Positions 1-64,000 of a stretch of DNA of 64,000 nucleotides are shown in pieces; position 1 is the stretch's first letter; the number at the start of each line of letters is the position of its first letter. Made by a program: the position numbers and the translations under genes. Origin of the DNA: Gemmatimonas aurantiaca T-27 (GTDB lineage: Bacteria; Gemmatimonadota; Gemmatimonadetes; Gemmatimonadales; Gemmatimonadaceae); contig NC_012489.1 of NCBI RefSeq assembly GCF_000010305.1, forward strand, positions 2,921,646 through 2,985,645, in the 5' to 3' direction. A model generated the notes under the pieces. It made no database searches, had not been told where the DNA came from, and worked only from the letters and a program-made list of their open reading frames with translations.

Positions 1-2601
1 AAGGCAGAGGCGGTATCCATGTTGGATCGCTATTTGGTTGAGCTTGGCCCCAATGCTGGGGACATTCGCCTCCCAGCTCAGCTACTACGGAAACGCTTTA
101 CGGAACCTTCGGTGCGTCGCCGCCCATCGCTCGCCACGACTGAGCGGCATTTCGTTGGCCGAGAGAGCGAGCTGGCGGATCTTACGATGCTTATGCGCCG
201 TGCACGCTGGCATGACGGTAGCGCGGTATTGCTACACGGGCCTTCGGGGATTGGAAAGACGCGAATTGTCTCCGAGCTCGCAAAGGTCGCGCAGATCGAG
301 GGCTACCGAGAGGTATCCATTGAGTGCCGGGAAACTGATCTTCAGCGCCCTTTGAGCGTCTTCCTCGATGCTTTGCCAGAACTGCTGTCCACACCGGGCG
401 CTCTAGGTTGCTCCCCAGAAAGCATGACCGTCTTGAAGCGTCTTGTCGGAGAGCGCGACGGCTCACTCGTGGTTGATCCATCTCTTTCGGACGCGGACGA
501 ACTCTCCGCACCTCTGCTCTCCCGTTCCGCGACACAAAGGCTTGAGGACGCACTGAAGAATGTTCGTACTCAGTCTATTCGTCACGCGATTGTAGATATC
601 GTCGGCGCTGTCTCTGAAGAACGACCGCTCATGATCGTGCTGGAAGACGCGCACTGGATGGACGGAGATTCATGGGACGGTGTAGCCGACCTTATACAGC
701 GCACTCCCTCGATGAGACTTTTCTTAGTTATCACTTCGAGGTCACGATCGATTCTGGCACAGCGTCCTAACCGCATTCCTCCGAGCCTCTCGATTCGCAA
801 TGTTGGAGCATTGACATCTCAGCAAAGCCTGACGCTCGCAAGAGCCATCGGCGAGGACTATGCGGCGACAATGGATGTCAATACGGAGCGGTGGATCGTT
901 GATGCGTGCGAGGGAAGCCCGCTGGTCCTGCGCGCTCTAGTCAACCACTGGATTGAGACAGGCGACGCCGGGGGCATACCTCCAACACTTCAAGTGCTCC
1001 TGGAGCACCGCATCGATCGCCTGCACCCGCATGCCCTTAGGGCAATGCAAGCAGTGTGTACTCTGGGGAAGTTCGCTTCCGTAGAGCGTATCGGACGTGT
1101 CCTGCAGCTTCCTAACCACGAGCTGATGACTGCACTTGAACAACTGGAGGAAGGCAGTTGTCTCTCACGTGCAGATGCTTCCCTTCTGGTTTCGCATGAA
1201 CTAGTCGGCCGAGCTGCAATTGAGAGGATTCCGAGCCTCGTCCGAGCCACAATTCATCTCGCTTCAGGGGGTGTCCTTGAAGCAGAATACGCACGGACTC
1301 CCGGAATCAATTTGTTGGTTGAGGCACTCTATCATTTCTCGAAGGCGGGTAGCGCAGAACATTGCGCTCGAGTGGCCTTGAGATACTCTGATGCCATTCT
1401 GCAAGCGGGAAGGCCTAAGACAGCCCTCTCTATCTTGCAAGATCTGGACCTCGGAGCGACAGACACGGAGACCCGCAGTCAAGTCGACCGGCTTTGCGCG
1501 CGCCTAGAGCTTGAAGTTGGAGAATATGGGAAGGCACTCCTCCACTCGCCTGGCGGCTACATCGTACCCGCAAATATTCACGAACTATCAGACGGCGAGA
1601 TAGATGAACTGCTATCTGCTATCGACTCCGCTCATCGTGTCGACATACTCGCCGATCGAGATGAGCTTGCAAGAATATGTGAATCTGTAGTCGCACTATC
1701 TGACATTGGCCCCATTGCTCGAGTCAGAGCGGGGGAAATTGGGCTTACCATCACAGCAAACACTTGTGACTCTGCAGTAGCCGCGAACTGTTTTGCAGCA
1801 GTGAAGTCGGACGGGAGCTTCACCGGCGGGAACGACGAGCGCCTTCAAAGGCTCTCATTGCTCTATCACACCATTTTCGGCGATCTTCAGACTGCGGAGA
1901 GAGCAGCAAATGAAATGGTGAGACGCCTTTCTCGCCATGAGCCTTCCAGCATTGCGGCTCAAGACATCGGTAGAGCTGCCTACGCGCTCAAAATGTGCGG
2001 AAGGATGACAGATGCTGAGGAAGCGCTCCGTCTCGCCTATACGATGGCGATATCAGTAGACGCTCCAAAGCTGGCGATGTACCCGGCTTGGCAACTCGCG
2101 CAGATGCAGTTAGATGGTGGTTCAGTATCAGATCTGAGCCATTGGAATGGAGTTCTATCCAACCTCCTGTCAGCAGATGATGATCCGATCGCTTCGAATT
2201 TCCTAGTTGCTCACTTTTGCCACGTCGCAATCGAGAGCGGGGAATCAGAGAGAGCCCAGTCGCTACTAAAGGAAGTGAGGGTTCAGCTACCGCGCGTTCC
2301 GACGCAAAAAGCTAGCGCATATGTTATTGCGCTCGAACTTGGAGTCGCGCTCCTAGACAACGACTGGAAACCAAGCACGGAGCTAATTCAGGTCGCCACG
2401 GAAAAGCATAGGCGGACCGCTGCATTTGGAACAAGCGACTATCTCACCGCGAAGCTCGCACGGGCGATGGTTCGCGTAGAAGACTTTCAATCGGCACATG
2501 CCCTGATCTCTGAATACCTAGCTTCTCAACGCAGAGAGAGAGGAGAACCATCCTTGGTACTTAAGCAGACCCTCGAATCCCTTCTCTCCGCGCATTCCTA
2601 G
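1..2601 (+). CDS. AAA+ ATPase / BTAD-type transcriptional regulator, 5' truncated
   Basis: The frame is open from base 1, so the gene very probably starts upstream; the first in-frame ATG is at 19. Counting from that ATG there is a Walker A motif (GPSGIGKT, residues 74-81) and a Walker B-like MIVLEDAHWMD stretch near residue 208, as in AAA_16/MalT-like STAND ATPases. The remaining ~600 residues are alpha-helical and TPR-like, with no C-terminal LuxR helix-turn-helix. The residues just before the ATPase resemble the end of a bacterial transcriptional activator (BTAD) domain, so a SARP-like regulator with its DNA-binding domain outside the window is the best guess. Base composition is clearly lower in GC than in genes beyond 4.2 kb. 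It converges on the next gene, the two stop codons overlapping at 2598-2601. The ATPase call is firm; the regulator role is inferred. Confidence 0.8.
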   Translation, partial: KAEAVSMLDRYLVELGPNAGDIRLPAQLLRKRFTEPSVRRRPSLATTERHFVGRESELADLTMLMRRARWHDGSAVLLHGPSGIGKTRIVSELAKVAQIEGYREVSIECRETDLQRPLSVFLDALPELLSTPGALGCSPESMTVLKRLVGERDGSLVVDPSLSDADELSAPLLSRSATQRLEDALKNVRTQSIRHAIVDIVGAVSEERPLMIVLEDAHWMDGDSWDGVADLIQRTPSMRLFLVITSRSRSILAQRPNRIPPSLSIRNVGALTSQQSLTLARAIGEDYAATMDVNTERWIVDACEGSPLVLRALVNHWIETGDAGGIPPTLQVLLEHRIDRLHPHALRAMQAVCTLGKFASVERIGRVLQLPNHELMTALEQLEEGSCLSRADASLLVSHELVGRAAIERIPSLVRATIHLASGGVLEAEYARTPGINLLVEALYHFSKAGSAEHCARVALRYSDAILQAGRPKTALSILQDLDLGATDTETRSQVDRLCARLELEVGEYGKALLHSPGGYIVPANIHELSDGEIDELLSAIDSAHRVDILADRDELARICESVVALSDIGPIARVRAGEIGLTITANTCDSAVAANCFAAVKSDGSFTGGNDERLQRLSLLYHTIFGDLQTAERAANEMVRRLSRHEPSSIAAQDIGRAAYALKMCGRMTDAEEALRLAYTMAISVDAPKLAMYPAWQLAQMQLDGGSVSDLSHWNGVLSNLLSADDDPIASNFLVAHFCHVAIESGESERAQSLLKEVRVQLPRVPTQKASAYVIALELGVALLDNDWKPSTELIQVATEKHRRTAAFGTSDYLTAKLARAMVRVEDFQSAHALISEYLASQRRERGEPSLVLKQTLESLLSAHS

Positions 2602-3950
2602 GCCACTGCTGGTGTCTTCACTCGTTTCCGTACGATCTCTAGGATTTGCGTTAGCGAGTGCACCTTCCCGGAATCTGCGCTGTCGAACAGCCGCCGGAAG
2701 TCCGGAGAGCCTATCAGCGCATCGCAGATGTCCGGATCGAATTGAATGCCTCTGAACTTTCGTAGTTCATCACGAACTTCAACTTCGCCAAGAGCCTTTC
2801 GATACGGCCGATCGGTGGTCATTGCATCGATCGTATCAGCGAACATGATGATACGAGACCCGAGCGGGATCTCACGTCCTTTCAACTGATCAGGATACCC
2901 CGTGCCATCCCAGTTTTCATGATGATGGCGAACCGCCGGCACAATATCCTGAAGATCCGATATCTTCGCGACAAGTTCAGCGCTCTTGATGGGATGAAGC
3001 TCCATGATCGCCCGCTCTTCAGGAGTTAGGCGACCCGGTTTCATCAAGATCGGTGCAAAGATCTCATGGATTTTTCCTACGTCATGCAGCAAAGCCGCAA
3101 CGGATATCCGATCAATTTCTTTGGGGGTCAGGCCCACAACCTGTGCGATAATCCGAGAGTATCGGCTCACGCGTTGTGAATGACCGGACGTATAAGGATC
3201 GCGAAACTCGACTGTGTGAACGAACAGTTCGAGCAACTCCTTATTGGTCGTCTCAAGCTGATGCTTGGACTGATATGTGAGACGAAGTCCAAGAATGAGC
3301 GCGCACAAGACCCCAACGCCCCAATTCCCCCAATCGACATAGGCGCGGCCAAAGGCAAAAACCCCAGGCACCGCAACAATGTCGTACACAAGACCTGCCG
3401 CGTTGCCGCTAACCCAAGTCTTAACAATGCTCTTCCCTTCCGCCAAACCAATCACCGCAGCCACGGCAAGCGTATTGACGACGAGAAACACGACTACTGC
3501 AGCGATGTGAGGAACGCTTTGGAAACTTGGATCCACTTCGAGAGGCTTTCCTCCGAAGAGGAGATAGCACCCAATTGACACACACCCAGCCAAAACAATC
3601 TGGCTTACGTTGAACGCCCGCTTGATAGCCAGCTTAGGCTTGAGCATTTCCGCGACAAGCGCGGAAAACCCAACTATCGCAATAGTGGCCCACGACGGGT
3701 ACAGAACGAACGCTGTCAGGAACGGGATAAATGAAACCGCTCCGAAAGTACTGCCCTGAACTCTATAGCTCAGGATGGTGCCCAAGAATGCTACGAGCGT
3801 GAGCCAACCAGCTCCCGCGAGCAAAGAGAAATCGACGACTGGCTGATAGAAATACAGCCCAACAAGCGAGGCAGCTGCCGCTACCACGATCGCATATACG
3901 TAGGCGATTACGCTTGTCTTCATCGACTTTGAAAGATGTGGCCCCGCCAA
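2598..3950 (-). CDS. membrane HD-GYP domain protein (putative c-di-GMP phosphodiesterase)
   Basis: The N-terminal ~220 residues form several hydrophobic membrane segments of a MASE-like sensor type. They are followed by a complete HD-GYP domain. The metal-binding HDVGK motif and the diagnostic GTGYPDQL motif are both present, so hydrolysis of cyclic di-GMP is expected. No receiver, PAS or GAF domain is seen, so the membrane part is the likely sensor. The start is uncertain: the longest frame begins with TTG at 3950, and an ATG (MKTSV) lies at 3923 just before the first membrane segment. Like the gene it converges on, it is lower in GC than the rest of the window, suggesting shared foreign origin. 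Confidence 0.9.
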   Translation of the reverse strand: MAGPHLSKSMKTSVIAYVYAIVVAAAASLVGLYFYQPVVDFSLLAGAGWLTLVAFLGTILSYRVQGSTFGAVSFIPFLTAFVLYPSWATIAIVGFSALVAEMLKPKLAIKRAFNVSQIVLAGCVSIGCYLLFGGKPLEVDPSFQSVPHIAAVVVFLVVNTLAVAAVIGLAEGKSIVKTWVSGNAAGLVYDIVAVPGVFAFGRAYVDWGNWGVGVLCALILGLRLTYQSKHQLETTNKELLELFVHTVEFRDPYTSGHSQRVSRYSRIIAQVVGLTPKEIDRISVAALLHDVGKIHEIFAPILMKPGRLTPEERAIMELHPIKSAELVAKISDLQDIVPAVRHHHENWDGTGYPDQLKGREIPLGSRIIMFADTIDAMTTDRPYRKALGEVEVRDELRKFRGIQFDPDICDALIGSPDFRRLFDSADSGKVHSLTQILEIVRKRVKTPAVA

Positions 3951-4062
3951 CCCTTAGCTATCGGTCAGCCCCAAAGCTTCAGGTCAGCCAACACAACCGA
4001 CATGAGTACATCAACGAGCTCAGCCAGGAATTCCACTACGCGTCACCTCCCTTCTGGGTAGT

Positions 4063-4091
4063 CACGTGTGTTCCGCTCGGAACGACACGTG
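4063..4091. other. bulged inverted repeat in the 3951-4229 gap
   Basis: CACGTGTGTTCC pairs with GGAACGACACGTG across a GCTC loop with one bulged base. It sits in the 279-base gap between two minus-strand genes, close to where base composition changes. There is no T-run on either side, so a rho-independent terminator is doubtful. A protein-binding site or processing hairpin is equally possible. Nothing else is recognisable in this gap. Confidence 0.35.
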
Positions 4092-4229
4092 CTATTCGAG
4101 GTTGGCTCCGCTCCTACTGCTTTGGCCTGCCCGCTCAGCTCCGCTCTACGACGGTTGACGGGGACAACGGGATACTTCGTCGACTATTGACGAATGAAGT
4201 ACGTATGGACGGGCACCTGCGTCGGCGCC

Positions 4230-5171
4230 CTATCTGTCCAGATGTAACCAGCGGTTCGTCGCGTCGAGCACAGCCAGTACCGCACTCGTCTCCGCGCTGT
4301 CCCGCACTTCACAAGTCCCCGTCAGCACGATCGACCCACGACCAACGCGGGCCGAAATGCTCACGAAAACGAATTCCCGATCAAACGCCTCGAGCACCTC
4401 TGCGCCCTCGAGGCTGAGTCCACGATCACCGGCGGGTGCACCTCGGGCAGCCAGAATGGCCTGCACCGTCGCCCGCGCCGCCAAATCCACCCGCGATCGC
4501 TCGGACTCCTGTCCATCCGCTTCACCGACAAAACTCTGCCCGTCGCGCGACAGGGAGACCAAACACGTCACTCCGCGCACGTGCGACCGCCGCACTTCGA
4601 TGTCTTCGAAGATCAGCAGCCGCCGCCCAGCTGCCATGTCCGGGCGGGACACTACTTGGGGAGACGACCCGAGACGAGAAAGGACACTTTCCGCCGCGAC
4701 TCCCTGCATCCCCCCAGCCACGCCTCGCGTTGGCCCCTTGGCGGGCTCAACCACCGGAGCGCTGGCACCAGCCACCGAAGCCGGGGCAGCCACGCTCTGG
4801 TCGGCAAATGACGGAATTCCTTGTGGTGCGGCGTGCGTCACACCTGGCACCGCCGTGACACCACTCACCCCTGCCGGAGCGCCTGGCAGATCCGCGATAC
4901 GCGGCGCATCGAGAGTCGTCGCGACGGAGACCTTGCGGTGATTCACCCGCAAACCGAGCTGCGCCATAAGCGCGCTCTCGATGTTCCGAACCGTATGCTT
5001 CGGTACGACCTGATCCGTCGTGAGCACGTGAATCTCGTCGACAGCTCCCGTCTCACTCGGGACGATGCGGACGGACAACACACCCGGGAGCGTTTGAATC
5101 AGCTCCTCCGCACGTCGGATTGGGAGTACACTCCCCGCGATCGTCCCGCTGGACACCGAAGGAGAGGTCAT
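4230..5171 (-). CDS. conserved hypothetical protein, two alpha/beta domains joined by an Ala/Pro/Val linker
   Basis: Unrecognised family, 313 residues, no signal peptide or membrane segment. Residues ~15-85 form a compact domain (LPGVLSVRIVP, EIHVL, then a KHTVRNIESAL helix and a GLRVNHRKVSV strand). That layout resembles small regulatory or carrier-associated domains. Residues ~90-185 are a low-complexity Ala/Gly/Pro/Val linker. The C-terminal ~125 residues form a second alpha/beta domain (LLIFEDIEVRR ... TCLVSLSRDGQSFVGEADG). It is separated from both neighbours by 160-280 bases and is probably monocistronic. Base composition is typical of the main genome, unlike the genes to its left. No function is assigned. 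Confidence 0.6.
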   Translation of the reverse strand: MTSPSVSSGTIAGSVLPIRRAEELIQTLPGVLSVRIVPSETGAVDEIHVLTTDQVVPKHTVRNIESALMAQLGLRVNHRKVSVATTLDAPRIADLPGAPAGVSGVTAVPGVTHAAPQGIPSFADQSVAAPASVAGASAPVVEPAKGPTRGVAGGMQGVAAESVLSRLGSSPQVVSRPDMAAGRRLLIFEDIEVRRSHVRGVTCLVSLSRDGQSFVGEADGQESERSRVDLAARATVQAILAARGAPAGDRGLSLEGAEVLEAFDREFVFVSISARVGRGSIVLTGTCEVRDSAETSAVLAVLDATNRWLHLDR

Positions 5172-5331
5172 GCCAAAGTTGACTGGTATGGACAGGCTGA
5201 GCTCCGCGGCAGAGGCGAACCGGAGCGTTCACTCCGGCTGTCTTCGGGGCAAATATGTGGCTGAGATCGCATTGTAGCAAGGCTCACGATCCGCCAACCA
5301 CTTGTCCCGCATGGATGTAGGGCATTGAACC

Positions 5332-7035
5332 TCATGTTTCATCTAGGGCGGAGTCCGCTTCCCCCTCCTCTGCCCCCTCATATTCCCGCAACTTTCGGTA
5401 CAGCGTCCGCTCTCCAATCCCGAGACGTTCTGCCGCCTTTCGTCGATTTCCGGCACTGTCCCGGAGCGCCGCCAGGATGGCCACCCGCTCGATGTCGGCC
5501 ATGGTCATACTCGCATCCAGGGTGATCACGGGCGGTGGAGCGCCCTGTTCCCGGGGCTCGATGCCACGCCCCATACCGGGATACCCGGCGCCGCCGGCGG
5601 ACAACCCATCGTAGGGCAGGCCGCCATTCAAAGGTGCCGATGGTCGGACTTCACCAACCCATCCCGCTGGCATCACCGGCGATCCTGGCGCCATCTGCAC
5701 GACACGAGTCTCCACGTCCATCCGGCGCCGCAACTCTTCGACCTGCAACTTCAGCTCGACGAGCGAACGCACGATGAACTCGAGCTCGCGTCCCTGTGCA
5801 CGTTCGGCGCCCTGCAACACGGGGCCCACATGCACGGGCAAGAGCCGGCGACCGCCCCCTTCACGAATCGAGCGAGGGATGTCATCGGCGACGATCTCCC
5901 GTCCGTGCGCCAACACCACCATGCTCTCCACGAGATTGCGCAGCTCTCGCACGTTGCCGGGCCAGGCATACTCGACCAACAACGCCAGCGCATCAGCCGA
6001 GATGCCCTGAAACTCGCGGTCATGCAGCGCGGAAAACTCCGACACGAATCGCCGCACCAACAACGGGATGTCATCGCGCCGCTCTCGCAATGGCGGGAGA
6101 TACACGCTCAACACGTTCAGGCGATAGAACAGATCGGCGCGAAAACCGCCTTCCTCCACATGCTCGCGCAGCGGTCGGTTGGTCGCGGCCACCACACGCA
6201 CGTCGATCGGGATGGATTGACTGCCACCGACCCGCGTCACTTCGCGCTCCTCGAGCACGCGCAGCAACTTCACCTGTGTCGACTGCGGAATCTCACCGAT
6301 CTCGTCGAGAAACAGCGTGCCGGTGTCGGCCAGTTCGAAACGCCCCAGACGACGCTCGGCGGCGCCGGTGAAGGAGCCCTTCTCATGCCCGAACAGCTCA
6401 CTCTCGAGCAACGTTTCCGGAAGCGCGCCGACATTCACCGCGATGAACGGTTTGCCGCGCCGTGGACTCAGTCGATGGATGGCACGCGCCACCAGCTCCT
6501 TGCCGGTGCCACTTTCGCCTTCGATGAGCAATGTGCTGGACACCGGCGCGATCTGCTCGACCTTGACCAGCACTTCACGAATACCGGCCGACTCTCCAAC
6601 GAGGCCGGTCAACTCGGCGAGTCGCTGCCGTTCAAGACGCCGACGCACCGCGTCCACCACTTCGTCGATGCGCACCGGCTTGGACCAGGTCTCGGCGTAG
6701 CCGATCTCCCGCAACCGATCGCGCAATGTGGGGTCGCTGACGTCCGTGAATCCGAGCACGGGGACGTTGTCCCACAACAACTGCCGGACCAGCGCGATGT
6801 TCGCCCCATCGAGCAATGCACCCGTGAGCACCACCACCGTGGGGCGCGCACGACGCATCTCGCCACGCACGTCGTCCATAGGCGAGATGGTGACCGTCTC
6901 GATACCCTCGGCTTCGAGCGCGGCGTTGAGTCGCACTGCCGGCTCGACATCCGTGAGGAGAATCGCGACGACACTGCGCCCAACGTCATCCACGCCGCCG
7001 CGACTCTGCGCTGCGGGGCGTGCGCGTGTGCTCAC
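5332..7035 (-). CDS. NtrC-family sigma-54 activator with a degenerate receiver domain
   Basis: From the GTG at 7035 the protein has 567 residues: receiver-like domain (~22-140), AAA+ sigma-54-interaction domain (~145-385; Walker A GESGTGKE, a GSFTGA variant of the GAFTGA loop, TLFLDEIGE), a ~130-residue Gly/Pro-rich linker, and a Fis-type helix-turn-helix ending in a NRRKAAERLGIGERTLYRKL-type motif. The receiver keeps the SKP lysine, but the phospho-acceptor position reads VVVLTGALLDG, with Thr (about residue 71) instead of Asp, and the acidic pocket is TDVE instead of DDE. Canonical phosphorylation is therefore unlikely. The start is chosen because GTG overlaps the gcvT stop as GTGA (7032-7035); a longer frame would overlap gcvT by 120 bases. 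Confidence 0.9.
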   Translation of the reverse strand: MSTRARPAAQSRGGVDDVGRSVVAILLTDVEPAVRLNAALEAEGIETVTISPMDDVRGEMRRARPTVVVLTGALLDGANIALVRQLLWDNVPVLGFTDVSDPTLRDRLREIGYAETWSKPVRIDEVVDAVRRRLERQRLAELTGLVGESAGIREVLVKVEQIAPVSSTLLIEGESGTGKELVARAIHRLSPRRGKPFIAVNVGALPETLLESELFGHEKGSFTGAAERRLGRFELADTGTLFLDEIGEIPQSTQVKLLRVLEEREVTRVGGSQSIPIDVRVVAATNRPLREHVEEGGFRADLFYRLNVLSVYLPPLRERRDDIPLLVRRFVSEFSALHDREFQGISADALALLVEYAWPGNVRELRNLVESMVVLAHGREIVADDIPRSIREGGGRRLLPVHVGPVLQGAERAQGRELEFIVRSLVELKLQVEELRRRMDVETRVVQMAPGSPVMPAGWVGEVRPSAPLNGGLPYDGLSAGGAGYPGMGRGIEPREQGAPPPVITLDASMTMADIERVAILAALRDSAGNRRKAAERLGIGERTLYRKLREYEGAEEGEADSALDET

Positions 7036-8186
7036 GCCTTCCCCGGGCGCTTGTAAAACGGCAGCTTCACCACCCGTGCCGGCACCCGCTTGCCGCGAAT
7101 GTCCACGTCGAAGCGTGTGCCCTCGACGGCGGCCGCGCTGGGCAGATAACACGTTCCCACGGGAATGCCGAGCGTCGGACTCATGGTCCCGCTGCGTACT
7201 TCCCCAAACGCGACGCCCCCGTAGACCACGGGATACCCGTGCCGCGGAATGGCGCGCTCTTCGAAGGTGAAGCCTACGAGCTTGCGATCGGTGCCGTCCT
7301 GATGCTGGCGCACGAGCACATCCTTGCCGAGGAACGGTTCGGCCTTGCCCAGCTTCACCAGCCAGTTGAGGCCTGCTTCGAGCGGCGTGATCTGATCGTC
7401 GAGTTCATTGCCGTACAGGCACAGACCGGCCTCGAGCCGCAGCGTGTCGCGGGCCCCAAGTCCACACGGCGTCACTGCGCCGGCCGCCATCACGGCGTTC
7501 CACACCGCCGTCGCGTGTGTCGCATCGAAATACAGCTCGAAGCCCAACTCGCCCGTGTAGCCGGTGCGCGAGATGATACACGGCACGCCAGCGACGCGCC
7601 CTTCCGTGAACCAGTAGTACTTGACGCCATCGAGCGGCACGTCGGCGAGCGCAGCGACAATGGCGGGTGCCTGCGGGCCCTGCACCGCGAGCAACGCCGT
7701 CGCATCGGAGATGTCCTCCATCGTGCAATCGAATCCGGCCAGGTGTGCCTGCAGATGCGCGAGGTCCTTGTCGCGATTGCTGGCGTTGATGACGAGCATG
7801 AGGTGATCGGCAAACCGATACACCAGCAGGTCATCGACGATGGTGCCGTCGGCCCGCAGCAGGGTGCTGTACTGCACCTGCCCGATCCCGAGTGCTGCGA
7901 CATCGTTGCTGGTCACGGACGACACGAACCGAATGGCGTCGGGGCCACGCACGATGACTTCGCCCATGTGGGACACATCGAACATGCCGCACGACTCGCG
8001 TACGGCTTTGTGTTCGACGGTGATGCCGGCCGGGTACTGCACCGGCATCTCATAGCCCGCAAAGGGGACAATCTTCGCGCCAAGCGCGACGTGGACATCG
8101 TGCAGCGGCGTGCGCTTGAGCGCTGAGCCTTGCGCGCCGGTATCGTTGGCAGTCATGAGCGGGATGGAAGAGCTGGCTACGGTCAT
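7032..8186 (-). CDS. gcvT: aminomethyltransferase (glycine cleavage system T protein)
   Basis: GcvT uses tetrahydrofolate to release ammonia from the aminomethyl group held on the lipoyl arm of GcvH, forming 5,10-methylene-THF. The 384-residue length fits the family. Visible family segments are TPLHDVHVALGAKIVPFAGYEMP near the N-terminus (shown here only as a landmark split by family alignment), ESCGMFDVSHMGE, GLGARDTLRLEAGLCLYG and the C-terminal VRSGTMSPTLG. gcvH and gcvP are not in the window. The gene lies upstream of, and overlaps by 4 bases, the degenerate-receiver sigma-54 activator, so the two are probably translated from one message. Another possible start is the ATG ten codons downstream (8156). 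Confidence 0.95.
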   Translation of the reverse strand: MTVASSSIPLMTANDTGAQGSALKRTPLHDVHVALGAKIVPFAGYEMPVQYPAGITVEHKAVRESCGMFDVSHMGEVIVRGPDAIRFVSSVTSNDVAALGIGQVQYSTLLRADGTIVDDLLVYRFADHLMLVINASNRDKDLAHLQAHLAGFDCTMEDISDATALLAVQGPQAPAIVAALADVPLDGVKYYWFTEGRVAGVPCIISRTGYTGELGFELYFDATHATAVWNAVMAAGAVTPCGLGARDTLRLEAGLCLYGNELDDQITPLEAGLNWLVKLGKAEPFLGKDVLVRQHQDGTDRKLVGFTFEERAIPRHGYPVVYGGVAFGEVRSGTMSPTLGIPVGTCYLPSAAAVEGTRFDVDIRGKRVPARVVKLPFYKRPGKA

Positions 8187-8235
8187 CAGGAAATGCGGCG
8201 ACCGCAGATTCTGAAAGATGCCCGCTCAAACGCGC

Positions 8236-8703
8236 TCATGCCAGTTCGGCAATAGCTGCCAAAAGCTCCTCTGCGTGCCCGCGCGCCTTGACCCGCTCAA
8301 AAACGCGTACGATCTGCCCCGAGGGATCGATCAGAAAGGTCGTCCGCACCACGCCCATGTAGCGCCGGCCGTACAGCAATTTCTCCTTCCACACGTCGTA
8401 GGCTTGCAACACCACGTGTTCAGGATCGGCCAGCAGTGTGAACGGGAGGGTGTTTTTGGCCTTGAACCGCTGATGCGACGTGACCGAGTCGGGGCTGATA
8501 CCGATCACCACCGTTTTGCGACGACGGAACCGGGGCACCCCGTCGCGCAGGTCACACGCCTGCACCGTGCAGGTGGCAGTACTGTCCTTGGGGTACGCAT
8601 ACAGCACCACCCACTTGCCACGCAGGGACGACAGTGTGAGCGGCTTGCCTGAATCAGCAAGCAGCGTGAAGTCGGGCGCCGGCTGACCGGCAGCTATCGG
8701 CAC
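8236..8703 (-). CDS. bcp: thioredoxin-dependent thiol peroxidase, Bcp/PrxQ family
   Basis: This 155-residue AhpC/TSA-fold peroxiredoxin reduces hydroperoxides with electrons from thioredoxin. Cys45 (TATCTVQAC) is the peroxidatic Cys and Cys50, five residues on, is the resolving Cys, the PrxQ alpha-helical arrangement. The usual TxGCT motif is TATCT here, a mild departure. VRTTFLIDPSGQIVRVFERVK near the C-terminus is typical of the family. The start is the GTG at 8703, giving the usual short N-terminus before APDFTL. It follows gcvT in direction after a 49-base gap; no functional link is evident. Confidence 0.94.
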   Translation of the reverse strand: MPIAAGQPAPDFTLLADSGKPLTLSSLRGKWVVLYAYPKDSTATCTVQACDLRDGVPRFRRRKTVVIGISPDSVTSHQRFKAKNTLPFTLLADPEHVVLQAYDVWKEKLLYGRRYMGVVRTTFLIDPSGQIVRVFERVKARGHAEELLAAIAELA

Positions 8704-8749
8704 GACAAACGCTTCGGGTCCCGTTCACACAGCACCCCACGGGTGCGGC

Positions 8750-9682
8750 TCACAGACGCTCGCCGCCCATGAGCACCGCCATGATCGCCTTCTGCACGTG
8801 CAGACGATTCTCGGCTTCATCCCATACGACGCTCTGGGGCCCGTCTATCACCTCGGCGGTCACTTCCTCACCACGATGCGCTGGCAAACAGTGCAGGAAG
8901 ACGGCGTGCGCCGCCGCACGGGCCATCAACTCGGCGTCGACCTGGTACAGGGCAAAAGCCACCGCACGCTTCGACTGCTCCTCCTCCTGCCCCATCGAGG
9001 CCCACACATCGGTGGTCACGACGTCGGCGCCCGCCACGGCTTCCCGCGGATCACGCAGTAGCTGGACATCGCCACCACGGGCTTTGGCGTCGGCAAGGAA
9101 CTGCGCGTCGGGATCGTAGCCTTCGGGGCAGGCCAGACGCAGCGTGAACCCGAGATGGGCAGCCGCTTCCATCCACGAGTTGGCCATGTTGTTGCCATCG
9201 CCAATCCACGCCACCGTCTTGCCCCGCACGCCGCCGAGGTGCTGCTGCATGGTGAGCACATCGGCGAGGATCTGACACGGATGCGACAGGTCGGTCAGTC
9301 CATTGATGATCGGCACCGAGGCATACTCGGCCAGTTCCACCACGTCCTGATGGGCAAACGTGCGGATCATGATGCCCTGCACATATCGCGACAGCACCCG
9401 GGCCGTGTCGGCAATGGGTTCACCACGGCCGATCTGGACATCGCGCGGGGAGAGAAAATGCGCGGTGCCGCCCAACTGGTTCGCACCCACTTCGAACGAC
9501 ATGCGCGTACGTGTCGACGACTTCATGAAGATCATCGCCAGGGCCTTGCCAGTCAGCGGCTTGGCCTGGTAGGCGCCCGTTCGCATGCGTTCGGCCAGAT
9601 CGAGCAGCGCGAACGTTTCGTCGGACGAGAAATCAGCGATGTTCAGGAAGTCGCGATGCATATGCGGCATGGGCTCCTGCAT
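8750..9682 (-). CDS. argF: ornithine carbamoyltransferase
   Basis: This enzyme forms citrulline from carbamoyl phosphate and ornithine (arginine biosynthesis, cytoplasm). All family signatures are present: SSTRTR for carbamoyl phosphate binding, HPCQ, DVWASMGQ and HCLPAHRG near the C-terminus, where the Cys contacts ornithine. Length (about 303-310) is normal. DVWxSMG and HCLPAHRG favour ornithine rather than acetylornithine as substrate. Three in-frame ATGs lie close together (9682, 9670, 9661); an AGGAG sequence just before 9670 suggests initiation at one of the two inner ATGs. No other arg gene is nearby. Confidence 0.95.
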   Translation of the reverse strand: MQEPMPHMHRDFLNIADFSSDETFALLDLAERMRTGAYQAKPLTGKALAMIFMKSSTRTRMSFEVGANQLGGTAHFLSPRDVQIGRGEPIADTARVLSRYVQGIMIRTFAHQDVVELAEYASVPIINGLTDLSHPCQILADVLTMQQHLGGVRGKTVAWIGDGNNMANSWMEAAAHLGFTLRLACPEGYDPDAQFLADAKARGGDVQLLRDPREAVAGADVVTTDVWASMGQEEEQSKRAVAFALYQVDAELMARAAAHAVFLHCLPAHRGEEVTAEVIDGPQSVVWDEAENRLHVQKAIMAVLMGGERL

Positions 9683-9824
9683 GGTGAGCCACCGATGGGG
9701 GTGGAACGCAGACGGCGCGGCTGGGGGGCCGCGCCGGACGATGAGTGCCTTGAATCATAGTGGCACCTGCCCATGATGGGCAGCGGTCGTTGGCGAACCG
9801 GACTGGGGCGCCGTAGACTGCAGG

Positions 9825-10793
9825 ATGCGTCGACTTCTGATGGCCTTGCTCGCGCTGATCGTGATCGGCGCCCTTACGCTGCGTGTTCGCAACCCGGAGT
9901 CCCGCGACCTCGACGATGCGGCACGCCGTGCGGCACCGGGCAAGTTCGCCCGTCTGACGGATGGCATCACCCACTACGAGCTGGCAGGTCCGGACAGCGG
10001 CGCACGGGTCGTGCTGGTACACGGTTTTTCCGTGCCGGCCTACATCTGGGACTCGACCTTTGTCGCCCTCTCTGGCGCGGGATTCCGGGTGGCTCGCTAC
10101 GATGTGTTCGGACGCGGCTGGTCGGACCGCCCCGATGCGCCGTATGACCGGACGATGTACAACCGGCAGCTCGGAGAGCTGCTGGACACGCTGGGCTGGC
10201 GCAGCGATGTGCATCTGGTCGGACTGTCGGCCGGGGGCCCGATCGTGGCCTCCTACGCGACGCAGGATCCGACACGCATTCGGTCGTTCACACTGGTGGA
10301 CCCAGCCGCCGGCACGGCGGGCGATGTGCCGGCCGTGTTCCAATGGCCACTGGTCGGTGGGTTTCTGTGGCAGGGGATCGCCGTACCCACCATGGCGGAC
10401 GGACAAGCCAGCGATTTCAACGAACCGACACGTTGGCCCGATTGGGCAGACAAGTACCGTGTGCAGCAGCAGTACCGCGGATTCGGGCGCGCGTTGTTGC
10501 GGACGGCCATCGCACAGCGCGGCATGTCGTTCGACAGCATCTTCACGCAGGCGGCCGCGGCGAAGCGCCCGTCTCTGCTGATCTGGGGCATCGACGACAA
10601 GACGGTGCCCATCGCCCGCTCAGAGGGCGTGCGACAGGCCTTGCCGGGCATCGAGTATCACGCGATCGAGCGGGCTGGCCACTTGCCACACATCGAGCGC
10701 GCCGATGCGGTGAACCCGATCCTGATCGATTTTCTGCGACGCCACAGCGCCGCCCCTCCGGACAGCGCGGGCGGCGCGACACGTCCGCAGTAG
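9825..10793 (+). CDS. alpha/beta hydrolase with N-terminal membrane anchor or signal
   Basis: 322-residue alpha/beta-fold hydrolase. A hydrophobic stretch at residues 4-20 (LLMALLALIVIGAL) should send it to, or anchor it in, the inner membrane. Catalytic elements are visible: oxyanion-hole VHGF, nucleophile elbow GLSAGG, acid in WGIDDKTVP and the His in AGHLPHIE. Together these make a complete Ser-Asp-His triad, as in haloalkane dehalogenase/esterase-like families. The substrate cannot be told. It is divergent from argF (142-base gap) and converges on hslU with only 7 bases between stops. The C-terminal tail after the last helix is Pro/Ala/Gly-rich. Confidence 0.88.
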   Translation: MRRLLMALLALIVIGALTLRVRNPESRDLDDAARRAAPGKFARLTDGITHYELAGPDSGARVVLVHGFSVPAYIWDSTFVALSGAGFRVARYDVFGRGWSDRPDAPYDRTMYNRQLGELLDTLGWRSDVHLVGLSAGGPIVASYATQDPTRIRSFTLVDPAAGTAGDVPAVFQWPLVGGFLWQGIAVPTMADGQASDFNEPTRWPDWADKYRVQQQYRGFGRALLRTAIAQRGMSFDSIFTQAAAAKRPSLLIWGIDDKTVPIARSEGVRQALPGIEYHAIERAGHLPHIERADAVNPILIDFLRRHSAAPPDSAGGATRPQ

Positions 10794-10800
10794 GACGTCG

Positions 10801-12195
10801 TTACAGGATGTACTTGCGAAGGTCTTCGTCTTCGCTGATGGCGCGCAGACGATCACGCACCATCGTGGCGTCGACGAGGACCGGATCTTTCCCGCGGTCG
10901 GGCAATTCGTAGAGCACGTCTTCGAGCAGAGTGGTCATCACGGTGTGCAGGCGGCGCGCACCGATGTTCTCCATCCGCTCGTTCACCCGTGCGGCCACAC
11001 GCGCCAACTCTGCCACGCCGTCCTCGGCGAAGGTGAGTGTGGCCCCCTCGGCCTCGACCAGTGCCGTGTACTGCTTCGTGAGCGCGTTTTCCGGTTCGGT
11101 CATGATGCGCACAAAATCGGCTTCGGTGAGCGCGTCCAGTTCCACACGGATGGGGAATCGCCCCTGCAACTCGGGAATGAGGTCACTGGGCTTGGCCACG
11201 TGAAACGCTCCCGCCGCGACAAAGAGCACATGGTCTGTTTTCACCATGCCGTACTTGGTCTGCACGTTGGAGCCTTCCACGATAGGCAACAGATCACGCT
11301 GCACCCCCTCGCGTGAAACGTCCGGACCGCTGCCCTGTCCGCGCGCGCCGGCAATCTTGTCGACTTCATCGAGGAAAATGATGCCCATGGCCTCGGCGCG
11401 TTCGAGAGCGTCGCTGGTGACATCGTCGAGATCGATGAGCTTCTCGAGTTCTTCATCCAACAGGATGCGCCGCGCCTCGCTCACTTTGACCGTGCGCTTC
11501 TTCTTGCGCTTTGGCATCATGTCGCGGAACCAGTCCGCCACGCTCTCCATGCCCTCCGGAACGCCGGGTGTTGCCGCACCGGGCATGCGCGGCCCTGACT
11601 GGGTCACCTCGAGTTCCAACTCACGCGACTCGAGCTGCCCATCGAGCAGCAGCGCTTTGAGTTTCTCGCGTGTGCGCTTGTGGCGCTCCACAGCCGCTTC
11701 GTATTCCGCGCGCACATCGGGCGTGTCTCCCTGCGCCACCGGCGGCATGGGCAACAGCAGATCGAGAATGCGATCATCCACCTTCTCGCTGGCCAGGTCC
11801 TCGACCTCGGCCTCCCGTTCGGTGCGCACCATGTCGATGGCGTTTTCGATGAGATCCCGCACCATGCTTTCGACGTCACGACCGACGTAGCCCACTTCCG
11901 TGAACTTCGAGGCCTCGACCTTCACGAACGGGGCACCGGAGAGTTTGGCCAGACGCCGAGCAATCTCCGTTTTGCCCACGCCGGTGGGGCCGATGAGGAT
12001 GATGTTGTTGGGGGAAATCTCCTCGCGGATCGATTCCGGCGCCCGCTGACGGCGCCACCGGTTGCGCAGGGCGATGGCGACGGCCTTTTTGGCATTCGCC
12101 TGGCCAACGATGTACCGATCGAGTTCGGCCACGATCTGCCGCGGCGTGAGCTCGGCGAGTCGGGCAATGGCCTGTTGCGTGCGTGCGGAAGGCAT
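10801..12195 (-). CDS. hslU: ATP-dependent protease ATPase subunit HslU
   Basis: HslU is the AAA+ unfoldase that feeds substrates to the HslV peptidase. It starts with the typical [28 protein letters not shown] region, then Walker A GPTGVGKT, a long intermediate (I) domain (~110-245), Walker [11 protein letters not shown] and the sensor regions, ending in LRKYIL, the C-terminal tail that docks into HslV. Its 464 residues match the family. It is unusual that hslV is not adjacent: a 2.4-kb plus-strand gene separates them, so hslU needs its own promoter. Only 34 bases separate its start from the divergent DUF5916 gene. Confidence 0.97.
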
Positions 12196-12229
12196 ACACG
12201 AACGCTAATGATTCGCCTAGCTTTGGGGG

Positions 12230-14638
12230 ATGTCCAACACCCGCCGTTTTGTGGGGTGCGTCGTCGGTGCATTGCTGTCGGCTCAAAGCGCGCTTGTCGC
12301 GCAGCCTGCTCCCTCCCCGTCGCGTTCCTCCCCGTCCATATCCCCCGCCGTCCCGTCGCAGGTGTACCACGCCCGCAATGGTCAGACGGATGTTCCCCTT
12401 GGTGCCGCCCGCAGCGATTCCATCGAGATCGATGGTCGACTCGATGAACCCGTGTGGAGCAGCGCGCCGGTCCTGACCGGCTTCTCCCTCTACTCCCCCA
12501 CCGACGGCCGTCCGGCGCCGGATTCCACCGAAGTGCGCGTGTGGTACTCGGCCCACGCGATCTACTTCGGCATCCGCGCATTCGAACCGCACGGCGTGGT
12601 ACGTGCGACGCTGGCCGATCGTGACCGGCTCACCGCCGACGACTACATCGAGATCCATCTGGATCCGTTTCAGGAACGGCGGCGTGCGTTTGTCTTCGTC
12701 GTCAATCCCTTCGGCATCCAGGCCGATGGCATCAAAGCCGAAGGCGGCGGGTTCATTCCCGGCGCCAACGTCTCTCCGGGCCAGGTCGACCTCAGCGCCG
12801 ATTTCCTGTGGCAGTCACGGGGCCGGCTGACCGACGACGGCTACGAAGTGGAAGTGCGAATTCCTTACGTCAGCCTGCGATTTCCCTCGCGGTCGGTGCA
12901 GCGTTGGGGCATCCAGTTCAACCGCAAGGTGCAGCACAGCGGCTATGAAATGACGTGGACGCCGGTGGCACGCGGCGCGGCATCGTTCATTGCGCAGGAA
13001 GGCTACATCAGCGGCATGACTGGTCTCGAGCGTGGCGTGGACGCCCTGCTGAATCCCGAGCTGACCAACACGACGGCGGGATCTCCTGCACCGAACGCCC
13101 CCACAACCGACTGGCGCTATACCAACACGCCTCGTGTCGGCGGCAATGTGCGCGTCGGACTGGGCAGCAACTTCGTGCTCAACGGCACGATCCGCCCCGA
13201 CTTCTCGCAGGTCGAGGCCGACGCCACACAGGTTGCGGCCGATCAGCGCTTCGCACTGTTCTATCCGGAGCGCCGTCCATTCTTCGTGGAGGGCGCCGAC
13301 GCGTTCAACGTGCCCAACACGCTCGTCTACACGCGCCGCATCGTACAGCCCACGGCAGCGGCCAGACTCACCGGTCGTATTGGCCGAGCGAACGTGGCCA
13401 TGCTCTCGGCGTATGATGCGCCGGCTGGCGTGCAGGACGACTACAAGTCCCTGGTGAACATCCTGCGTGTTGCACGCGACTTCCGCCTGCAATCGCAGAC
13501 GGGCTTTCTGTACAGCGACCGCGTCAGCGACGCACGGACCAATCGTGTGGTTGGAGCCGACGTGCGACACGTTTTTGGCGGCAAGTACTATGCGTCTGGC
13601 CAGTACGTTCTGAGCAACACCCGCGATCGCGACACACGATCGTCCGGTGCGCTGTGGGAAGGCGTGGTGGACCGCACCGGTCGTGGTTGGGGGTTCCACT
13701 ACAACGTGCTCGGCATCCAGCCCGGCTTCCGCACAGACAACGGGTTCGTGGCGCGCACGGGCTACGTGCAAGGCAATGCCAACAACCGCGTCACGATCTT
13801 CGGCAAACAGGGCGGATTCTTCGAGCGGTATCAACTGTTCGTACAAACCAGCGGCCTCTGGCAGTATGCCAGCCTGTTCAACGGCGAGCCGCTTCTCGAG
13901 TCGAAGGCAAGCGCAGGCAGTACGCTGACGTTCCGTCGTGGCTGGTCTCTGGGCTTCACACCGACCCTGGCCACGTATGCCTTCGACCCGACCAACTTCA
14001 GCCAGTATCGGGTGCCGGCCACCCCGGTGCCTGTGGTGTTTGCCCCGTCTCCCCGCATCACGGTGTTCTCGCAGCAATTCTCGCTCAGCACACCGCAGTT
14101 CCGTCGGTTCGCGGCCAGCGGTACGCTCCTGACCGCCAACGATGTGGACTTCAACGAGACCTCGCGTGTGAACCGTACGGCGATCACGGGCTCACTCGAC
14201 TGGCGCCCTGACACGCGGCTCCGCGTGAACGCCACGTACGCCAGCAACGAGTTCATTCGACGGGTGGACGGATCGTCGTCGTACAGCACGCAGATTCCGC
14301 GCATCAAGGCCGAATACCAGATGACGCGCTTTGTATTCGTGCGCCTGGTGACGCAATACGAGGCCAATCGCCGCGAAGCGCTGCGCGACTGGCGCACGGG
14401 GCAGGTGCTCGTCACGCCAATGTCGGATGGCACGTTCCGGCCTGTCACGGGCACACGATCGAACCTGTTGCGCGCCGACTGGCTGTTTGCTTACCGCCCG
14501 AGCCCGGGTACCGTGTTTTTTGCCGGCTACGGCAGCAGTCTGACCGAACCCGACGCGCTCGCCATGGATCGCCTGCGTCGCGTCAGCGACGGCATCTTCG
14601 TCAAAGTGAGCTGGGTGACGCGCCTCGGCGCGCGGTAG
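12230..14638 (+). CDS. DUF5916 / CBM9-like outer-membrane-type protein
   Basis: 802 residues with a signal peptide (cleavage plausible after ALVAQ, about residue 25). A carbohydrate-binding family 9-like beta-sandwich follows (DSIEIDGRLDEPVW ... IYFGIRAFEPHGVV ... DDYIEIHLDPF). The rest is the DUF5916 region (GIQFNRKVQHSG, NGTIRPDFSQVEADATQVA, FPERRPFFVEGADAF split across the segment), which continues as beta-rich, barrel-like sequence to the end. Such proteins are common in Gemmatimonadota and Bacteroidota. The role is unknown; outer-membrane location is inferred. It is inserted on the opposite strand between hslU and hslV, breaking the usual hslVU pair. Confidence 0.88.
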   Translation: MSNTRRFVGCVVGALLSAQSALVAQPAPSPSRSSPSISPAVPSQVYHARNGQTDVPLGAARSDSIEIDGRLDEPVWSSAPVLTGFSLYSPTDGRPAPDSTEVRVWYSAHAIYFGIRAFEPHGVVRATLADRDRLTADDYIEIHLDPFQERRRAFVFVVNPFGIQADGIKAEGGGFIPGANVSPGQVDLSADFLWQSRGRLTDDGYEVEVRIPYVSLRFPSRSVQRWGIQFNRKVQHSGYEMTWTPVARGAASFIAQEGYISGMTGLERGVDALLNPELTNTTAGSPAPNAPTTDWRYTNTPRVGGNVRVGLGSNFVLNGTIRPDFSQVEADATQVAADQRFALFYPERRPFFVEGADAFNVPNTLVYTRRIVQPTAAARLTGRIGRANVAMLSAYDAPAGVQDDYKSLVNILRVARDFRLQSQTGFLYSDRVSDARTNRVVGADVRHVFGGKYYASGQYVLSNTRDRDTRSSGALWEGVVDRTGRGWGFHYNVLGIQPGFRTDNGFVARTGYVQGNANNRVTIFGKQGGFFERYQLFVQTSGLWQYASLFNGEPLLESKASAGSTLTFRRGWSLGFTPTLATYAFDPTNFSQYRVPATPVPVVFAPSPRITVFSQQFSLSTPQFRRFAASGTLLTANDVDFNETSRVNRTAITGSLDWRPDTRLRVNATYASNEFIRRVDGSSSYSTQIPRIKAEYQMTRFVFVRLVTQYEANRREALRDWRTGQVLVTPMSDGTFRPVTGTRSNLLRADWLFAYRPSPGTVFFAGYGSSLTEPDALAMDRLRRVSDGIFVKVSWVTRLGAR

Positions 14639-14689
14639 TGCCGTGGTGCACACGGAGGCTGCGGCAATGCGCCTCCGTGTGCTACCGAC

Positions 14690-15235
14690 TCATCGAGTCG
14701 GTTCGAGCACCGTGATGTTGGTATTGGTGTAAATGCAAATCTCGCCGGCAATGGTCAGCGCCTTCTCCACGATATCCCGCGGCGGGAGTTGGGTCTCGCG
14801 CATGAGCGCCCGCGCGGCAGCCTGTGCATAAGCGCCCCCTGAACCGATGGCCAGGATGCCATCGTCGGGCTCGATGAGCTCTCCATTGCCGCTCAGCATG
14901 AAGCCATGCTCGACATCGGCCACGATAAGCATCGCCTCCAGCCGACGCAGCACCCGATCACTGCGCCACTCCTTGGCCAACTCGACGGACGCGCGCGGCA
15001 GGTTGCCCGGATAGCGTTCGAGTTTTTCTTCGAACTTCTCGAACAGGGTGAGGGCATCCGCCACGGAGCCGGCAAAACCGGCCAGCACTCGCCCGCCCTT
15101 GAGCGTGCGGACCTTCACGGCGCGCTGCTTGGCGACAGTGTCGCCCACGGAGACCTGACCGTCTCCACCAATGGCGACCTGCCCATTGCGGCGCACCGCA
15201 AGAATGGTCGTCGCCCGAACCTGAGGAAGTGGCAT
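14690..15235 (-). CDS. hslV: ATP-dependent protease peptidase subunit HslV
   Basis: HslV is the threonine peptidase of the HslUV complex. From the ATG at 15235 it has 181 residues. Thr9 ([12 protein letters not shown]) should become the catalytic N-terminal Thr after removal of an 8-residue propeptide, longer than the single Met of E. coli. Family blocks are clear: [39 protein letters not shown] and [15 protein letters not shown]. The frame is open far upstream, but that part lies antisense to the dehydratase gene and shows no family similarity. Only 9 bases separate its start from the divergent dehydratase start. Confidence 0.96.
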
Positions 15236-15244
15236 ATTGGTGAA

Positions 15245-16222
15245 ATGTACCCGATTGCCTACACCGACGTGCTGGCTGCGCAGGACCGGCTGCGCCCACA
15301 TCTGGACCCTTCTCCGCTCCGTCACTACCCGCTGCTCGACGCGCTGGTGGGTCACGATATCCGGGTATTGGTCAAACACGAGAACCATCTGCCCACCGGC
15401 AGCTTCAAGGTGCGAAACGGCACGGCGTGCATCACGTCGTTGACACCGGCCGAGGCGGCGCTCGGTGTGATTGCGGCGAGTACGGGCAACCATGGTCAGG
15501 GGCTCGCCTGGGCGGGCGCGCAGCTCGGTGTGTCGGTCACGATCTGTGTACCGGAGGGCAACAACCCCGAGAAGAACGCCGCCATTCGCAGCTACGGCGC
15601 CACGCTGCTGGAGGTGGGCGCGCGGTACGATGACGCAGCCCACGCCTGCGCCACGCTGGCGGTCGAACAGCGCCGCACCCTCGTGCACTCCACGAACCAC
15701 CGCGAAGTCCTTGCCGGTGCCGGCACGATGACCGCAGAGTTGCTGGCACAGGCACCCGAGGTGGATGCGGTCGTCATCGCATTGGGTGGTGGGTCACAGG
15801 CCGTGGGCGCCGTCGTGGCTGCGTCCTCGCTCAAGCCTTCCCTCGAGGTTTTTGCGGTGCAAAGCGAAGGAGCACCAGCTCAGCATGACGGTTGGCACGA
15901 CGGGCACCTTCGCACTGGCATTGCAGCGCGAACCTTCGCCGAAGGGATTGCGACGGGCAGTTGTTATCCGCTCACGTTCGAGGCGCTACGCCTCGGCCTT
16001 CGCGATTTTGTGCTGGTGAGTGAAGACGCCATCGCTCAGAGCGTGCGAGATCTCTGGCGGATCACGCACAATCTTGCCGAAGGTTCTGGCGCGACGGGTC
16101 TGGCCGGGCTTCGCCGCCTGGCCCCACGCCTGGCGGGCAAGACCGTCGCCATCATCCTGTGTGGTGGCAATCTCGACGCCTCCAGAGCGGCCATCATCTT
16201 CAACGGCGGAACTCCTCGCTGA
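15245..16222 (+). CDS. threonine dehydratase / serine racemase-like PLP enzyme
   Basis: This 325-residue fold-type II PLP enzyme carries the Schiff-base lysine in [23 protein letters not shown] binds the substrate carboxylate and a glycine-rich [10 protein letters not shown] loop binds phosphate. There is no C-terminal ACT-like regulatory domain, so it resembles catabolic threonine dehydratase or serine racemase rather than allosteric IlvA. Which beta-hydroxy amino acid it uses cannot be decided. The start is the ATG at 15245; the upstream open frame overlaps hslV. It lies opposite to its neighbours, between xerC and hslV, and breaks a widely conserved gene order. Confidence 0.88.
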
Positions 16223-16231
16223 AGGACTCGA

Positions 16232-17206
16232 TCAGGCCCGCGGGTGCGCCTGTCGATAGACCTTCTTCAGTCGATCCACACTGGTGTGTGTGTAGATCTG
16301 CGTGGTGCTGATGCTGGCGTGCCCGAGTAACTCCTGCACCGCTCGCAGATCGGCGCCCGCGTCCACCAAATGCGTGGCAAAGGTATGCCGCAATGAGTGC
16401 GTGGTGAGATCGGCGCCTTCACTCACGGCGCTCATGAGCGTCACCATGGCATGCTGCACGGCGCGTGCGCTGATGCGCGCGCCGCGCTCGCTGAGGAACA
16501 CGGCACCGCGCGCCACACGCCTTCCCACGGCGCCTCCGCTGGCCTGTGCGATGAGCGCATCGCGCTTCACGAGGTAGTTGCGGAGGGCGCGCTGAGCATG
16601 GTCGCCGAGCGGCACGATCCGTTCCTTGCGTCCCTTGCCGCGCACCTTCACCTGCTGGGATACGAGGTCGAGATCGGCGAGATCGACCCCACGCAGTTCG
16701 GAGAGGCGCAGGCCGCTCGAATAAAACAGCTCGAGCATGGCCAGATTGCGCACGTCGGTGAACTCGAGACTCTGCGCGCGGGTCGCCGCATGTTGCATCA
16801 GCGTCTCGGCCTGCGTGCGGTCGAGATACGCCGGCAATGTGCGTGGCAACTTGGGTGACCCCACTGCGCGGGCGGGATTCACATCCACCCGTTCGTCACG
16901 ATGCATCCAGCGATAGAAGCTGCGTACGGCGGAGAGCTGGCGTGCGATGGAACGTTTGGCGAGGCCGCGGCGGGTGAGATGCGCCATGTAGCCGCGAATA
17001 TTGGTCCGGGTGAGCTCGTTCCACTCCCACCCGGCAATGCCATGCGTGGCGGCCAGCCACGAGGCAAACTCGCGCAGATCCCGCCGATACGCCTGCAGCG
17101 TATTCGGCGAGAGGTCGCGCTCCTTTTCGAGATGGGTGAGGAACTCCCCGATCTCGACCGGGAGCGGCGTCTCGCTCTCAGCGGGTGACGGCGAGTCCGT
17201 GTTCAT
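16232..17206 (-). CDS. xerC: tyrosine recombinase XerC/XerD family
   Basis: Site-specific recombinase that resolves chromosome dimers at dif. From the ATG at 17206 it has 324 residues. The N-terminal SAM-like core-binding domain (FLTHLEKERDLSPNTLQAY) is followed by the catalytic domain with Arg (SSGLRLSELRG), Lys (VRGKGRKER), HxxR (SLRHTFATH), His (LGHASISTTQ) and the nucleophile Tyr (IYTHT). A GTG at 17236 would make it longer. XerC rather than XerD is chosen from gene order, since xerC follows trmFO in the conserved topA-trmFO-xerC-hslVU cluster. It overlaps the end of trmFO by 29 bases, implying coupling. Confidence 0.93.
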   Translation of the reverse strand: MNTDSPSPAESETPLPVEIGEFLTHLEKERDLSPNTLQAYRRDLREFASWLAATHGIAGWEWNELTRTNIRGYMAHLTRRGLAKRSIARQLSAVRSFYRWMHRDERVDVNPARAVGSPKLPRTLPAYLDRTQAETLMQHAATRAQSLEFTDVRNLAMLELFYSSGLRLSELRGVDLADLDLVSQQVKVRGKGRKERIVPLGDHAQRALRNYLVKRDALIAQASGGAVGRRVARGAVFLSERGARISARAVQHAMVTLMSAVSEGADLTTHSLRHTFATHLVDAGADLRAVQELLGHASISTTQIYTHTSVDRLKKVYRQAHPRA

Positions 17207-18563
17207 CGCGCCACGTATGCAGCGCCTGCAGGGCACGTTCGGCGAACAGTTCGCGCTTGCGCACCTTGTCCTTCAGCACCTTGGGTGGCACGCCTTCCAG
17301 CTCGTCGAGCAAACCGAAGTTGGCGTTCATCGGTTGGAAGTGCTTGGGATCGGCCTCGCGCAGATAGCGATACAGCGCCCCGAGCATGGACACCGCGGGA
17401 GGGATCACCGGCTCCTGCCCACGCAGCATGCGGGACAGGTTGATGCCGGCCAGCATGCCCGTGGCGCTGCTTTCGGTATACCCCTCGACGCCCGTGATCT
17501 GCCCGGCAAAAAGCGTGGTGGGTGCATCACGCAATGCCAAGTGCGGTGACAGTGCCGCCGGTGCGTTCACGTACGAATTCCGGTGAATGCTGCCGTAGCG
17601 CAGAAACTCCGCTTCGGCGAGTCCAGGAATCATGCGAAACACCCGCGCCTGTTCCGGAATACGCAGGCGCGTCTGGAACCCGACCAGGTTCCACATGCGC
17701 CCCCCGCGGTCTTCCATACGCAACTGCACCACCGCCCACGGGCGCTTGTCGGAGCGCGGATCCTGCAACCCGATGGGCTTCATGGGACCGAAACGCAGCG
17801 ACTCCGCCCCACGGCGTGCCATCTCTTCGACGGGCATGCAGCCTTCGAAGTATGGCACCGCGTCGAACTCGTGCGCCGTGAACTGATCGGCGGTGGTCAG
17901 CGCAGCGATGAACGCATCGTACTCGTCCTTCGTGAAAGCACAGTTGAGAAATGCGCCTTCTTCCCCCGCCCCTTCCATCGTTTCCTTGCCCCAACGCGAC
18001 GCGCGGAAGGCAATGGACTGATCGATGGACTCCACGGCCACGACGGGTGCGATGGCATCATAAAACGCCAACGACTCCACACCGAGTCGCGCCCGAATGC
18101 GTTCGGCCAATGCGTCGCTGGTCAGTGGCCCGGTGGCGATGATGCCCACCGCTGGCAACTCGGTGACTTCCTCTCGCGACACGGTGATACGCGGATGCGC
18201 ATGCACCCGATCGTGCACACCCTGCGAAAAGATGTCACGATCGACGGTCAGCGCGCTGCCACCTGGCACACGCGCTTCGTCGGCGCAAGAGAGTATGAGT
18301 GAACCCAGCGCGCGCATTTCCGCCTTGAGCAAGCCATGCGCGTTGGACGTTTCGGTACTCTTGAAGGTGTTCGAGCACACCAACTCACCGAGGCGTTCGG
18401 TGCGATGCGCCGCCGTGCCACGCACGGGACGCATCTCATGCAGAATCACCTCGTGCCCACGCTCAGCGAGCTGCCAGGCCGCTTCGCTGCCGGCAAGACC
18501 GCCGCCGACAATGTGGACTGGAGCTGTGGTATCCCGTGACGCGGTCGTCGGAATGTCGCTCAC
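17178..18563 (-). CDS. trmFO: methylenetetrahydrofolate-tRNA (uracil-5-)-methyltransferase TrmFO
   Basis: TrmFO is the folate/FAD-dependent enzyme that makes ribothymidine at position 54 of tRNAs. The N-terminal dinucleotide-binding motif HIVGGGLAGSEAA binds FAD. LVCSNTFKST carries the first conserved Cys and YFEGCMPVEEMA carries the catalytic Cys. GQITGVEGYTESSATG near the C-terminus is the second FAD-binding block. Its 461 residues are normal. The GTG start at 18563 overlaps the topA stop as GTGA (18560-18563). It lies in the aroC-aroK-smg-topA-trmFO-xerC string. Confidence 0.97.
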   Translation of the reverse strand: MSDIPTTASRDTTAPVHIVGGGLAGSEAAWQLAERGHEVILHEMRPVRGTAAHRTERLGELVCSNTFKSTETSNAHGLLKAEMRALGSLILSCADEARVPGGSALTVDRDIFSQGVHDRVHAHPRITVSREEVTELPAVGIIATGPLTSDALAERIRARLGVESLAFYDAIAPVVAVESIDQSIAFRASRWGKETMEGAGEEGAFLNCAFTKDEYDAFIAALTTADQFTAHEFDAVPYFEGCMPVEEMARRGAESLRFGPMKPIGLQDPRSDKRPWAVVQLRMEDRGGRMWNLVGFQTRLRIPEQARVFRMIPGLAEAEFLRYGSIHRNSYVNAPAALSPHLALRDAPTTLFAGQITGVEGYTESSATGMLAGINLSRMLRGQEPVIPPAVSMLGALYRYLREADPKHFQPMNANFGLLDELEGVPPKVLKDKVRKRELFAERALQALHTWRDEHGLAVTR

Positions 18564-21106
18564 GCGACTTCAGCGACTTCCGCAGCCTCGTCAGGCGCAG
18601 CGACATCCCACTCGTTGCTGCACTTGAGACACTTCCGGAAGCTCCCGCGCGTCTTGTTGCTCTTGGCCTCGGCCCCCACGTACCCACACTCAGGACACGT
18701 CTCGGCGACAGGCTTGTCCCATACCACAAAGTCGCAGTTGGGGTAGTTCTCACAGCCGTAGAACGCCTTGCCGCGCTTCTTGGAGCGACGCTCGGCGATC
18801 TCGCCTCCATCCTTGGGACACTTGACGCCCGTGGGCATGGAGCGGGTGCCCCGGCACTTCGGGAACTTGCTGCAGCCAAGGAAGTCGCCGGAGCGGCCAT
18901 GACGAATGACCATTGGCGCGCCGCACTCCTGACACATGTAGTTCGTCAGCTCAGCCGGCTTCTTCTCCCCCTTGATGGGGCGCGTGTACTTGCAGGCCTT
19001 GGGGTGGTTCTCACAGGCCACGAACGGTCCGAAGAAACCACCCTTGGCGACCAGCTTGCCGCCACAATCCGGACAACGCTCGGTCTCGAGCGCCGACAGA
19101 TCGTAGGCTTCGCCGATGAGCGCATCGAGGTCGTTGTCATTGAGCGTGCGCTGGAAGGGCGTCCAGAAATCACCCAGCGCGCGCACCCAATCGATCTCAC
19201 CTTCGGCGATCTTGTCGAGCTCCTCTTCCATCTGCGCCGTGAAGCCGACGTTGAAGACGTCGGGGAATTTCTTCACCATCACCTTCTCCACCGTTTCCCC
19301 AAGGGAGGTGGGGAAGAACCGGCGCTGCTCGAGCGAGACGTACCGTCGCTCGACCAGCACCGAAATGATGGACGCGTAGGTGGACGGGCGGCCGATCCCG
19401 GCGCGCTCGAGTTCCTTCACCAGCGACGCTTCCGAAAAACGCGGCGGCGGTTCGGTGAAGTGCTGCGTAGGTGTGATGGCTTTGACCGGCACCCGCTCGT
19501 CGACTTCCAGCACCGGTAGTGCCTGTTCATCTTCGAGCGCCTTGGCATCGCCCTCTTCGCGGGCTTCGCGATACAACGCCAGGAAACCCTGGAACTTCAC
19601 CACCGAGCCGGTCGCGCGGAACAGATAGTTGCGCTCCGCGTCGGCCACCTTGATCGGGATATTGAAGTCGACGGTGGTGGTATCGAACACCGCCGGTGCC
19701 ATCTGCGACGCCATGAAGCGCTGCCAGATGAGCTGGTACAACTTGAACTGATCGGCCGTCAGGAACTTCTGCACTTGCTCCGGACGACGTGACGGATCCG
19801 TGGGGCGCACACCTTCGTGTGCGTCCTGCGCATTGGCCTTGCCGCTCGGATAGAGCTGCGGCGCTGGTGCGAGGAAGTCGTCGCCGAACTGGGCACGCAG
19901 CGATTCACGCGCCGAGTTTGCGGCGTCTTCCGAGACACGCGTGGAGTCGGTACGCATGTAGGTAATCAGACCCGTCGCGCCGTCGATTCCCACGTCGATG
20001 CCTTCGTACAGATCCTGCGCGAGTCGCATGGTGCGCTTGGATCCGAAACCGAGCTTCTTGGCCGCTTCCTGCTGCAACGTGGAGGTCGTGAAGGGCGCCG
20101 CCGGATTCTTGCGCCGTTCGCGACGCTTCACCTCGGTAACGACAAACTCCTTGCGACCAGCCAGATCGGCGATGATCCGCTCGGCTTCCGTGCCGTTGCC
20201 GATCTCCGGCTTCTTGCCATCGAGCTGATGGAGCTTGGCCGTGAACGGCTGCTGCCCCTTCTGCAGATCGGCCGCGATGCTCCAGTACTCGACGGGCGTG
20301 AACGCACGGATTTCGCGTTCGCGTTCCACAATGAGTCGGAGCGCCACGGTTTGCACACGGCCAGCGGAAAGGCCTTTCTTGACGGTCTTCCAGAGCACCG
20401 GGCTGGCTTTGTAGCCGACCAGTCGATCGAGCACGCGCCGGGCCTGCTGGGCCTCGACCTTCTTGTTGTCGATGTCCATGGGCTTGGCCATGGACTTGTG
20501 CACGGCGTCTTTCGTGATCTCGTGGAACATCACGCGCCGGATCGGCGCCGAGACGGCATGCCGCTTGGGCTGCGTGAAATACTGTTCCACGTGCCACCCG
20601 ATCGCTTCACCTTCGCGATCAGGGTCAGTGGCGATGAAGATTTCGCGCGCGCCCTTGGCGACCTTTTTGAGATCCGTGAGGATGTCTTCCTTGCCCTCGA
20701 TGGTGACGTATTCGGGGGCAAAGCCGTGGTCGATATCGATGCCGAGCTTCTTGGCGGGCAGGTCACGCACGTGCCCGACGGTGGCCTTCACCGTGTAACC
20801 ACGACCGAGATACTTGCCGATGGTCTTGGCCTTCGCTGGAGACTCGACGATGACCAGTGACGTGCCGCCGGCCGGCGCGGGCTCATCATCCTCTGGCAGA
20901 TCTATCGCTTCCGCGCGGGCCGCGGCCTTGCGAGCGGTGGTCTTTCCAGCGGCGGTCTTGCGAACCGCCGTCTTGGAGACCGGAGTCTTGCGCGCAGGCG
21001 ACTTGGCCACGGACTTGGCAGCAACCTTGGTTGCAGCCTTTTTCGCGGGGGCTTTCGTTGCGGACTTCTTCGTCGCCGCCTTCTTGGCAGCTTTCTTAAT
21101 TGGCAT
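18560..21106 (-). CDS. topA: DNA topoisomerase I with a histone H1-like basic N-terminal tail
   Basis: Type IA topoisomerase that relaxes negative supercoils. The Toprim domain begins at LVIVESPAKAKTI (about residue 84). The catalytic Tyr lies in TYMRTDSTRVS. The C-terminus carries Cys-rich zinc-ribbon modules (CPDCGGKLV; CQECGAPMV...GCSKFPKC; GCENYPNC; CPECGYVG...CLKC). The first ~64 residues form a Lys/Ala-rich tail with 17 Lys and 4 Arg and no acidic residue before position 66, including SPARK and TPVSK, like histone H1 tails. Such tails are best known at the C-terminus of actinobacterial TopA, so the N-terminal position is notable. It is 4 bases from the smg stop and overlaps trmFO. Confidence 0.97.
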   Translation of the reverse strand: MPIKKAAKKAATKKSATKAPAKKAATKVAAKSVAKSPARKTPVSKTAVRKTAAGKTTARKAAARAEAIDLPEDDEPAPAGGTSLVIVESPAKAKTIGKYLGRGYTVKATVGHVRDLPAKKLGIDIDHGFAPEYVTIEGKEDILTDLKKVAKGAREIFIATDPDREGEAIGWHVEQYFTQPKRHAVSAPIRRVMFHEITKDAVHKSMAKPMDIDNKKVEAQQARRVLDRLVGYKASPVLWKTVKKGLSAGRVQTVALRLIVEREREIRAFTPVEYWSIAADLQKGQQPFTAKLHQLDGKKPEIGNGTEAERIIADLAGRKEFVVTEVKRRERRKNPAAPFTTSTLQQEAAKKLGFGSKRTMRLAQDLYEGIDVGIDGATGLITYMRTDSTRVSEDAANSARESLRAQFGDDFLAPAPQLYPSGKANAQDAHEGVRPTDPSRRPEQVQKFLTADQFKLYQLIWQRFMASQMAPAVFDTTTVDFNIPIKVADAERNYLFRATGSVVKFQGFLALYREAREEGDAKALEDEQALPVLEVDERVPVKAITPTQHFTEPPPRFSEASLVKELERAGIGRPSTYASIISVLVERRYVSLEQRRFFPTSLGETVEKVMVKKFPDVFNVGFTAQMEEELDKIAEGEIDWVRALGDFWTPFQRTLNDNDLDALIGEAYDLSALETERCPDCGGKLVAKGGFFGPFVACENHPKACKYTRPIKGEKKPAELTNYMCQECGAPMVIRHGRSGDFLGCSKFPKCRGTRSMPTGVKCPKDGGEIAERRSKKRGKAFYGCENYPNCDFVVWDKPVAETCPECGYVGAEAKSNKTRGSFRKCLKCSNEWDVAAPDEAAEVAEVA

Positions 21107-21110
21107 CTGC

Positions 21111-21539
21111 TCAGTGTATCAGGGGGCGCTCGCGTCCCATGGCGCCTTCATCTACCCCCAAGTCTTCCGCAATGGTACGGACATCCGACAGGGTGATGCG
21201 GCCATCAACATGAACGAGCGCGCGCTCCACGAGTTGCTCGAAGTCGATAAGGCTCAGGGAACCAGCCCGGTGCATCGCAATGAGGTAGCCCCAGGCGTCG
21301 GTGGCAAACCGACCACGCTCGTGAGGACCCTGCACCCGCAGGGATGGTTCCAGAGCGCTCTGAGTACCGCCCCACGCCGGGGACGGCACACTATCGCTAT
21401 ACAGTAAGGAAAGAATCTCACCAATTTGACGCCGATTGTACCCCTGCGACGAGAGGTATGCCTCCACCTCCACCACATCGGTGTCGGAGGCAAACCGCTC
21501 CCTCAATTCAGCAAGCACCGGCGTCCAGCGATCGTCCAT
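21111..21539 (-). CDS. smg: Smg / DUF494-like protein
   Basis: 142-residue small alpha-helical protein of unknown biochemical role. The layout fits the Smg (DUF494) family: VVEVEAYLSSQGYNRRQIGEILSLL (split N-terminal helix-turn), then AWGYLIAMHRAGSLSLIDFEQLVERAL and a final DGRITLSDVRTIAEDLG block. Position supports this, since smg sits directly upstream of topA in many bacteria. Here the gap to topA is 4 bases and to aroK 3 bases, so it is a middle gene of one transcription unit. The sequence match is moderate; the symbol rests partly on context. Confidence 0.75.
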   Translation of the reverse strand: MDDRWTPVLAELRERFASDTDVVEVEAYLSSQGYNRRQIGEILSLLYSDSVPSPAWGGTQSALEPSLRVQGPHERGRFATDAWGYLIAMHRAGSLSLIDFEQLVERALVHVDGRITLSDVRTIAEDLGVDEGAMGRERPLIH

Positions 21540-21542
21540 TTC

Positions 21543-22094
21543 CTAACCTATCTCCGGCATCCTACCGTGGGCAAGCGCCACGATGGAATCCGTAATACGT
21601 TGTGGATCAACGAGTTCCACGTCCAGGACAATATCCGACATATTGTAGAGTCCGGCCCGGGCCTCCCATAAAGCGTTCATTTTTACTGCTGGGTCTGCCT
21701 CCATCAGGAGCGGGCGGGTGGTACGGGATCGGGACAATCGACGGACCGCTTCGGCGGGTGAAACCAGCAAATGAATGAGGCAACCTGGCGGTCTCATCAA
21801 TTCAATAACACCGGGGTTGGTGATCCAACCACCACCGGGCGCGAGGATCATGGGCGGGGCGGCGGCGAGTTCCCGCGTGAGCGCCATCTCCATCTGACGA
21901 AAGGCTGGCTCTCCCTGCTCGGCAAAGATCCGGGCCACGGGCATCCCGGTCCGCCGTTCGATCTCCACGTCGAAATCCAGAAAGGGCCGCCCAAGCGACT
22001 TGGCTACCGATCGGCCGACGGTGGACTTGCCCGCCCCAGGCAGCCCCACCAGCACGATGTGACCGTCGATCTGTCGCTCGGCCTGACTGGTCAC
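21543..22094 (-). CDS. aroK: shikimate kinase
   Basis: Phosphorylates shikimate at the 3-hydroxyl in the aromatic amino acid pathway. It has a P-loop GLPGAGKSTVG, the shikimate-binding DFDVEIERRTG with conserved Asp, GEPAFRQMEM, a PGGGW motif and the lid Arg in RTTRPLL. Its 183 residues are typical of AroK/AroL. It lies 8 bases after aroC, which acts two steps later in the same pathway, and 3 bases before the smg start. The operon head is therefore biosynthetic and the tail genome maintenance. Confidence 0.95.
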   Translation of the reverse strand: MTSQAERQIDGHIVLVGLPGAGKSTVGRSVAKSLGRPFLDFDVEIERRTGMPVARIFAEQGEPAFRQMEMALTRELAAAPPMILAPGGGWITNPGVIELMRPPGCLIHLLVSPAEAVRRLSRSRTTRPLLMEADPAVKMNALWEARAGLYNMSDIVLDVELVDPQRITDSIVALAHGRMPEIG

Positions 22095-22102
22095 GATGGC
22101 AG

Positions 22103-23299
22103 TCAGCGCACGCGCTCGTCGAGGCGCGCGAGGTACGCGTCGAGATTGCGCTGCACTTCCTCCAACGAGTCTCCGCCAAACTTCTCCAGCACCGCATCCG
22201 CCAGCACAAATGCCGCCATTGCTTCGGCGATGACGCCCATGGCCGGTACGGCGGTCACGTCGCTGCGTTCGGCAACCGCCTGCGCCGACTGGCCCGTCGC
22301 CACATCGACGGTGCCAAGTGGGCGCATGAGCGTGGAGATGGGCTTCATGGCGACTCGGATGACCAGTTCCTCACCGGTGGTCATACCGCCCTCGGTGCCA
22401 CCGGCGCGGTTGGTGCGCCGTTGCACATGCCCGGCCCGTGTGCGCCCCATGGCGGGTTCGATCTCGTCATGTACCTCGGCCCCCGTGCGCCGGGCCGTCT
22501 CGAAGCCCATACCGATCTCCACGCCCTTCACAGCGGGGATGGAGAGCATGGCCTGACCAAGACGCCCGTCGATGCGGCGGTCCCACGAGACATGCGACCC
22601 CAGTCCCACAGGAAGACCGGTTACGACCACTTCGCAGATGCCGCCCAACGTGTTGCCTTCCTTTTTGGCGGCATCGATGCGCGTAATCATCAGCGCTTCT
22701 GCGTCGGCATCGAGTGTGCGCAGCGGTGATGCATCGGAAGCGGCATTGAGATCCTGGGGCAGGACGTCCGGTCGGACCGCGTCGACCCCGCCCAGATGAA
22801 CCAGGTGCGAGCCAATCTCGATCCCCAGAGCCCGCAGCATCACGCGGCAGACGGCGGAAGCCGCCACGCGGGCGGTCGTCTCGCGCGCGGATGCGCGTTC
22901 CAAAATGTCGCGCGCGTCCTCGCGGTCGTACTTGAGGATGCCCGTCAGGTCCGCATGCCCAGGACGCACACGGGTCACGTGCCGCTTGCGCAGGCCGGTC
23001 GCGTCGGCCTCACGCGGCGCGGGATCCATGATCTCCTGCCAGTTCTTCCAGTCGCTGTTGCGGATCAGCATGGAGATCGGCGATCCGAGCGTTTCACCAG
23101 CACGCACGCCGGACAGGAATTCGATGCGATCGGTTTCGATCTGCATGCGACGACCGCGCCCGTAGCCCTGCTGCCGCCGCGCCAGTTCGGTGTCCACATC
23201 AGCGGCCAGTAACGACACACCCGCAGGCATGCCCTCCAGCACAGAGACGAGCGCGGGTCCGTGGGACTCGCCAGCGGTAGTGAAACGGAGGTTCGACAT
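22103..23299 (-). CDS. aroC: chorismate synthase
   Basis: Converts EPSP to chorismate with reduced FMN, the last common step of aromatic biosynthesis. Signatures seen: TAGESHGPALV at the N-terminus, RRQQGYGRGRRMQIE, SGVRAGETLGSPISM, RPGHADLTGILKY, RASARETTARVAASAV and AGGTEGGMTTGEELV. Its 398 residues are within the family range. It appears to be the first gene of the minus-strand unit running to xerC, with 134 bases separating it from the pilus operon's last gene downstream on the map. The start ATG at 23299 gives the standard MSNLRFTTAG N-terminus. Confidence 0.97.
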   Translation of the reverse strand: MSNLRFTTAGESHGPALVSVLEGMPAGVSLLAADVDTELARRQQGYGRGRRMQIETDRIEFLSGVRAGETLGSPISMLIRNSDWKNWQEIMDPAPREADATGLRKRHVTRVRPGHADLTGILKYDREDARDILERASARETTARVAASAVCRVMLRALGIEIGSHLVHLGGVDAVRPDVLPQDLNAASDASPLRTLDADAEALMITRIDAAKKEGNTLGGICEVVVTGLPVGLGSHVSWDRRIDGRLGQAMLSIPAVKGVEIGMGFETARRTGAEVHDEIEPAMGRTRAGHVQRRTNRAGGTEGGMTTGEELVIRVAMKPISTLMRPLGTVDVATGQSAQAVAERSDVTAVPAMGVIAEAMAAFVLADAVLEKFGGDSLEEVQRNLDAYLARLDERVR

Positions 23300-23400
23300 A
23301 CCCGGAACGTAGACGGGAGGAGGGCTCGGCTGTAGGGCGGCGCCCGGGTCACCCCGTTTGCCACCGGCACATGCCGTGCGCCTCCTCCCGTACCGGGCCA

Positions 23401-23422
23401 GCCGCCCCGCGAACGGGGCGGC
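23401..23422 (-). terminator. GC-rich hairpin after the pilus operon
   Basis: GCCGCCCCG pairs perfectly with CGGGGCGGC around a 4-base loop, 11 bases past the stop of the lipoprotein gene at 23434. There is no T-run, so termination strength is uncertain. It is the only strong hairpin between the pil operon and the upstream side of aroC. Confidence 0.5.
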
Positions 23423-23433
23423 CGGAATGGGTC

Positions 23434-25845
23434 TTACAAGCAGGTCGTCGTGAAGGTATCCGAGAGGGCGACCAGGGTCACACCGCGGACCGTGGCGCCA
23501 ACCAACACCAACTGTCCGTTGGGTCGCTGTGTGGCACGCACGGGGCCGATGATCGGATCACGAATCGCAATCGAGGCGATCTTCCGGTAGCAGTACGTGT
23601 CGAAGACATCGATGACCGGCTCGCTCGAGGCAACAAAGGCCAACCGTGTCCGCAGGGGCGACGAGCGCGGCCCCGTGTTCTGGGGATGGAAGTCGAGACC
23701 ACCACCGCTGGGGCGAGACTCGAGGATACCCTGCAGGCGCAGTGTGCGATCGAACAGGTAGGTGGAGTCACCCTTCACCGCATTGATCTCACCATCGAAG
23801 TTGATGCCAACGCCCTGTACCCTCGAGAAGGTATTGGCGATGAAGTCGGTGACATCGAGTGGTCGCGAGATCCCGCGGTCGATTACCGGCAGCGGAGGCG
23901 TCATGTCGAAGCCCATCGTGGCATCGTAGGTCATGGCGCGGCTGCCGAGCACCGGGCCGCCCTCGCCGAAGACCGCGCGACGGAAGTTGCCCGAGTTTCG
24001 CACGTAGGTGGTGTCGCGGAAGGCCAGTCGGTCGATACGACCTACAATGGAGTACTCCCACATCGAGCCATCGGGCCGCCGGACAATCTGCTTGTAGGGC
24101 AGCAGGATCGAGTCGGCACCCACACCGCCGGCTGCGAAGCGTTCGATTTCCAATGTGTCAGAACGCCCCTCGGCCTGCCCCATCGCCTGTTCAAAGAAGA
24201 AGTGCGAGCTCTTCTTGCTCAGGTTCTCCCAGCGAATGGTGCCCTGCTTCTCGAAGGGGGACGACTGGCCTGGCGTGGGTGTGGTGGAGTACACCGCGAT
24301 GACATCTTCGCAGGGCGAGCCTGGTGTCAGGTCACCGTTGCAGGTCGCCGCAAGGTACTGCGGACGATCACTGAAGTCGTGCGCGGTGCGCTGCGTGATG
24401 ATCTGATCGGTGGTCGCCGAACGCGTCGACGTGATCGTGTAGACGATGATGTTGGGCAGCGGATAGCGGTACACTTCGCGGCCCGCCGAACCATTGCGCA
24501 AGTCCACGTAGCTGATGTTGGTACCACCCGAGTTGGCGACCAGCAGCGTATCGGACATCTCCCCATCGCGATTGCGCGGATAGGGTGCGATACCCCACGG
24601 ACGTGAACCCACGGCGATCGGCGCACGGAACGACGAGTCAGCCAGGTTGTAGACCTCGAGCCAATTGCGCTCGATGTTCGTGAGGTACAACCGATCGTTG
24701 CGTGGGAAGTACAAGGCGTCGGCCACTTGGCCGCCCTGCGGCAGCGGATTGGTGTAGCCGGCCACCACGATGACCGTATCCTGCCGCAATGAACCGCTTG
24801 GGAACCGGGCCACATCGCGCCGACCGTTGGCGTTGCGGGCAAAGCCGAACACGTTGACGTGCATCGGGAAAGTCGCCACCGGGATCCGCGTCCTGAAGGT
24901 ACGAACCAACGTGGAGAATCGACCGTCCGAGGACACCGAGTCGGCGACGAGCAGTTGACCCGTGGGGGTGCGCACTTCGTAGCCCAGCGTGGAGATACCC
25001 ACCGGGTCAGTGGCTTCGACGAAGATGGTGTCGTTCACTTCCACGCGGGGCGCCACGCCGGTCCGAACCACGGGCACGGTGTTGGCATTGGCCGGACTCT
25101 GCACCGCGTATGAAACCGGTGTGCCAAGCACACGCTGGTTGAGCGAGTCGATGATGAATGGCGTGACCTGGATGGTAGCACCCTTCACGCTGTCAGGCAC
25201 GACCAAGGTATCGAGCAGCGCGATGGAGTCGCGCAACGGTGCACTGAAGGAGCTCGAGTCGCGTGCCGTATAGGCACCGGACAGTTCGTATCCGAGCGTG
25301 CGCACCTTGTAGCGGGCGCGTCCGGACAACGAAAGGATGAGCGCTTTGCCCGTGACAACCGGTGAACCGGCCACGGGGCTCGTGACGATGGCACTGGGCG
25401 GCTCGAGGTTGCCGACGGTGAGAGCCACACGTGCCGTGTCGGACTCATTGCCGGCACCATCGACGGCGACCGCGCGCGCCGTGACCGTGGCGCCGATGGG
25501 CGCGCTGGACGGAACACGTACGTTCACCAGGATCGTCAGCGACGTCACCGCGCTCGTCATCACGGTGTCATACGAAGCCGTGATGCCGCCAGCCAGAAGC
25601 AAGCGAACGCGCTTGAGTCCGATATTGTCGTTGGCGTTGAGGGTGACGGCCAGCAGGGAGTCGGCCGTGGGCAGCCCCTTGGTAAGGCCGACCGTCGGCT
25701 TGATGGAATCCTTGAACGGTGGATCGATGACTTCGTCGCCGTTGCAGGCGCCCAGGGCCATAGTGGCCCCGATGGCGACCAGCGACGCGAGGCGACGCGT
25801 CAGGCTGGGGCGCGTCAGTGCGCGCCCGATCTGATGTGCATTCAT
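23434..25845 (-). CDS. large lipoprotein, Ig-like N-terminus and propeller-like C-terminus, last gene of pilMNOPQ operon
   Basis: 803 residues. The basic N-terminus plus a hydrophobic stretch ends in a lipobox (LGAC, Cys34), so it should be lipid-anchored and exported. Residues ~45-330 look like tandem beta-sandwich (Ig/cadherin-like) repeats with DNAND- and DGAGNES-type turns. Residues ~370-800 contain recurring segments (DALYFPRNDRLYLTNIERNWLEV-type, GSRPWGIAPYPRNRDGEMSDTLLVANSGGTN in pieces) typical of YncE-like beta-propellers. The ATG at 25845 follows AAGGA by 10 bases and lies 22 bases after pilQ, so it is cotranscribed. A pilus-linked role (secretin partner or adhesin-like) is inferred only from position. 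Confidence 0.75.
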   Translation of the reverse strand: MNAHQIGRALTRPSLTRRLASLVAIGATMALGACNGDEVIDPPFKDSIKPTVGLTKGLPTADSLLAVTLNANDNIGLKRVRLLLAGGITASYDTVMTSAVTSLTILVNVRVPSSAPIGATVTARAVAVDGAGNESDTARVALTVGNLEPPSAIVTSPVAGSPVVTGKALILSLSGRARYKVRTLGYELSGAYTARDSSSFSAPLRDSIALLDTLVVPDSVKGATIQVTPFIIDSLNQRVLGTPVSYAVQSPANANTVPVVRTGVAPRVEVNDTIFVEATDPVGISTLGYEVRTPTGQLLVADSVSSDGRFSTLVRTFRTRIPVATFPMHVNVFGFARNANGRRDVARFPSGSLRQDTVIVVAGYTNPLPQGGQVADALYFPRNDRLYLTNIERNWLEVYNLADSSFRAPIAVGSRPWGIAPYPRNRDGEMSDTLLVANSGGTNISYVDLRNGSAGREVYRYPLPNIIVYTITSTRSATTDQIITQRTAHDFSDRPQYLAATCNGDLTPGSPCEDVIAVYSTTPTPGQSSPFEKQGTIRWENLSKKSSHFFFEQAMGQAEGRSDTLEIERFAAGGVGADSILLPYKQIVRRPDGSMWEYSIVGRIDRLAFRDTTYVRNSGNFRRAVFGEGGPVLGSRAMTYDATMGFDMTPPLPVIDRGISRPLDVTDFIANTFSRVQGVGINFDGEINAVKGDSTYLFDRTLRLQGILESRPSGGGLDFHPQNTGPRSSPLRTRLAFVASSEPVIDVFDTYCYRKIASIAIRDPIIGPVRATQRPNGQLVLVGATVRGVTLVALSDTFTTTCL

Positions 25846-25867
25846 GATGGCAGCGTCCTTGGTCGCG

Positions 25868-28075
25868 TTAACGGCCTGGGGGCGTGACGCCTTCGTCCAG
25901 GATGTGCGGCGTGACCAGGATGAGCAGGTCGCGCTTGGTTTCGTTCTTCGTGTTCTGCGAGAAGATCCGACCGACGAACGGGAGGTTCATCAGTACAGGG
26001 ATGCCACTGCGGAAGCGCGTGGTTTCGGTGACCGTGAGGCCGCCGATCACGGCCGCCTCGCCATCCGCCACCAGCACCTGAGATTCGGCTCGCTGGCGAT
26101 TGAAGATCACGCCCACGTCGGTAGAGGCGATTTCCGCGCTCGAGTTTTCCGCCTTGATGTTCAGCATCACCATCTTGTTGTTGGTGATCTGCGGCGTCAC
26201 GGAGAGCTTGATGCCCGCCTCTTCCTTTGAAACCGTCGCTCGAGGGAAAAATGCCGCAGCATTTGGCTGTCCTGCAGCGCCACCACCACCACCACCGCCG
26301 CCGCCACCGCCACCGCCCTGGCCACCGGCGGACGCGTCGATGACACGGATGGGGATTTCCTGGCCGACAAAGATCTCGGCGCTGCGGTTGTTGAGGATCG
26401 TGATGCTCGGCTCCGACTGCACGTCGGCCAGCGACGAGGTCTGGAGCGCGTTCAGGAAGGCCGTCAACTGATACCGACCGAGCGCCGTGCTGTAGATCAG
26501 ATTCAGCGCGTTCGGCTTGATCGCATTGTTGGCGTTTGCAATACCGGCGATGGCATTGCCACCGAGATTGATGCGAGCCGGGCCCTGATAGGGAGAACCA
26601 CCGCCCATGGCATCCGGTACGCCGTCGCCGTCGGTGTCGACGGGCGTGAGCGTGTTCGGATCGGTGCGCGGCACGAGCTGCTGGAAGAACTGCTTGTTGC
26701 CAGTGCCAAGGTCATAGGCAAGACCGATGTCCTGAATGCCCGTGCGGTTGACGAAGATGATCTTGGCCTTGATGGCGACCTGCGGGGTGCGCACATCGAG
26801 CTGCTGAAGGCGCGCCACGATCTCGGGGAGACGGGACGGTACTTCGGTGATGATCAGCTTGTTGGTCGCGCTGTCGGCGGCCACAGAGCCGCGCACCACA
26901 CAGCCCTGTCCACCCATCTGATTCTGTTGCTGGTTGCCACTGCTGCCCTGATTGACGCCCACGCCCATGTCGCGACCGGTCACCGCGGTGCTCATGCCGG
27001 TGCAATCACGCGCCAGCAGCGACTGGACCGTACCGCGAAGCACCGTGGCCTTCGCGTAGTTCACGTCGACGATCTGCGTGATCAGCGGCTCAAGGGCCTG
27101 ATTCTGCGCCAGGTTGCGATAGCTGTCGACCGCGATGATGCCGCTGGCGTCTTCTGTGGCGGCAAGGCCCTGTGCCTGCAGAATGGCCTGCAGCGCGACG
27201 TCCCACGGCTTGTCTGCGATATCGGCGGTCACGACACCCTGCACATCCTTGCCGACCACGATCGTGCGGCCGGAGAACGTCGCGAAGGCCGCGATGACAT
27301 CACGAATATCGGTGCCGTCATAGCTGACGGTGATGCGCGGCCGCGGCTGCGGCTGGCGACGCGTCACCGTGCTCATGCGAGCGGACGCCAGCGGTGCTTC
27401 GACCGCAGGCAGTGGCGTGGGAACCGGTTCGGCCTTCACCACTTCGGCCTTCGGGGCCTCGACCTTCGGGGCCTCGACCTTCGGGGCCTCGACCTTCGGG
27501 GCCTCGACCTTCGGGGCCTCGACCTTCGCCGTCTCAACCTTCGTGGTGGGCGCTGAGACCGGCACATCGAGGTGGCCGGCGGCCACAGCGGTGGTCGTAC
27601 GCACCACGTTGTTGCTGGCCCATGGCGTGAACGCCACCGCGGGTGCGGTCAGCGCGACGCGCACGCTGTTGCCTTCCCGCTGCACGGTGTATCGACGCGA
27701 CGCGTCCAGATCGATGACGAGGCGGACCGTGTCAGCGCGATACTGGGAGAGTCGCACGTTCCGAATCGGGCCGCGCGCCTTGCCGTCATAGGCCGAGCGC
27801 ATGGCGAGATTCGCACCACCGAGGTCGATGACAATACGCGACGGCCCCTCGAGCGTGAAATGCGCCAAGGTCAGACCGGAGTCCGCGGCAATGACCACTT
27901 CTGCGCCGCTGGCGGCCGGTGCGACCTCGATGGCATGCACGCGTCCGCGGACCGGCGCACCATCGTTGAGCGTGATGGCCTTGGCGGCCGAGGGGGCGGT
28001 AGCTGCCGGAGTGCTGGGCGCGAAGCCATACACCAACAGGGCGGCTGTTACCGCAACGGTCGTCGGTCCCATCAT
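25868..28075 (-). CDS. pilQ: type IV pilus secretin PilQ
   Basis: Outer-membrane secretin through which the pilus passes. Domain order: signal peptide (1-~25), AMIN domain (~45-150), a repetitive linker with five perfect VEAPK units (residues ~185-209), an STN/N0-like domain (ISYDGTDIRDVIAAFATFSGR-type segment), an N1 domain and the secretin core (VQSEPSITILNNRSAEIFVGQEIPIRV and KLSVTPQITN as landmarks), ending in LLILVTPHIL. A run of 13 Gly (about residue 590) interrupts the core just after the IRVIDAS segment. The start ATG overlaps the pilP-like stop as ATGA. 735 residues is within the family range. Confidence 0.94.
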   Translation of the reverse strand: MMGPTTVAVTAALLVYGFAPSTPAATAPSAAKAITLNDGAPVRGRVHAIEVAPAASGAEVVIAADSGLTLAHFTLEGPSRIVIDLGGANLAMRSAYDGKARGPIRNVRLSQYRADTVRLVIDLDASRRYTVQREGNSVRVALTAPAVAFTPWASNNVVRTTTAVAAGHLDVPVSAPTTKVETAKVEAPKVEAPKVEAPKVEAPKVEAPKAEVVKAEPVPTPLPAVEAPLASARMSTVTRRQPQPRPRITVSYDGTDIRDVIAAFATFSGRTIVVGKDVQGVVTADIADKPWDVALQAILQAQGLAATEDASGIIAVDSYRNLAQNQALEPLITQIVDVNYAKATVLRGTVQSLLARDCTGMSTAVTGRDMGVGVNQGSSGNQQQNQMGGQGCVVRGSVAADSATNKLIITEVPSRLPEIVARLQQLDVRTPQVAIKAKIIFVNRTGIQDIGLAYDLGTGNKQFFQQLVPRTDPNTLTPVDTDGDGVPDAMGGGSPYQGPARINLGGNAIAGIANANNAIKPNALNLIYSTALGRYQLTAFLNALQTSSLADVQSEPSITILNNRSAEIFVGQEIPIRVIDASAGGQGGGGGGGGGGGGGAAGQPNAAAFFPRATVSKEEAGIKLSVTPQITNNKMVMLNIKAENSSAEIASTDVGVIFNRQRAESQVLVADGEAAVIGGLTVTETTRFRSGIPVLMNLPFVGRIFSQNTKNETKRDLLILVTPHILDEGVTPPGR
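26280..26330 (-). repeat. poly-Gly codon run within pilQ
   Basis: A run of GGN codons (plus-strand cca/ccg triplets) encodes 13 consecutive Gly after GGQ inside the secretin domain. It is a simple triplet tract likely to vary in length by slippage in multiples of 3, which would keep the frame. Confidence 0.8.
27449..27523 (-). repeat. five perfect 15-bp tandem repeats in pilQ
   Basis: The unit CTTCGGGGCCTCGAC (plus-strand reading) occurs five times without change and is followed by a decayed copy at 27524-27538. On the coding strand it encodes VEAPK repeats in the linker between the AMIN and STN domains. Identity at silent positions shows recent expansion or ongoing copy-number change. Confidence 0.95.
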
Positions 28076-28596
28076 GGGTTCCTCACTTTCGTCGTGTCGC
28101 TGCTGAGCGGCAGCGTTTCCTGCCGGTTGAATCCGAATTCTTCGATGGTGAACTGCACGGCCTTTTGGCGAATCGCACTCACGCGCAGGCGTCCGAGCTG
28201 CTGCCCGACGCGAATCCGGTACTGGAGCTTGGAGTAGCTGTCGCGCAGAATCGCGACGGAGTTCTGTCCTTCTGGATCGAACGCCACGGCGGTGAGGCGC
28301 AGGTCGCTGAGCAGCGGACGCACATCGCTGCTGGACATGAGCGACTTGTACGGATCACGACGCCCGCCGCCGCTGTACGAAAAGACCTCGCGATGCAGCG
28401 TGATCTCGGTTGCCGGGGTCGCCGCACCAGTTCCCTTTCGAGCGGCGGCGGCAGCACCAACCGTACCGGCGGCTTCCGTCGACACGACCCGTGCGGGTGT
28501 GGAGGGCTTGGTATCCGCGGTCGCCTGGGCCGTCACCGCCTGAGGCGCGACAAGCAATGCTGTCGCGGTGATCACACGCAGCAGTGAACGGGTCAC
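28072..28596 (-). CDS. pilP: PilP-like pilus assembly protein
   Basis: 174 residues with an N-terminal signal peptide (LLRVITATALLVAPQAVTAQ). A disordered Ala/Thr stretch follows, then a small beta domain. The RRDPYKSL segment and the following LRLTAVAFDPEGQNSVAILRD strand pattern match the PilP/GspC homology-region fold that bridges PilNO and PilQ. No lipobox Cys is seen, unlike proteobacterial PilP. The GTG start overlaps the pilO stop (GTGA at 28593-28596) and the stop overlaps the pilQ start. Sequence similarity alone is weak; position between pilO and pilQ decides the name. Confidence 0.75.
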   Translation of the reverse strand: MTRSLLRVITATALLVAPQAVTAQATADTKPSTPARVVSTEAAGTVGAAAAARKGTGAATPATEITLHREVFSYSGGGRRDPYKSLMSSSDVRPLLSDLRLTAVAFDPEGQNSVAILRDSYSKLQYRIRVGQQLGRLRVSAIRQKAVQFTIEEFGFNRQETLPLSSDTTKVRNP

Positions 28597-29213
28597 GAGG
28601 CACGCTCCTTGGCCTTCGCGGCCGGCCGGGTCTTTTCGACGTACGTCTGCAACGTGATCGTGGACGCGAGTGAGCCCTTTGCTGAAGTGTTCACCTGGCC
28701 TGGCCGAGAGCTGCCAGAGACGCCCGAAGCAATTGAAAAACTCACCGGTGCCACGATACGTGGCAGGGAACCCACGTTGGCGAGGAATTCGCCGAACTGG
28801 TGATAACCACCGATGATCGTGACGGTGTAGCGATAGGTATCGAAGCGATCGCCAACAATGACCGGCTCGGGTACCACGCCTCCGACATCGAGGCCCGCAC
28901 GCCGCGCGGCCGTGCTGACTTCCTCGAGCAGAGCTGGCACCTCATTGCCCGTGGGTACGAGTCGGCGCATGACGGTAAGGGCAGAGCGATTTTCCGCAGC
29001 CTGCGAACGCAGCGTCTCGATGCTGCCGCCGGCGAATTCGCGCGCGGCACGCCGATTGGCTTCTTCGATGGTCGTGATGCGCGACTCGTCGAGGGCAAGC
29101 TGCTCATCCTTTGCAGCGTAGGGATACATCCAGTACAGAACGGCGAGCGCGATGCCGGCGAAGCCAATGAACAGCTTCACCTGGTCACGCTGACTGATGG
29201 GAGCAAGGGCCAT
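28593..29213 (-). CDS. pilO: type IV pilus inner-membrane protein PilO
   Basis: 206 residues: a short cytoplasmic N-terminus, one membrane helix (LFIGFAGIALAVLYWMYPY, about 15-33), a coiled-coil region (~38-75) and a ferredoxin-like periplasmic domain (RRLVPTGNEVPALLEEVSTAARRAGL region, then GGYHQFGEFLANVGSLPRIV). These are PilO hallmarks. It forms the alignment complex with PilM, PilN and PilP. It is 12 bases after pilN and overlaps pilP by 4. Confidence 0.92.
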   Translation of the reverse strand: MALAPISQRDQVKLFIGFAGIALAVLYWMYPYAAKDEQLALDESRITTIEEANRRAAREFAGGSIETLRSQAAENRSALTVMRRLVPTGNEVPALLEEVSTAARRAGLDVGGVVPEPVIVGDRFDTYRYTVTIIGGYHQFGEFLANVGSLPRIVAPVSFSIASGVSGSSRPGQVNTSAKGSLASTITLQTYVEKTRPAAKAKERAS

Positions 29214-29225
29214 GGTGATCTCTGG

Positions 29226-29987
29226 TCAGCGCACGGGGACAACAAGCGGCGACGTCTGCACGACGCCAGCGGGCGGCACTTCATAGGCAGCCGTCAACTC
29301 GAACTGTGTGACGTCCTTGCCTTCGACGATGACGATCTCGGACTTGGTGAGTGAGACCGACTGCACGAAGGGCGAGCTTTCGAGCTGGCGCATGAACATC
29401 GTGAGCGCTTGGATATCGACCGTCTGACCAATCACGCGGAAAGTGAGGGGCGGATGGACTGTTACCGTATCCGGTGTCACGACTGCGGTGTCTTTCTTCT
29501 TCGCTGCGGCACTGGACGGCGTCGCCGCGGCCTGGGCGACACTATCCGTGCCGGGGGGCAGTGGCGTCTTGCTGGTTTGCTCGATGATGGTCAGCCAGGT
29601 ATACGCGGGCAACGCGCGGCTGATCTCATCGAGGATGTGCGCCCAGTTGTAGCGGTTGTCATCGATGGTGCGGATGATCTGCAACTGCCGATGGACCGAA
29701 TCACGTTCGGCCGTGAGGCGATGGCGCGCGTCAAGCACCTTTGCATACCGCGTCGAGTCGCGCAGCGCCGATTCGAGGCGCGTTTCGAGTTCGCCGGCGC
29801 GAGCGCTCTGACCGGTGAACAGAATGCCGACCACGGCGACGGCCGCCACGACCGACGCGGCGGAGCCGAGCAGCCACGGGTCGCGGATATTCGAGCCGAT
29901 GGAAGCCAGTCCGCTGGGAAGGGCGAAGCCAGCGGACTTGCGGGCTCCCTTGCGCGAACCGGGAGCGAGATTGATTTCGAGCATCAT
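29226..29987 (-). CDS. pilN: type IV pilus inner-membrane protein PilN
   Basis: From ATG 29987 the protein has 253 residues. It starts MMLEINLAPG, the conserved N-terminal tail that binds PilM, then one membrane helix (VVAAVAVVGILFTG, ~48-62), a coiled coil and a periplasmic domain containing an Ala/Lys/Thr insert (~150-175). A TTG at 30002 would overlap the pilM stop as TTGA. The ATG is preferred because GAGGA lies 8-9 bases before it and because it gives the canonical tail. It lies between pilM and pilO in the assembly operon. Confidence 0.92.
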   Translation of the reverse strand: MMLEINLAPGSRKGARKSAGFALPSGLASIGSNIRDPWLLGSAASVVAAVAVVGILFTGQSARAGELETRLESALRDSTRYAKVLDARHRLTAERDSVHRQLQIIRTIDDNRYNWAHILDEISRALPAYTWLTIIEQTSKTPLPPGTDSVAQAAATPSSAAAKKKDTAVVTPDTVTVHPPLTFRVIGQTVDIQALTMFMRQLESSPFVQSVSLTKSEIVIVEGKDVTQFELTAAYEVPPAGVVQTSPLVVPVR

Positions 29988-29998
29988 GGCGTGGGTCC

Positions 29999-31042
29999 TC
30001 AAGCCGCTGCGCGGAGCGCGAGTCCAACCGGCAGCATCAGCAGCGGTGCCACTTCATCGGTGGACAGGAATTCGAGAGCACCTTCGCGGACCGTGAGCTT
30101 GGCGAAGGCATTGGCCGGCTGCACCGGAATGCGCAGGCGATCCGAGAGCCACGCGAGCAGGCCCGGAACACGCGCTCCACCGCCGCAGGCGTACACCGCA
30201 CGGATCTGCCCGAAGTTGCGCGAGGAGGTCGCGAGGAACGTCGCGGCGCGTTCCACACCAACGGCGAGTTCTTCGCCGCGTAGCGCGACAGCGTTTTCGA
30301 GGACCGGCTGACGATCGAAGCTGCGGATCAGGTCTTCCGCTTCATCGGCGCTGATGCCTTGTTCGCGCTGCAGATCTTCGCGGAAACGACGGGTACCAAC
30401 GCCCAGATCGCGCGTGAGGATCGGTACACCTTCATCGAGGATATTGAGGTTCGTGACTTCGTTGCCGATGTTGAGCAGCGCCACCGTGCCATTCATGGCA
30501 TCGGGATAGTTCGTCTCGAACGCGTTGTGCAATGCAAACGCATCGACGTCGATGACCGACGCGGTAGCACCGGCTTCCTGCAACAGGCTCTGCTTCGATT
30601 CGACAAGTTCACGCTTGGCCGCGACCAGCAGCACACTCATGTCGAGTCCATCGCTGTCGGGATCCAGCACCTGAAAGTCCAGTTCGACGGAATCCATGTC
30701 GAACGGCACGTGCTGTTCCGCTTCCCACCGCATGAGCTCCCGGGCCTGCGCTTCTTTCACGCGCTCCATGGTGATCTTCTTGACGATCACATCGCGCCCG
30801 CCGACCGCCGTCACGATGTGCTTGGTCTTGATACCGGTGGCCGACAGTGTCTGGCGAATGGCGTCGGCGACGATCCCATGGTCCATGACTTCACCTTCAA
30901 CGATCGCCGTATCGTTGAGCGGCGTGATGACGACCTTGGCCAGCTCGGGTGTGCCGCTGCTGTGGTCGATGACCACAGCCTTCACGAGTCCGGAGCCGAC
31001 ATCCAGTCCGACAGTCAATTTCTTGCGGCCAAAGAGCGCCAT
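29999..31042 (-). CDS. pilM: type IV pilus assembly protein PilM, actin-like ATPase
   Basis: 347 residues from ATG 31042 (MALFGRKK). It is a cytoplasmic actin/FtsA-fold protein that binds the PilN tail. Nucleotide-binding elements visible are VGLDVGSGLVKAVVI near the N-terminus, NIGNEVTNLNIL (phosphate 2) and the ACGGGARVPGLLAWLSDRL adenosine motif. The frame is open 57 codons further upstream, but that part is Arg-rich without family similarity. No clear ribosome-binding site precedes ATG 31042; an ATG at 31081 is an alternative. It is the first gene of pilMNOPQ. Confidence 0.93.
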   Translation of the reverse strand: MALFGRKKLTVGLDVGSGLVKAVVIDHSSGTPELAKVVITPLNDTAIVEGEVMDHGIVADAIRQTLSATGIKTKHIVTAVGGRDVIVKKITMERVKEAQARELMRWEAEQHVPFDMDSVELDFQVLDPDSDGLDMSVLLVAAKRELVESKQSLLQEAGATASVIDVDAFALHNAFETNYPDAMNGTVALLNIGNEVTNLNILDEGVPILTRDLGVGTRRFREDLQREQGISADEAEDLIRSFDRQPVLENAVALRGEELAVGVERAATFLATSSRNFGQIRAVYACGGGARVPGLLAWLSDRLRIPVQPANAFAKLTVREGALEFLSTDEVAPLLMLPVGLALRAAA

Positions 31043-31297
31043 GGGAGTTGGTGGTTGCAGCGTGAGTGCATGCTTGCGCATGCGGGTGTCTCGTCGTGGG
31101 CCCTTCCGACGGGACAGATTGACCTGCCGATTCCGGTCATGTCTCCCTTGAAACGACCCGAGCCTCACGAGGTAACGGCCGCCCCTAGGCGTGCGGCCGG
31201 TACGGCTGCCCACACCGTGATACTGGAGGCCCTTTCCCAGGGGCCTGCAGGTCGGTCTTTCTGACCGGCGAGGGGGTGGCTGGTCGATGGTGCGGCG

Positions 31298-32386
31298 TCA
31301 GGGAGCGCCGAGTGTCCGGAGCTGAAATGGTGCGCTTCTTGGCACCGCGATTGTGGCAAGTGCCATGTCGAGGCGACAGCGATCGAACTGCACGCGAGTC
31401 GCGGAACCCAGTCGTGCCGCGGTGTTTCCGGGAGCAACGCCGACACCCTGCACGATGACACTGCCCTGCACCGTGAGTTGACCGTGACGCGCGTCGAGCG
31501 CACCACGAACGAACAGGAGTCCCTCAACGGTGAGGGCGCCCGTCACCGCGAGATCACCGTCGATGACCAGAAGCCCGCGATAGCGGTCCGTGCCCGTGAG
31601 ATGCACCAGGGGCCCCTGCAGTGACAGCAAATGCCAGTTGGGTGATGAGGTCTCCGCGGCGGGAAGCGGAGCCGGATCGACCGAACGAGGGATCACTCGG
31701 CCCAGGCTCAACGCGGCCGAACGCAGTGCGCCGAACGTATCGCCGCTATCCACCGGCGTTGGTGGCGTCACCGGCATCAGTGTCCACAGACCGGCACTGT
31801 CGGCCTGCACGGTGTGTGCAGCGAAGGCCGCAACGCTGAGCGTATCGCGTTCCGGTCCGCATGGCGATTGTGTGTCAACCAGATCCACACCCGTCACGAG
31901 TGTGGGATCGAGCCCCGTGATACTCCCCTGCACCGTCATGGCAGCGAACAGCGGAACGGCTGGTGATGCAAGCCAGATCACCTGCCGCACCTCTCGCCGC
32001 ACGGCAATGGGGTGGCGCGGATCGCGGAATGACGCCATGGCGCGTACCGTCACGGACAAGGGATGTGTGCGGTGCCGTTCTATCGCCACGTGGTCACCGC
32101 TGGCCAGCACGCTGGCTTGTGTGATGGTGGTGGTGAGATCACGCGTCCACAGGGAATCGCTGCGCCATTGATGCACCGTCTGTGCGAGTGATGCTTGCGC
32201 GGTGAGAGCGAGTCGCTGGGCATGGGTCGCCCGATCGGCGGCGGCGACATCGCGGAGCGTGACCGTACCGAACGTCATGGCGAGAATTCCCACCGCCGCG
32301 AGCGCGATCACGACAAATGGCAGCGTGAAACCAGGCCGAAGCGGAACGACATGATATGCCTTGCTGGCAATTGCCGGCCGATTCAT
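31298..32386 (-). CDS. PilX-like minor prepilin-type protein with repetitive beta C-terminus
   Basis: 362 residues. A short basic leader ending RPG is followed by FTLPFVVIALAAVGILAM, a type III (prepilin-like) hydrophobic segment. The usual Glu at mature position 5 is missing (FTLPF instead of FTLIE), as in PilX/GspK tip proteins. The C-terminal part (GLLVIDGDLAVTGALTVEGLLFVRGALDARHG in pieces, then LTVQGSVIVQG) has the periodic Gly/Val pattern of polymer-forming beta-helices. The start overlaps the PilW-like stop as ATGA. A pilus-tip or priming role is inferred from family and position. Confidence 0.75.
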   Translation of the reverse strand: MNRPAIASKAYHVVPLRPGFTLPFVVIALAAVGILAMTFGTVTLRDVAAADRATHAQRLALTAQASLAQTVHQWRSDSLWTRDLTTTITQASVLASGDHVAIERHRTHPLSVTVRAMASFRDPRHPIAVRREVRQVIWLASPAVPLFAAMTVQGSITGLDPTLVTGVDLVDTQSPCGPERDTLSVAAFAAHTVQADSAGLWTLMPVTPPTPVDSGDTFGALRSAALSLGRVIPRSVDPAPLPAAETSSPNWHLLSLQGPLVHLTGTDRYRGLLVIDGDLAVTGALTVEGLLFVRGALDARHGQLTVQGSVIVQGVGVAPGNTAARLGSATRVQFDRCRLDMALATIAVPRSAPFQLRTLGAP

Positions 32387-33285
32387 GGACGTCCTCCCGC
32401 AGGTGTACCCCGCAGACTGACCGCGAAGGCGGCAGAGTCATAGGTGGCCCGCGATCCCCGCGTCACGGCGCGGGTGACGCGGAGTTCCACATGAATGGCC
32501 GCCGCGGAGTCGAGCCAGAGTGTTTCGTTGCCTTGTGCATCGACCGCACGGACACGCATGCCCCTGCCCGCGGCATTGCGAAGAGGGCCAGCCACCGGCT
32601 GCACGCCATCCCATCCCGATGCGTCACGCGTGCGCCTGCCAAGCCACCAGTGTGTACCACTGCGATAGTGGGAGTAGCGCGTATCCCGTTGGATGTGTGC
32701 TGGAGCCCCGACGAATCGCATGCCGGGCGCGAGAGCATTGGTGGGTAGTGTCCAGCGCAATTGACTGGAGTCGGCACCACAGCGCCCCAGGGTCGCCGCT
32801 GAGGCAGGTCCGGTGATCGCCGTAGTGATGGCCACCGGCGGACTACCCGACGGCACGGGCCAATGCCAGAGCGTGGCGATGTCCCCTGCACGTACCGTGG
32901 AGAGCCATGCCCGATCGGATTCATTCGCGGAAACCGTCAGTGCTCCGCCGGGATCAGTACCGCAGAGACGCACGATGCCCAACTGGGCACGGAATTCGAT
33001 GAGGGAATCGGAGATACTGGCGATGTCCTGCGGACGCAGGGGCGCGAGATCGGTTTCCAAGGCGAGTCGTGCGTGCCGGAGCTCGCGAATCCCACCAGTA
33101 CGCGATTCGGCAGCGCGCATGTGCTGGGCCTGACGAACCAGCAACAGAGCCGCGGCGGCAGCTACGAGTGTCGTGAGCGGGAGGGCCACCAACAGCTCGA
33201 CGAGCGTGAATCCGATCGAGTTGCGGCCTCCGGCATTGGCGTATCCACCGCAACTCCGCTGGCGACGACGATGATGGCCGCTCAT
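32383..33285 (-). CDS. PilW/GspJ-like minor prepilin
   Basis: 300 residues. A 24-residue basic leader ends in the prepilin peptidase site IG/FTLVELLVALPL, with the conserved Glu at mature position 5, then the N-terminal helix. The soluble part resembles long minor pilins of the PilW/GspJ class, with a pair of Cys (VRLCGTD and LGRCGAD) that may form a disulfide. Both ends overlap neighbouring genes by 4 bases (ATGA), so the three minor pilin genes form one translationally coupled unit. The class call rests on length and position. Confidence 0.82.
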   Translation of the reverse strand: MSGHHRRRQRSCGGYANAGGRNSIGFTLVELLVALPLTTLVAAAAALLLVRQAQHMRAAESRTGGIRELRHARLALETDLAPLRPQDIASISDSLIEFRAQLGIVRLCGTDPGGALTVSANESDRAWLSTVRAGDIATLWHWPVPSGSPPVAITTAITGPASAATLGRCGADSSQLRWTLPTNALAPGMRFVGAPAHIQRDTRYSHYRSGTHWWLGRRTRDASGWDGVQPVAGPLRNAAGRGMRVRAVDAQGNETLWLDSAAAIHVELRVTRAVTRGSRATYDSAAFAVSLRGTPAGGRP

Positions 33286-33776
33286 GGATCACACCGGGAT
33301 GCCGTCGAGACCTCCCGCTGAACCTGCCCAGTCGTAGCCATCTGCGCCGCACCGAACGATGACAAGCCCCACGCAGCCCGAATGGTGAGGTGGTGCAGAA
33401 CACCGTCAGCTACCGGTGCGACGTCGATGACCAGGCGCGAGGAGGTCGGTGGGACCAGGCCATTTTCAGCCACCGCACCCGGCGCGCAAACCGCCCGGAG
33501 CCAACGCTGATTGACAACATCCACCGTTGCGAGTGCATGGTCCGTCTGTATGGCCCGATCGACACCGGCGCTGGTGGTGGCCGCGATGAGCTGCAGCAGC
33601 GCAGCCGCCCCTATCAGGAGCACGAGCGAGACCAGACACTCCACGAGGAGGTAGCCGAATCGATTCCCGGATCGACCGTCCAGTCGGCTCAGGGATCGGG
33701 ACTTCGCTGCGTTTCGATTGGGGCGCCGCTGGCACCTGCGAGACCGCGGTGCGACTTCTGGGGGTGTGTTCTGCAT
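33282..33776 (-). CDS. PilV/GspI-like minor prepilin with atypical cleavage motif
   Basis: 164 residues. A long basic leader (Arg-rich, ~41 residues) precedes RFG/YLLVECLVSLVLLIGAAALLQ. The Gly(-1) and Glu(+5) needed by prepilin peptidase are kept, but position +1 is Tyr rather than Phe. The hydrophobic helix and the short globular part (ending in Cys-Asp-Pro) fit small PilV/GspI-type minor pilins. The leader is unusually long, so the true start may be further in, though no better ATG is seen. It is first of three coupled minor pilin genes. Confidence 0.75.
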   Translation of the reverse strand: MQNTPPEVAPRSRRCQRRPNRNAAKSRSLSRLDGRSGNRFGYLLVECLVSLVLLIGAAALLQLIAATTSAGVDRAIQTDHALATVDVVNQRWLRAVCAPGAVAENGLVPPTSSRLVIDVAPVADGVLHHLTIRAAWGLSSFGAAQMATTGQVQREVSTASRCDP

Positions 33777-33830
33777 GGGGCCACGATAGGCCCCGGCTCC
33801 GCAGGGAGCGTCACCAGAACATCGCCGCCG

Positions 33831-35069
33831 CTATCCTGCCGACGCGGTGGATTCAGGTACGACGGATCGCATGCCACTGCCATGCAGCGGCAACAGGATC
33901 ACGAACGCGGCACCACCTTCGCGCGCCCGCTGTACCCACACGGTGCCACCAAGATTTTCGATCGTGCTGGCGACGATAGCGAGCCCGAGCCCGGTGCCCT
34001 TCCCTGGCTGCTTGGTGGAAAAGAACGGCTCGAAGATGCGTTCTTCGTCTTCCGGGGCAACACCAGTTCCCGAGTCGGCCATCACGATTTGCAGAAAACG
34101 CGAGGGCGATTCGGGTCGGGCAAGCCATGCGAGTGCCCGCTTGCTTGGGCGATGTGCCCAACGCTGGGGGGCAGGATCCGTACGGCGCTTTTCGATGGAA
34201 TCCGCAAACGCGCCGGCCTCATTGATCCGCGACCGAATCACCACCTCCCCTTCGCGGTCCATCGCATCGACGGCGTTCAGCAGCAGGTTGACGAAGACCT
34301 GCTCGAGGTCATGCCGTTCGGCATACACCACACCGCCGGGTGCCTCGAGTTCGCTGGTAATGCGAAAGCGACGGGTGAGTCCCTGGTCGGCGAGCAACCG
34401 CAACACGTCCACGATGACGGCATCAACGGCGATCGGCTTCGGCGTCAGCCGACGCGGGCGGGCATAGTCGAGCAGGCCACGCATGATGCGGTCGATGCGT
34501 GTGATCTCCCGCTCGAGCGCATCAATGGGCTCAGTCGTGCCGGGGACGTCGGCCGTGCGCATGCGCAGCACATGGGCATAGTTCGCGATCGCGGCGACGG
34601 GATTGCCGATCTCGTGTGAGATCCCAGCCGCGATGCGTCCCATGGTCGCCAGCTTCTCCACCCGCATGCGGGACTGCGTGGCCGCCAGCATCTGCTCGGT
34701 CATGCGATTGATGCTGGTTGCGAGCTGGTCGAATTCGCGTGTCTCGGCACGCGGCACGATCCGGTTGCTGTCTCCACTCGCAATGGCTTCCGCCACACTC
34801 ACGGATTCCACCAGAGGACGTTCCACATAGCGCGAGACCTGTCGGCGCAGCACGCTCGTGAAGACGACCAATACCAGCAAGACGAGGAGAATGACCACCG
34901 GCCACCGTGTGGCATTCGGCAGATCCTCGGTGACCCACATGGTGACGATGATGGCCAGAATGGTCGGGCCGCACGCCAGAGCGAGCACACGCTGCAGGCG
35001 CTCGTGAATCCGTGGGCGGGTGGGTTCGGTCACGCCGTTCAGGATGCGTGCTCGACGCCTCAGTGGCAA
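33831..35069 (-). CDS. membrane sensor histidine kinase
   Basis: 412 residues: two N-terminal membrane helices (~28-65) with almost no periplasmic loop, a HAMP-like region, a HisKA domain with phospho-acceptor His in GISHEIGNPVAAI, and an HATPase domain with N box NLLLNAVDAM, G1 DSGTGVAPEDEERIF and G2 GKGTGLGL. The small input region suggests it senses the membrane itself or needs a partner. No response regulator is adjacent except PilR at 36287, so it may be a second kinase for the pilus regulator. The start is uncertain: TTG 35069 or GTG 35033. Confidence 0.9.
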   Translation of the reverse strand: MPLRRRARILNGVTEPTRPRIHERLQRVLALACGPTILAIIVTMWVTEDLPNATRWPVVILLVLLVLVVFTSVLRRQVSRYVERPLVESVSVAEAIASGDSNRIVPRAETREFDQLATSINRMTEQMLAATQSRMRVEKLATMGRIAAGISHEIGNPVAAIANYAHVLRMRTADVPGTTEPIDALEREITRIDRIMRGLLDYARPRRLTPKPIAVDAVIVDVLRLLADQGLTRRFRITSELEAPGGVVYAERHDLEQVFVNLLLNAVDAMDREGEVVIRSRINEAGAFADSIEKRRTDPAPQRWAHRPSKRALAWLARPESPSRFLQIVMADSGTGVAPEDEERIFEPFFSTKQPGKGTGLGLAIVASTIENLGGTVWVQRAREGGAAFVILLPLHGSGMRSVVPESTASAG

Positions 35070-35147
35070 CCGCCACTTTCTCTTCCAGCGTGATATGCGG
35101 CCATGGGCTTAGGTCGTTTGGGCATCCGAGTATCCCCAAACGGCAAA

Positions 35148-35171
35148 GGGGCCGGGCTTTCGCCCGACCCC
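35148..35171 (-). terminator. terminator hairpin after pilA
   Basis: GGGGTCGGGC pairs with GCCCGGCCCC (10 bp, one G-T wobble) around a GAAA tetraloop, followed on the minus strand by TTTGCCGTTT. It lies 57 bases past the pilA stop and should separate the abundant pilA message from the kinase gene downstream. Confidence 0.75.
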
Positions 35172-35227
35172 CTCCCCCAAACCGGTGCAGCTCGTTGAGC
35201 GAGCCGGCCGTCGGTATTGCGTGCTGC

Positions 35228-35608
35228 TTACTTGCAGGTGGCGCCGCCCGGCTCGCCTTCGGCGAGGTTGGCCGGCTTGCCCGTGCCGACGCCGATTTCG
35301 CAGCTCGAACCGGCCGCATTGGCGTGCGTGGCCGTCGCGGACCAGCCCGTGGCCGACTGCGTGCCCGGGGTGATCGTGACGCCTGACGAGCCCGAGGTCG
35401 GCATGGTCCAGGTGGCGTAGCTATTGTCTTCCGAGAACTTGGCCTCGCCAGCCGAAACCAGGTTCTTCAGATCGGACTTCATAGCGGTGATGTAGGCCTT
35501 CTTCTTCGTGTCATTGAACTTCGGGATCGCGATCGCGGCCAGGATGCCGATGATGACGACAACGATCAGCAGTTCGATAAGCGTGAAGCCCTTGCGCGTA
35601 CGGTTCAT
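35228..35608 (-). CDS. pilA: type IV major pilin PilA
   Basis: 126-residue prepilin with a 7-residue leader MNRTRKG, cleaved before FTLIELLIVVVIIGILAAIAIPKF, the canonical pilin helix with Glu5. The globular part is short, rich in Gly/Ser/Thr, and has a C-terminal Cys pair (SSCEIG and ATCK) framing a D-region. ATG 35608 is chosen because CTGGAG precedes it by 6 bases and because it gives a normal leader; the frame is open further upstream through the promoter. It is monocistronic: a sigma-54 element at 35678-35693 and a terminator at 35148-35171 frame it. Confidence 0.96.
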   Translation of the reverse strand: MNRTRKGFTLIELLIVVVIIGILAAIAIPKFNDTKKKAYITAMKSDLKNLVSAGEAKFSEDNSYATWTMPTSGSSGVTITPGTQSATGWSATATHANAAGSSCEIGVGTGKPANLAEGEPGGATCK

Positions 35609-35677
35609 GGTGTTCTCCAGTGGGGGGATTTCGGCAAGTCCGCCCGTGGTGGCGAGCCTTGCGACACCGACGCATAA

Positions 35678-35693
35678 GGCAACAGCCTTGCCA
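35678..35693 (-). promoter_or_regulatory. sigma-54 (-24/-12) promoter of pilA
   Basis: On the minus strand TGGCAAGGCTGTTGCC matches the consensus TGGCAC-N5-TTGC with exact GG-to-GC spacing. The expected start of transcription is near 35667, leaving a leader of about 59 bases before ATG 35608. The PilR-like sigma-54 activator encoded at 36287-37672 is the obvious activator. Confidence 0.85.
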
Positions 35694-35789
35694 GAGCAGA
35701 TGGCACAATAGAACTCATTTCTTTTCAATGACTTACACCATTTCTACTTCAGCTGTACCAATCCATTTCAGCTGGTGTTTCGCAAGATT

Positions 35790-35806
35790 CCTTGCAGCGT
35801 GCAAGG
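35790..35806. promoter_or_regulatory. inverted repeat, candidate upstream activator (PilR) site
   Basis: CCTTGCA-GCG-TGCAAGG is a perfect 7-base inverted repeat about 100 bases upstream of the pilA -24 element. It overlaps a second one, GCAAG-ATTC-CTTGC, at 35782-35795, giving three phased half-sites. This distance and shape fit enhancer sites of NtrC-type activators. Nearby, TTCAGCTG occurs twice (35748 and 35767). The 35609-35930 gap is otherwise AT-richer than its surroundings. Confidence 0.6.
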
Positions 35807-35863
35807 CTGACTCGTTCGGCTACGTCCCAGCGCGATATCAGTACTATGCCAGGAATGAAACGG

Positions 35864-35890
35864 CCGGTGTCGTCGTGTGACGGACACCGG
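35864..35890 (-). terminator. bulged hairpin after second pilin gene
   Basis: CCGGTGTCCGTC pairs with GACGACACCGG (one bulge) around a 4-base loop, followed on the minus strand by CCGTTTCATT. It lies 40 bases past the stop of the pilin at 35931, between that operon and the pilA control region, so it may end the pilS-pilR-pilin message. Confidence 0.45.
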
Positions 35891-35930
35891 CTGGTCGGTT
35901 GAAAAACGATGAGAGCCAAACCCACTTACC

Positions 35931-36290
35931 CTATCGACATTCAATGTCCGATGTGATTCCCGGCCCCGAAGCCAACGTGCAGGTCATGCCTGGCAGGCTC
36001 GCGTGATTGGCTTGGGCCGTCCAACCTGTCGTGGTCCCCACGAAGGTGAGTGTCACGCCAGCAGATCCGCGAGGCACCGGCATGTTCTCATAGCTGTTCT
36101 CAGACGTGAACCGGGACTCTGCGGTGGTGGCTACGACATGCAAGTCCGACTTCATGGCCGCGAGATACGCTCGCCGCTTGGAATCCCCGAATTTGGCCAC
36201 CGCCAGCACCGCCAGCAGACCAATGATGGTCACCACCGCCAACAATTCGAGCAGCGTGAACCCAATACGACCACGCACTCCAGTGTTCAT
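35931..36290 (-). CDS. second type IV pilin, PilA paralogue
   Basis: 119 residues. A short leader MNTGVRGRIG precedes FTLLELLAVVTIIGLLAVLAVAKF, a clear prepilin motif with Glu5. The remainder parallels PilA closely (DSKRRAYLAAMKSDLHVVATTAESRFTSENSYE in the same register as PilA's TKKKAYITAMKSDLKNLVSAGEAKFSEDNSYA, given here in outline), with a terminal Cys pair (MTCTL, IECR). It is coupled to pilR by an ATGA overlap at 36287-36290 rather than having its own sigma-54 promoter, so it should be made at low level, as a minor or alternative pilin. Confidence 0.92.
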   Translation of the reverse strand: MNTGVRGRIGFTLLELLAVVTIIGLLAVLAVAKFGDSKRRAYLAAMKSDLHVVATTAESRFTSENSYENMPVPRGSAGVTLTFVGTTTGWTAQANHASLPGMTCTLASGPGITSDIECR

Positions 36291-37672
36291 AGTGCCGCGT
36301 CTCCGTAGCGTGCCAGTTTGCGGTACAATGTGGAAGGATCAATCCCCAGCATGTCGGCGGCGCGACTCTTGTTGCCGCCTTCGTTCTGCAGTACCCACTG
36401 GATGTAGGCACGCTCGATCGCCTCGAGTGTCGGGCTGACCGGGGCGCGTTCACTCACCAGCGGCTCAGCGCGACGGGCCGTCACACGCTCCGGGAGCGCA
36501 TCCGCGGAGATCGTGTTGCCACTACAGAGAATGACGGCCCGCTCGAGCGCATTTTCCAGCTCTCTGACGTTGCCGGGCCATCCGTAGGCCATGAGCGCAT
36601 CGAGGGCTCCCTCGTTGAGCACCTTCTGTTCCTCGTGGCGCAACGTGGCCGAGCGTGCCAGGAAGCTTTCCGCCAGCACGGGGATATCGTCGGCGCGCTG
36701 CCGGAGGGGTGGCAGGTGCACCGCAATGACATTGAGCCGATAGAACAGATCGGCGCGGAACCCGCCCCGCTTGATCTCTTCTTCCAGATCACGGTTGGTC
36801 GCGGCCAGCACCCGTGTATCCACGGAAACCGATTCGGTGGCACCCACCGGAATCACTTCGCGCTGCTGCAACGCCCGCAACAGCTTGACCTGTGTGGAGG
36901 GCGTGGTCTCGCCGATTTCGTCCAGAAAAAACGTGCCGTGATTCGCGGCAGCGAACAGGCCTGTCTTGTCCTTCACGGCGCCGGTGAACGATCCTTTCAC
37001 GTGACCGAACAACTCACTCTCGAGCAGCGACTCGGGCAGCGCGCCGCAGTTGATCGACATGAACCCGTTGTCCGTGCGGGCGCTCAGGTCATGGATATAC
37101 CGCGCCACCACTTCCTTGCCGGTGCCGGACTCGCCGGTGATCAACACCGTGGAGTCCGTGGGAGCAACGGTTTCCGCCAATCGGAGCACTTCGAGCCAGC
37201 TCTTGCTGCGCCCGATGGGCCGCTGTGACGCATTGCGTTCCCGTCGGCGGATTTCCTGCTTGAGCACCTGGTTCTCCGCACGCAGCTTGCGATGTTCTGC
37301 AGCCCGGCGCAGGATCGCCACCAACTCGTCGTTGCGAAACGGCTTCTGGATGTAGTAAAAAGCCCCTTCATTGACCGCCTGCACCGCCGACTGCAGCGTG
37401 GCCTGGGCGGTCATCAGAATCACCGGCACATCGGGATCGACCTGCCGCGCCGCACTCAGTACCTGCACACCGCTCACATCAGGCATGCGCACATCGGTCA
37501 GCACAATATCCGGCCGCAACTCCTGGAGCTGCTCCACGCCTTGCCGACCACCATGTGCGGTGAAGGGCACAAACCCTTCGGTCTTCAGCAGGATGCGCAA
37601 GGAATCGAGGATGCTGGTTTCATCGTCGACGATCAGTACGCGCGGTGCATCATCCGACAGAGCGTAGGTCAC
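36287..37672 (-). CDS. pilR: PilR-like sigma-54-dependent response regulator
   Basis: 461 residues: receiver (~10-125; VLIVDDE acidic pair, phospho-acceptor Asp in DIVLTDVRMPD, KPF lysine), AAA+ sigma-54 domain (GESGTGKE, GSFTGA, FFLDEIGE, WPGNVRELENAL) and a Fis-type helix-turn-helix (NKSRAADMLGIDPSTLYRKL). All catalytic and phosphorylation residues are intact. The GTG start overlaps the kinase stop (GTGA) and the stop overlaps the second pilin. With the sigma-54 promoter in front of pilA, activation of pilin transcription is the natural role, as for PilR in Pseudomonas and Myxococcus. Confidence 0.92.
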   Translation of the reverse strand: MTYALSDDAPRVLIVDDETSILDSLRILLKTEGFVPFTAHGGRQGVEQLQELRPDIVLTDVRMPDVSGVQVLSAARQVDPDVPVILMTAQATLQSAVQAVNEGAFYYIQKPFRNDELVAILRRAAEHRKLRAENQVLKQEIRRRERNASQRPIGRSKSWLEVLRLAETVAPTDSTVLITGESGTGKEVVARYIHDLSARTDNGFMSINCGALPESLLESELFGHVKGSFTGAVKDKTGLFAAANHGTFFLDEIGETTPSTQVKLLRALQQREVIPVGATESVSVDTRVLAATNRDLEEEIKRGGFRADLFYRLNVIAVHLPPLRQRADDIPVLAESFLARSATLRHEEQKVLNEGALDALMAYGWPGNVRELENALERAVILCSGNTISADALPERVTARRAEPLVSERAPVSPTLEAIERAYIQWVLQNEGGNKSRAADMLGIDPSTLYRKLARYGDAAL

Positions 37673-39381
37673 GCTGCGGCTCCCAAGTGACTGGAACTGG
37701 TGCTCGCCACAGAAAGTGGCAAGACAATCGAAAAACGTGTGCCCTGCGGCAGGGCGTCCACGAGGACCACGCCGCGATGTGCTTCGACGGCGCGATGAAC
37801 CACGGGCAGCCCCAGCCCGGATCCACCGGTTTTGCTGGTGACAAAGGGCTCGAACAGGCGATCGCGCAGCTCGGGCGGAATGCCGGGGCCGTCGTCGGTC
37901 ACGCTGATGGCGATCAGGTCGCCCGTAATGGCGGTCGTGGGCACACCATGTGATGCCGGGTGATAGCGATCCACCTCGACGAACACGTGGCCCTCGTTCC
38001 CCAGTGCCTGAATGGCATTGAGCACCAGGTTGAACACCGCGCGATGCAACAGATCTTCGTCACCGTGCGTGCGCGGCAGGTCCGGTACAGCGTCCACGGT
38101 CACCTGTACGCCGGGGGCACGATCCGGATGCGACGCCGCCAGCATGGCCGCGGTGTGCGCCAGCGCGCCCAGATCGAGGGTTTCCATGCGTGTCACGCGG
38201 GCACGCGCAAAATCCAGAAAGTCGGCGAGCAGGCGACTGAGTCGGTCGGCTTCGCGGACAACGAGTCCGTGCAGGATGCGTTCGTCGTCGTCCGCATCCA
38301 CCTGAAGCGAACGACGCCGAGCTAACTGTTCGGTGGCACTCCGGATGGACGCCAGGGGATTGCGAATCTCATGGGCCAGCGACGCACTCAATTCCGCCAC
38401 GGCTTGCAGCCGTTCCGCGCGCACATGCAACGCCTGCAGTCGCTTGCTGTCGGAAATGTCCTGAAAGATCGCCGTGGCACCGGTGGAACCGTCGGCGCGC
38501 ACCGCCTCGGCAACGGTCGTCGTGACCCCGATCTCGATTTCCTCGCCGTCGCGAAAAATCACGCCTTCGGCACGGGTGGTGCGCACATGATCGCGCGCAC
38601 TCTGCTCGAGGAGCTCTGCCAGTCGCGGCGCAACCCGCATCAACAGCGGAAGCACCGGCAGTCCGGTGTGCCCCCGCAGATCAAAACCCAACAGCTCCGA
38701 TGCGGCGGGATTGGCATACAACAGGAATCCACGCCCATCGATCGTCAGAATGCCGGAGCGGATGGTGCGGAGAATGTCCGCCGCTTCCAACTGCACCTTG
38801 ATGAGCTGCGCGGCCAACGCTTCGCGCCCCATGCCGGCCTGGCGCAGCCGCAGCACCACAAACCCGGATCCGGCGGCCACCACGGCAAATACGCCGACCT
38901 GGACGGCCATGCCGAGGTAGGGGGGCGTGCCGGGGCGCAGCCAGACGATATCGATGATGTAGAGAAGACAGGCCCCCGCCGCGACGGCGAGACCACCGCG
39001 AAACGACAGCAGCAGCGCGCCGCTGGCGATCACCAGGATATAGAGGGCCGCAAATTGGGAGCTCCATCCGCCCGTGATATGTACCACGGCGGTCACGAGC
39101 AGCAGATCGAGCAGGCACTGCACGGCATAGAACGTCTGTCCGACGGTCTGCCCCTCCATGCCGCGATACATCACGGACAATCCGGTCCCCAGGATAGCCC
39201 CGGCGAACGTCAGCGTGGCGATCAGCGTGGAGGTGGGATCCGCCTCGTTCCAGACGAACACGGCCGCCACCAGAATGGCACAGGCCAGCACGGCACGGCC
39301 CAGCCAGACCCAGCGCAACATGCGCGATGGATCGAGCATTTCCTGTACCGGAGCCTGGGGAAAGGCGGGCGTTTGACGCAC
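37669..39381 (-). CDS. pilS: PilS-like sensor histidine kinase
   Basis: 570 residues with about six membrane helices in the first ~185 residues and little periplasmic exposure, as in PilS. A PAS domain (~205-325; TIDGRGFLLYANPAASELLGFDL) follows, then HisKA with His in SLAHEIRNPLASIRS, and HATPase with N box NLVLNAIQAL, DDGPGIPPELRDRLFEPF and GGSGLGLPVV. It lies directly upstream of, and overlaps, the pilR gene, so the two form a cognate pair. In PilSR systems the membrane part monitors unassembled pilin; that role is inferred here. The start is the GTG at 39381. Confidence 0.9.
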   Translation of the reverse strand: MRQTPAFPQAPVQEMLDPSRMLRWVWLGRAVLACAILVAAVFVWNEADPTSTLIATLTFAGAILGTGLSVMYRGMEGQTVGQTFYAVQCLLDLLLVTAVVHITGGWSSQFAALYILVIASGALLLSFRGGLAVAAGACLLYIIDIVWLRPGTPPYLGMAVQVGVFAVVAAGSGFVVLRLRQAGMGREALAAQLIKVQLEAADILRTIRSGILTIDGRGFLLYANPAASELLGFDLRGHTGLPVLPLLMRVAPRLAELLEQSARDHVRTTRAEGVIFRDGEEIEIGVTTTVAEAVRADGSTGATAIFQDISDSKRLQALHVRAERLQAVAELSASLAHEIRNPLASIRSATEQLARRRSLQVDADDDERILHGLVVREADRLSRLLADFLDFARARVTRMETLDLGALAHTAAMLAASHPDRAPGVQVTVDAVPDLPRTHGDEDLLHRAVFNLVLNAIQALGNEGHVFVEVDRYHPASHGVPTTAITGDLIAISVTDDGPGIPPELRDRLFEPFVTSKTGGSGLGLPVVHRAVEAHRGVVLVDALPQGTRFSIVLPLSVASTSSSHLGAAA

Positions 39382-39496
39382 GAAATGGATAGACTGATGA
39401 TCAGGACCGTGCAGAATGCAAGAGGCGCGGAATACCCGACGGTCTTGCAGATTGCACTACTCTGACGAATCACCCGCCCCACCGTTTCCTTTCGGT

Positions 39497-40855
39497 ATGA
39501 TTGCCGACCCTGCGTTACCCACCGCCGCCGAGATCACCTTCGGCGCGGTGACCATGCGTCTCCTGCTGGTCCTGCTGCTGGTCCTGCTGAATGCGTTCTT
39601 CGTGGCCGCCGAGTTTGCGCTGGTCGCGGTTCGTCGCAGCCGCATCGACCAGATGGCCGCCGACGGCGACAGCAGCGCGCAGGTGGTTCAGCGCGCACTC
39701 AGTCAACTCGACCGATACATCTCCGGCACCCAACTGGGCATTACGCTCGCGTCGCTGTCCCTTGGCTGGGTCGGCGAGCCCGCAGTGGCGGTGTTGGTCG
39801 ATCGGCTCCTCCATATAGTTGGCATCAACCCCGGCCCTGGGGCGGTCCATACCGGAGCCGGCATCGTGGTGGCCTTCATGGTCATCACGTTCCTCCACAT
39901 CGTCTTGGGAGAGCTGGCGCCCAAATCAGTGGCCTTGGCCAAGCCGGAGAGCGTGAGCCGACTGGTCGTGCGACCGCTCATGGTGTTCTCCCAGGTGATG
40001 TCTCCGTTCATCGGGTTTCTGAACGGCACGGCCAACCGCATGCTGAAGTGGTTCGGCATCGAGCCGGTGTCGGAAGGCGGCCATGTGCACAGCCCGGAGG
40101 AACTGCGTCTGCTCGTCATGCAGGCCCGCGCGCACGGCACCCTCGATGAATCCGACTCCGCCATGCTGGCCGGCGTCTTCGACTTCCACAACAAGCGCGC
40201 CGTGGACGTGATGCGCCCTCGCACCGAAATGGTGGCAATCGCGGAGGATGTGGATCAGCAGGAGTTGGAAGAGATCCTGCGACGTGAGCGCTATTCGCGA
40301 TATCCCGTGTACCGGGAGACCGCCGACGATATCGTGGGCGTCTTCCTCGCCAAGGACTTCTGGCTGCGCGAGAACTCGGAGTCGTTCGAGTTGCGACAGG
40401 TGCTGCGTGAACCGCTCTTTGTGCCAGCCACGCGCACGGCCGAACGGGTGCTGGACGACTTGCGCCGCACACGCGCGCACCTGGCCGTCGTGCTGGATGA
40501 ATTTGGCGGCACGGCCGGTATCGTCACCATGGAAGACCTGGTGGAGGAGGTCGTCGGTGATATCGCGGACGAATACGATCCGCTGTCACGCGACGCCCTG
40601 CTGTTCGACGGTGTCCTGGAACTGGCCGGCTCGATGTCGTTGGTGGACGTGCGCTCGGATCACAAGTTGCCTATCCCGGAAGGCGACTGGAGCACGCTCG
40701 GCGGCTATGCCTTCGCCACGCTGGGTCGATTGCCACACGTGGGCGACCGCGTGGCGTATCCCGGTGGTGATCTGGAAGTGGTTGCCATGGACGGCCGACG
40801 CGTGGCTGCCCTGCGCGTCCACAAGCGCGTCGAAAGCACGGAGCCCGCGGCGTGA
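39497..40855 (+). CDS. CNNM/HlyC-CorC family membrane protein with CBS pair
   Basis: From ATG 39497 the protein has 452 residues. A DUF21/CNNM transmembrane domain of several helices (LLLVLLLVLLNAFFVAAEFALVAVRRSRI in pieces; GITLASLSLGWVGEP; ITFLHIVLGELAPK) is followed by two CBS motifs (MRPRTEMVAI ... YSRYPVYRET; VVLDEFGGTAGIVTMEDLVEEVVGDI) and a C-terminal CorC_HlyC domain. Such proteins bind ATP-Mg and are linked to Mg or Co efflux. Transport direction is not proven by sequence. A frame extension to 39416 exists but lacks similarity. It is divergent from pilS and overlaps arfB by GTGA. Confidence 0.92.
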   Translation: MIADPALPTAAEITFGAVTMRLLLVLLLVLLNAFFVAAEFALVAVRRSRIDQMAADGDSSAQVVQRALSQLDRYISGTQLGITLASLSLGWVGEPAVAVLVDRLLHIVGINPGPGAVHTGAGIVVAFMVITFLHIVLGELAPKSVALAKPESVSRLVVRPLMVFSQVMSPFIGFLNGTANRMLKWFGIEPVSEGGHVHSPEELRLLVMQARAHGTLDESDSAMLAGVFDFHNKRAVDVMRPRTEMVAIAEDVDQQELEEILRRERYSRYPVYRETADDIVGVFLAKDFWLRENSESFELRQVLREPLFVPATRTAERVLDDLRRTRAHLAVVLDEFGGTAGIVTMEDLVEEVVGDIADEYDPLSRDALLFDGVLELAGSMSLVDVRSDHKLPIPEGDWSTLGGYAFATLGRLPHVGDRVAYPGGDLEVVAMDGRRVAALRVHKRVESTEPAA

Positions 40856-41292
40856 GTGATTCTGGAGAGACAAGCCTGTCTGTGGCGGCTGGCGTCTTCA
40901 TCCCGTTTGACGAGCTGGATGTGCGAGCCATCTCCGGCGGTGGTCCGGGCGGTCAACATGTGAACAAGAGTGCCACACGCATTTCGATTCAGTGGAACGT
41001 GCGCACCACACGTGCCTTGCGTGACGAACAGCGGGCACGTGTACTGGAGAAACTGGCGTCGCGCCTCGATGGGGATGGCGCCTTGCGCATCGTCGCGGGG
41101 GAGTTCCGCAGCCAGCAACAGAACCGCCGCGCCGCGCTGGAACGTTTGCAGCAGTTGATCAGTCGTGCCTTGATTGTGCCCCGTGTGCGTCGTGCCACAC
41201 GGCCGACGCGAGGTGCGGTGGAGAACCGATTGGGTGAGAAACGGCGACGGTCGGAAACCAAACAACAACGCCGGCACGATCACGGTGAGTGA
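40852..41292 (+). CDS. arfB: alternative ribosome-rescue factor ArfB (YaeJ-type peptidyl-tRNA hydrolase)
   Basis: 146 residues. The catalytic GGQ loop is present in SGGGPGGQHVNKSATRI, within an RF1/RF2 domain 3-like fold. The C-terminus is a basic tail (NRLGEKRRRSETKQQRRHDH), which in ArfB enters the empty mRNA channel of stalled ribosomes. It lacks the codon-recognition domains of true release factors. The start GTG overlaps the stop of the CNNM gene (40852-40855), so it is translationally coupled. Confidence 0.94.
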   Translation: MSDSGETSLSVAAGVFIPFDELDVRAISGGGPGGQHVNKSATRISIQWNVRTTRALRDEQRARVLEKLASRLDGDGALRIVAGEFRSQQQNRRAALERLQQLISRALIVPRVRRATRPTRGAVENRLGEKRRRSETKQQRRHDHGE

Positions 41293-41334
41293 CCGGCCGG
41301 CGTATTGCCGCCGAAGGCGCGTAGGCCATGGTGC

Positions 41335-42045
41335 TCAGAATGCGATGATGTTGACGCCGAGATAGTACGTCACGAAGTCGGCGCGCCCACGCAGATGAAT
41401 CGCTGGCCGATCATTCTCGAAAGCTTCCTTCACGCGCTGATCGTTCAGATAGCGAACGTCGTCATGCCGAAGGAAACGCGCGCCGAGGTCGAGGCGCACC
41501 GGATTCCGGCCGTTGTATACCCGAATGTAGGCACCCGCCGCGCCACCATATGCCCATACGGCATCACTGGAGTTCGTGGTGCTGGCGAAGGGTGTATTGG
41601 TGTTGTCGGACCCTTCGATGGTGCTCTGGGTGGCAAACACCGTGAAGCCGCCCAAGGCCGTCGCGTACGGCGTGAAGGTGCCGGTCGGTCCGAGTAGCTG
41701 TGGGCCGGCAACGACGCTGAAGATGTTGCTGCTCGTGCGCAGATCGAGCTGGATCAGCCCGCCTGTGCCGGAGAGTGGAATACGACGACGGCTGTTCGCG
41801 TAGTTCACGAACGAAAAGTCGCCGCGCAGGTTGATGATGCTATTCTGGTCGAGGCCGCCAAGGACATAGGCGCCTATTCCCCAGCCATTGTTGGTGTTTC
41901 TGGCAAAATCGCCGCTGGGTTCGGAGACCTGGGCGTGCACTCCGATCGAGCCACGGCCGCTCGGAGCCGTGGGCTGGGCAGAGGCCTCGATGGAGCCAAA
42001 CAAAGTGGCCGCCCAAGCGGCGGCGAGTGTCATAGAGGTACGCAT
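41335..42045 (-). CDS. outer-membrane beta-barrel-like exported protein
   Basis: 236 residues from ATG 42045. A signal peptide (MTLAAAWAATLFGSIEASAQ) is followed by alternating hydrophobic/polar strands and a C-terminal YYLGVNIIAF, an aromatic-ended strand typical of 8-stranded OmpA/OmpW-like barrels. The N-terminal GSIGVHAQVSEPSGDF opening is common among Gemmatimonadota barrel proteins. There is no specific family match. An ATG at 42054 is an alternative start. It is divergent from the ABC-HlyD-TolC operon across a 393-base gap. Confidence 0.72.
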   Translation of the reverse strand: MRTSMTLAAAWAATLFGSIEASAQPTAPSGRGSIGVHAQVSEPSGDFARNTNNGWGIGAYVLGGLDQNSIINLRGDFSFVNYANSRRRIPLSGTGGLIQLDLRTSSNIFSVVAGPQLLGPTGTFTPYATALGGFTVFATQSTIEGSDNTNTPFASTTNSSDAVWAYGGAAGAYIRVYNGRNPVRLDLGARFLRHDDVRYLNDQRVKEAFENDRPAIHLRGRADFVTYYLGVNIIAF

Positions 42046-42438
42046 GTGCTGCATTACGCCACTGGCATCGAAAGGTGTCACGACGGGGTCGAGCCGCTGT
42101 TCCGGGCGGGCATTTTCACAGCAATGCGGACCTTTCGGGCGTATTTGCCCTAGTACCGAGCGGAACGCTGGTGTTGCTGAAGGGTGATATGGGTAACGTT
42201 TCCTGTAACCCGAACAGTGTCGGCCGCCCCACAGGGTTGTGCCATTCTGGTCCGTACCGGTCCCGAGCAATGGGGGACAAGGTGCCGGGCCGCATCGTGA
42301 TGCTGCTTCAGTAGCATGTCCGGGTTCGGACCGTTCATCAACCTGCAATGACGTGTCGTACAGACTGTCTGGCGAGAGTATCGCCGGATCGCCTGGCCGT
42401 GCCACGTCCGCCCTTTGACTGACGTCTCTCCCGCGAGC
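42046..42438. other. 393-base intergenic region between divergent genes
   Basis: No convincing coding sequence or RNA gene is seen. It should hold promoters for the barrel gene (minus) and the exporter operon (plus). The one regular element noticed is an imperfect palindrome ATGCTGCTTCAGTAGCAT at 42300-42317 (14 of 18 positions symmetric), a possible operator, and a small GGCGA/TCGCC hairpin at 42371-42385. Confidence 0.4.
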
Positions 42439-44667
42439 ATGTCTGCACAGGCTACACGTATCAATCAGTTGATTGCTGAAGCGCTTGATCTGGATGTCGA
42501 TCAGGCGCATTGGCGGGCCATCACACGTCAGATTCAGCCCGACGACCCACTGCCGGCGCGCATCCGATCCATTGGAGGCGCGATCGATGTGGGCTACCTC
42601 GATCGCGATCTCACGGCCGAGCAGGTGCGTGAAGCCGTCCTGGATCCACAGGCACCGCTCGTCTTGTTATGCGTGGGCGGCGACGATGCGGTCGTAGTGC
42701 GTCGTGATCTTTCGGGCGCGGCGACTGCCGTGCGCGTGATGCGAAGTGGCGGGGAGCATGCCATCCATGGGTCGCCCAAAGAACTGGCCGACGCGGTACT
42801 GCGTGAATGCGGCCAACGTGGCCGTGTGCCGGCATTGGCTCCCATGGCGCTGCGCTCGGCCGGCAGTATCCGCGGTGACGGTGCACCGCACAGTCCGATG
42901 CACACCCACGAAGACGAGGAACTGCTCCACCTCAATCCGGTGGATCGGACCATTGCGTTGCTCAGTCGTGAGCGGCGCGAGATCCTCACCGTCTTCTTTT
43001 ACGCCACGCTGGCTGGTGGCCTGAGCCTGATTCTGCCGCTGGCCGTGGGCGGCATCGTGCAGCTCGTCCAGGGGCGTTTGTTCCTGCAGCCCGTGGTCGT
43101 ACTCATCTCGCTGGTCATTCTCGGGACGATCATTGCCGGCGTGTTGCAGATTGGCATTTTGCGGGTGGGCGAACGTATCCAGCAGCGTGTCTTCGCGCGC
43201 ATGGCCATGGAGTTCGCCTTCCGCATCCCGCGCATGAAGTATGGCGCATCGCTCGAGACCAATCTGCCGGAAAAGATGAACCGCCTGTTCGAGGCGGTGG
43301 CCATTCAGAAGGCGCTGCAGAAACTGCTGATCGACGTGCCCACCGCGCTGCTCACGGTGGCATTTTCGTTGATTCTCCTGACGTTCTACAGCCCGTGGTT
43401 TTCGGTGTTCGCCATTGTCGTGGTGTTCATCCTGTACCTGATCATCAAGTGGACCGGCCCCGAGGGCATGTCCACGTCCATCGACGAATCGAAGTACAAG
43501 TACAAGGCCGTGCACCTGCTGCAGGAAATCGCGCGCGCGATGCATGCCTTCAAGTATGCCGGCGATTCCACGCTACCAGTGGAAAAAATGGACGGGGTGG
43601 TCACCAGCTACATCCACTACCGCAAGAAACACTTCGCGGTGCTGGTGAAGCAGACCATCGCCTTGATCGGCTTCAAGACGTTCATCACCGCTGCCGTGCT
43701 CATTCTTGGCGCGGCGCTGGTGCAGACCAATCAGATGCTGCTGGGCCAGTTCGTGGCCGCCGAAGTGGTGATCGTGACGGTGCTGGTGGGCGTGGAAAAG
43801 ATCATCAACAGCCTCGCCACCGTGTACGACATGCTCACATCCGTCGACAAAGCGGGGCACGTGAGTGACCTGCCACTCGAAGCCCGCGGTGGATTGGCGC
43901 CGACGCACGATCCGTCGAAGGGCATCGCCATCGAGGCGCGCGACGTACGGTATCGGTATCCCGGGGCACCACACCCCAGCGTGGCCGGCGTGTCCGTACG
44001 CATCGAACCGGGACAGCGTGTTGGCATCATGGGTGTGGACGGCTCCGGCCGCAGCACCCTGCTCAAGCTGCTTGGCGGCCTCATCGAGGACTACGACGGC
44101 ACATTGCGATTTGACGGCGTGACGCTGCGCGACCTCGATCGCCCGGCGCTGCGCACACGCGTAGGCCAGATGCTCTCGTGGTCCGATCTGTTCGATGGAT
44201 CGGTGGAAGAGAATGTTTCGGTGGGCCGTCTGCACATCACCCCGCGTGACGTGCAGCAGGCACTCGATGATCTCGACATCAACGATGCCGTGCAGTTGTT
44301 GCCGCAGGGTATCCGCACGGAAATCACGAATGGCGGGCGCAACCTGCCGGCACATCTCGCCAACAAGCTGTTGATTGCGCAGGGCATCGTGGGCAATCCG
44401 CGCTTGGTCGTACTCGACGATTTCTTCCAGAATCTCGACGCCACCTCGCGCTCACACATCATCCGCCTGCTGACCGACCGTAGTCGGCCGTGGACGGTGT
44501 TGGCCGTTTCGCACGACCCGCAGATGCTGAGTGCCTTCGATCGAGTGCTGATCGTGGAAAACGGACGCATCATGTGCGAAGGCAGCTTCTCGGAGCTGCG
44601 ACAGGATGCGGTCTGCCGGAACCTCCTGCACGAGTTTGCGAACGACTTCACGTCGGGAGGTGCCTGA
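42439..44667 (+). CDS. ABC exporter-like permease-ATPase fusion with degenerate ATPase motifs
   Basis: From ATG 42439 the protein has 742 residues: an N-terminal ~165-residue cytoplasmic domain (possibly C39-like), six membrane helices (~175-460) and a nucleotide-binding domain (~485-740). Walker A reads GVDGSGRST with Arg538 for the essential Lys. The signature LSGGQ position reads LPAHL (636-640), and Walker B ends LDD with Asp661 for the catalytic Glu. The Q-loop (GQMLSW) and H-loop (SHDP, His692) remain. The topology is that of type I secretion exporters, and the next two genes are HlyD- and TolC-like. Normal ATP hydrolysis is doubtful. A TTG start at 42415 is possible. Confidence 0.9.
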   Translation: MSAQATRINQLIAEALDLDVDQAHWRAITRQIQPDDPLPARIRSIGGAIDVGYLDRDLTAEQVREAVLDPQAPLVLLCVGGDDAVVVRRDLSGAATAVRVMRSGGEHAIHGSPKELADAVLRECGQRGRVPALAPMALRSAGSIRGDGAPHSPMHTHEDEELLHLNPVDRTIALLSRERREILTVFFYATLAGGLSLILPLAVGGIVQLVQGRLFLQPVVVLISLVILGTIIAGVLQIGILRVGERIQQRVFARMAMEFAFRIPRMKYGASLETNLPEKMNRLFEAVAIQKALQKLLIDVPTALLTVAFSLILLTFYSPWFSVFAIVVVFILYLIIKWTGPEGMSTSIDESKYKYKAVHLLQEIARAMHAFKYAGDSTLPVEKMDGVVTSYIHYRKKHFAVLVKQTIALIGFKTFITAAVLILGAALVQTNQMLLGQFVAAEVVIVTVLVGVEKIINSLATVYDMLTSVDKAGHVSDLPLEARGGLAPTHDPSKGIAIEARDVRYRYPGAPHPSVAGVSVRIEPGQRVGIMGVDGSGRSTLLKLLGGLIEDYDGTLRFDGVTLRDLDRPALRTRVGQMLSWSDLFDGSVEENVSVGRLHITPRDVQQALDDLDINDAVQLLPQGIRTEITNGGRNLPAHLANKLLIAQGIVGNPRLVVLDDFFQNLDATSRSHIIRLLTDRSRPWTVLAVSHDPQMLSAFDRVLIVENGRIMCEGSFSELRQDAVCRNLLHEFANDFTSGGA

Positions 44668-44670
44668 GCC

Positions 44671-46053
44671 ATGGCCGGATCCGATCTTGATATCGAGCGG
44701 GAACTCAAGCATCTGCCGCTGGAAACCACGACGCTGCTGGGCACGGCGAATACCAGTCGCATCGTTTCTCGTTGGCTGATCGGCATTCTTCTGGTGCTGC
44801 TGGCCATCATGTTCCTGCCCTGGCAGCAGAACGTGCAGGGGATGGGCTATGTGACCGCGCTCAGTCCTGCGGATCGCCCCCAGCAATTGCAATCACGTAT
44901 CGATGGCCGCATCGAGGCCTGGTATGTGGCAGAAGGACAGTTCGTGAAGAAGGGTGATTCGATCGTGCGCATTTCGGAGATCAAGGAGGAGTATCTCAAT
45001 CCGAATGTGCTACCACTGACGGTCGCCCAGCGGGAAGCCAAACAGAGCGCGATTGGTGAGAAGCTCAACAAGGCCAGTGCGTTGGAGACGCAGATCGAAC
45101 AACTCGAACAGCAGCGCGAGCTCAAGATCCTGCAAACCCGCAACAAGGTGTTGCAGTATCAGGCCGAGGTACGACAGGTGTCACTCGAGGACAGTGTCGC
45201 ACGCGATCAGTTGCGTCGCCGTGAGCGTCTGTTCCGTGACTCGCTGGGCCTGGTGTCGATGAACGACATGCAATCGTTTCAGATCAAGGCGCAGCAGACC
45301 GCGGCCAAGCTGATCGAGAAACAGCAGATGCTCGCCATCACGGAAACGGACCTGACGAGCATTCCTGCCGAATACGGCGAGAAGATCTCGAAGGCTCGTT
45401 CCGATCGGGCGGCCACGCTCGCGGAAGTGAGCGAAGGCCGCTCCGAAGTTGCCAAGCTGCAGGACAAGGTCGGCTCGCTCACGCTGCGCAGCTCGTTCTA
45501 CGTGATTGAAGCGCCACAGGATGGCTATGTGGTGCGCGCCAACCGCGCCGGCCCCGGCGTGATCGTGAAGGTGGGTGAACCCATCGTGTCAGTACAGCCC
45601 GCGCGTCCGCAGAAGGCCGTTGAGCTGTATGTGAAGCCGATGGACGTGGCCCTGCTCAAGCCGGGACGTCATGTACGTGTGTTCTTCGATGGCTGGCCGG
45701 CACTGCAGTTCTCGGGATGGCCACAGGTCGCGGTCGGTACGTTTGGTGCCACGGTAGCGGTCATCGATCAGTTCCCGAGCGCCGACGGCCGTTTCCGTGT
45801 GCTGCTGGTGCAGGACACCACTCACGATGAGCCTTGGCCGACACAGCTCCGACTCGGCACCGGTGCCGAAGGCTGGGCCATGCTCGACAAGGTCACCATC
45901 GGTTGGGAAATCTGGCGTCAGCTCAATGGGTTCCCGCTGTCGATCAAGGCCAGTGACGCGCCGCCGGGCGATCTTGTGGCGGGTGAATCGGGTGGCGACT
46001 CCAAGGCCTCCGATGGCAAGAGCGGGGGCTCGGGAGTGGGAGGCTCGAAGTGA
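44671..46053 (+). CDS. HlyD-type membrane fusion protein
   Basis: 460 residues: cytoplasmic N-terminus (~1-32), one membrane helix (WLIGILLVLLAIMFLPW), then split barrel-sandwich/lipoyl halves (RIEAWYVAEGQFVKKGDSIVRI and YVIEAPQDGYVVRANRAGPGVIVKVGEPI in pieces) around a long coiled-coil hairpin (~115-290), and a beta-barrel domain. The C-terminus is a Gly/Ser/Asp-rich tail. It is 3 bases after the ABC gene and overlaps the TolC-like gene by GTGA, so all three are made together and should span the envelope as a tripartite channel. Confidence 0.92.
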   Translation: MAGSDLDIERELKHLPLETTTLLGTANTSRIVSRWLIGILLVLLAIMFLPWQQNVQGMGYVTALSPADRPQQLQSRIDGRIEAWYVAEGQFVKKGDSIVRISEIKEEYLNPNVLPLTVAQREAKQSAIGEKLNKASALETQIEQLEQQRELKILQTRNKVLQYQAEVRQVSLEDSVARDQLRRRERLFRDSLGLVSMNDMQSFQIKAQQTAAKLIEKQQMLAITETDLTSIPAEYGEKISKARSDRAATLAEVSEGRSEVAKLQDKVGSLTLRSSFYVIEAPQDGYVVRANRAGPGVIVKVGEPIVSVQPARPQKAVELYVKPMDVALLKPGRHVRVFFDGWPALQFSGWPQVAVGTFGATVAVIDQFPSADGRFRVLLVQDTTHDEPWPTQLRLGTGAEGWAMLDKVTIGWEIWRQLNGFPLSIKASDAPPGDLVAGESGGDSKASDGKSGGSGVGGSK

Positions 46054-47567
46054 GGCGCCTGTACACCCTGACTCTGGGGGCGATCGTGGGCAGTGTCGGA
46101 GCGGGCGCCCTCGCTCCCGTGCCAGCTTCGGCTCAGCCAGACAGCGCACGCACGTCGGTCGCTTCGCCGAACAGGTCCACGAGCGCGCTGCTCGGCGCAC
46201 TCGTAGATACCAGCGGCACGCCGTACACCTTCCCCGAATTCGTCGACGAGGTGCTCGGTCACCATCCCGTGGCGCAGCAGGCGCGCCTGGTGGCTGAGCA
46301 GGCGCGCGCCGAACTGCGGTCGGCATGGGGGGCGTTCGATCCCAAGGTCTCGGCCAAGTGGGATCAGAAACGTTCCGGTGGCACCGAGTACTACAACTAC
46401 CTGAACACCGAGTTGAAGATTCCCCTCCCCATCGGGGCCGACGTCACGTTGGCCTACGATCGTACCATGGGGCGGTACTTCAATCCGGATCGCCGCACCG
46501 ACGGCAACGGGACGTTCGCGGCCGGCATTTCCATTCCGCTCGGTCAGCGTATCGTGACCGACGAGCGCCGCACGGCATTGCAGCAGGCGCGCGCCGCCCG
46601 TGATGCCGGTGATGCCGAACGCCTCGGCATCGTCAACAAACTGTTGTATGCCGCCGCCAAAGATTACGGCTCGTGGTACGAAGCCTGGCGTCGTCGCGCG
46701 ATCGCGCAGGAAGGCGAGGCCCTCGCGGCCTTTCGCCTGCAGGCCGTGCGCGCACGTGTCAACAACGGTGAGAGCGCGCCCATCGACACGGTGGAAGCGC
46801 TGCTGGAGGTGCAACGCCGGCAGGTGAGCCGCTACGAGGCGGAGGCCGCGTTTTACCTGTCGTCGTTGCACATGACGGCCTATCTCTGGGATCCTGAGGG
46901 ACGCCCGGCGTCCCTGCCCGATGCCGCCAAGCCGGTGTTGCATGGGCTGGGCCGCGGCGGCATCGATTCCACGCAGCTCAGCGCACTCGTGGACCGCGCC
47001 GTGGAGCGCAATCCCGAGTTGGCCAAGGTGCAGGCCAAGATCCGCCAGGCGTCGGCGGAGCGCCTGCTGGCGGCGCAGGGGATACTGCCATTTGCCGAGG
47101 CCAAGCTGGCTGGTGTCGCCGAGCGTGGTTCGGACGACTCCTTCTTCAACCGCGACCGCCTCGACGACAATTACAAAGCGGCGCTCGTGATCTCGTCGCC
47201 GCTGTTGTTCCTCAAGGAAACGGGCAAGTTCAACGCCACCGACGCGAAGCTCGACTTCCAGCGACTGGAGCGGGATCTGGTGCGCCGTGACATTGAAATC
47301 GATGCCCGTACGGCCATTTTCGATCTGTCCAATCTTCAGCGGCTGCTGGTGACGCAGGAAGCCAACGTGCGGAATGCGCGGCTGCTACGGGACGCCGAGC
47401 AGATCCGGTTCGAGAATGGCGAAAGCACCCTGCTCATTCTGAATCTGCGTGAGCGTCTGGTGCTGGATGAGGCGGGCAAACTGGCGTCGCTGGAAGCCAA
47501 GGTCGCTTCTGCGCGCGGCGCGTTGGTTCTGGCCACGGGAGACCGGTCACTCCTGACGATCCCGTAG
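46050..47567 (+). CDS. TolC-family outer membrane channel protein
   Basis: 505 residues with a signal peptide (ending near PASAQ, residue 29). Two outer membrane efflux protein repeats are seen: long alpha-helices rich in Ala/Arg/Glu/Gln (~65-280 and ~315-500) separated by short beta segments (KIPLPIGADVTLAYDR; LVISSPLLFLKETGK). This is the usual TolC architecture. The GTG start is within the stop of the HlyD-type gene. It completes the ABC-HlyD-TolC set; the cargo is unknown and no RTX-like substrate gene is next to it. Confidence 0.92.
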   Translation: MRRLYTLTLGAIVGSVGAGALAPVPASAQPDSARTSVASPNRSTSALLGALVDTSGTPYTFPEFVDEVLGHHPVAQQARLVAEQARAELRSAWGAFDPKVSAKWDQKRSGGTEYYNYLNTELKIPLPIGADVTLAYDRTMGRYFNPDRRTDGNGTFAAGISIPLGQRIVTDERRTALQQARAARDAGDAERLGIVNKLLYAAAKDYGSWYEAWRRRAIAQEGEALAAFRLQAVRARVNNGESAPIDTVEALLEVQRRQVSRYEAEAAFYLSSLHMTAYLWDPEGRPASLPDAAKPVLHGLGRGGIDSTQLSALVDRAVERNPELAKVQAKIRQASAERLLAAQGILPFAEAKLAGVAERGSDDSFFNRDRLDDNYKAALVISSPLLFLKETGKFNATDAKLDFQRLERDLVRRDIEIDARTAIFDLSNLQRLLVTQEANVRNARLLRDAEQIRFENGESTLLILNLRERLVLDEAGKLASLEAKVASARGALVLATGDRSLLTIP

Positions 47568-47667
47568 TACCTTCCGTGCATGCTTGATTCACGGTACCGC
47601 TCCAATCCTACCCATCGGGCTGCTGTTTCCGCGCCCATCACGGGCTCGACGCCCCAGTTGCGGTCTG

Positions 47668-49149
47668 ATGCCACAACCCGCTGAAACGCTCACGCATGAG
47701 CAGGTGCGTGGCCTGATCGACGGTGTGCTGGCCAGGCCCGCTCAGGAAGGCGCCCGTATCCTGGCGCTCCTCTGGCTGCATCAGTTGGTGGCCGCACGCA
47801 CGGCATGGCAGGCGTCCACCGCGGCGACCGCCACGGACGAGCGGCCCGCGGACGGTGTGGTCGACACGCCGTCGGAGTCTGCGCCGCTGCTGCACAAGGC
47901 CCGGGTGAGCCTGCGACGCTTGCGGGCCACGCTGCGGGAAAACGCCCGGGTGCTCGATGGCGTGGCCGACCGTCGCGTGCTGCGTGCGTTGCGGCGGTTG
48001 GGGCGTGAAACGGGCGAGGCCCGTGATCTCGACGTCCATCGCGAATGGCTGGACGCGAATCTCGAAGTGTTGTCGCCGGAAGCCCGGGCGGAAGCGGAGA
48101 CACTGCGCGACCGCATGGCCCGAAAGCCCGATCAGTCCACACAAGTCATCGAGCGGGCCTTTGCGCGGCGCCTCGATCCCATCGCCGCAGATCTGATGAC
48201 GGCGCTGGGCACGTACCGTTTGCGACTACTGGTGGGGGTGCGCCCTGCTCCGGTGAGTCTCGCGCGCCATCTCGCCTCGGTGCTGAAGCGATCCGGTGAC
48301 CGGTTGCGCCGCGATCTCGAGCACGTGCGGGGCATGGCAGAGTCGCAGGACGAGCTGCACGAACTCCGCATCCGGCTCAAGCGCCAGCGCGCGGTGCTCG
48401 CACCGTTTGCCAAGACCGATCGGAAGATCGGCGCGTGGTTCGAACTCGCCACGCGTGGGCAGGACCAGTTGGGCGCAATGCGCGATGCCATCCTGCTGGC
48501 CGAACGTGCACGTCGTCACAAGCTGCCGCAGCTCGAGTCTGCTCTTCGCGATCATGCGATGTCGTACTATGCCGCGTTTGCCGCGGACTGGCTCCAGTCG
48601 GACGCGCCGTTTGCCATGCTCGATGCCACGCGCGAAGCCCTGCGCGCGCAGAGTGGTCCCCGCGATGCGGCGTCTGGGCTTCCGCTCGAAATCGAACGGA
48701 AATTCCTGTTGCGTGAGTGTCCGCCAGCGGCCCGTGCGACCAGACCCACGCTGATCGATCAGGGGTGGTTGCCAGGCAAAGCGCTCAAGGAGCGCCTGCG
48801 TCTGCGCACCGAACCCGATGGCATGGTTTCGTGTTGGCGCACCATCAAGCTGGGACCGGTGAAATCCCGGATCGAAGTGGAAGAAGCCACGTCGCCTGAA
48901 CTGTTCGCTTCGTTGTGGCCGCTCACGCGCCTTTCCCGAGTGCGCAAGGAGCGTTACACGATCGCCGAAGGAGATCAGCATTGGGAAATCGACGTGTTCC
49001 TCGACCGGCAACTGGTGCTGGCCGAAGTGGAGCTCGAGTCGATGGAAGAACCTGTCTCGCCCCCCGCGTGGCTGGCTCCGTACATCGTGCGCGAAGTAAC
49101 CGGTGAGGCGGCGTACTTCAATTCCGAACTCGCGCGCCCGGACGTATGA
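47668..49149 (+). CDS. CHAD-CYTH fusion protein (polyphosphate-binding plus triphosphatase-type domains)
   Basis: 493 residues from ATG 47668. The first ~320 residues form a CHAD domain: all-helical, with basic, conserved-His helices (LHKARVSLRRLRATLREN; ELHELRIRLKRQRAVL) known to bind polyphosphate. The last ~155 residues are a CYTH tunnel-fold domain with the EIERKFLL (ExExK) metal motif, followed by KERLRLRTEPDG and VEVELES-like strands, expected to hydrolyse inorganic triphosphate or a related compound. Most known fusions place CYTH first, so the order here is reversed. A TTG start at 47584 is possible but adds no conserved sequence. It lies 100 bases after the TolC-type gene. Confidence 0.88.
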   Translation: MPQPAETLTHEQVRGLIDGVLARPAQEGARILALLWLHQLVAARTAWQASTAATATDERPADGVVDTPSESAPLLHKARVSLRRLRATLRENARVLDGVADRRVLRALRRLGRETGEARDLDVHREWLDANLEVLSPEARAEAETLRDRMARKPDQSTQVIERAFARRLDPIAADLMTALGTYRLRLLVGVRPAPVSLARHLASVLKRSGDRLRRDLEHVRGMAESQDELHELRIRLKRQRAVLAPFAKTDRKIGAWFELATRGQDQLGAMRDAILLAERARRHKLPQLESALRDHAMSYYAAFAADWLQSDAPFAMLDATREALRAQSGPRDAASGLPLEIERKFLLRECPPAARATRPTLIDQGWLPGKALKERLRLRTEPDGMVSCWRTIKLGPVKSRIEVEEATSPELFASLWPLTRLSRVRKERYTIAEGDQHWEIDVFLDRQLVLAEVELESMEEPVSPPAWLAPYIVREVTGEAAYFNSELARPDV

Positions 49150-49192
49150 GCCGTGAATGAGACATGCCTGAGCGGCACATGAGACCGGCGTC

Positions 49193-50398
49193 ATGATGAT
49201 CTCCATGATGGCGCTGCGCGACCGGCGCTCGCGCCTGGTGGGCTATTTCGTGTCGGGATGTCCGGACGATGTCCGCAATAGTGCGGGCCCCGACGACGAG
49301 GCCAAGAGCATCGTCGAGCGCGTGCCCGCACTCGCCCGGCTCGCTGGGCGCAGCGTCATCGTGCCCGTCACTCCAGCCCTCGTGCGGGACGGCGCCATAA
49401 CCCGTTTTGCGTCGGTGGATGCGGTCTGGCTCCTGGCGACCGAAGCGCTGGACGATGCCGCCACACGCCGATCGGTGGATCGCCTGATCGGCGCGGGCTT
49501 TCAGTTTGCCTTGATGGGATATCCCGAGGGAGAGCCGCTGCCGCCCTCGCTCACGGGCAGCACCATCATGCTCGATGCGGCCCGCACCGCTCCGGCCACG
49601 CTCGACGCGCGTATTCGCGTGCTGAACGAGGCGGGACTGCGTCCGCTGGTGCGTGGTGTGGATGACCGGGTCACCCGTCAGCGTGTGCTGGCGGCAGGAA
49701 CGCCGCTGTACTGCGGACGACAGCTCACCCGTGGCGCCGGCGTCGCTCCGGATCGCACCACGGAAGACAGCATCATCCGCTCCATCATGATGCTTGCCGC
49801 ATTCGCCGACGGTCGTCCGCCCGATGGGACATTCGACGCCTTTGTGCGCGATGATCCACACGTCGCGGCGTCGTTGCTCAAGGCGATGTCGTCGGCTTCA
49901 TTGGGCGTGCGTGGACCGCGTTCGGTATCACACGCACTCACCATGCTGGGCCGCGATGCCATCATGGAACGCATGGTGGCCGTGACGGCTCGCCTGATCG
50001 GCGAAGCCGCGCAGGATCCGGAGCTCGCCTTTCTCGCGCTGCGCCGTGCTCGCCTGTGTGAACGTGTGGGCACGGCCCTCGATGCGGCCCCGCATCCGCG
50101 GGCCCGTGTCATTGCGGGGCTGCTGTCCACGTTGGAGTTCGCCCTCGGGTCGCCTGGGCCGGTGATCGCGCAACGTCTGGCGTTGACGCCCGCACTCAAG
50201 GATGTCATGGTGGACCGCGCACTGCCGCTCGGGCAATTGCTCGATGTGGTCGATGCGATGGACTACGGCTGGTGGGATGACATGCTCTATCGTTCGCAAC
50301 GCCTCGGCATTCGTCCGCGCGTGATCGCAGAAGCCTGGACCGACGCCTGGCGCGCGGCCCGGGATGAGCTGGGCATTACCCGCGCCGACGGCTTTTGA
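49193..50398 (+). CDS. HDOD-domain protein with degenerate EAL-like N-terminus (YuxH-like)
   Basis: 401 residues. The N-terminal ~190 residues look like a degenerate EAL (c-di-GMP phosphodiesterase) barrel without the EAL motif or its metal ligands (RSVDRLIGAGFQFALMGYPEG; VRGVDDRVTRQRVLAAG). The C-terminal part is an HDOD domain (DPHVAASLLKAMSSASLGVR, SVSHALTMLGRDAIMERM). This is the YuxH-type arrangement, generally taken as a signalling scaffold without enzyme activity. It lies 43 bases after the CHAD-CYTH gene on the same strand. The domain call is fair; function is unknown. Confidence 0.78.
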   Translation: MMISMMALRDRRSRLVGYFVSGCPDDVRNSAGPDDEAKSIVERVPALARLAGRSVIVPVTPALVRDGAITRFASVDAVWLLATEALDDAATRRSVDRLIGAGFQFALMGYPEGEPLPPSLTGSTIMLDAARTAPATLDARIRVLNEAGLRPLVRGVDDRVTRQRVLAAGTPLYCGRQLTRGAGVAPDRTTEDSIIRSIMMLAAFADGRPPDGTFDAFVRDDPHVAASLLKAMSSASLGVRGPRSVSHALTMLGRDAIMERMVAVTARLIGEAAQDPELAFLALRRARLCERVGTALDAAPHPRARVIAGLLSTLEFALGSPGPVIAQRLALTPALKDVMVDRALPLGQLLDVVDAMDYGWWDDMLYRSQRLGIRPRVIAEAWTDAWRAARDELGITRADGF

Positions 50399-50422
50399 CG
50401 CCATCACCAAGAGATTTCGCGC

Positions 50423-50770
50423 ATGAGCGAACACGCCAGACAGTACCTCATCGATCGATTCCGCGAGGACGCGCACGCCCTGCGTGAACGCGTGGCCACC
50501 ATGCGTCGTGGGGTGCAGGTGCCCGGACCGGATGTGACCACGTCTGAACGCATGGCCGAAGCCTGCGACGATGTGGCCACCGTGGTCAGTGGCGTGGCGG
50601 CGCAGGATGACGCCACCACCATCGACCAGTGGGTTGCGACGCTCGTGACCATGCTGGAGGATCGTCAGCGTGGCCAGACACTGCATCCGGCCGTGCGCGC
50701 CGTGTATGCCGGTGGCGTGGCCCGTGTGCGGGAAGTGGCTCAGGCGGAGCGTCGCGATGAGTCGCGGTAA
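50423..50770 (+). CDS. small hypothetical alpha-helical protein
   Basis: 115 residues, charged and helical throughout (RQYLIDRFREDAHALRERVATMRRG; DVATVVSGVAAQDDATTIDQWVATLVTMLED), with no Cys, signal or membrane segment. AAGAGA lies 11 bases before the ATG. It follows the HDOD gene by 24 bases and overlaps the hsp15 start by 14 bases, so it is a middle gene of an operon. No family is recognised. Confidence 0.6.
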   Translation: MSEHARQYLIDRFREDAHALRERVATMRRGVQVPGPDVTTSERMAEACDDVATVVSGVAAQDDATTIDQWVATLVTMLEDRQRGQTLHPAVRAVYAGGVARVREVAQAERRDESR

Positions 50771-51200
50771 GCGCGCACCCGACACGCACGACGAGGACAA
50801 CGACAACGACGGACTGCCCGTCGAGCGGGTGCGTCTCGACAAATGGCTGTGGGCGGCGCGTTTCTACAAGACGCGCGCACTGGCCGCTGAAGCGATCGAT
50901 GGCGGCAAGGCCGACGTGAACGGTGAACGGGCCAAACGCGCCAAACCGGTGCAAGCCGGCGATGAAGTGCGCCTGCGGCAAGGCCCTATCGAATGGTGCC
51001 TCAAGATCCTCGATGTCTCCGCACGCCGCGGATCCGCAGAAATCGCGCGTCAGTTGTACGAAGAAACAGAAGACGGGCGTGTGCGCCGCGAGCGGGTCAG
51101 TGAACACTTGCGTTCGATGCCGACGGGCTTCGCCTACGGAGACAGCAAGCCTGGCAAGCGCGATCGACGAGCCCTGCGTCGCCTCAAAGGCGACGGATGA
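50757..51200 (+). CDS. hslR: Hsp15-like ribosome-associated S4-domain protein
   Basis: 147 residues from ATG 50757. The S4 RNA-binding domain (VRLDKWLWAARFYKTRALAAEAI, GGKADVNGERAKRAKPVQAGDEVRLRQG in pieces) and the LYEETED segment closely parallel E. coli Hsp15, which binds 50S subunits carrying nascent chains after stalled translation. The C-terminus is basic (KPGKRDRRALRRLKGDG). The longer open frame upstream overlaps the previous gene and is rejected. Together with arfB at 40852 the window holds two ribosome-rescue factors. Confidence 0.92.
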   Translation: MSRGKRAPDTHDEDNDNDGLPVERVRLDKWLWAARFYKTRALAAEAIDGGKADVNGERAKRAKPVQAGDEVRLRQGPIEWCLKILDVSARRGSAEIARQLYEETEDGRVRRERVSEHLRSMPTGFAYGDSKPGKRDRRALRRLKGDG

Positions 51201-51254
51201 ACTCGACGCGACGGCTTTCATCGACCATGCGCCAAGCCTCAGCTTAAGGCAGCA

Positions 51255-51539
51255 TCACGGTGGAGCTGAATGCACCTGGCGGAGTTGAACGAGCACGGTG
51301 TCCGGTGTCGTGTGCTCGTTCACCGTCAGCGCACGTATTCCGGAATGCGTGATCTCGTCCACCGGCGTGCGCACATCGTGCACCAATAGCTGCGCACGCC
51401 CGTCTGCCAAGGCCTTGGCAAGTTCGGCCGGGCGCGACGCCAGACGTACGCCATACCCCGCAGCGCGCAGCGCCCGATCGTACGCCAGTCGTTGCGTACG
51501 ATCGTCCAGATACACAACCACGAGGACGGGATCGCTCAC
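51255..51539 (-). CDS. small receiver-like protein coupled to RidA
   Basis: 94 residues from GTG 51539. It begins DPVLVVVYLDDRTQRLAYDRAL and continues GYGVRLASRPAELAKAL and AQLLVHDVRTPV, the beta1-alpha1-beta2-alpha2-beta3 pattern of a response-regulator receiver, with an acidic pair (DD, 12-13) and an Asp (55) where the phospho-acceptor should be. The later half is shortened and lacks the KP lysine. The GTG overlaps the ridA stop (GTGA at 51536-51539), which is the main reason to accept it as a gene. Function is unknown; a receiver fold is an inference. Confidence 0.65.
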   Translation of the reverse strand: MSDPVLVVVYLDDRTQRLAYDRALRAAGYGVRLASRPAELAKALADGRAQLLVHDVRTPVDEITHSGIRALTVNEHTTPDTVLVQLRQVHSAPP

Positions 51540-51904
51540 CGCACCGCAGCGATGGCGGAGATTTCCACCAGGATACCACGCAGTGACGCACCGACCACCG
51601 CCCGAGTGGGATACGGCGGTGTAAACACCGTGCGATAGATCCGGTCGAACTCCCCCCAGTCGTTTTCGTCCACCAGATACACGGTCACACTGACCACGTC
51701 GGCGAGCGTGGCGCCTCCGGTGCGGATCACCCGTTCCAGATTGGCGAGCGTGTAGCGCGTCTGTTCTTCGAAGGTCGTGCCCACGATCTGGCCGGTAGCC
51801 GGGTCGCGTGGTGTCTGCCCGGAGACGAACAACAATGAGGCACCATTTGCGGTGCGCACGCCCGGCGAGTAGGCTCCCGCAGGCGGCGGAAGATCGGGAA
51901 GCAT
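51536..51904 (-). CDS. ridA: RidA family enamine/imine deaminase
   Basis: 122 residues from ATG 51904. RidA hydrolyses reactive 2-aminoacrylate-type enamines made by PLP dehydratases. The family blocks AYSPGVRTANGASLLFVSGQ (in pieces), VIRTGGATLADVVSVTVYL and the catalytic Arg in PPYPTRAVVG are present. The trailing VEISAIAAV is the last strand. The threonine dehydratase-like enzyme at 15245 would be a source of its substrate, though it is far away. It is divergent from the D-threonine aldolase-like gene (94-base gap). Confidence 0.92.
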   Translation of the reverse strand: MLPDLPPPAGAYSPGVRTANGASLLFVSGQTPRDPATGQIVGTTFEEQTRYTLANLERVIRTGGATLADVVSVTVYLVDENDWGEFDRIYRTVFTPPYPTRAVVGASLRGILVEISAIAAVR

Positions 51905-51985
51905 CACCGATGACCACGCACGCGCGGTCGATTCGTTCGGAGTGCTGGACGAAGCAGACGATTCAGCAGGCATCTCTCGGGTGGC

Positions 51986-51992
51986 AGGAGGA
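51986..51992 (+). promoter_or_regulatory. strong ribosome-binding site deciding the start at 51999
   Basis: AGGAGGA lies 6 bases before the GTG at 51999. This fixes the start of the aldolase-like gene at GTG rather than at the upstream ATG 51942, whose extension also lacks family similarity. Confidence 0.8.
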
Positions 51993-51998
51993 ATCGCA

Positions 51999-53135
51999 GT
52001 GGCAACGTATCTCGAACAGCTCGAGACACCGGTCCCGGTCGTCGATCTCGACCGACTTGCACACAATCTGGACCGAATGGCCGCGTACGTCACCCTGCAT
52101 GGGCTCAAACTCCGACCTCATGTGAAGACGCACAAGTCGCCGCGCATCGCGGCGGAGCAGTTGCGATTGGGTGCCGTGGGGCTGTCCTGTGCGACGCTGC
52201 GTGAAGCGGAGGTGATGTCGGAGGTGTGTGATGACATCCTGCTCGCCTACCCACCGGTGGGTGCCGCACGTCTCGAACGCCTTGCCCGCCTGCCGCAGGA
52301 TGTGCGCGTGTCGGTCGCGGCCGATGACATCCAGTCACTCGATGCGCTGTCCGTGGCGGCTCGGCTCGGGCAGCGGACATTCGACGTGCGGGTGGAAGTG
52401 GATCTGGGCATGCACCGTGTTGGTGTGACCACGCCCGAAAAGGCCGTGGCGATCGCGCGCCACATCGATCGCACCGTGGGTCTCGACTTCGCGGGACTGC
52501 AGTTCTATCCGGGACACATTCGCGCCAACGTGGGCGAGCAGGATGATCTCGTGCGCAAGGTCGGCACCGATCTCGGTGCGTTCATCGAAGCGCTGACCGA
52601 CGCCGGTTTTCCACCGCGTGTGGTGAGCGGTGGTTCAACACCGGCGGCCTGGCGCATGCACGAAATCCCGGGCGTCACGGAAGTACGCCCCGGTACCTAT
52701 GTCTACAACGATCGTACCACGGCCAGCATTGGCGCGTGCGATTGGGACGACTGCGCACTCACGGTGCTGGCGACGGTGATCAGTGTGTCCGTGAAGGGGC
52801 AGGCCGTGATCGATGCGGGCACCAAGACGCTCGGGCGCGAACCGCTCCGCGCCGAAGGCGACGGTTTTGCGATGGTGCAGGATCATCCCGATGTGTTCGT
52901 GACGCGTTTGTCGGAGGAGCATGGCATCCTCGATCTCTCACGCAGCTCGTGGCGTCCACGATTGGGTGATCAGGTGCGCCTCGTGCCGAACCACGTGTGC
53001 ATTGTCGTGCACCACTTCGATGAGATCATCGGCGTGCGCGGTCATGCCGTGGAAACCCGCTGGCCAGTGGCAGCACGCGGTCGCGCGTCGAACCAGGACT
53101 TCGACAACGCGCCCTCGAAGCCCCGCATGGTCTGA
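51999..53135 (+). CDS. D-threonine aldolase / D-serine dehydratase-like PLP enzyme
   Basis: 378 residues from GTG 51999. It is a fold-type III PLP enzyme with an alanine racemase-like N-terminal barrel: TPVPVVDLDRLAHNLDRM, then the Schiff-base Lys in LRPHVKTHKSP. LQFYPGHIR and VSGGSTPAAW are phosphate-binding segments, and RPGTYVYND and a C-terminal PNHVC (metal-binding His and Cys) are diagnostic of the DTA/DSD subfamily. It should act on D-threonine or D-serine with a divalent metal. The exact reaction cannot be fixed from sequence. It ends 12 bases before the convergent ybaK stop. Confidence 0.9.
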   Translation: MATYLEQLETPVPVVDLDRLAHNLDRMAAYVTLHGLKLRPHVKTHKSPRIAAEQLRLGAVGLSCATLREAEVMSEVCDDILLAYPPVGAARLERLARLPQDVRVSVAADDIQSLDALSVAARLGQRTFDVRVEVDLGMHRVGVTTPEKAVAIARHIDRTVGLDFAGLQFYPGHIRANVGEQDDLVRKVGTDLGAFIEALTDAGFPPRVVSGGSTPAAWRMHEIPGVTEVRPGTYVYNDRTTASIGACDWDDCALTVLATVISVSVKGQAVIDAGTKTLGREPLRAEGDGFAMVQDHPDVFVTRLSEEHGILDLSRSSWRPRLGDQVRLVPNHVCIVVHHFDEIIGVRGHAVETRWPVAARGRASNQDFDNAPSKPRMV

Positions 53136-53147
53136 CGGTTGGCGAGG

Positions 53148-53618
53148 CTACTCGCGCCCGATGGGCGCGAGTATGCCTTTGGTCAGAGTGAGCAGATCGG
53201 CCGGCGCCAGCGCAATCTCCAGACCGCGGCGCCCGGCGCTCACGTGAATACGATCGTACGCCGGTGCACTGTCATCGAGCACCACGGGCAACGCCTTTTT
53301 CTGGGCCAGCGGACTGATGCCGCCCACGATGTACCCGGTGGCTCGTTCGGCGGCGGCCTGTTCGGCCATCTTCGCTTTGCGGCCGCCCACTGCATCGGCC
53401 ATCGCCTTGAGGTTCAGCATGCCCTGCACGGGCACCACGGCGCAGCACAGGCCCACACCTTCCACATCCACCACCAGCGTCTTGAAGACGGTGCGTGGAT
53501 CGAGGCCCAGCACATCGGCGGCCTCCTTGCCGTAGGACTCTGCGGACGGGTCGTGCGTGTAGCTCAGCACCTCGTGCGACACCTTCGCCTTTCGGGCGAG
53601 CAGAATGGCAGGTGTCAC
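53148..53618 (-). CDS. ybaK: Cys-tRNA(Pro)/Cys-tRNA deacylase YbaK/EbsC
   Basis: 156 residues from GTG 53618. This editing enzyme removes Cys mischarged on tRNA-Pro. The N-terminus TPAILLARKAKVSHEV, the VFKTLVVDVEG strand with its Lys, and the TGYIVGGISPLAQKK loop match E. coli YbaK closely. The open frame continues more than 1 kb upstream, but that part is antisense to the polymerase gene and is not family-like. It is divergent from that gene with about 70 bases between starts. Confidence 0.93.
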   Translation of the reverse strand: MTPAILLARKAKVSHEVLSYTHDPSAESYGKEAADVLGLDPRTVFKTLVVDVEGVGLCCAVVPVQGMLNLKAMADAVGGRKAKMAEQAAAERATGYIVGGISPLAQKKALPVVLDDSAPAYDRIHVSAGRRGLEIALAPADLLTLTKGILAPIGRE

Positions 53619-53687
53619 GCGGCCCGCCAGCGCGGGTGATGAATGACGGTCGGCATATCGGTTCAGCTTAGCGGCTAGATTCCGGAT

Positions 53688-55013
53688 GTGTCCACACCAG
53701 CACCCGACGTTCCGCGCCGTATCCTGCTCGTCGACGCCGACGCGTTTTTTGTCGCGGTCGCACGCCAGGAAGACCCGGAAGGTGCCGGCAAGGCCACCTT
53801 GCTCATCGTTGGTGGTCGCCCTGGGTCGCGCGGTGTAGTGTGCAGTGCGTCGTACGAATGCCGGGCCTACGGCGTGCGCTCGGCCATGCCGATCTCGCGG
53901 GCGCTCAAGCTGTGTCCGCAGGCCATGTGTGTCCCCGTGCCTCGGCATGTGTGCGGGACACGCAGCCGCGAGATTCAGGCTGTGCTGGCGCAGTTTGCCC
54001 CCGTGGTGCAGCCGTCCTCCATCGACGAGTGGTACTGCGACCTTGGTGGCACGGAAGCCCTGTACGGCCACGAGCCCCTCGAGGAAACGGCCCGCCGGAT
54101 GCGGGAAGCCGTGTTCGCGGCCACGGGGCTCCGCGTATCCATCGGCGGCGGTACCTCGCGCCTGGTGGCGAAGATGGCCGTCGAGGTGGCCAAACCGAAA
54201 CCCGGCACCGGAGCCACGGGGGTGCGCTGTGTCCCCCCGGGCACAGAGGCAGAATTTCTCAGCCGGTTCAAGCTCGCCGATCTGCCCATGGTGGGGCCGC
54301 GATTTGCCACCAAACTCGAGCGCATGGGACTCGAGACCATCGCACAGGCGCAGCAGTGGACGGAGGACACACTGGTACACCGCCTCGGTGACCGCGCAGG
54401 CCAGTGGCTGTCCCGACGCATTCGCGGACAGGACGAGAGCATTGTTCGGCCGCGTGACCGACAGAAACAGGTGAGCCGGGAAACCACCTTTGGCCGCAAC
54501 CTGCACGAGGACGACGTGGTGGAGCGGGAGCTGCTTCGGCTCGCCGTGCGGGTCAGCGCCGACCTGCGTCGACAGGCCCTGCGGGCGCGGACCATCACCG
54601 TGAAGCTGCGCGACGGAGACTTCCGGACCCGATCCGCACAGCGCACCCTGTCGGGGTTCATCGAGTCCGAGCATTCCGTGGTCCGGGCGGCCAAGCCATT
54701 GCTGCGTCAAATGCGGAAGACGCGGCGAGCCCCGGTCCGCTTGCTGGGCATCGCCTTGTCGCATTTCGAGGATGACGAAGAGCCACGTCCAGCGGTTCAA
54801 CTGGGGCTTTTCCCGTCGGCTTTCAAGGGGCCAGGAGCCTCGCCCCCTGACGCCGACGGGTCAGCCCTGAGCGACGAACCGACGGAAACACCCCGCGATC
54901 GGGCCCTGGTCCAGGCACTCGATCGCATCCGCGGCCGATTTGGGGCAGACGCCATCATCCCGGCGCGGCTGGTGGACCCGTCACGCGATACCGGGCCGAG
55001 GGTGGAAGAATGA
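53688..55013 (+). CDS. dinB: Y-family DNA polymerase (Pol IV/DinB-like)
   Basis: 441 residues from GTG 53688. It is a translesion polymerase. Catalytic residues are in LLVDADAFFVAVA (first Asp and steric-gate Phe) and SSIDEWYCDL (Asp-Glu pair). RGVVCSASYECRAYGVRSAM is the finger region; helix-hairpin-helix segments follow (LADLPMVGPRFATKL) and then the little-finger domain. VQLGLF near residue 380 is a beta-clamp-binding motif. WYCD after SIDE differs from the common AYLD/AFLD. The last ~55 residues are a Pro/Asp-rich tail that ends in a helix. Pol IV is the likely type; it lacks the ImuB layout. Confidence 0.9.
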   Translation: MSTPAPDVPRRILLVDADAFFVAVARQEDPEGAGKATLLIVGGRPGSRGVVCSASYECRAYGVRSAMPISRALKLCPQAMCVPVPRHVCGTRSREIQAVLAQFAPVVQPSSIDEWYCDLGGTEALYGHEPLEETARRMREAVFAATGLRVSIGGGTSRLVAKMAVEVAKPKPGTGATGVRCVPPGTEAEFLSRFKLADLPMVGPRFATKLERMGLETIAQAQQWTEDTLVHRLGDRAGQWLSRRIRGQDESIVRPRDRQKQVSRETTFGRNLHEDDVVERELLRLAVRVSADLRRQALRARTITVKLRDGDFRTRSAQRTLSGFIESEHSVVRAAKPLLRQMRKTRRAPVRLLGIALSHFEDDEEPRPAVQLGLFPSAFKGPGASPPDADGSALSDEPTETPRDRALVQALDRIRGRFGADAIIPARLVDPSRDTGPRVEE

Positions 55014-55070
55014 CCGACGCCTGTGTACTTTCTCCGCTGAGGATCTCCGGCGACTCGCCGGCCAGATCGA

Positions 55071-55090
55071 GGGCGCCATTTCCGGCGCCC
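55071..55090 (+). terminator. hairpin after the polymerase gene
   Basis: GGGCGCC pairs with GGCGCCC around a 6-base ATTTCC loop, followed by TTCCCTT, 57 bases past the polymerase stop. It is a plausible terminator that lies 59 bases before the small membrane-protein gene. Confidence 0.5.
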
Positions 55091-55149
55091 TTCCCTTCGC
55101 TGTCCCCGCGCCGGCCTCCATCCGGTGCGCTATCCGTCAGGGTGTCTTC

Positions 55150-55392
55150 ATGAGTGCCTCGTACGATCCGAACAAGCAGGGCTGGGGTGCGGCGGTTGTC
55201 ACGTGCGTGTTCACGGGAGCGCTGCTCTTCGGAGCCTGGACGATCCACAAGAACACCTATCGCCATCCGCGTGACCCGATGGCTCAGCAGGTTTATCACG
55301 AGCGCGATGCGGCCAAGCATGGCGCCGCCGCCGGTGAACATGCAGCGCCTGCCGCCGACCACGCGGCGCCTGCGGCAGAAGCGAAGCACTAA
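55150..55392 (+). CDS. small single-span membrane protein with Ala/His-rich tail
   Basis: 80 residues from ATG 55150. One membrane helix (GAAVVTCVFTGALLFGAWTI, ~13-32) is followed by a short basic/polar segment and a C-terminal tail built on repeated His-Ala-Ala-Pro-Ala patterns (EHAAPAADHAAPAAEAKH) with five His in the last 26 residues. It is followed at once by a strong terminator at 55416. No family is recognised. The tail might bind metal, which is only a guess. Confidence 0.6.
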   Translation: MSASYDPNKQGWGAAVVTCVFTGALLFGAWTIHKNTYRHPRDPMAQQVYHERDAAKHGAAAGEHAAPAADHAAPAAEAKH

Positions 55393-55415
55393 GCATCTGC
55401 GTCTAATATGCACAG

Positions 55416-55444
55416 AGCGCCGTGTCTTCCTGAGACACGGCGCT
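55416..55444 (+). terminator. rho-independent terminator
   Basis: AGCGCCGTGTCT pairs perfectly (12 bp) with AGACACGGCGCT around a 5-base loop, followed by TTGTCGTT. It ends the small membrane-protein message and lies just before the stop of the convergent kinase gene. Confidence 0.88.
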
Positions 55445-55481
55445 TTGTCGTTCCACACACCGCAGGGCGTGCCCCGATGGG

Positions 55482-57104
55482 TCACACGATCGGCAGTGTG
55501 AACCAGAACTCGCTGCCCTGTCCCTGCTCGCTGTTCACACCGATCGCACCGCCATGGGCTTCCACGATACCTTTGGCGATGAACAAGCCGAGGCCGGAAC
55601 CGGCCCGTAGCAGGCGCGGGGCCTGCCAATAGCGCTCGAAAAGACGTGGGACATCCTCGGGCGCCACGCCCGGGCCGGTGTCCCGCACGGCGATGCGGAG
55701 CATGTCATCCTGACGTTGTGCCGTCAGCGACACCGAACCACCGCGCGGTGTGAATCGCACGGCGTTGCCGAGCAGATTGGACAGCACCTGCCCCACGCGA
55801 TGGCGGTCGGCCATCACCAGCGGCGCGTCGTCGTCGAAGGTGCGCGTGAAATCGAGCGCCGCTTCTGCCACCACCGGATCGAACACATCAGCGGCTTCCT
55901 TGAGCATCTCAACGGCCGGCACCGGTCGGCGCTCCACGCGCAAGCGGCCAGCCGAGATGCGCGAGACGTCCTGCAAGTCTTGAATGAGACCATCCACCTG
56001 ACGCGCCGCGCCACGGATGGCTTCGACCTCTTCGCGCCCCATGATGCCTACGTCTTCCGCGCCGGCGGGCGTTTCACGTGACAGCACGGCTCCGGTGAGC
56101 ATCACCACCGCGTTCACGGGATTGCGCAGGTCGTGCGACACGATGGCCAGCCTTTCATCGCGCTCACGCACCGCGCGACGGGACTCCTGGTAGAGGCGCG
56201 CATTTTCGAGCGCCAGCGCCGCGAGCCCCGCGAACTGGTCGGCCACATGCACTTCTTCCCGCACGTGGGACGCTCCGGCGCGGGTACGCACCAGATGCAG
56301 TGCCCCAATGGCGCGTCCACCGGCGCGCAGGGGCACCAGCAGCACGGCACTGGCCCCCAACGCCTCGGCGCGCGTGCGGGAGGCGGTATCGGGGAAATTG
56401 GCATCGAGCCACGCCGAGATATCGGTGATGCGCTGCGCCTCTGCTTCGTGGGCCACGCGCAGGGCGCTCGCAAACGGCAGCTCCGGACTCGACTGATCGC
56501 TGGCCCTGGCCACCAAGGCGGCGGTATCCTCGTGCCGATGCGGATCGACATGGGTGGCCGCAGCCCGTCGGATGCAGCCGTCGGGTGTGAGCAGTTCGAG
56601 CAGACTCCATTCGCCGAGCAACGGCACCGGTAGTTCGGCGATCGTGGCCATGGTCGATTCCACATCCAGCGATGCGGCAAGCACCCACCCCCCGGTGGCC
56701 AGCAGACGCTGACGCTCCTCCGCACGGCGGCGGTCACTGACGTCACGCAGCATCACCATGAAGGTGCGCTCGCCATCGATCGTCACCCGTGAGATCGACG
56801 CTTCGGCCGGAAACTGTTCGCCATTCTTGCGCAGGCCGGCGATTTCGCGACGGTCGGCCATCGTCCGGGCGTCGCTGGGACCTTCGGCAAACGTGCGCAC
56901 ATGACCGCGATGTACGGCGCGGGAAGCCATCGGGAGCAGGCGATCGAGCGGCTGTCCAAGCATGTCGGCTTCGGACCATCCGAAGATCTGCTCCGCGCCG
57001 CGATTGAAGCGGACGATACGGAACGAATCATCGAGAGCGATGATCGCGTCGGCGGCAATGTTGACAATCGCAGCCAACGCGGCGTGGGAATGTCTATCGG
57101 GCAT
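55482..57104 (-). CDS. soluble PAS-GAF sensor histidine kinase
   Basis: 540 residues without membrane segments: PAS (~5-120; [26 protein letters not shown]), GAF (~140-290; [25 protein letters not shown]), HisKA with His in [14 protein letters not shown], and HATPase with N box [30 protein letters not shown] and [10 protein letters not shown]. It is therefore a cytoplasmic kinase sensing a small ligand, redox or light through PAS/GAF. No Cys typical of bilin attachment was recognised in the GAF part. No response regulator is adjacent. Confidence 0.92.
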
Positions 57105-57180
57105 GACCGAGAATACGGCCGGGAACGAGCCAAGGGCAGACGTGCGCTATCAGAAAATCATGTTCTTCGAGTCCGTGCAC

Positions 57181-57212
57181 AAAAAAAACCGCCCCGGCAG
57201 GTACCGGGGCGG
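57181..57212 (-). terminator. rho-independent terminator of the GGDEF gene
   Basis: On the minus strand CCGCCCCGG pairs with CCGGGGCGG around a 6-base loop and is followed by eight T. It lies 25 bases past the GGDEF gene stop and is the most canonical terminator in the window. Confidence 0.95.
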
Positions 57213-57237
57213 CTCTCACAACCAGCGCGGGTGCAAC

Positions 57238-58443
57238 TCAGGCGGACCGCAGCAGCAGCGTCTCCGCCACGCAGACACGATCACGCCCATTCTGCTTGGC
57301 TTTGTAGAGGGCCTTGTCAGCCCGGGCCAGCCATTCGCCCACATCCTCGTGCATCTCGAGCTGCGCGACACCCACCGAGGCACCGATGGAGAATTCCATG
57401 GCCGGATGGGGAGCCGGCATGCCGGCCAACTGCTCCTGCAGTCGACGCGCCAGTGTCTGCGCCATCTTCCAATCGGTGTTGTGCAGGATGGCGGTGAATT
57501 CGTCACCACCGAACCGGCACAGCACGTCCGACTGGCGCAGGAACACACGGCCCAGTGCATTGGCCAGCGCCTGAATGGCCTGGTCACCGGCCTGATGGCC
57601 GTACATGTCGTTCACGAGCTTGAGCTTGTCGAGATCGACCATGAGCAGGACGACGGGCTGACGACCGAGCGAGAACATCTGCACGGCACGGGGCGCCATC
57701 ATATCGAACAACTTGCGATTGCCGAGCCCCGTGAGCGGGTCGGTGGTGCTCTCCTTGCGCGCTTCCTCGAGTTGCCGGCCCAGACGGTCGAGGCGCGTGG
57801 CCAGCGACACATACTGTTCCTGCTGCTGCTCACGCCGCGCCTGCATGGCCGATTCGATAGCCAGTACGGCCCCGAGTACTTCCTGCTTGATGGAGCCCGT
57901 CTGCATCCGCTTGAGCGCGTTCTTGGCGCGCTCCATCTGCACGTCCGTGGTGTTGTCGGTGGTGTGGTCCACCTTCACCGCATTGTGCACGGTTTCGACA
58001 CACGCCCACAGCGCTTCGCGGAGCTCGGAAATCGAAGCGTCGACGTAACGATGCTCTTCACGTCGCTGTTCGGTGACGGCACGAACGACACCATCCCAAT
58101 CGCGTTCACCGATCCCCACCGACCCCTGTCCGTTCCCTTCCTGCAAGGCGTAACCCAGCGTCGCATGACGATGCCAGAGCCCAAACTCACGGGAACTCTC
58201 TTCGCCGGAACGATCCGGCAAATCGATGGGATAACGCGCGAGAGCGGTCAACATCCCACCGAGCGCGTCAAGGACGAGCCCGAGGCTGTCTTCCGCCGAC
58301 TTCGTTGGTGGCGCCACAACGATCTCCGCCGTATTCCCGACAACGCCGGAAACGGCTTTCAGCACGGTATTGCCGGTCGCGCCGTTCGAACTTCCTCGTT
58401 CGGACACAGGGCGAGGCTCGGACAGGAGCTTCTTGAAGAACAT
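57238..58443 (-). CDS. diguanylate cyclase (GGDEF domain)
   Basis: 401 residues from ATG 58443 (MFFKKLL); an ATG at 58518 would add 25 residues of unlikely sequence. The N-terminal ~230 residues are alpha-helical with no known sensor domain and end in a coiled coil (~205-240). The GGDEF domain follows: DPLTGLGNRKLFD, VDLDKLKLVNDMYGHQAGD, and an intact active site RFGGDEF. An RxxD inhibitory site (RQSD) sits exactly five residues before GGDEF, so product feedback is expected. It makes cyclic di-GMP from GTP. It is monocistronic with a strong terminator. Confidence 0.93.
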   Translation of the reverse strand: MFFKKLLSEPRPVSERGSSNGATGNTVLKAVSGVVGNTAEIVVAPPTKSAEDSLGLVLDALGGMLTALARYPIDLPDRSGEESSREFGLWHRHATLGYALQEGNGQGSVGIGERDWDGVVRAVTEQRREEHRYVDASISELREALWACVETVHNAVKVDHTTDNTTDVQMERAKNALKRMQTGSIKQEVLGAVLAIESAMQARREQQQEQYVSLATRLDRLGRQLEEARKESTTDPLTGLGNRKLFDMMAPRAVQMFSLGRQPVVLLMVDLDKLKLVNDMYGHQAGDQAIQALANALGRVFLRQSDVLCRFGGDEFTAILHNTDWKMAQTLARRLQEQLAGMPAPHPAMEFSIGASVGVAQLEMHEDVGEWLARADKALYKAKQNGRDRVCVAETLLLRSA

Positions 58444-58560
58444 GAGCAGGGTCTGAGGATGCCCTAAGGGATCGGCACAACTCCCGCCCAAGTTGAGTGC
58501 TCCCACACACATCGTCATTGCAACGTTACGGTGGGGGCCTTTTCGTCACGCTCCCGGCCC

Positions 58561-58582
58561 TCCGGGCGGTCCCCCGCCCGGA
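58561..58582 (-). terminator. GC hairpin after the acyl-CoA dehydrogenase gene
   Basis: TCCGGGCGG pairs with CCGCCCGGA (9 bp) around a 4-base loop, 58 bases past the dehydrogenase stop. There is no T-run, as with the hairpin at 23401, so it is a possible terminator only. Confidence 0.4.
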
Positions 58583-58639
58583 GCCCACACTGTCATTTCC
58601 TTCCGGTGACCGCGATCACCGACCCACCGACCGGCCCGG

Positions 58640-60430
58640 TCAGAACTCGGCGGCGTCGAATGCCATGATCGGCGCCGCACCCGACTGGATGGCGGCGAGC
58701 AACGTGCCGGTCTCGGGCAGCACGCGGGCGAAATAGAAGCGGGCCGTCTTCAGCTTCGCTTCCAGGAATCGACGATCGCCGGTGCCGGCCGCCAGCTTCG
58801 CTCCCGCCACGGTGGCCATTCGGAGCCACTGCCACCCCACGGCCACGTAGCCCATCAGGTGCAGATATTCGGTCGCGGCCGCACCGGCTTCATCGGGATT
58901 GGCGAACCCACGTTCGGCCAGCAGCATGGTGGCCTTCTGCAACTGATACAGGCTGCCACCGAGCGCCTTCGCGGCGTCTTCCAGTCCATCCACCGACGCG
59001 GCCGCATCGACATCGGCCTTCACCAGCTCGAAGAACCGCCGGACGAGACGGCCCCCTTCCATCGGCAACTTGCGCCCAACCAGGTCGAGCGCTTGCACGG
59101 CGTTGGTGCCTTCATAGATCTGCGCAATGCGGGCATCACGCACGTACTGCTCGATGCCGTACTCCTTGATGTACCCGTGCCCACCGAGGGTCTGCAACGC
59201 GATGTTGGTATTGTCGAACCCCTTGTCGGTCAGGAACGCCTTGATGACGGGCGTCATCAACTGCACCATGTCTTCCGCGTCCTGACGCACGGCCGCATCG
59301 GGGTGGCGATGCTCGAGATCGATGCGGATGCCAACCGCGTACGCCAACGAGCGCATGCCTTCGTTGAGCGCCTTGATGCGCAGCAATCCCTTGCGCACGT
59401 CCGGATGTACGAGGATGGGATCGGCCACGCCGCCCGCATTCTTCGGACCAGTGAGTGAGCGCCCCTGCAAACGCTCCTTGGCGTAGGCCAGCGCATTCTG
59501 GTACGCCACCTCCGACAAACCCAACCCCTGCAGTCCCACGGCGAGACGTGCGCTGTTCATCATGACGAACATCGCGCGCATGCCTTTGTGCGCTTCGCCG
59601 ACCATCCAGCCCGTGGCGTTGTCGAAATCGAGCACACACGTGGCCGACGCCTTGATCCCCATCTTGTGTTCGACACTGCCGCAGGTCACGGCATTGCGGG
59701 CACCGACACCACCGTCTGCGGTGGGCAGGAACTTGGGCACGAGAAACAGCGAAATGCCCTTGGTACCACTGGGCGCATCGGGCAGCCGGGCGAGCACCAA
59801 GTGCACGATGTTCTCGGTGAGGTCGTGCTCACCCGCCGAGATGAAGATCTTCTGGCCGGTGATGGCGTAGGTCCCATCCGCCGCCGGCACCGCCTTGGTC
59901 GTGATGATGCCGAGATCCGTGCCCGCGTGCGCCTCGGTGAGGCACATGGTGCCCCCCCACGAGCCGTCGATGAGCTTGGGCAGGAAACGCTGCTTGAGCT
60001 CTTCGGAACCATGGCTGATCAGCGCACTGTAGGCCCCGTGTGAAAGCCCCGGATACATGCTGAAGGAGAGATTGGCCGAACAGAGCAGCTCCTCCATCAC
60101 GAAGCGGGTCATCTCCGGAAGTCCCTGCCCCCCGTAGTTGGCATCGGCCGCCACGGCGGTCCATCCATCGGCGGCATAGCGCGCGTAGGCCTCCTTGAAG
60201 CCTGCCGGCGTGCGCACCTCGCCGCGATCGAAGTGCACCCCTTCGGCATCACCGCTCTGGTTGATGGGGAAGAGCACTTCTTCACAGAACGTCGCGCCCC
60301 CGGCCAGCACTTCGTCGATCATCTCCGGCGTGGCATCCTCGAACCCCGGCAACGCTGCAAGCTGGCCGATGTCGTGGACGTCGTGGAGCAGAAAACGGAT
60401 ATCGTCGAGTGGGGCCTTGTATGCGGGCAT
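58640..60430 (-). CDS. acyl-CoA dehydrogenase (long form)
   Basis: 596 residues from ATG 60430, fixed by GGAGGA 9 bases upstream. This FAD enzyme performs the first step of fatty acid beta-oxidation. Segments seen: YGGQGLPEMTRFVMEE, MCLTEAHAGTDLG (FAD/substrate binding), ISAGEHDLTENIVHLVLARL, the C-terminal helical domain with QTLGGHGYIKEYG, and IYEGTNAVQALDLVGRKL with the catalytic Glu. An extra ~130-residue C-terminal helical domain makes it the long form found with fadE-like members. It is divergent from sppA. Chain-length preference cannot be told. Confidence 0.94.
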   Translation of the reverse strand: MPAYKAPLDDIRFLLHDVHDIGQLAALPGFEDATPEMIDEVLAGGATFCEEVLFPINQSGDAEGVHFDRGEVRTPAGFKEAYARYAADGWTAVAADANYGGQGLPEMTRFVMEELLCSANLSFSMYPGLSHGAYSALISHGSEELKQRFLPKLIDGSWGGTMCLTEAHAGTDLGIITTKAVPAADGTYAITGQKIFISAGEHDLTENIVHLVLARLPDAPSGTKGISLFLVPKFLPTADGGVGARNAVTCGSVEHKMGIKASATCVLDFDNATGWMVGEAHKGMRAMFVMMNSARLAVGLQGLGLSEVAYQNALAYAKERLQGRSLTGPKNAGGVADPILVHPDVRKGLLRIKALNEGMRSLAYAVGIRIDLEHRHPDAAVRQDAEDMVQLMTPVIKAFLTDKGFDNTNIALQTLGGHGYIKEYGIEQYVRDARIAQIYEGTNAVQALDLVGRKLPMEGGRLVRRFFELVKADVDAAASVDGLEDAAKALGGSLYQLQKATMLLAERGFANPDEAGAAATEYLHLMGYVAVGWQWLRMATVAGAKLAAGTGDRRFLEAKLKTARFYFARVLPETGTLLAAIQSGAAPIMAFDAAEF

Positions 60431-60646
60431 GTGGCGCGTTCCTCCAGGCGGGGTGGCAATGCACGGGCTGTGTGGAAGGTGGGCCCACTGTCGGCGGTCG
60501 GCAAGGGTTATTTGCGACGGAACCGTCATGTTTTTCCGGACTTTCGACGAGATGTGTGCAACACCGGTCGGTCTCCGGGTAGAATCCGGGGGTGCGGGGC
60601 CCGGGTGTGGTGCCTCCACGCACATCTCTCTCTGGGTGGAGCAGGC

Positions 60647-62563
60647 ATGAAGCAGTTCTTCACGACCGTCGCCGCAGCGCTGACCGCCAATCTCGTGACC
60701 ATCGCCGTAGGCGTGGTCCTGCTCATCGTGATCGCGGTGGGCTTTGCGGCATCAGCCGGGACACGTACGGCGGTCGAGGTGCGGCCGGGGTCCATTCTGG
60801 TGATCGATCTCGAGCAACCATTGGCCGACCAGGCGGCGCGGAGTGAATCGCGCGGATTGTTCGACGACGCGCTCACCACCGGCGTCTCGCCGTTGCCACT
60901 GCGTTCGGCCACGGTGGCCATCCGCGCCGCGGCCGACGACGATCGCATCGGGGGCATCCTGCTGCGTGGTACGGTGCTCAGCGATGGTGTGTCGTCGGGC
61001 TATGCGGCGCTCCGAGAGATGCGTGCGGCGCTCGAAGACTTCAAGGCGTCGAAGAAGCCCGTGCTGGCATACCTGGTCACGCCCGATGTGCGCACCTACT
61101 ACGTGGCTTCGGCTGCGGATTCCATCACGCTCGATCCCTTTGGTTCACTGCTGTTTCCCGGCATGGCGTCCGAGCAGGTGTTTCTTTCGGGGCTCTTCGA
61201 GAAGTACGGCATCGGTGTGCAGGTCAGCCGCGTGGGGCGTTTCAAGGCCGCCGTGGAACCCTTCACGCGCAGCGACATGAGCCCCGAGAATCGGCTGCAG
61301 GTGGCGAGTTACCTGGGCGACATGTGGGCCGAGGTGAAGCGCGGCGTGGCGGACAGCCGCCAGGTGGACACCGTGGCGCTGCAACTGCAGGCCGACACGC
61401 ATGGCATCCTGCTCCCCTCCGACGCACAGGACGCGAAGCTGGTCGATCGAGTGGGGTACTTCGACACCGTACTCGATGACTTGCAGCGCATCGTCAACAC
61501 GGCCACCGGCGACACGGCACAGGGCACCGATTCCACCGGCAGGTCGCGCGAATCATCACGGGACTCCGAAATCGCGACCCTGCTGGAGCGCCCGCGGCTG
61601 CCACAGATCACGCTCGACGCCTATGCCCCATTGGCCATGAGCACCGCCCGCATGCCGAGCGCGAGTCAGGTGGTGGCGGTGGTGTATGCCCAGGGTGACA
61701 TCGTCGATGGTGAAGGTGCCGAGGGGCAGATCGGCGGCGAAGCCCTGTCGCGCGAACTGCGCAAGGTGCGCAACGATGCCAAGGTCAAGTCACTCGTGCT
61801 GCGCGTGAACAGCCCGGGCGGCAGCGTGATCGCGTCGGAGCGTATCCAGCGCGAATTGGCACTGATCAATGCGAAGAAGCCCGTGGTGGTGTCGATGGGA
61901 TCACTGGCAGCCAGTGGTGGCTACTGGATCAGCACGGCGTCCCGTCAGATCTTTGCCGAACCCAACACCATCACCGGATCGATCGGCGTGTTTGCCATCG
62001 TGCCCAACGTGAAGGGGCTGGCCAATCGCCACGGCGTCACATTCGACACGGTGAAGACCGGACGGTACGCCGACATTCTCACGCTGTCGCGGCCGCGCAC
62101 GGAGGCGGAACTGGCGGTTCTCCAGCGCGGCACGGATGCGGTGTACGATGCGTTCATCGCCCGGGTCGCGCAGTCGCGCCGTTTGCCGGTGGACTCGGTG
62201 CGCGCTATCGCTGAAGGCCGGGTGTGGTCCGGCGCCCAGGCGTTGCGCCTCGGTCTTGTGGACTCGTTGGGCGGCCTCGATGCGGCGCTGCGCACAGCCG
62301 CTCGCCTGGCCCGCATCACAGGTGATTATGATGTCCGGGAGTACCCGCGCGTGAAGACCCCCACGGAACGGTTCACGGAGTTCTTCGAAGGGTCGCCCTC
62401 ACCAGTGGCCGCACGGGTTTCGAAAGCCGTGACGGGCCTGTCCACGCAGGGCGCCGCCGGTGAACTCGCGCGCGATGTCGTACGCGAGCTCTCGCTGCTG
62501 TCGTCGTACAACGATCCGCGCGGCCTCTACGCGCGATTGCCGTTCATCCTCCGCATTCGTTAG
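60647..62563 (+). CDS. sppA: signal peptide peptidase SppA, long (67K) type
   Basis: 638 residues from ATG 60647 (GGAG eight bases upstream). An N-terminal membrane helix (LVTIAVGVVLLIVIAVGFAAS) is followed by two tandem peptidase S49 domains. The catalytic Lys is in VGRFKAAVEPFTR of the first domain and the Ser in SMGSLAASGGYWIS of the second, the split dyad of E. coli SppA. NSPGGSVIASE is the oxyanion region. It degrades cleaved signal peptides at the periplasmic face of the inner membrane. It is 10 bases before the next gene, probably cotranscribed. Confidence 0.95.
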   Translation: MKQFFTTVAAALTANLVTIAVGVVLLIVIAVGFAASAGTRTAVEVRPGSILVIDLEQPLADQAARSESRGLFDDALTTGVSPLPLRSATVAIRAAADDDRIGGILLRGTVLSDGVSSGYAALREMRAALEDFKASKKPVLAYLVTPDVRTYYVASAADSITLDPFGSLLFPGMASEQVFLSGLFEKYGIGVQVSRVGRFKAAVEPFTRSDMSPENRLQVASYLGDMWAEVKRGVADSRQVDTVALQLQADTHGILLPSDAQDAKLVDRVGYFDTVLDDLQRIVNTATGDTAQGTDSTGRSRESSRDSEIATLLERPRLPQITLDAYAPLAMSTARMPSASQVVAVVYAQGDIVDGEGAEGQIGGEALSRELRKVRNDAKVKSLVLRVNSPGGSVIASERIQRELALINAKKPVVVSMGSLAASGGYWISTASRQIFAEPNTITGSIGVFAIVPNVKGLANRHGVTFDTVKTGRYADILTLSRPRTEAELAVLQRGTDAVYDAFIARVAQSRRLPVDSVRAIAEGRVWSGAQALRLGLVDSLGGLDAALRTAARLARITGDYDVREYPRVKTPTERFTEFFEGSPSPVAARVSKAVTGLSTQGAAGELARDVVRELSLLSSYNDPRGLYARLPFILRIR

Positions 62564-62573
62564 CACCTCACTG

Positions 62574-63635
62574 ATGTCTTTCCGTCCTTCGTGGTTGCAC
62601 GTACACCCGCCGGTCCTGCCGCGCCTGCTGCTGGTTGCCGCCGCATGGGCCGCGCCGCTGCATTCCATACACGCGCAGACCAAGCCGACCGGCGTACCGG
62701 CCAAGCCCGCCACCAAGCCGGCCGCAAAACCATCCACCAAACCCGCCGACAGCACGCACGCCTATCCCACCGGAGGCACCTCCGCCGCCGCGCGCGCGCT
62801 GGCCGGCAAGCCAGCCCCTGTGTGGCCAGTGCCCGGCCCCGCACCACTGCCCGGTAGCATCCTGCCAGCCAAACGCATTGTCGCCTACTACGGCAATCCG
62901 TTTTCGAAGCGCATGGGCGCACTCGGCGAATATCCCAAAGACGACATGCTGGCCCGCCTTGATCGTGAAGTGGCCGCCTGGAACCGCGCCGATCCCTCCA
63001 CACCGGTGATCCCCGCCCTGCACCTCATCACCACAGTTGCCCAGGGGGACTCCGGCAAGGACGGACGCTATCGCATGCGCCATAGCGACGCGCTCACGGA
63101 AAAAGTCCATGGCTGGGCGAAAGAGCGAAACGCCCTGCTCTTTCTCGACGTGCAGGTGGGGCTCAGCACCATTCAGCAGGAACTGCCGCGCCTCGAGACC
63201 TTTCTGTCGCGCCCCGATGTGCACCTGGGTATCGACCCCGAATTCTCCATGAAGGACGGCACACGCCCCGGCAAGAAGATCGGGTCCTATGATGCCGTCG
63301 ACGTGAACTGGGTCATCGATCAGCTCGCGCGCATCGTGACGGAGAAGAAGCTGCCCCCCAAGATCCTGGTGGTGCATCGTTTCACGCGCCCCATGCTCAC
63401 CAACGCGGACAAGATCAAGCGGGATCCGCGCGTACAGGTGGTGATCCACATGGACGGCTGGGGGCCGCCAAGTCTCAAGCGTGATTCCTACGCGGCGTAC
63501 GTGTATGCCGAGCCGGTGCAATTCGCGGGATTCAAACTGTTCTACAAGAACGACATCAAGTATGGCGGCCCGATGATGACGCCGGCCCAGTTGCTGACTC
63601 TCACACCGAAGCCGTTCTACATCCAGTATCAGTAG
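62574..63635 (+). CDS. exported protein of unknown function, possible TIM-barrel
   Basis: 353 residues from ATG 62574. A signal peptide (ending near SIHAQ, residue 35) is followed by a low-complexity Lys/Pro/Ala/Thr linker (~36-65). The folded region (~85-353) has segments RIVAYYGNPFSKRMGALGEY, VIPALHLITTVAQGDSGKDG, ALLFLDVQVGL, VHLGIDPEFSM and KILVVHRFTRPML. The alternating strands and acidic strand ends (DVQ, DPEF) suggest a TIM-barrel, possibly glycoside hydrolase-like. No named family is recognised. It follows sppA by 10 bases and ends at a strong terminator. Confidence 0.7.
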   Translation: MSFRPSWLHVHPPVLPRLLLVAAAWAAPLHSIHAQTKPTGVPAKPATKPAAKPSTKPADSTHAYPTGGTSAAARALAGKPAPVWPVPGPAPLPGSILPAKRIVAYYGNPFSKRMGALGEYPKDDMLARLDREVAAWNRADPSTPVIPALHLITTVAQGDSGKDGRYRMRHSDALTEKVHGWAKERNALLFLDVQVGLSTIQQELPRLETFLSRPDVHLGIDPEFSMKDGTRPGKKIGSYDAVDVNWVIDQLARIVTEKKLPPKILVVHRFTRPMLTNADKIKRDPRVQVVIHMDGWGPPSLKRDSYAAYVYAEPVQFAGFKLFYKNDIKYGGPMMTPAQLLTLTPKPFYIQYQ

Positions 63636-63650
63636 ACGGCCACCGAACAA

Positions 63651-63685
63651 CGGGGCGCTGCGAAGATCGCAGCGCCCCGTTTGTC
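63651..63685. terminator. bidirectional terminator hairpin
   Basis: CGGGGCGCTGCGA pairs perfectly (13 bp) with TCGCAGCGCCCCG around a 3-base loop, followed on the plus strand by TTTGTCATTT. It lies between the convergent exported-protein gene and the TonB-receptor gene and can serve both; the plus side has the better T-rich tail. Confidence 0.88.
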
Positions 63686-63712
63686 ATTTCCCATCTCAAC
63701 ACGACCGCCGAC

Positions 63713-64000
63713 TCAATCCCAGCGCAACTGCATGGTGAGTGTGACCCGACGAGGCAGCCCCGGCTCGAAATACCGATTGCGCGTGGCGTTCACCACGAGG
63801 GAGCTGGCATACCGTCGATCGAACAGATTGTCGATACCGATGGTGGGCGTGAGGCGTGCCCGCGCCAAACCGCCCCGATTCACCCGCGGCACATCCAGCC
63901 CGGCACGCCAGTTCCATACGGCATATCCGGCGGCCGTCACTGTGCCCGCGTCGGTGGCACTCGCATGCGATGCGGCCGTGAGTTCCACGGTGCTCCAAAG
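63713..64000 (-). CDS. TonB-dependent receptor, C-terminal end (5' part outside window)
   Basis: The frame is open to the window edge, so only the last ~95 residues are seen. GIDNLFDRRYASSL is the conserved NLFD-Y motif of TonB-dependent receptor barrels, and the chain ends in PRRVTLTMQLRWD, an amphipathic last strand. The preceding WNWRAGLDVPRVNRGG strand fits the barrel. Substrate cannot be told from this end. It converges on the exported-protein gene across the terminator at 63651. Confidence 0.88.
   Translation of the reverse strand, partial: LWSTVELTAASHASATDAGTVTAAGYAVWNWRAGLDVPRVNRGGLARARLTPTIGIDNLFDRRYASSLVVNATRNRYFEPGLPRRVTLTMQLRWD

Follow-up and report, generated by a model that had tools for sequence, protein, structure and literature searches.

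A putative PilR-RpoN enhancer and promoter region upstream of pilA in Gemmatimonas aurantiaca T-27

Control of pilA by PilS, PilR and RpoN has been described for Geobacter sulfurreducens, where pilA lies immediately downstream of pilR (PMC2725144), and control by PilR and RpoN for Pseudomonas aeruginosa, the PilR of which has TGTN11AGA and GTCT as hallmarks (PMC6058289). For Geobacter sigma-54 promoters, IHF has also been described between enhancer and promoter (PMC7962754). In the available parts of a comparative sigma-54 study Gemmatimonas is named for taxonomy only (PMC3162934). A search of titles and of the first lines of abstracts, outside which most subscription journals lie, found no paper on sigma-54 sites in Gemmatimonadota. 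Here we compare these systems with a pilin locus of Gemmatimonas aurantiaca T-27, located in a stretch of 64,000 nucleotides (the window) of a single-contig genome of 4,636,964 bases; positions prefixed C1 are those of the contig.

The pilA locus and its predicted sigma-54 core

The genes of the locus lie on the minus strand in the order pilS (39381-37669), pilR (37672-36287), a second pilin-like gene (36290-35931), a gap of 322 bp and pilA (35608-35228). The pilS-like gene codes for a sensor kinase of 570 aa with PAS, HisKA and HATPase_c domains, which is recognized as a PilS-type six-helix membrane kinase by its score against 6TM_PilS (50 bits, cut-off 27). Overlapping the end of pilS, the pilR-like gene encodes a response regulator of 461 aa with Response_reg, Sigma54_activat and HTH_8 domains, i.e. 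an NtrC-type protein with receiver, AAA+ and HTH parts encoded next to the pilin gene; an ortholog-like match to this PilR is present in 179 of 179 genomes of the family. The second pilin-like gene (119 aa; N_methyl 22.6 bits, cut-off 21.2) in turn overlaps the end of pilR, and pilA encodes a major type IV pilin-like protein of 126 aa (N_methyl 39 bits, cut-off 21.2), the best NCBIfam match of which is Myxococcus PilA at 56.6 bits, under the cut-off of 400 for that model. The genome also carries rpoN (PF04552, one match, 211.5 bits).

The usual loop of sigma-54 activators is GAFTGA, and the PilR of this locus (36287-37672, minus strand) has GSFTGA instead. Directly 3' of pilA, and ahead of minor pilin genes, lies a gene for a HAMP-type sensor kinase (33831-35069, minus strand). 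A hairpin 3' of pilA (35138-35219, minus strand), which matches Rfam BjrC68 at 24.4 bits, below the gathering score of 39, is probably a terminator.

The region studied, 35609-35930, is the entire intergenic stretch between the end of the upstream pilin ORF (35931) and the start of pilA (35608). It contains TGGCAAGGCTGTTGCC, the reverse complement of 35678-35693, in which the GG and GC of a -24/-12 element are separated by ten bases, the exact spacing that the sequence-only reading of this DNA had claimed; the transcription start predicted from this core is 35667 (minus strand), 12 bp after the C of the core. TGGCAAGN4TTGC occurs once in the 64-kb window, where 0.04 matches are expected. The general -24/-12 consensus is enriched neither in the window (10 matches vs 14.9 expected) nor in the genome (298 matches vs 267 in the backwards control), and any claim for this particular site therefore needs comparison with relatives. 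It is conservation among these relatives that sets the site above chance: the core is kept before pilA in the genus, mostly as TGGCAAGGCNGTTGCC, which supports the prediction of a sigma-54-dependent pilA promoter.

Candidate activator sites and their spacing in relatives

Two candidate activator sites are found upstream of the core. Site 1, the dyad TTGCACGCTGCAA (35792-35804, minus strand), starts 111 bp upstream of the T of the -24 element and is centred at about -131 from the predicted start; 19 bp downstream of it follows site 2, the weaker dyad TTGCGAAACACCA (35773-35785, minus strand; centre at about -112). TTGCAN3TGCAA is found once in the window (0.02 expected) and once in the 4.64-Mb genome, as it is in the backwards control, and GCAAGN4CTTGC with at most one mismatch is found twice in the window, with 2.7 matches expected. 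The dyad CCTTGCAGCGTGCAAGG and the overlapping GCAAG-N4-CTTGC that had been put forward earlier are both present, at 35790-35806 and 35782-35795, the latter consisting of the facing halves of sites 1 and 2 joined together. The wider proposal of a sigma-54 pilA promoter with upstream sites near pilS-pilR agrees with what can be seen directly, namely rpoN, pilS and pilR in the genome, the domains of PilS and PilR, and the elements themselves with their order, spacing and conservation.

PilR was searched for in the 179 family genomes, and the DNA downstream of it was read in 30 loci and 80 stretches. Among 20 same-genus promoters, those with at least 8 of 10 dyad bases, the distance from the dyad start to the -24 T is 111 bp in 18, and 108 and 110 bp in the other two. 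The distance from the end of the upstream gene to the dyad in the same promoters runs from 23 to 1116, a range in which the largest values are inflated, some loci being without a second pilin ORF by pattern and L009 having a broken PilR frame. In 21 same-genus promoters the elements have high per-column information, and the stretches that separate them have low values. The layout extends to other genera: of 13 promoters picked by pilin ORF and core alone, 8 match the dyad in no fewer than 8 of 10 bases at -112 to -110, where shuffled sequences give 0.03 such promoters on average and 1 at most. The other five have no dyad there, and L078, one of the five, probably does not belong among pilin promoters of this type. 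In several Gemmatimonas genomes (L003, L008, L011, L016 and L023), tandem second pilin genes each have a core of their own, TGGTACGC-N3-TTGC, with a dyad about 107-110 bp upstream.

General -24/-12 patterns being as frequent as in controls, the match could in principle be accidental, with the conserved stretch acting as another promoter, as an RNA or as a terminator. This seems extremely improbable, as it is the elements that are conserved, and not the DNA between them, and the spacing is fixed to the core and not to the upstream gene. No sigma-70-like site was found in 35200-36400, and Rfam gave no match in the elements; the dyad was rejected as an RNA or terminator for lack of such a match.

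How the half-sites are paired is ambiguous from the sequences at hand. When 69 promoters (L078 and L101 left out) were scored for symmetry, the top peaks fell at -30.0 (the C-box described below), -99.0, -105.0 (site 1), -37.5, +2.0 (core) and -95.5, and the ambiguity arises because the peak at -99.0 joins the outer halves of sites 1 and 2. The real PilR dimer site might be site 1 only, or GCAAG-N4-CTTGC, with site 2 a chance or accessory half-site. The weakness of site 2 here and the peak at -95.5 fit such an arrangement, as do L005 and L007, which keep a palindrome near the position of the overlapping repeat despite the loss of site 1 (absent at the first pilin in L005, L007 and L011). In alignment A3 (without L047, L079, L101 and L109), however, the GC-N5-GC spacing of site 1 is seen again in site 2, where one C hardly varies, and in L110, from a distant genus, both sites are perfect. 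Two tandem dyads fit this alignment better than the overlapping repeat as a site of its own, and we regard the alternative pairings as unlikely, if not greatly so.

A sequence-only model (R1), trained on 19 same-genus promoters, finds its own site in this genome with an E-value of 2.9e-25, the next best being 1.48, and matches 90 of the 179 genomes and 28 of the 35 genera of the family at E <= 0.1. Forty of its 45 listed hits outside the genus (E <= 0.01) were read, the remaining five belonging to genus g10, and a pilin ORF lies downstream in 32 of the 40. Symmetry scoring and the comparison of helix and site made use of 27 of these hits, leaving out 8 without pilin, 3 duplicate promoters, L154 (wrong core) and L181 (identical to another).

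A broader model (R2), built on 37 promoters, all from the family, recovers a second full-length site in this genome at C1:14274-14406 (plus strand; E 6e-4), before another prepilin gene (N_methyl), along with weaker, mostly partial matches. The layout at this second pilin gene (L235, C1:14100-15700) is the same, with dyad TTGCACTTTGCAG, C-box and core CGGCACCATCGTTGCC. Outside the family, 10 of 12 R2 hits chosen for reading precede a pilin, and perfect dyads occur in L200 (-110), L201 (-101) and L204 (-101); the genomes concerned are absent from all training sets, yet the hits themselves are model-selected. The R2 tallies for the order (98/121) and the phylum (136/200) combine full sites with C-box-plus-core hits and chance matches, and do not count as evidence for the dyad. 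As a regulon marker the dyad was rejected, the exact dyad being unique in the genome, R1 having no other match better than E 1.48 and R2 adding one pilin besides weaker, mostly partial matches. The motif once offered for a genome-wide search thus leads to a single additional pilin gene and not to a regulon.

PilR is the likely binder of the TTGCA dyads, since its gene is adjacent, its recognition helix is near-constant (DPSTLYRKLARY in all same-genus PilR proteins that were read through to the end) and the hits lie mostly before pilins. The core could be a sigma-54 promoter and the dyads nevertheless be bound by another NtrC-family activator: further proteins of the PilR kind exist in this genome, with 9 matches to PilR scored, and the comparison of helix and site gives a single independent pair, too few to tie PilR to the dyads. 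With STLHRKL as the helix, site 1 often has TGGC in place of TTGC, and on a quick tree in which long branches meet, four helix-residue changes and two base-G changes leave that one pair on supported branches. Against such an activator, pilR is found directly upstream in the genus and, for many hits elsewhere, no more than a few kb away, four fifths of the R1 hits read outside the genus precede pilins, and the TTGCA dyad is absent from the flagellar cores of this genome. Another activator is therefore quite unlikely, and PilR is retained as the probable binder in what follows.

The C-box palindrome between dyads and core

Between the activator sites and the core lies a long near-palindrome, AAGTCATTGAAAAGAAATGAGTTC (35711-35734, minus strand), here called the C-box, with the form AASTCRTTG-N5-CAAYGASTT. 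Its centre is about 30 bp upstream of the -24 T and about -56 from the predicted start, and it gives the highest symmetry peak of the 69 promoters, in the genus and in other genera alike. This element had been missed when the locus was first described as a complete local control circuit; the layout of a sigma-54 promoter with activator sites holds up, and the list of parts was incomplete.

The C-box also occurs before sigma-54-like cores of genes other than pilins. In this genome, these are a flagellar rod gene (core 356272) and a fliQ-like gene (core 367287), where C-box and core span C1:356272-356339 and C1:367287-367354 without a TTGCA dyad (L237, L264, L283), a GFO/IDH oxidoreductase gene (394629), a gene without Pfam match (near 402 kb) and a PEP-CTERM gene (near 935 kb). 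Flagellar rod promoters with a C-box are found elsewhere too (L232, L238). As a frequent genome motif the C-box was rejected, with 47 matches at up to two mismatches vs 41 in the backwards control, and just the pairing with a core is enriched: a core (at least 10 of 12 bases) follows 25-60 nt downstream in 5 of 25 distinct C-box places, drawn from 30 listed of the 47 matches, vs 0 of 1000 control windows. From the start of the C-box to the core, the distance is 41 for pilA and the second pilin, 50-52 for the rod, fliQ-like and PEP-CTERM genes, and 28-29 for the oxidoreductase gene and the gene without Pfam match, three classes that are roughly one helical turn apart. A mismatch-free C-box pattern at 21593-21616 (minus strand; C1:2943238-2943261) has no good -24/-12 core 20-95 bases downstream.

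Candidates for the protein bound at the C-box are an IHF-like protein and a separate regulator. One HU-family gene was found in the genome (C1:1994908-1995192; L112:1453-1785, minus strand), and its product scores 91 and 87 bits against the IHF beta and alpha models and 61 and 53 against HU, each score being below its cut-off. The best match to the IHF motif WATCARNNNNTTR, 8 of 9 positions, lies inside the C-box (35723-35735), and at least 8 positions are matched in 181 of 1000 shuffles. We tentatively suggest, at somewhat less than even chances, that a Gemmatimonadota partner of sigma-54 not described before binds the C-box. It might be an IHF-like protein that acts as a homodimer on a symmetric site, or else a dedicated regulator. 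Placed about 56 bp upstream of the start, or a helical turn beyond that, it would join pilin, flagellar rod/export and surface-protein promoters in a common programme, in addition to the separate activators of each.

Proposed mechanism and comparison with described systems

It seems likely that the region is the enhancer and promoter of pilA, with an RpoN core, dyads bound by PilR, looping, and a C-box protein in between. Who binds what, the dependence on sigma-54, the loop and the role of the C-box are what we infer from the elements, as follows. RNA polymerase with RpoN would form a closed complex at TGGCAAGGCTGTTGCC, and PilS would switch PilR. PilR, on two dyads of the TTGCAN3TGCAA type centred about 131 and 112 bp upstream of the start, would loop to the polymerase and open the complex by ATP hydrolysis, with a C-box protein about 56 bp upstream of the start bending or docking the intervening DNA. 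Such bending or docking would account for a spacing that is fixed nearly to the base pair.

The dyad would provide the phylum, for which our searches gave no described sigma-54 site, with a candidate PilR recognition sequence. The C-box is common to several sigma-54-like promoters, and its binder could be fished with one short DNA. The rigid geometry, with the same 111 bp in nearly all same-genus promoters, amounts to a natural test of the constraints on enhancer spacing.

As in the PilSR systems of Geobacter and P. aeruginosa, a PilR-type activator is combined here with an RpoN-type promoter of a pilin gene; unlike in those systems, the recognition sequence is a different one, the geometry of 111 bp is strict and a C-box is added. 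Neither P. aeruginosa hallmark, TGTN11AGA or GTCT, occurs in 35600-35940 on either strand, and as these are species-level motifs the claim is that the circuit works like that of P. aeruginosa, not that the binding site is the same. NtrC sites have the form TGCACC-N5-GGTGCA. The locus resembles NtrC-type enhancers in having, some 110-140 bp ahead of a sigma-54 promoter, dyads suited to a Fis-type HTH, and differs from them in that the half-sites of site 1 face the other way (TTGCA-N3-TGCAA) and the two sites are 19 bp apart. In IHF-assisted sigma-54 promoters, too, one more conserved element lies between the activator site and the core, but here this is a long near-palindrome vs the asymmetric IHF motif, in a genome with one HU/IHF-family gene. 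Most of the C-box genes fit the theme of sigma-54 as controller of the bacterial exterior, which the comparative study carries in its title (PMC3162934). The comparison thus supports a known kind of circuit that has its own recognition sequence and a strict geometry, together with a shared C-box element.
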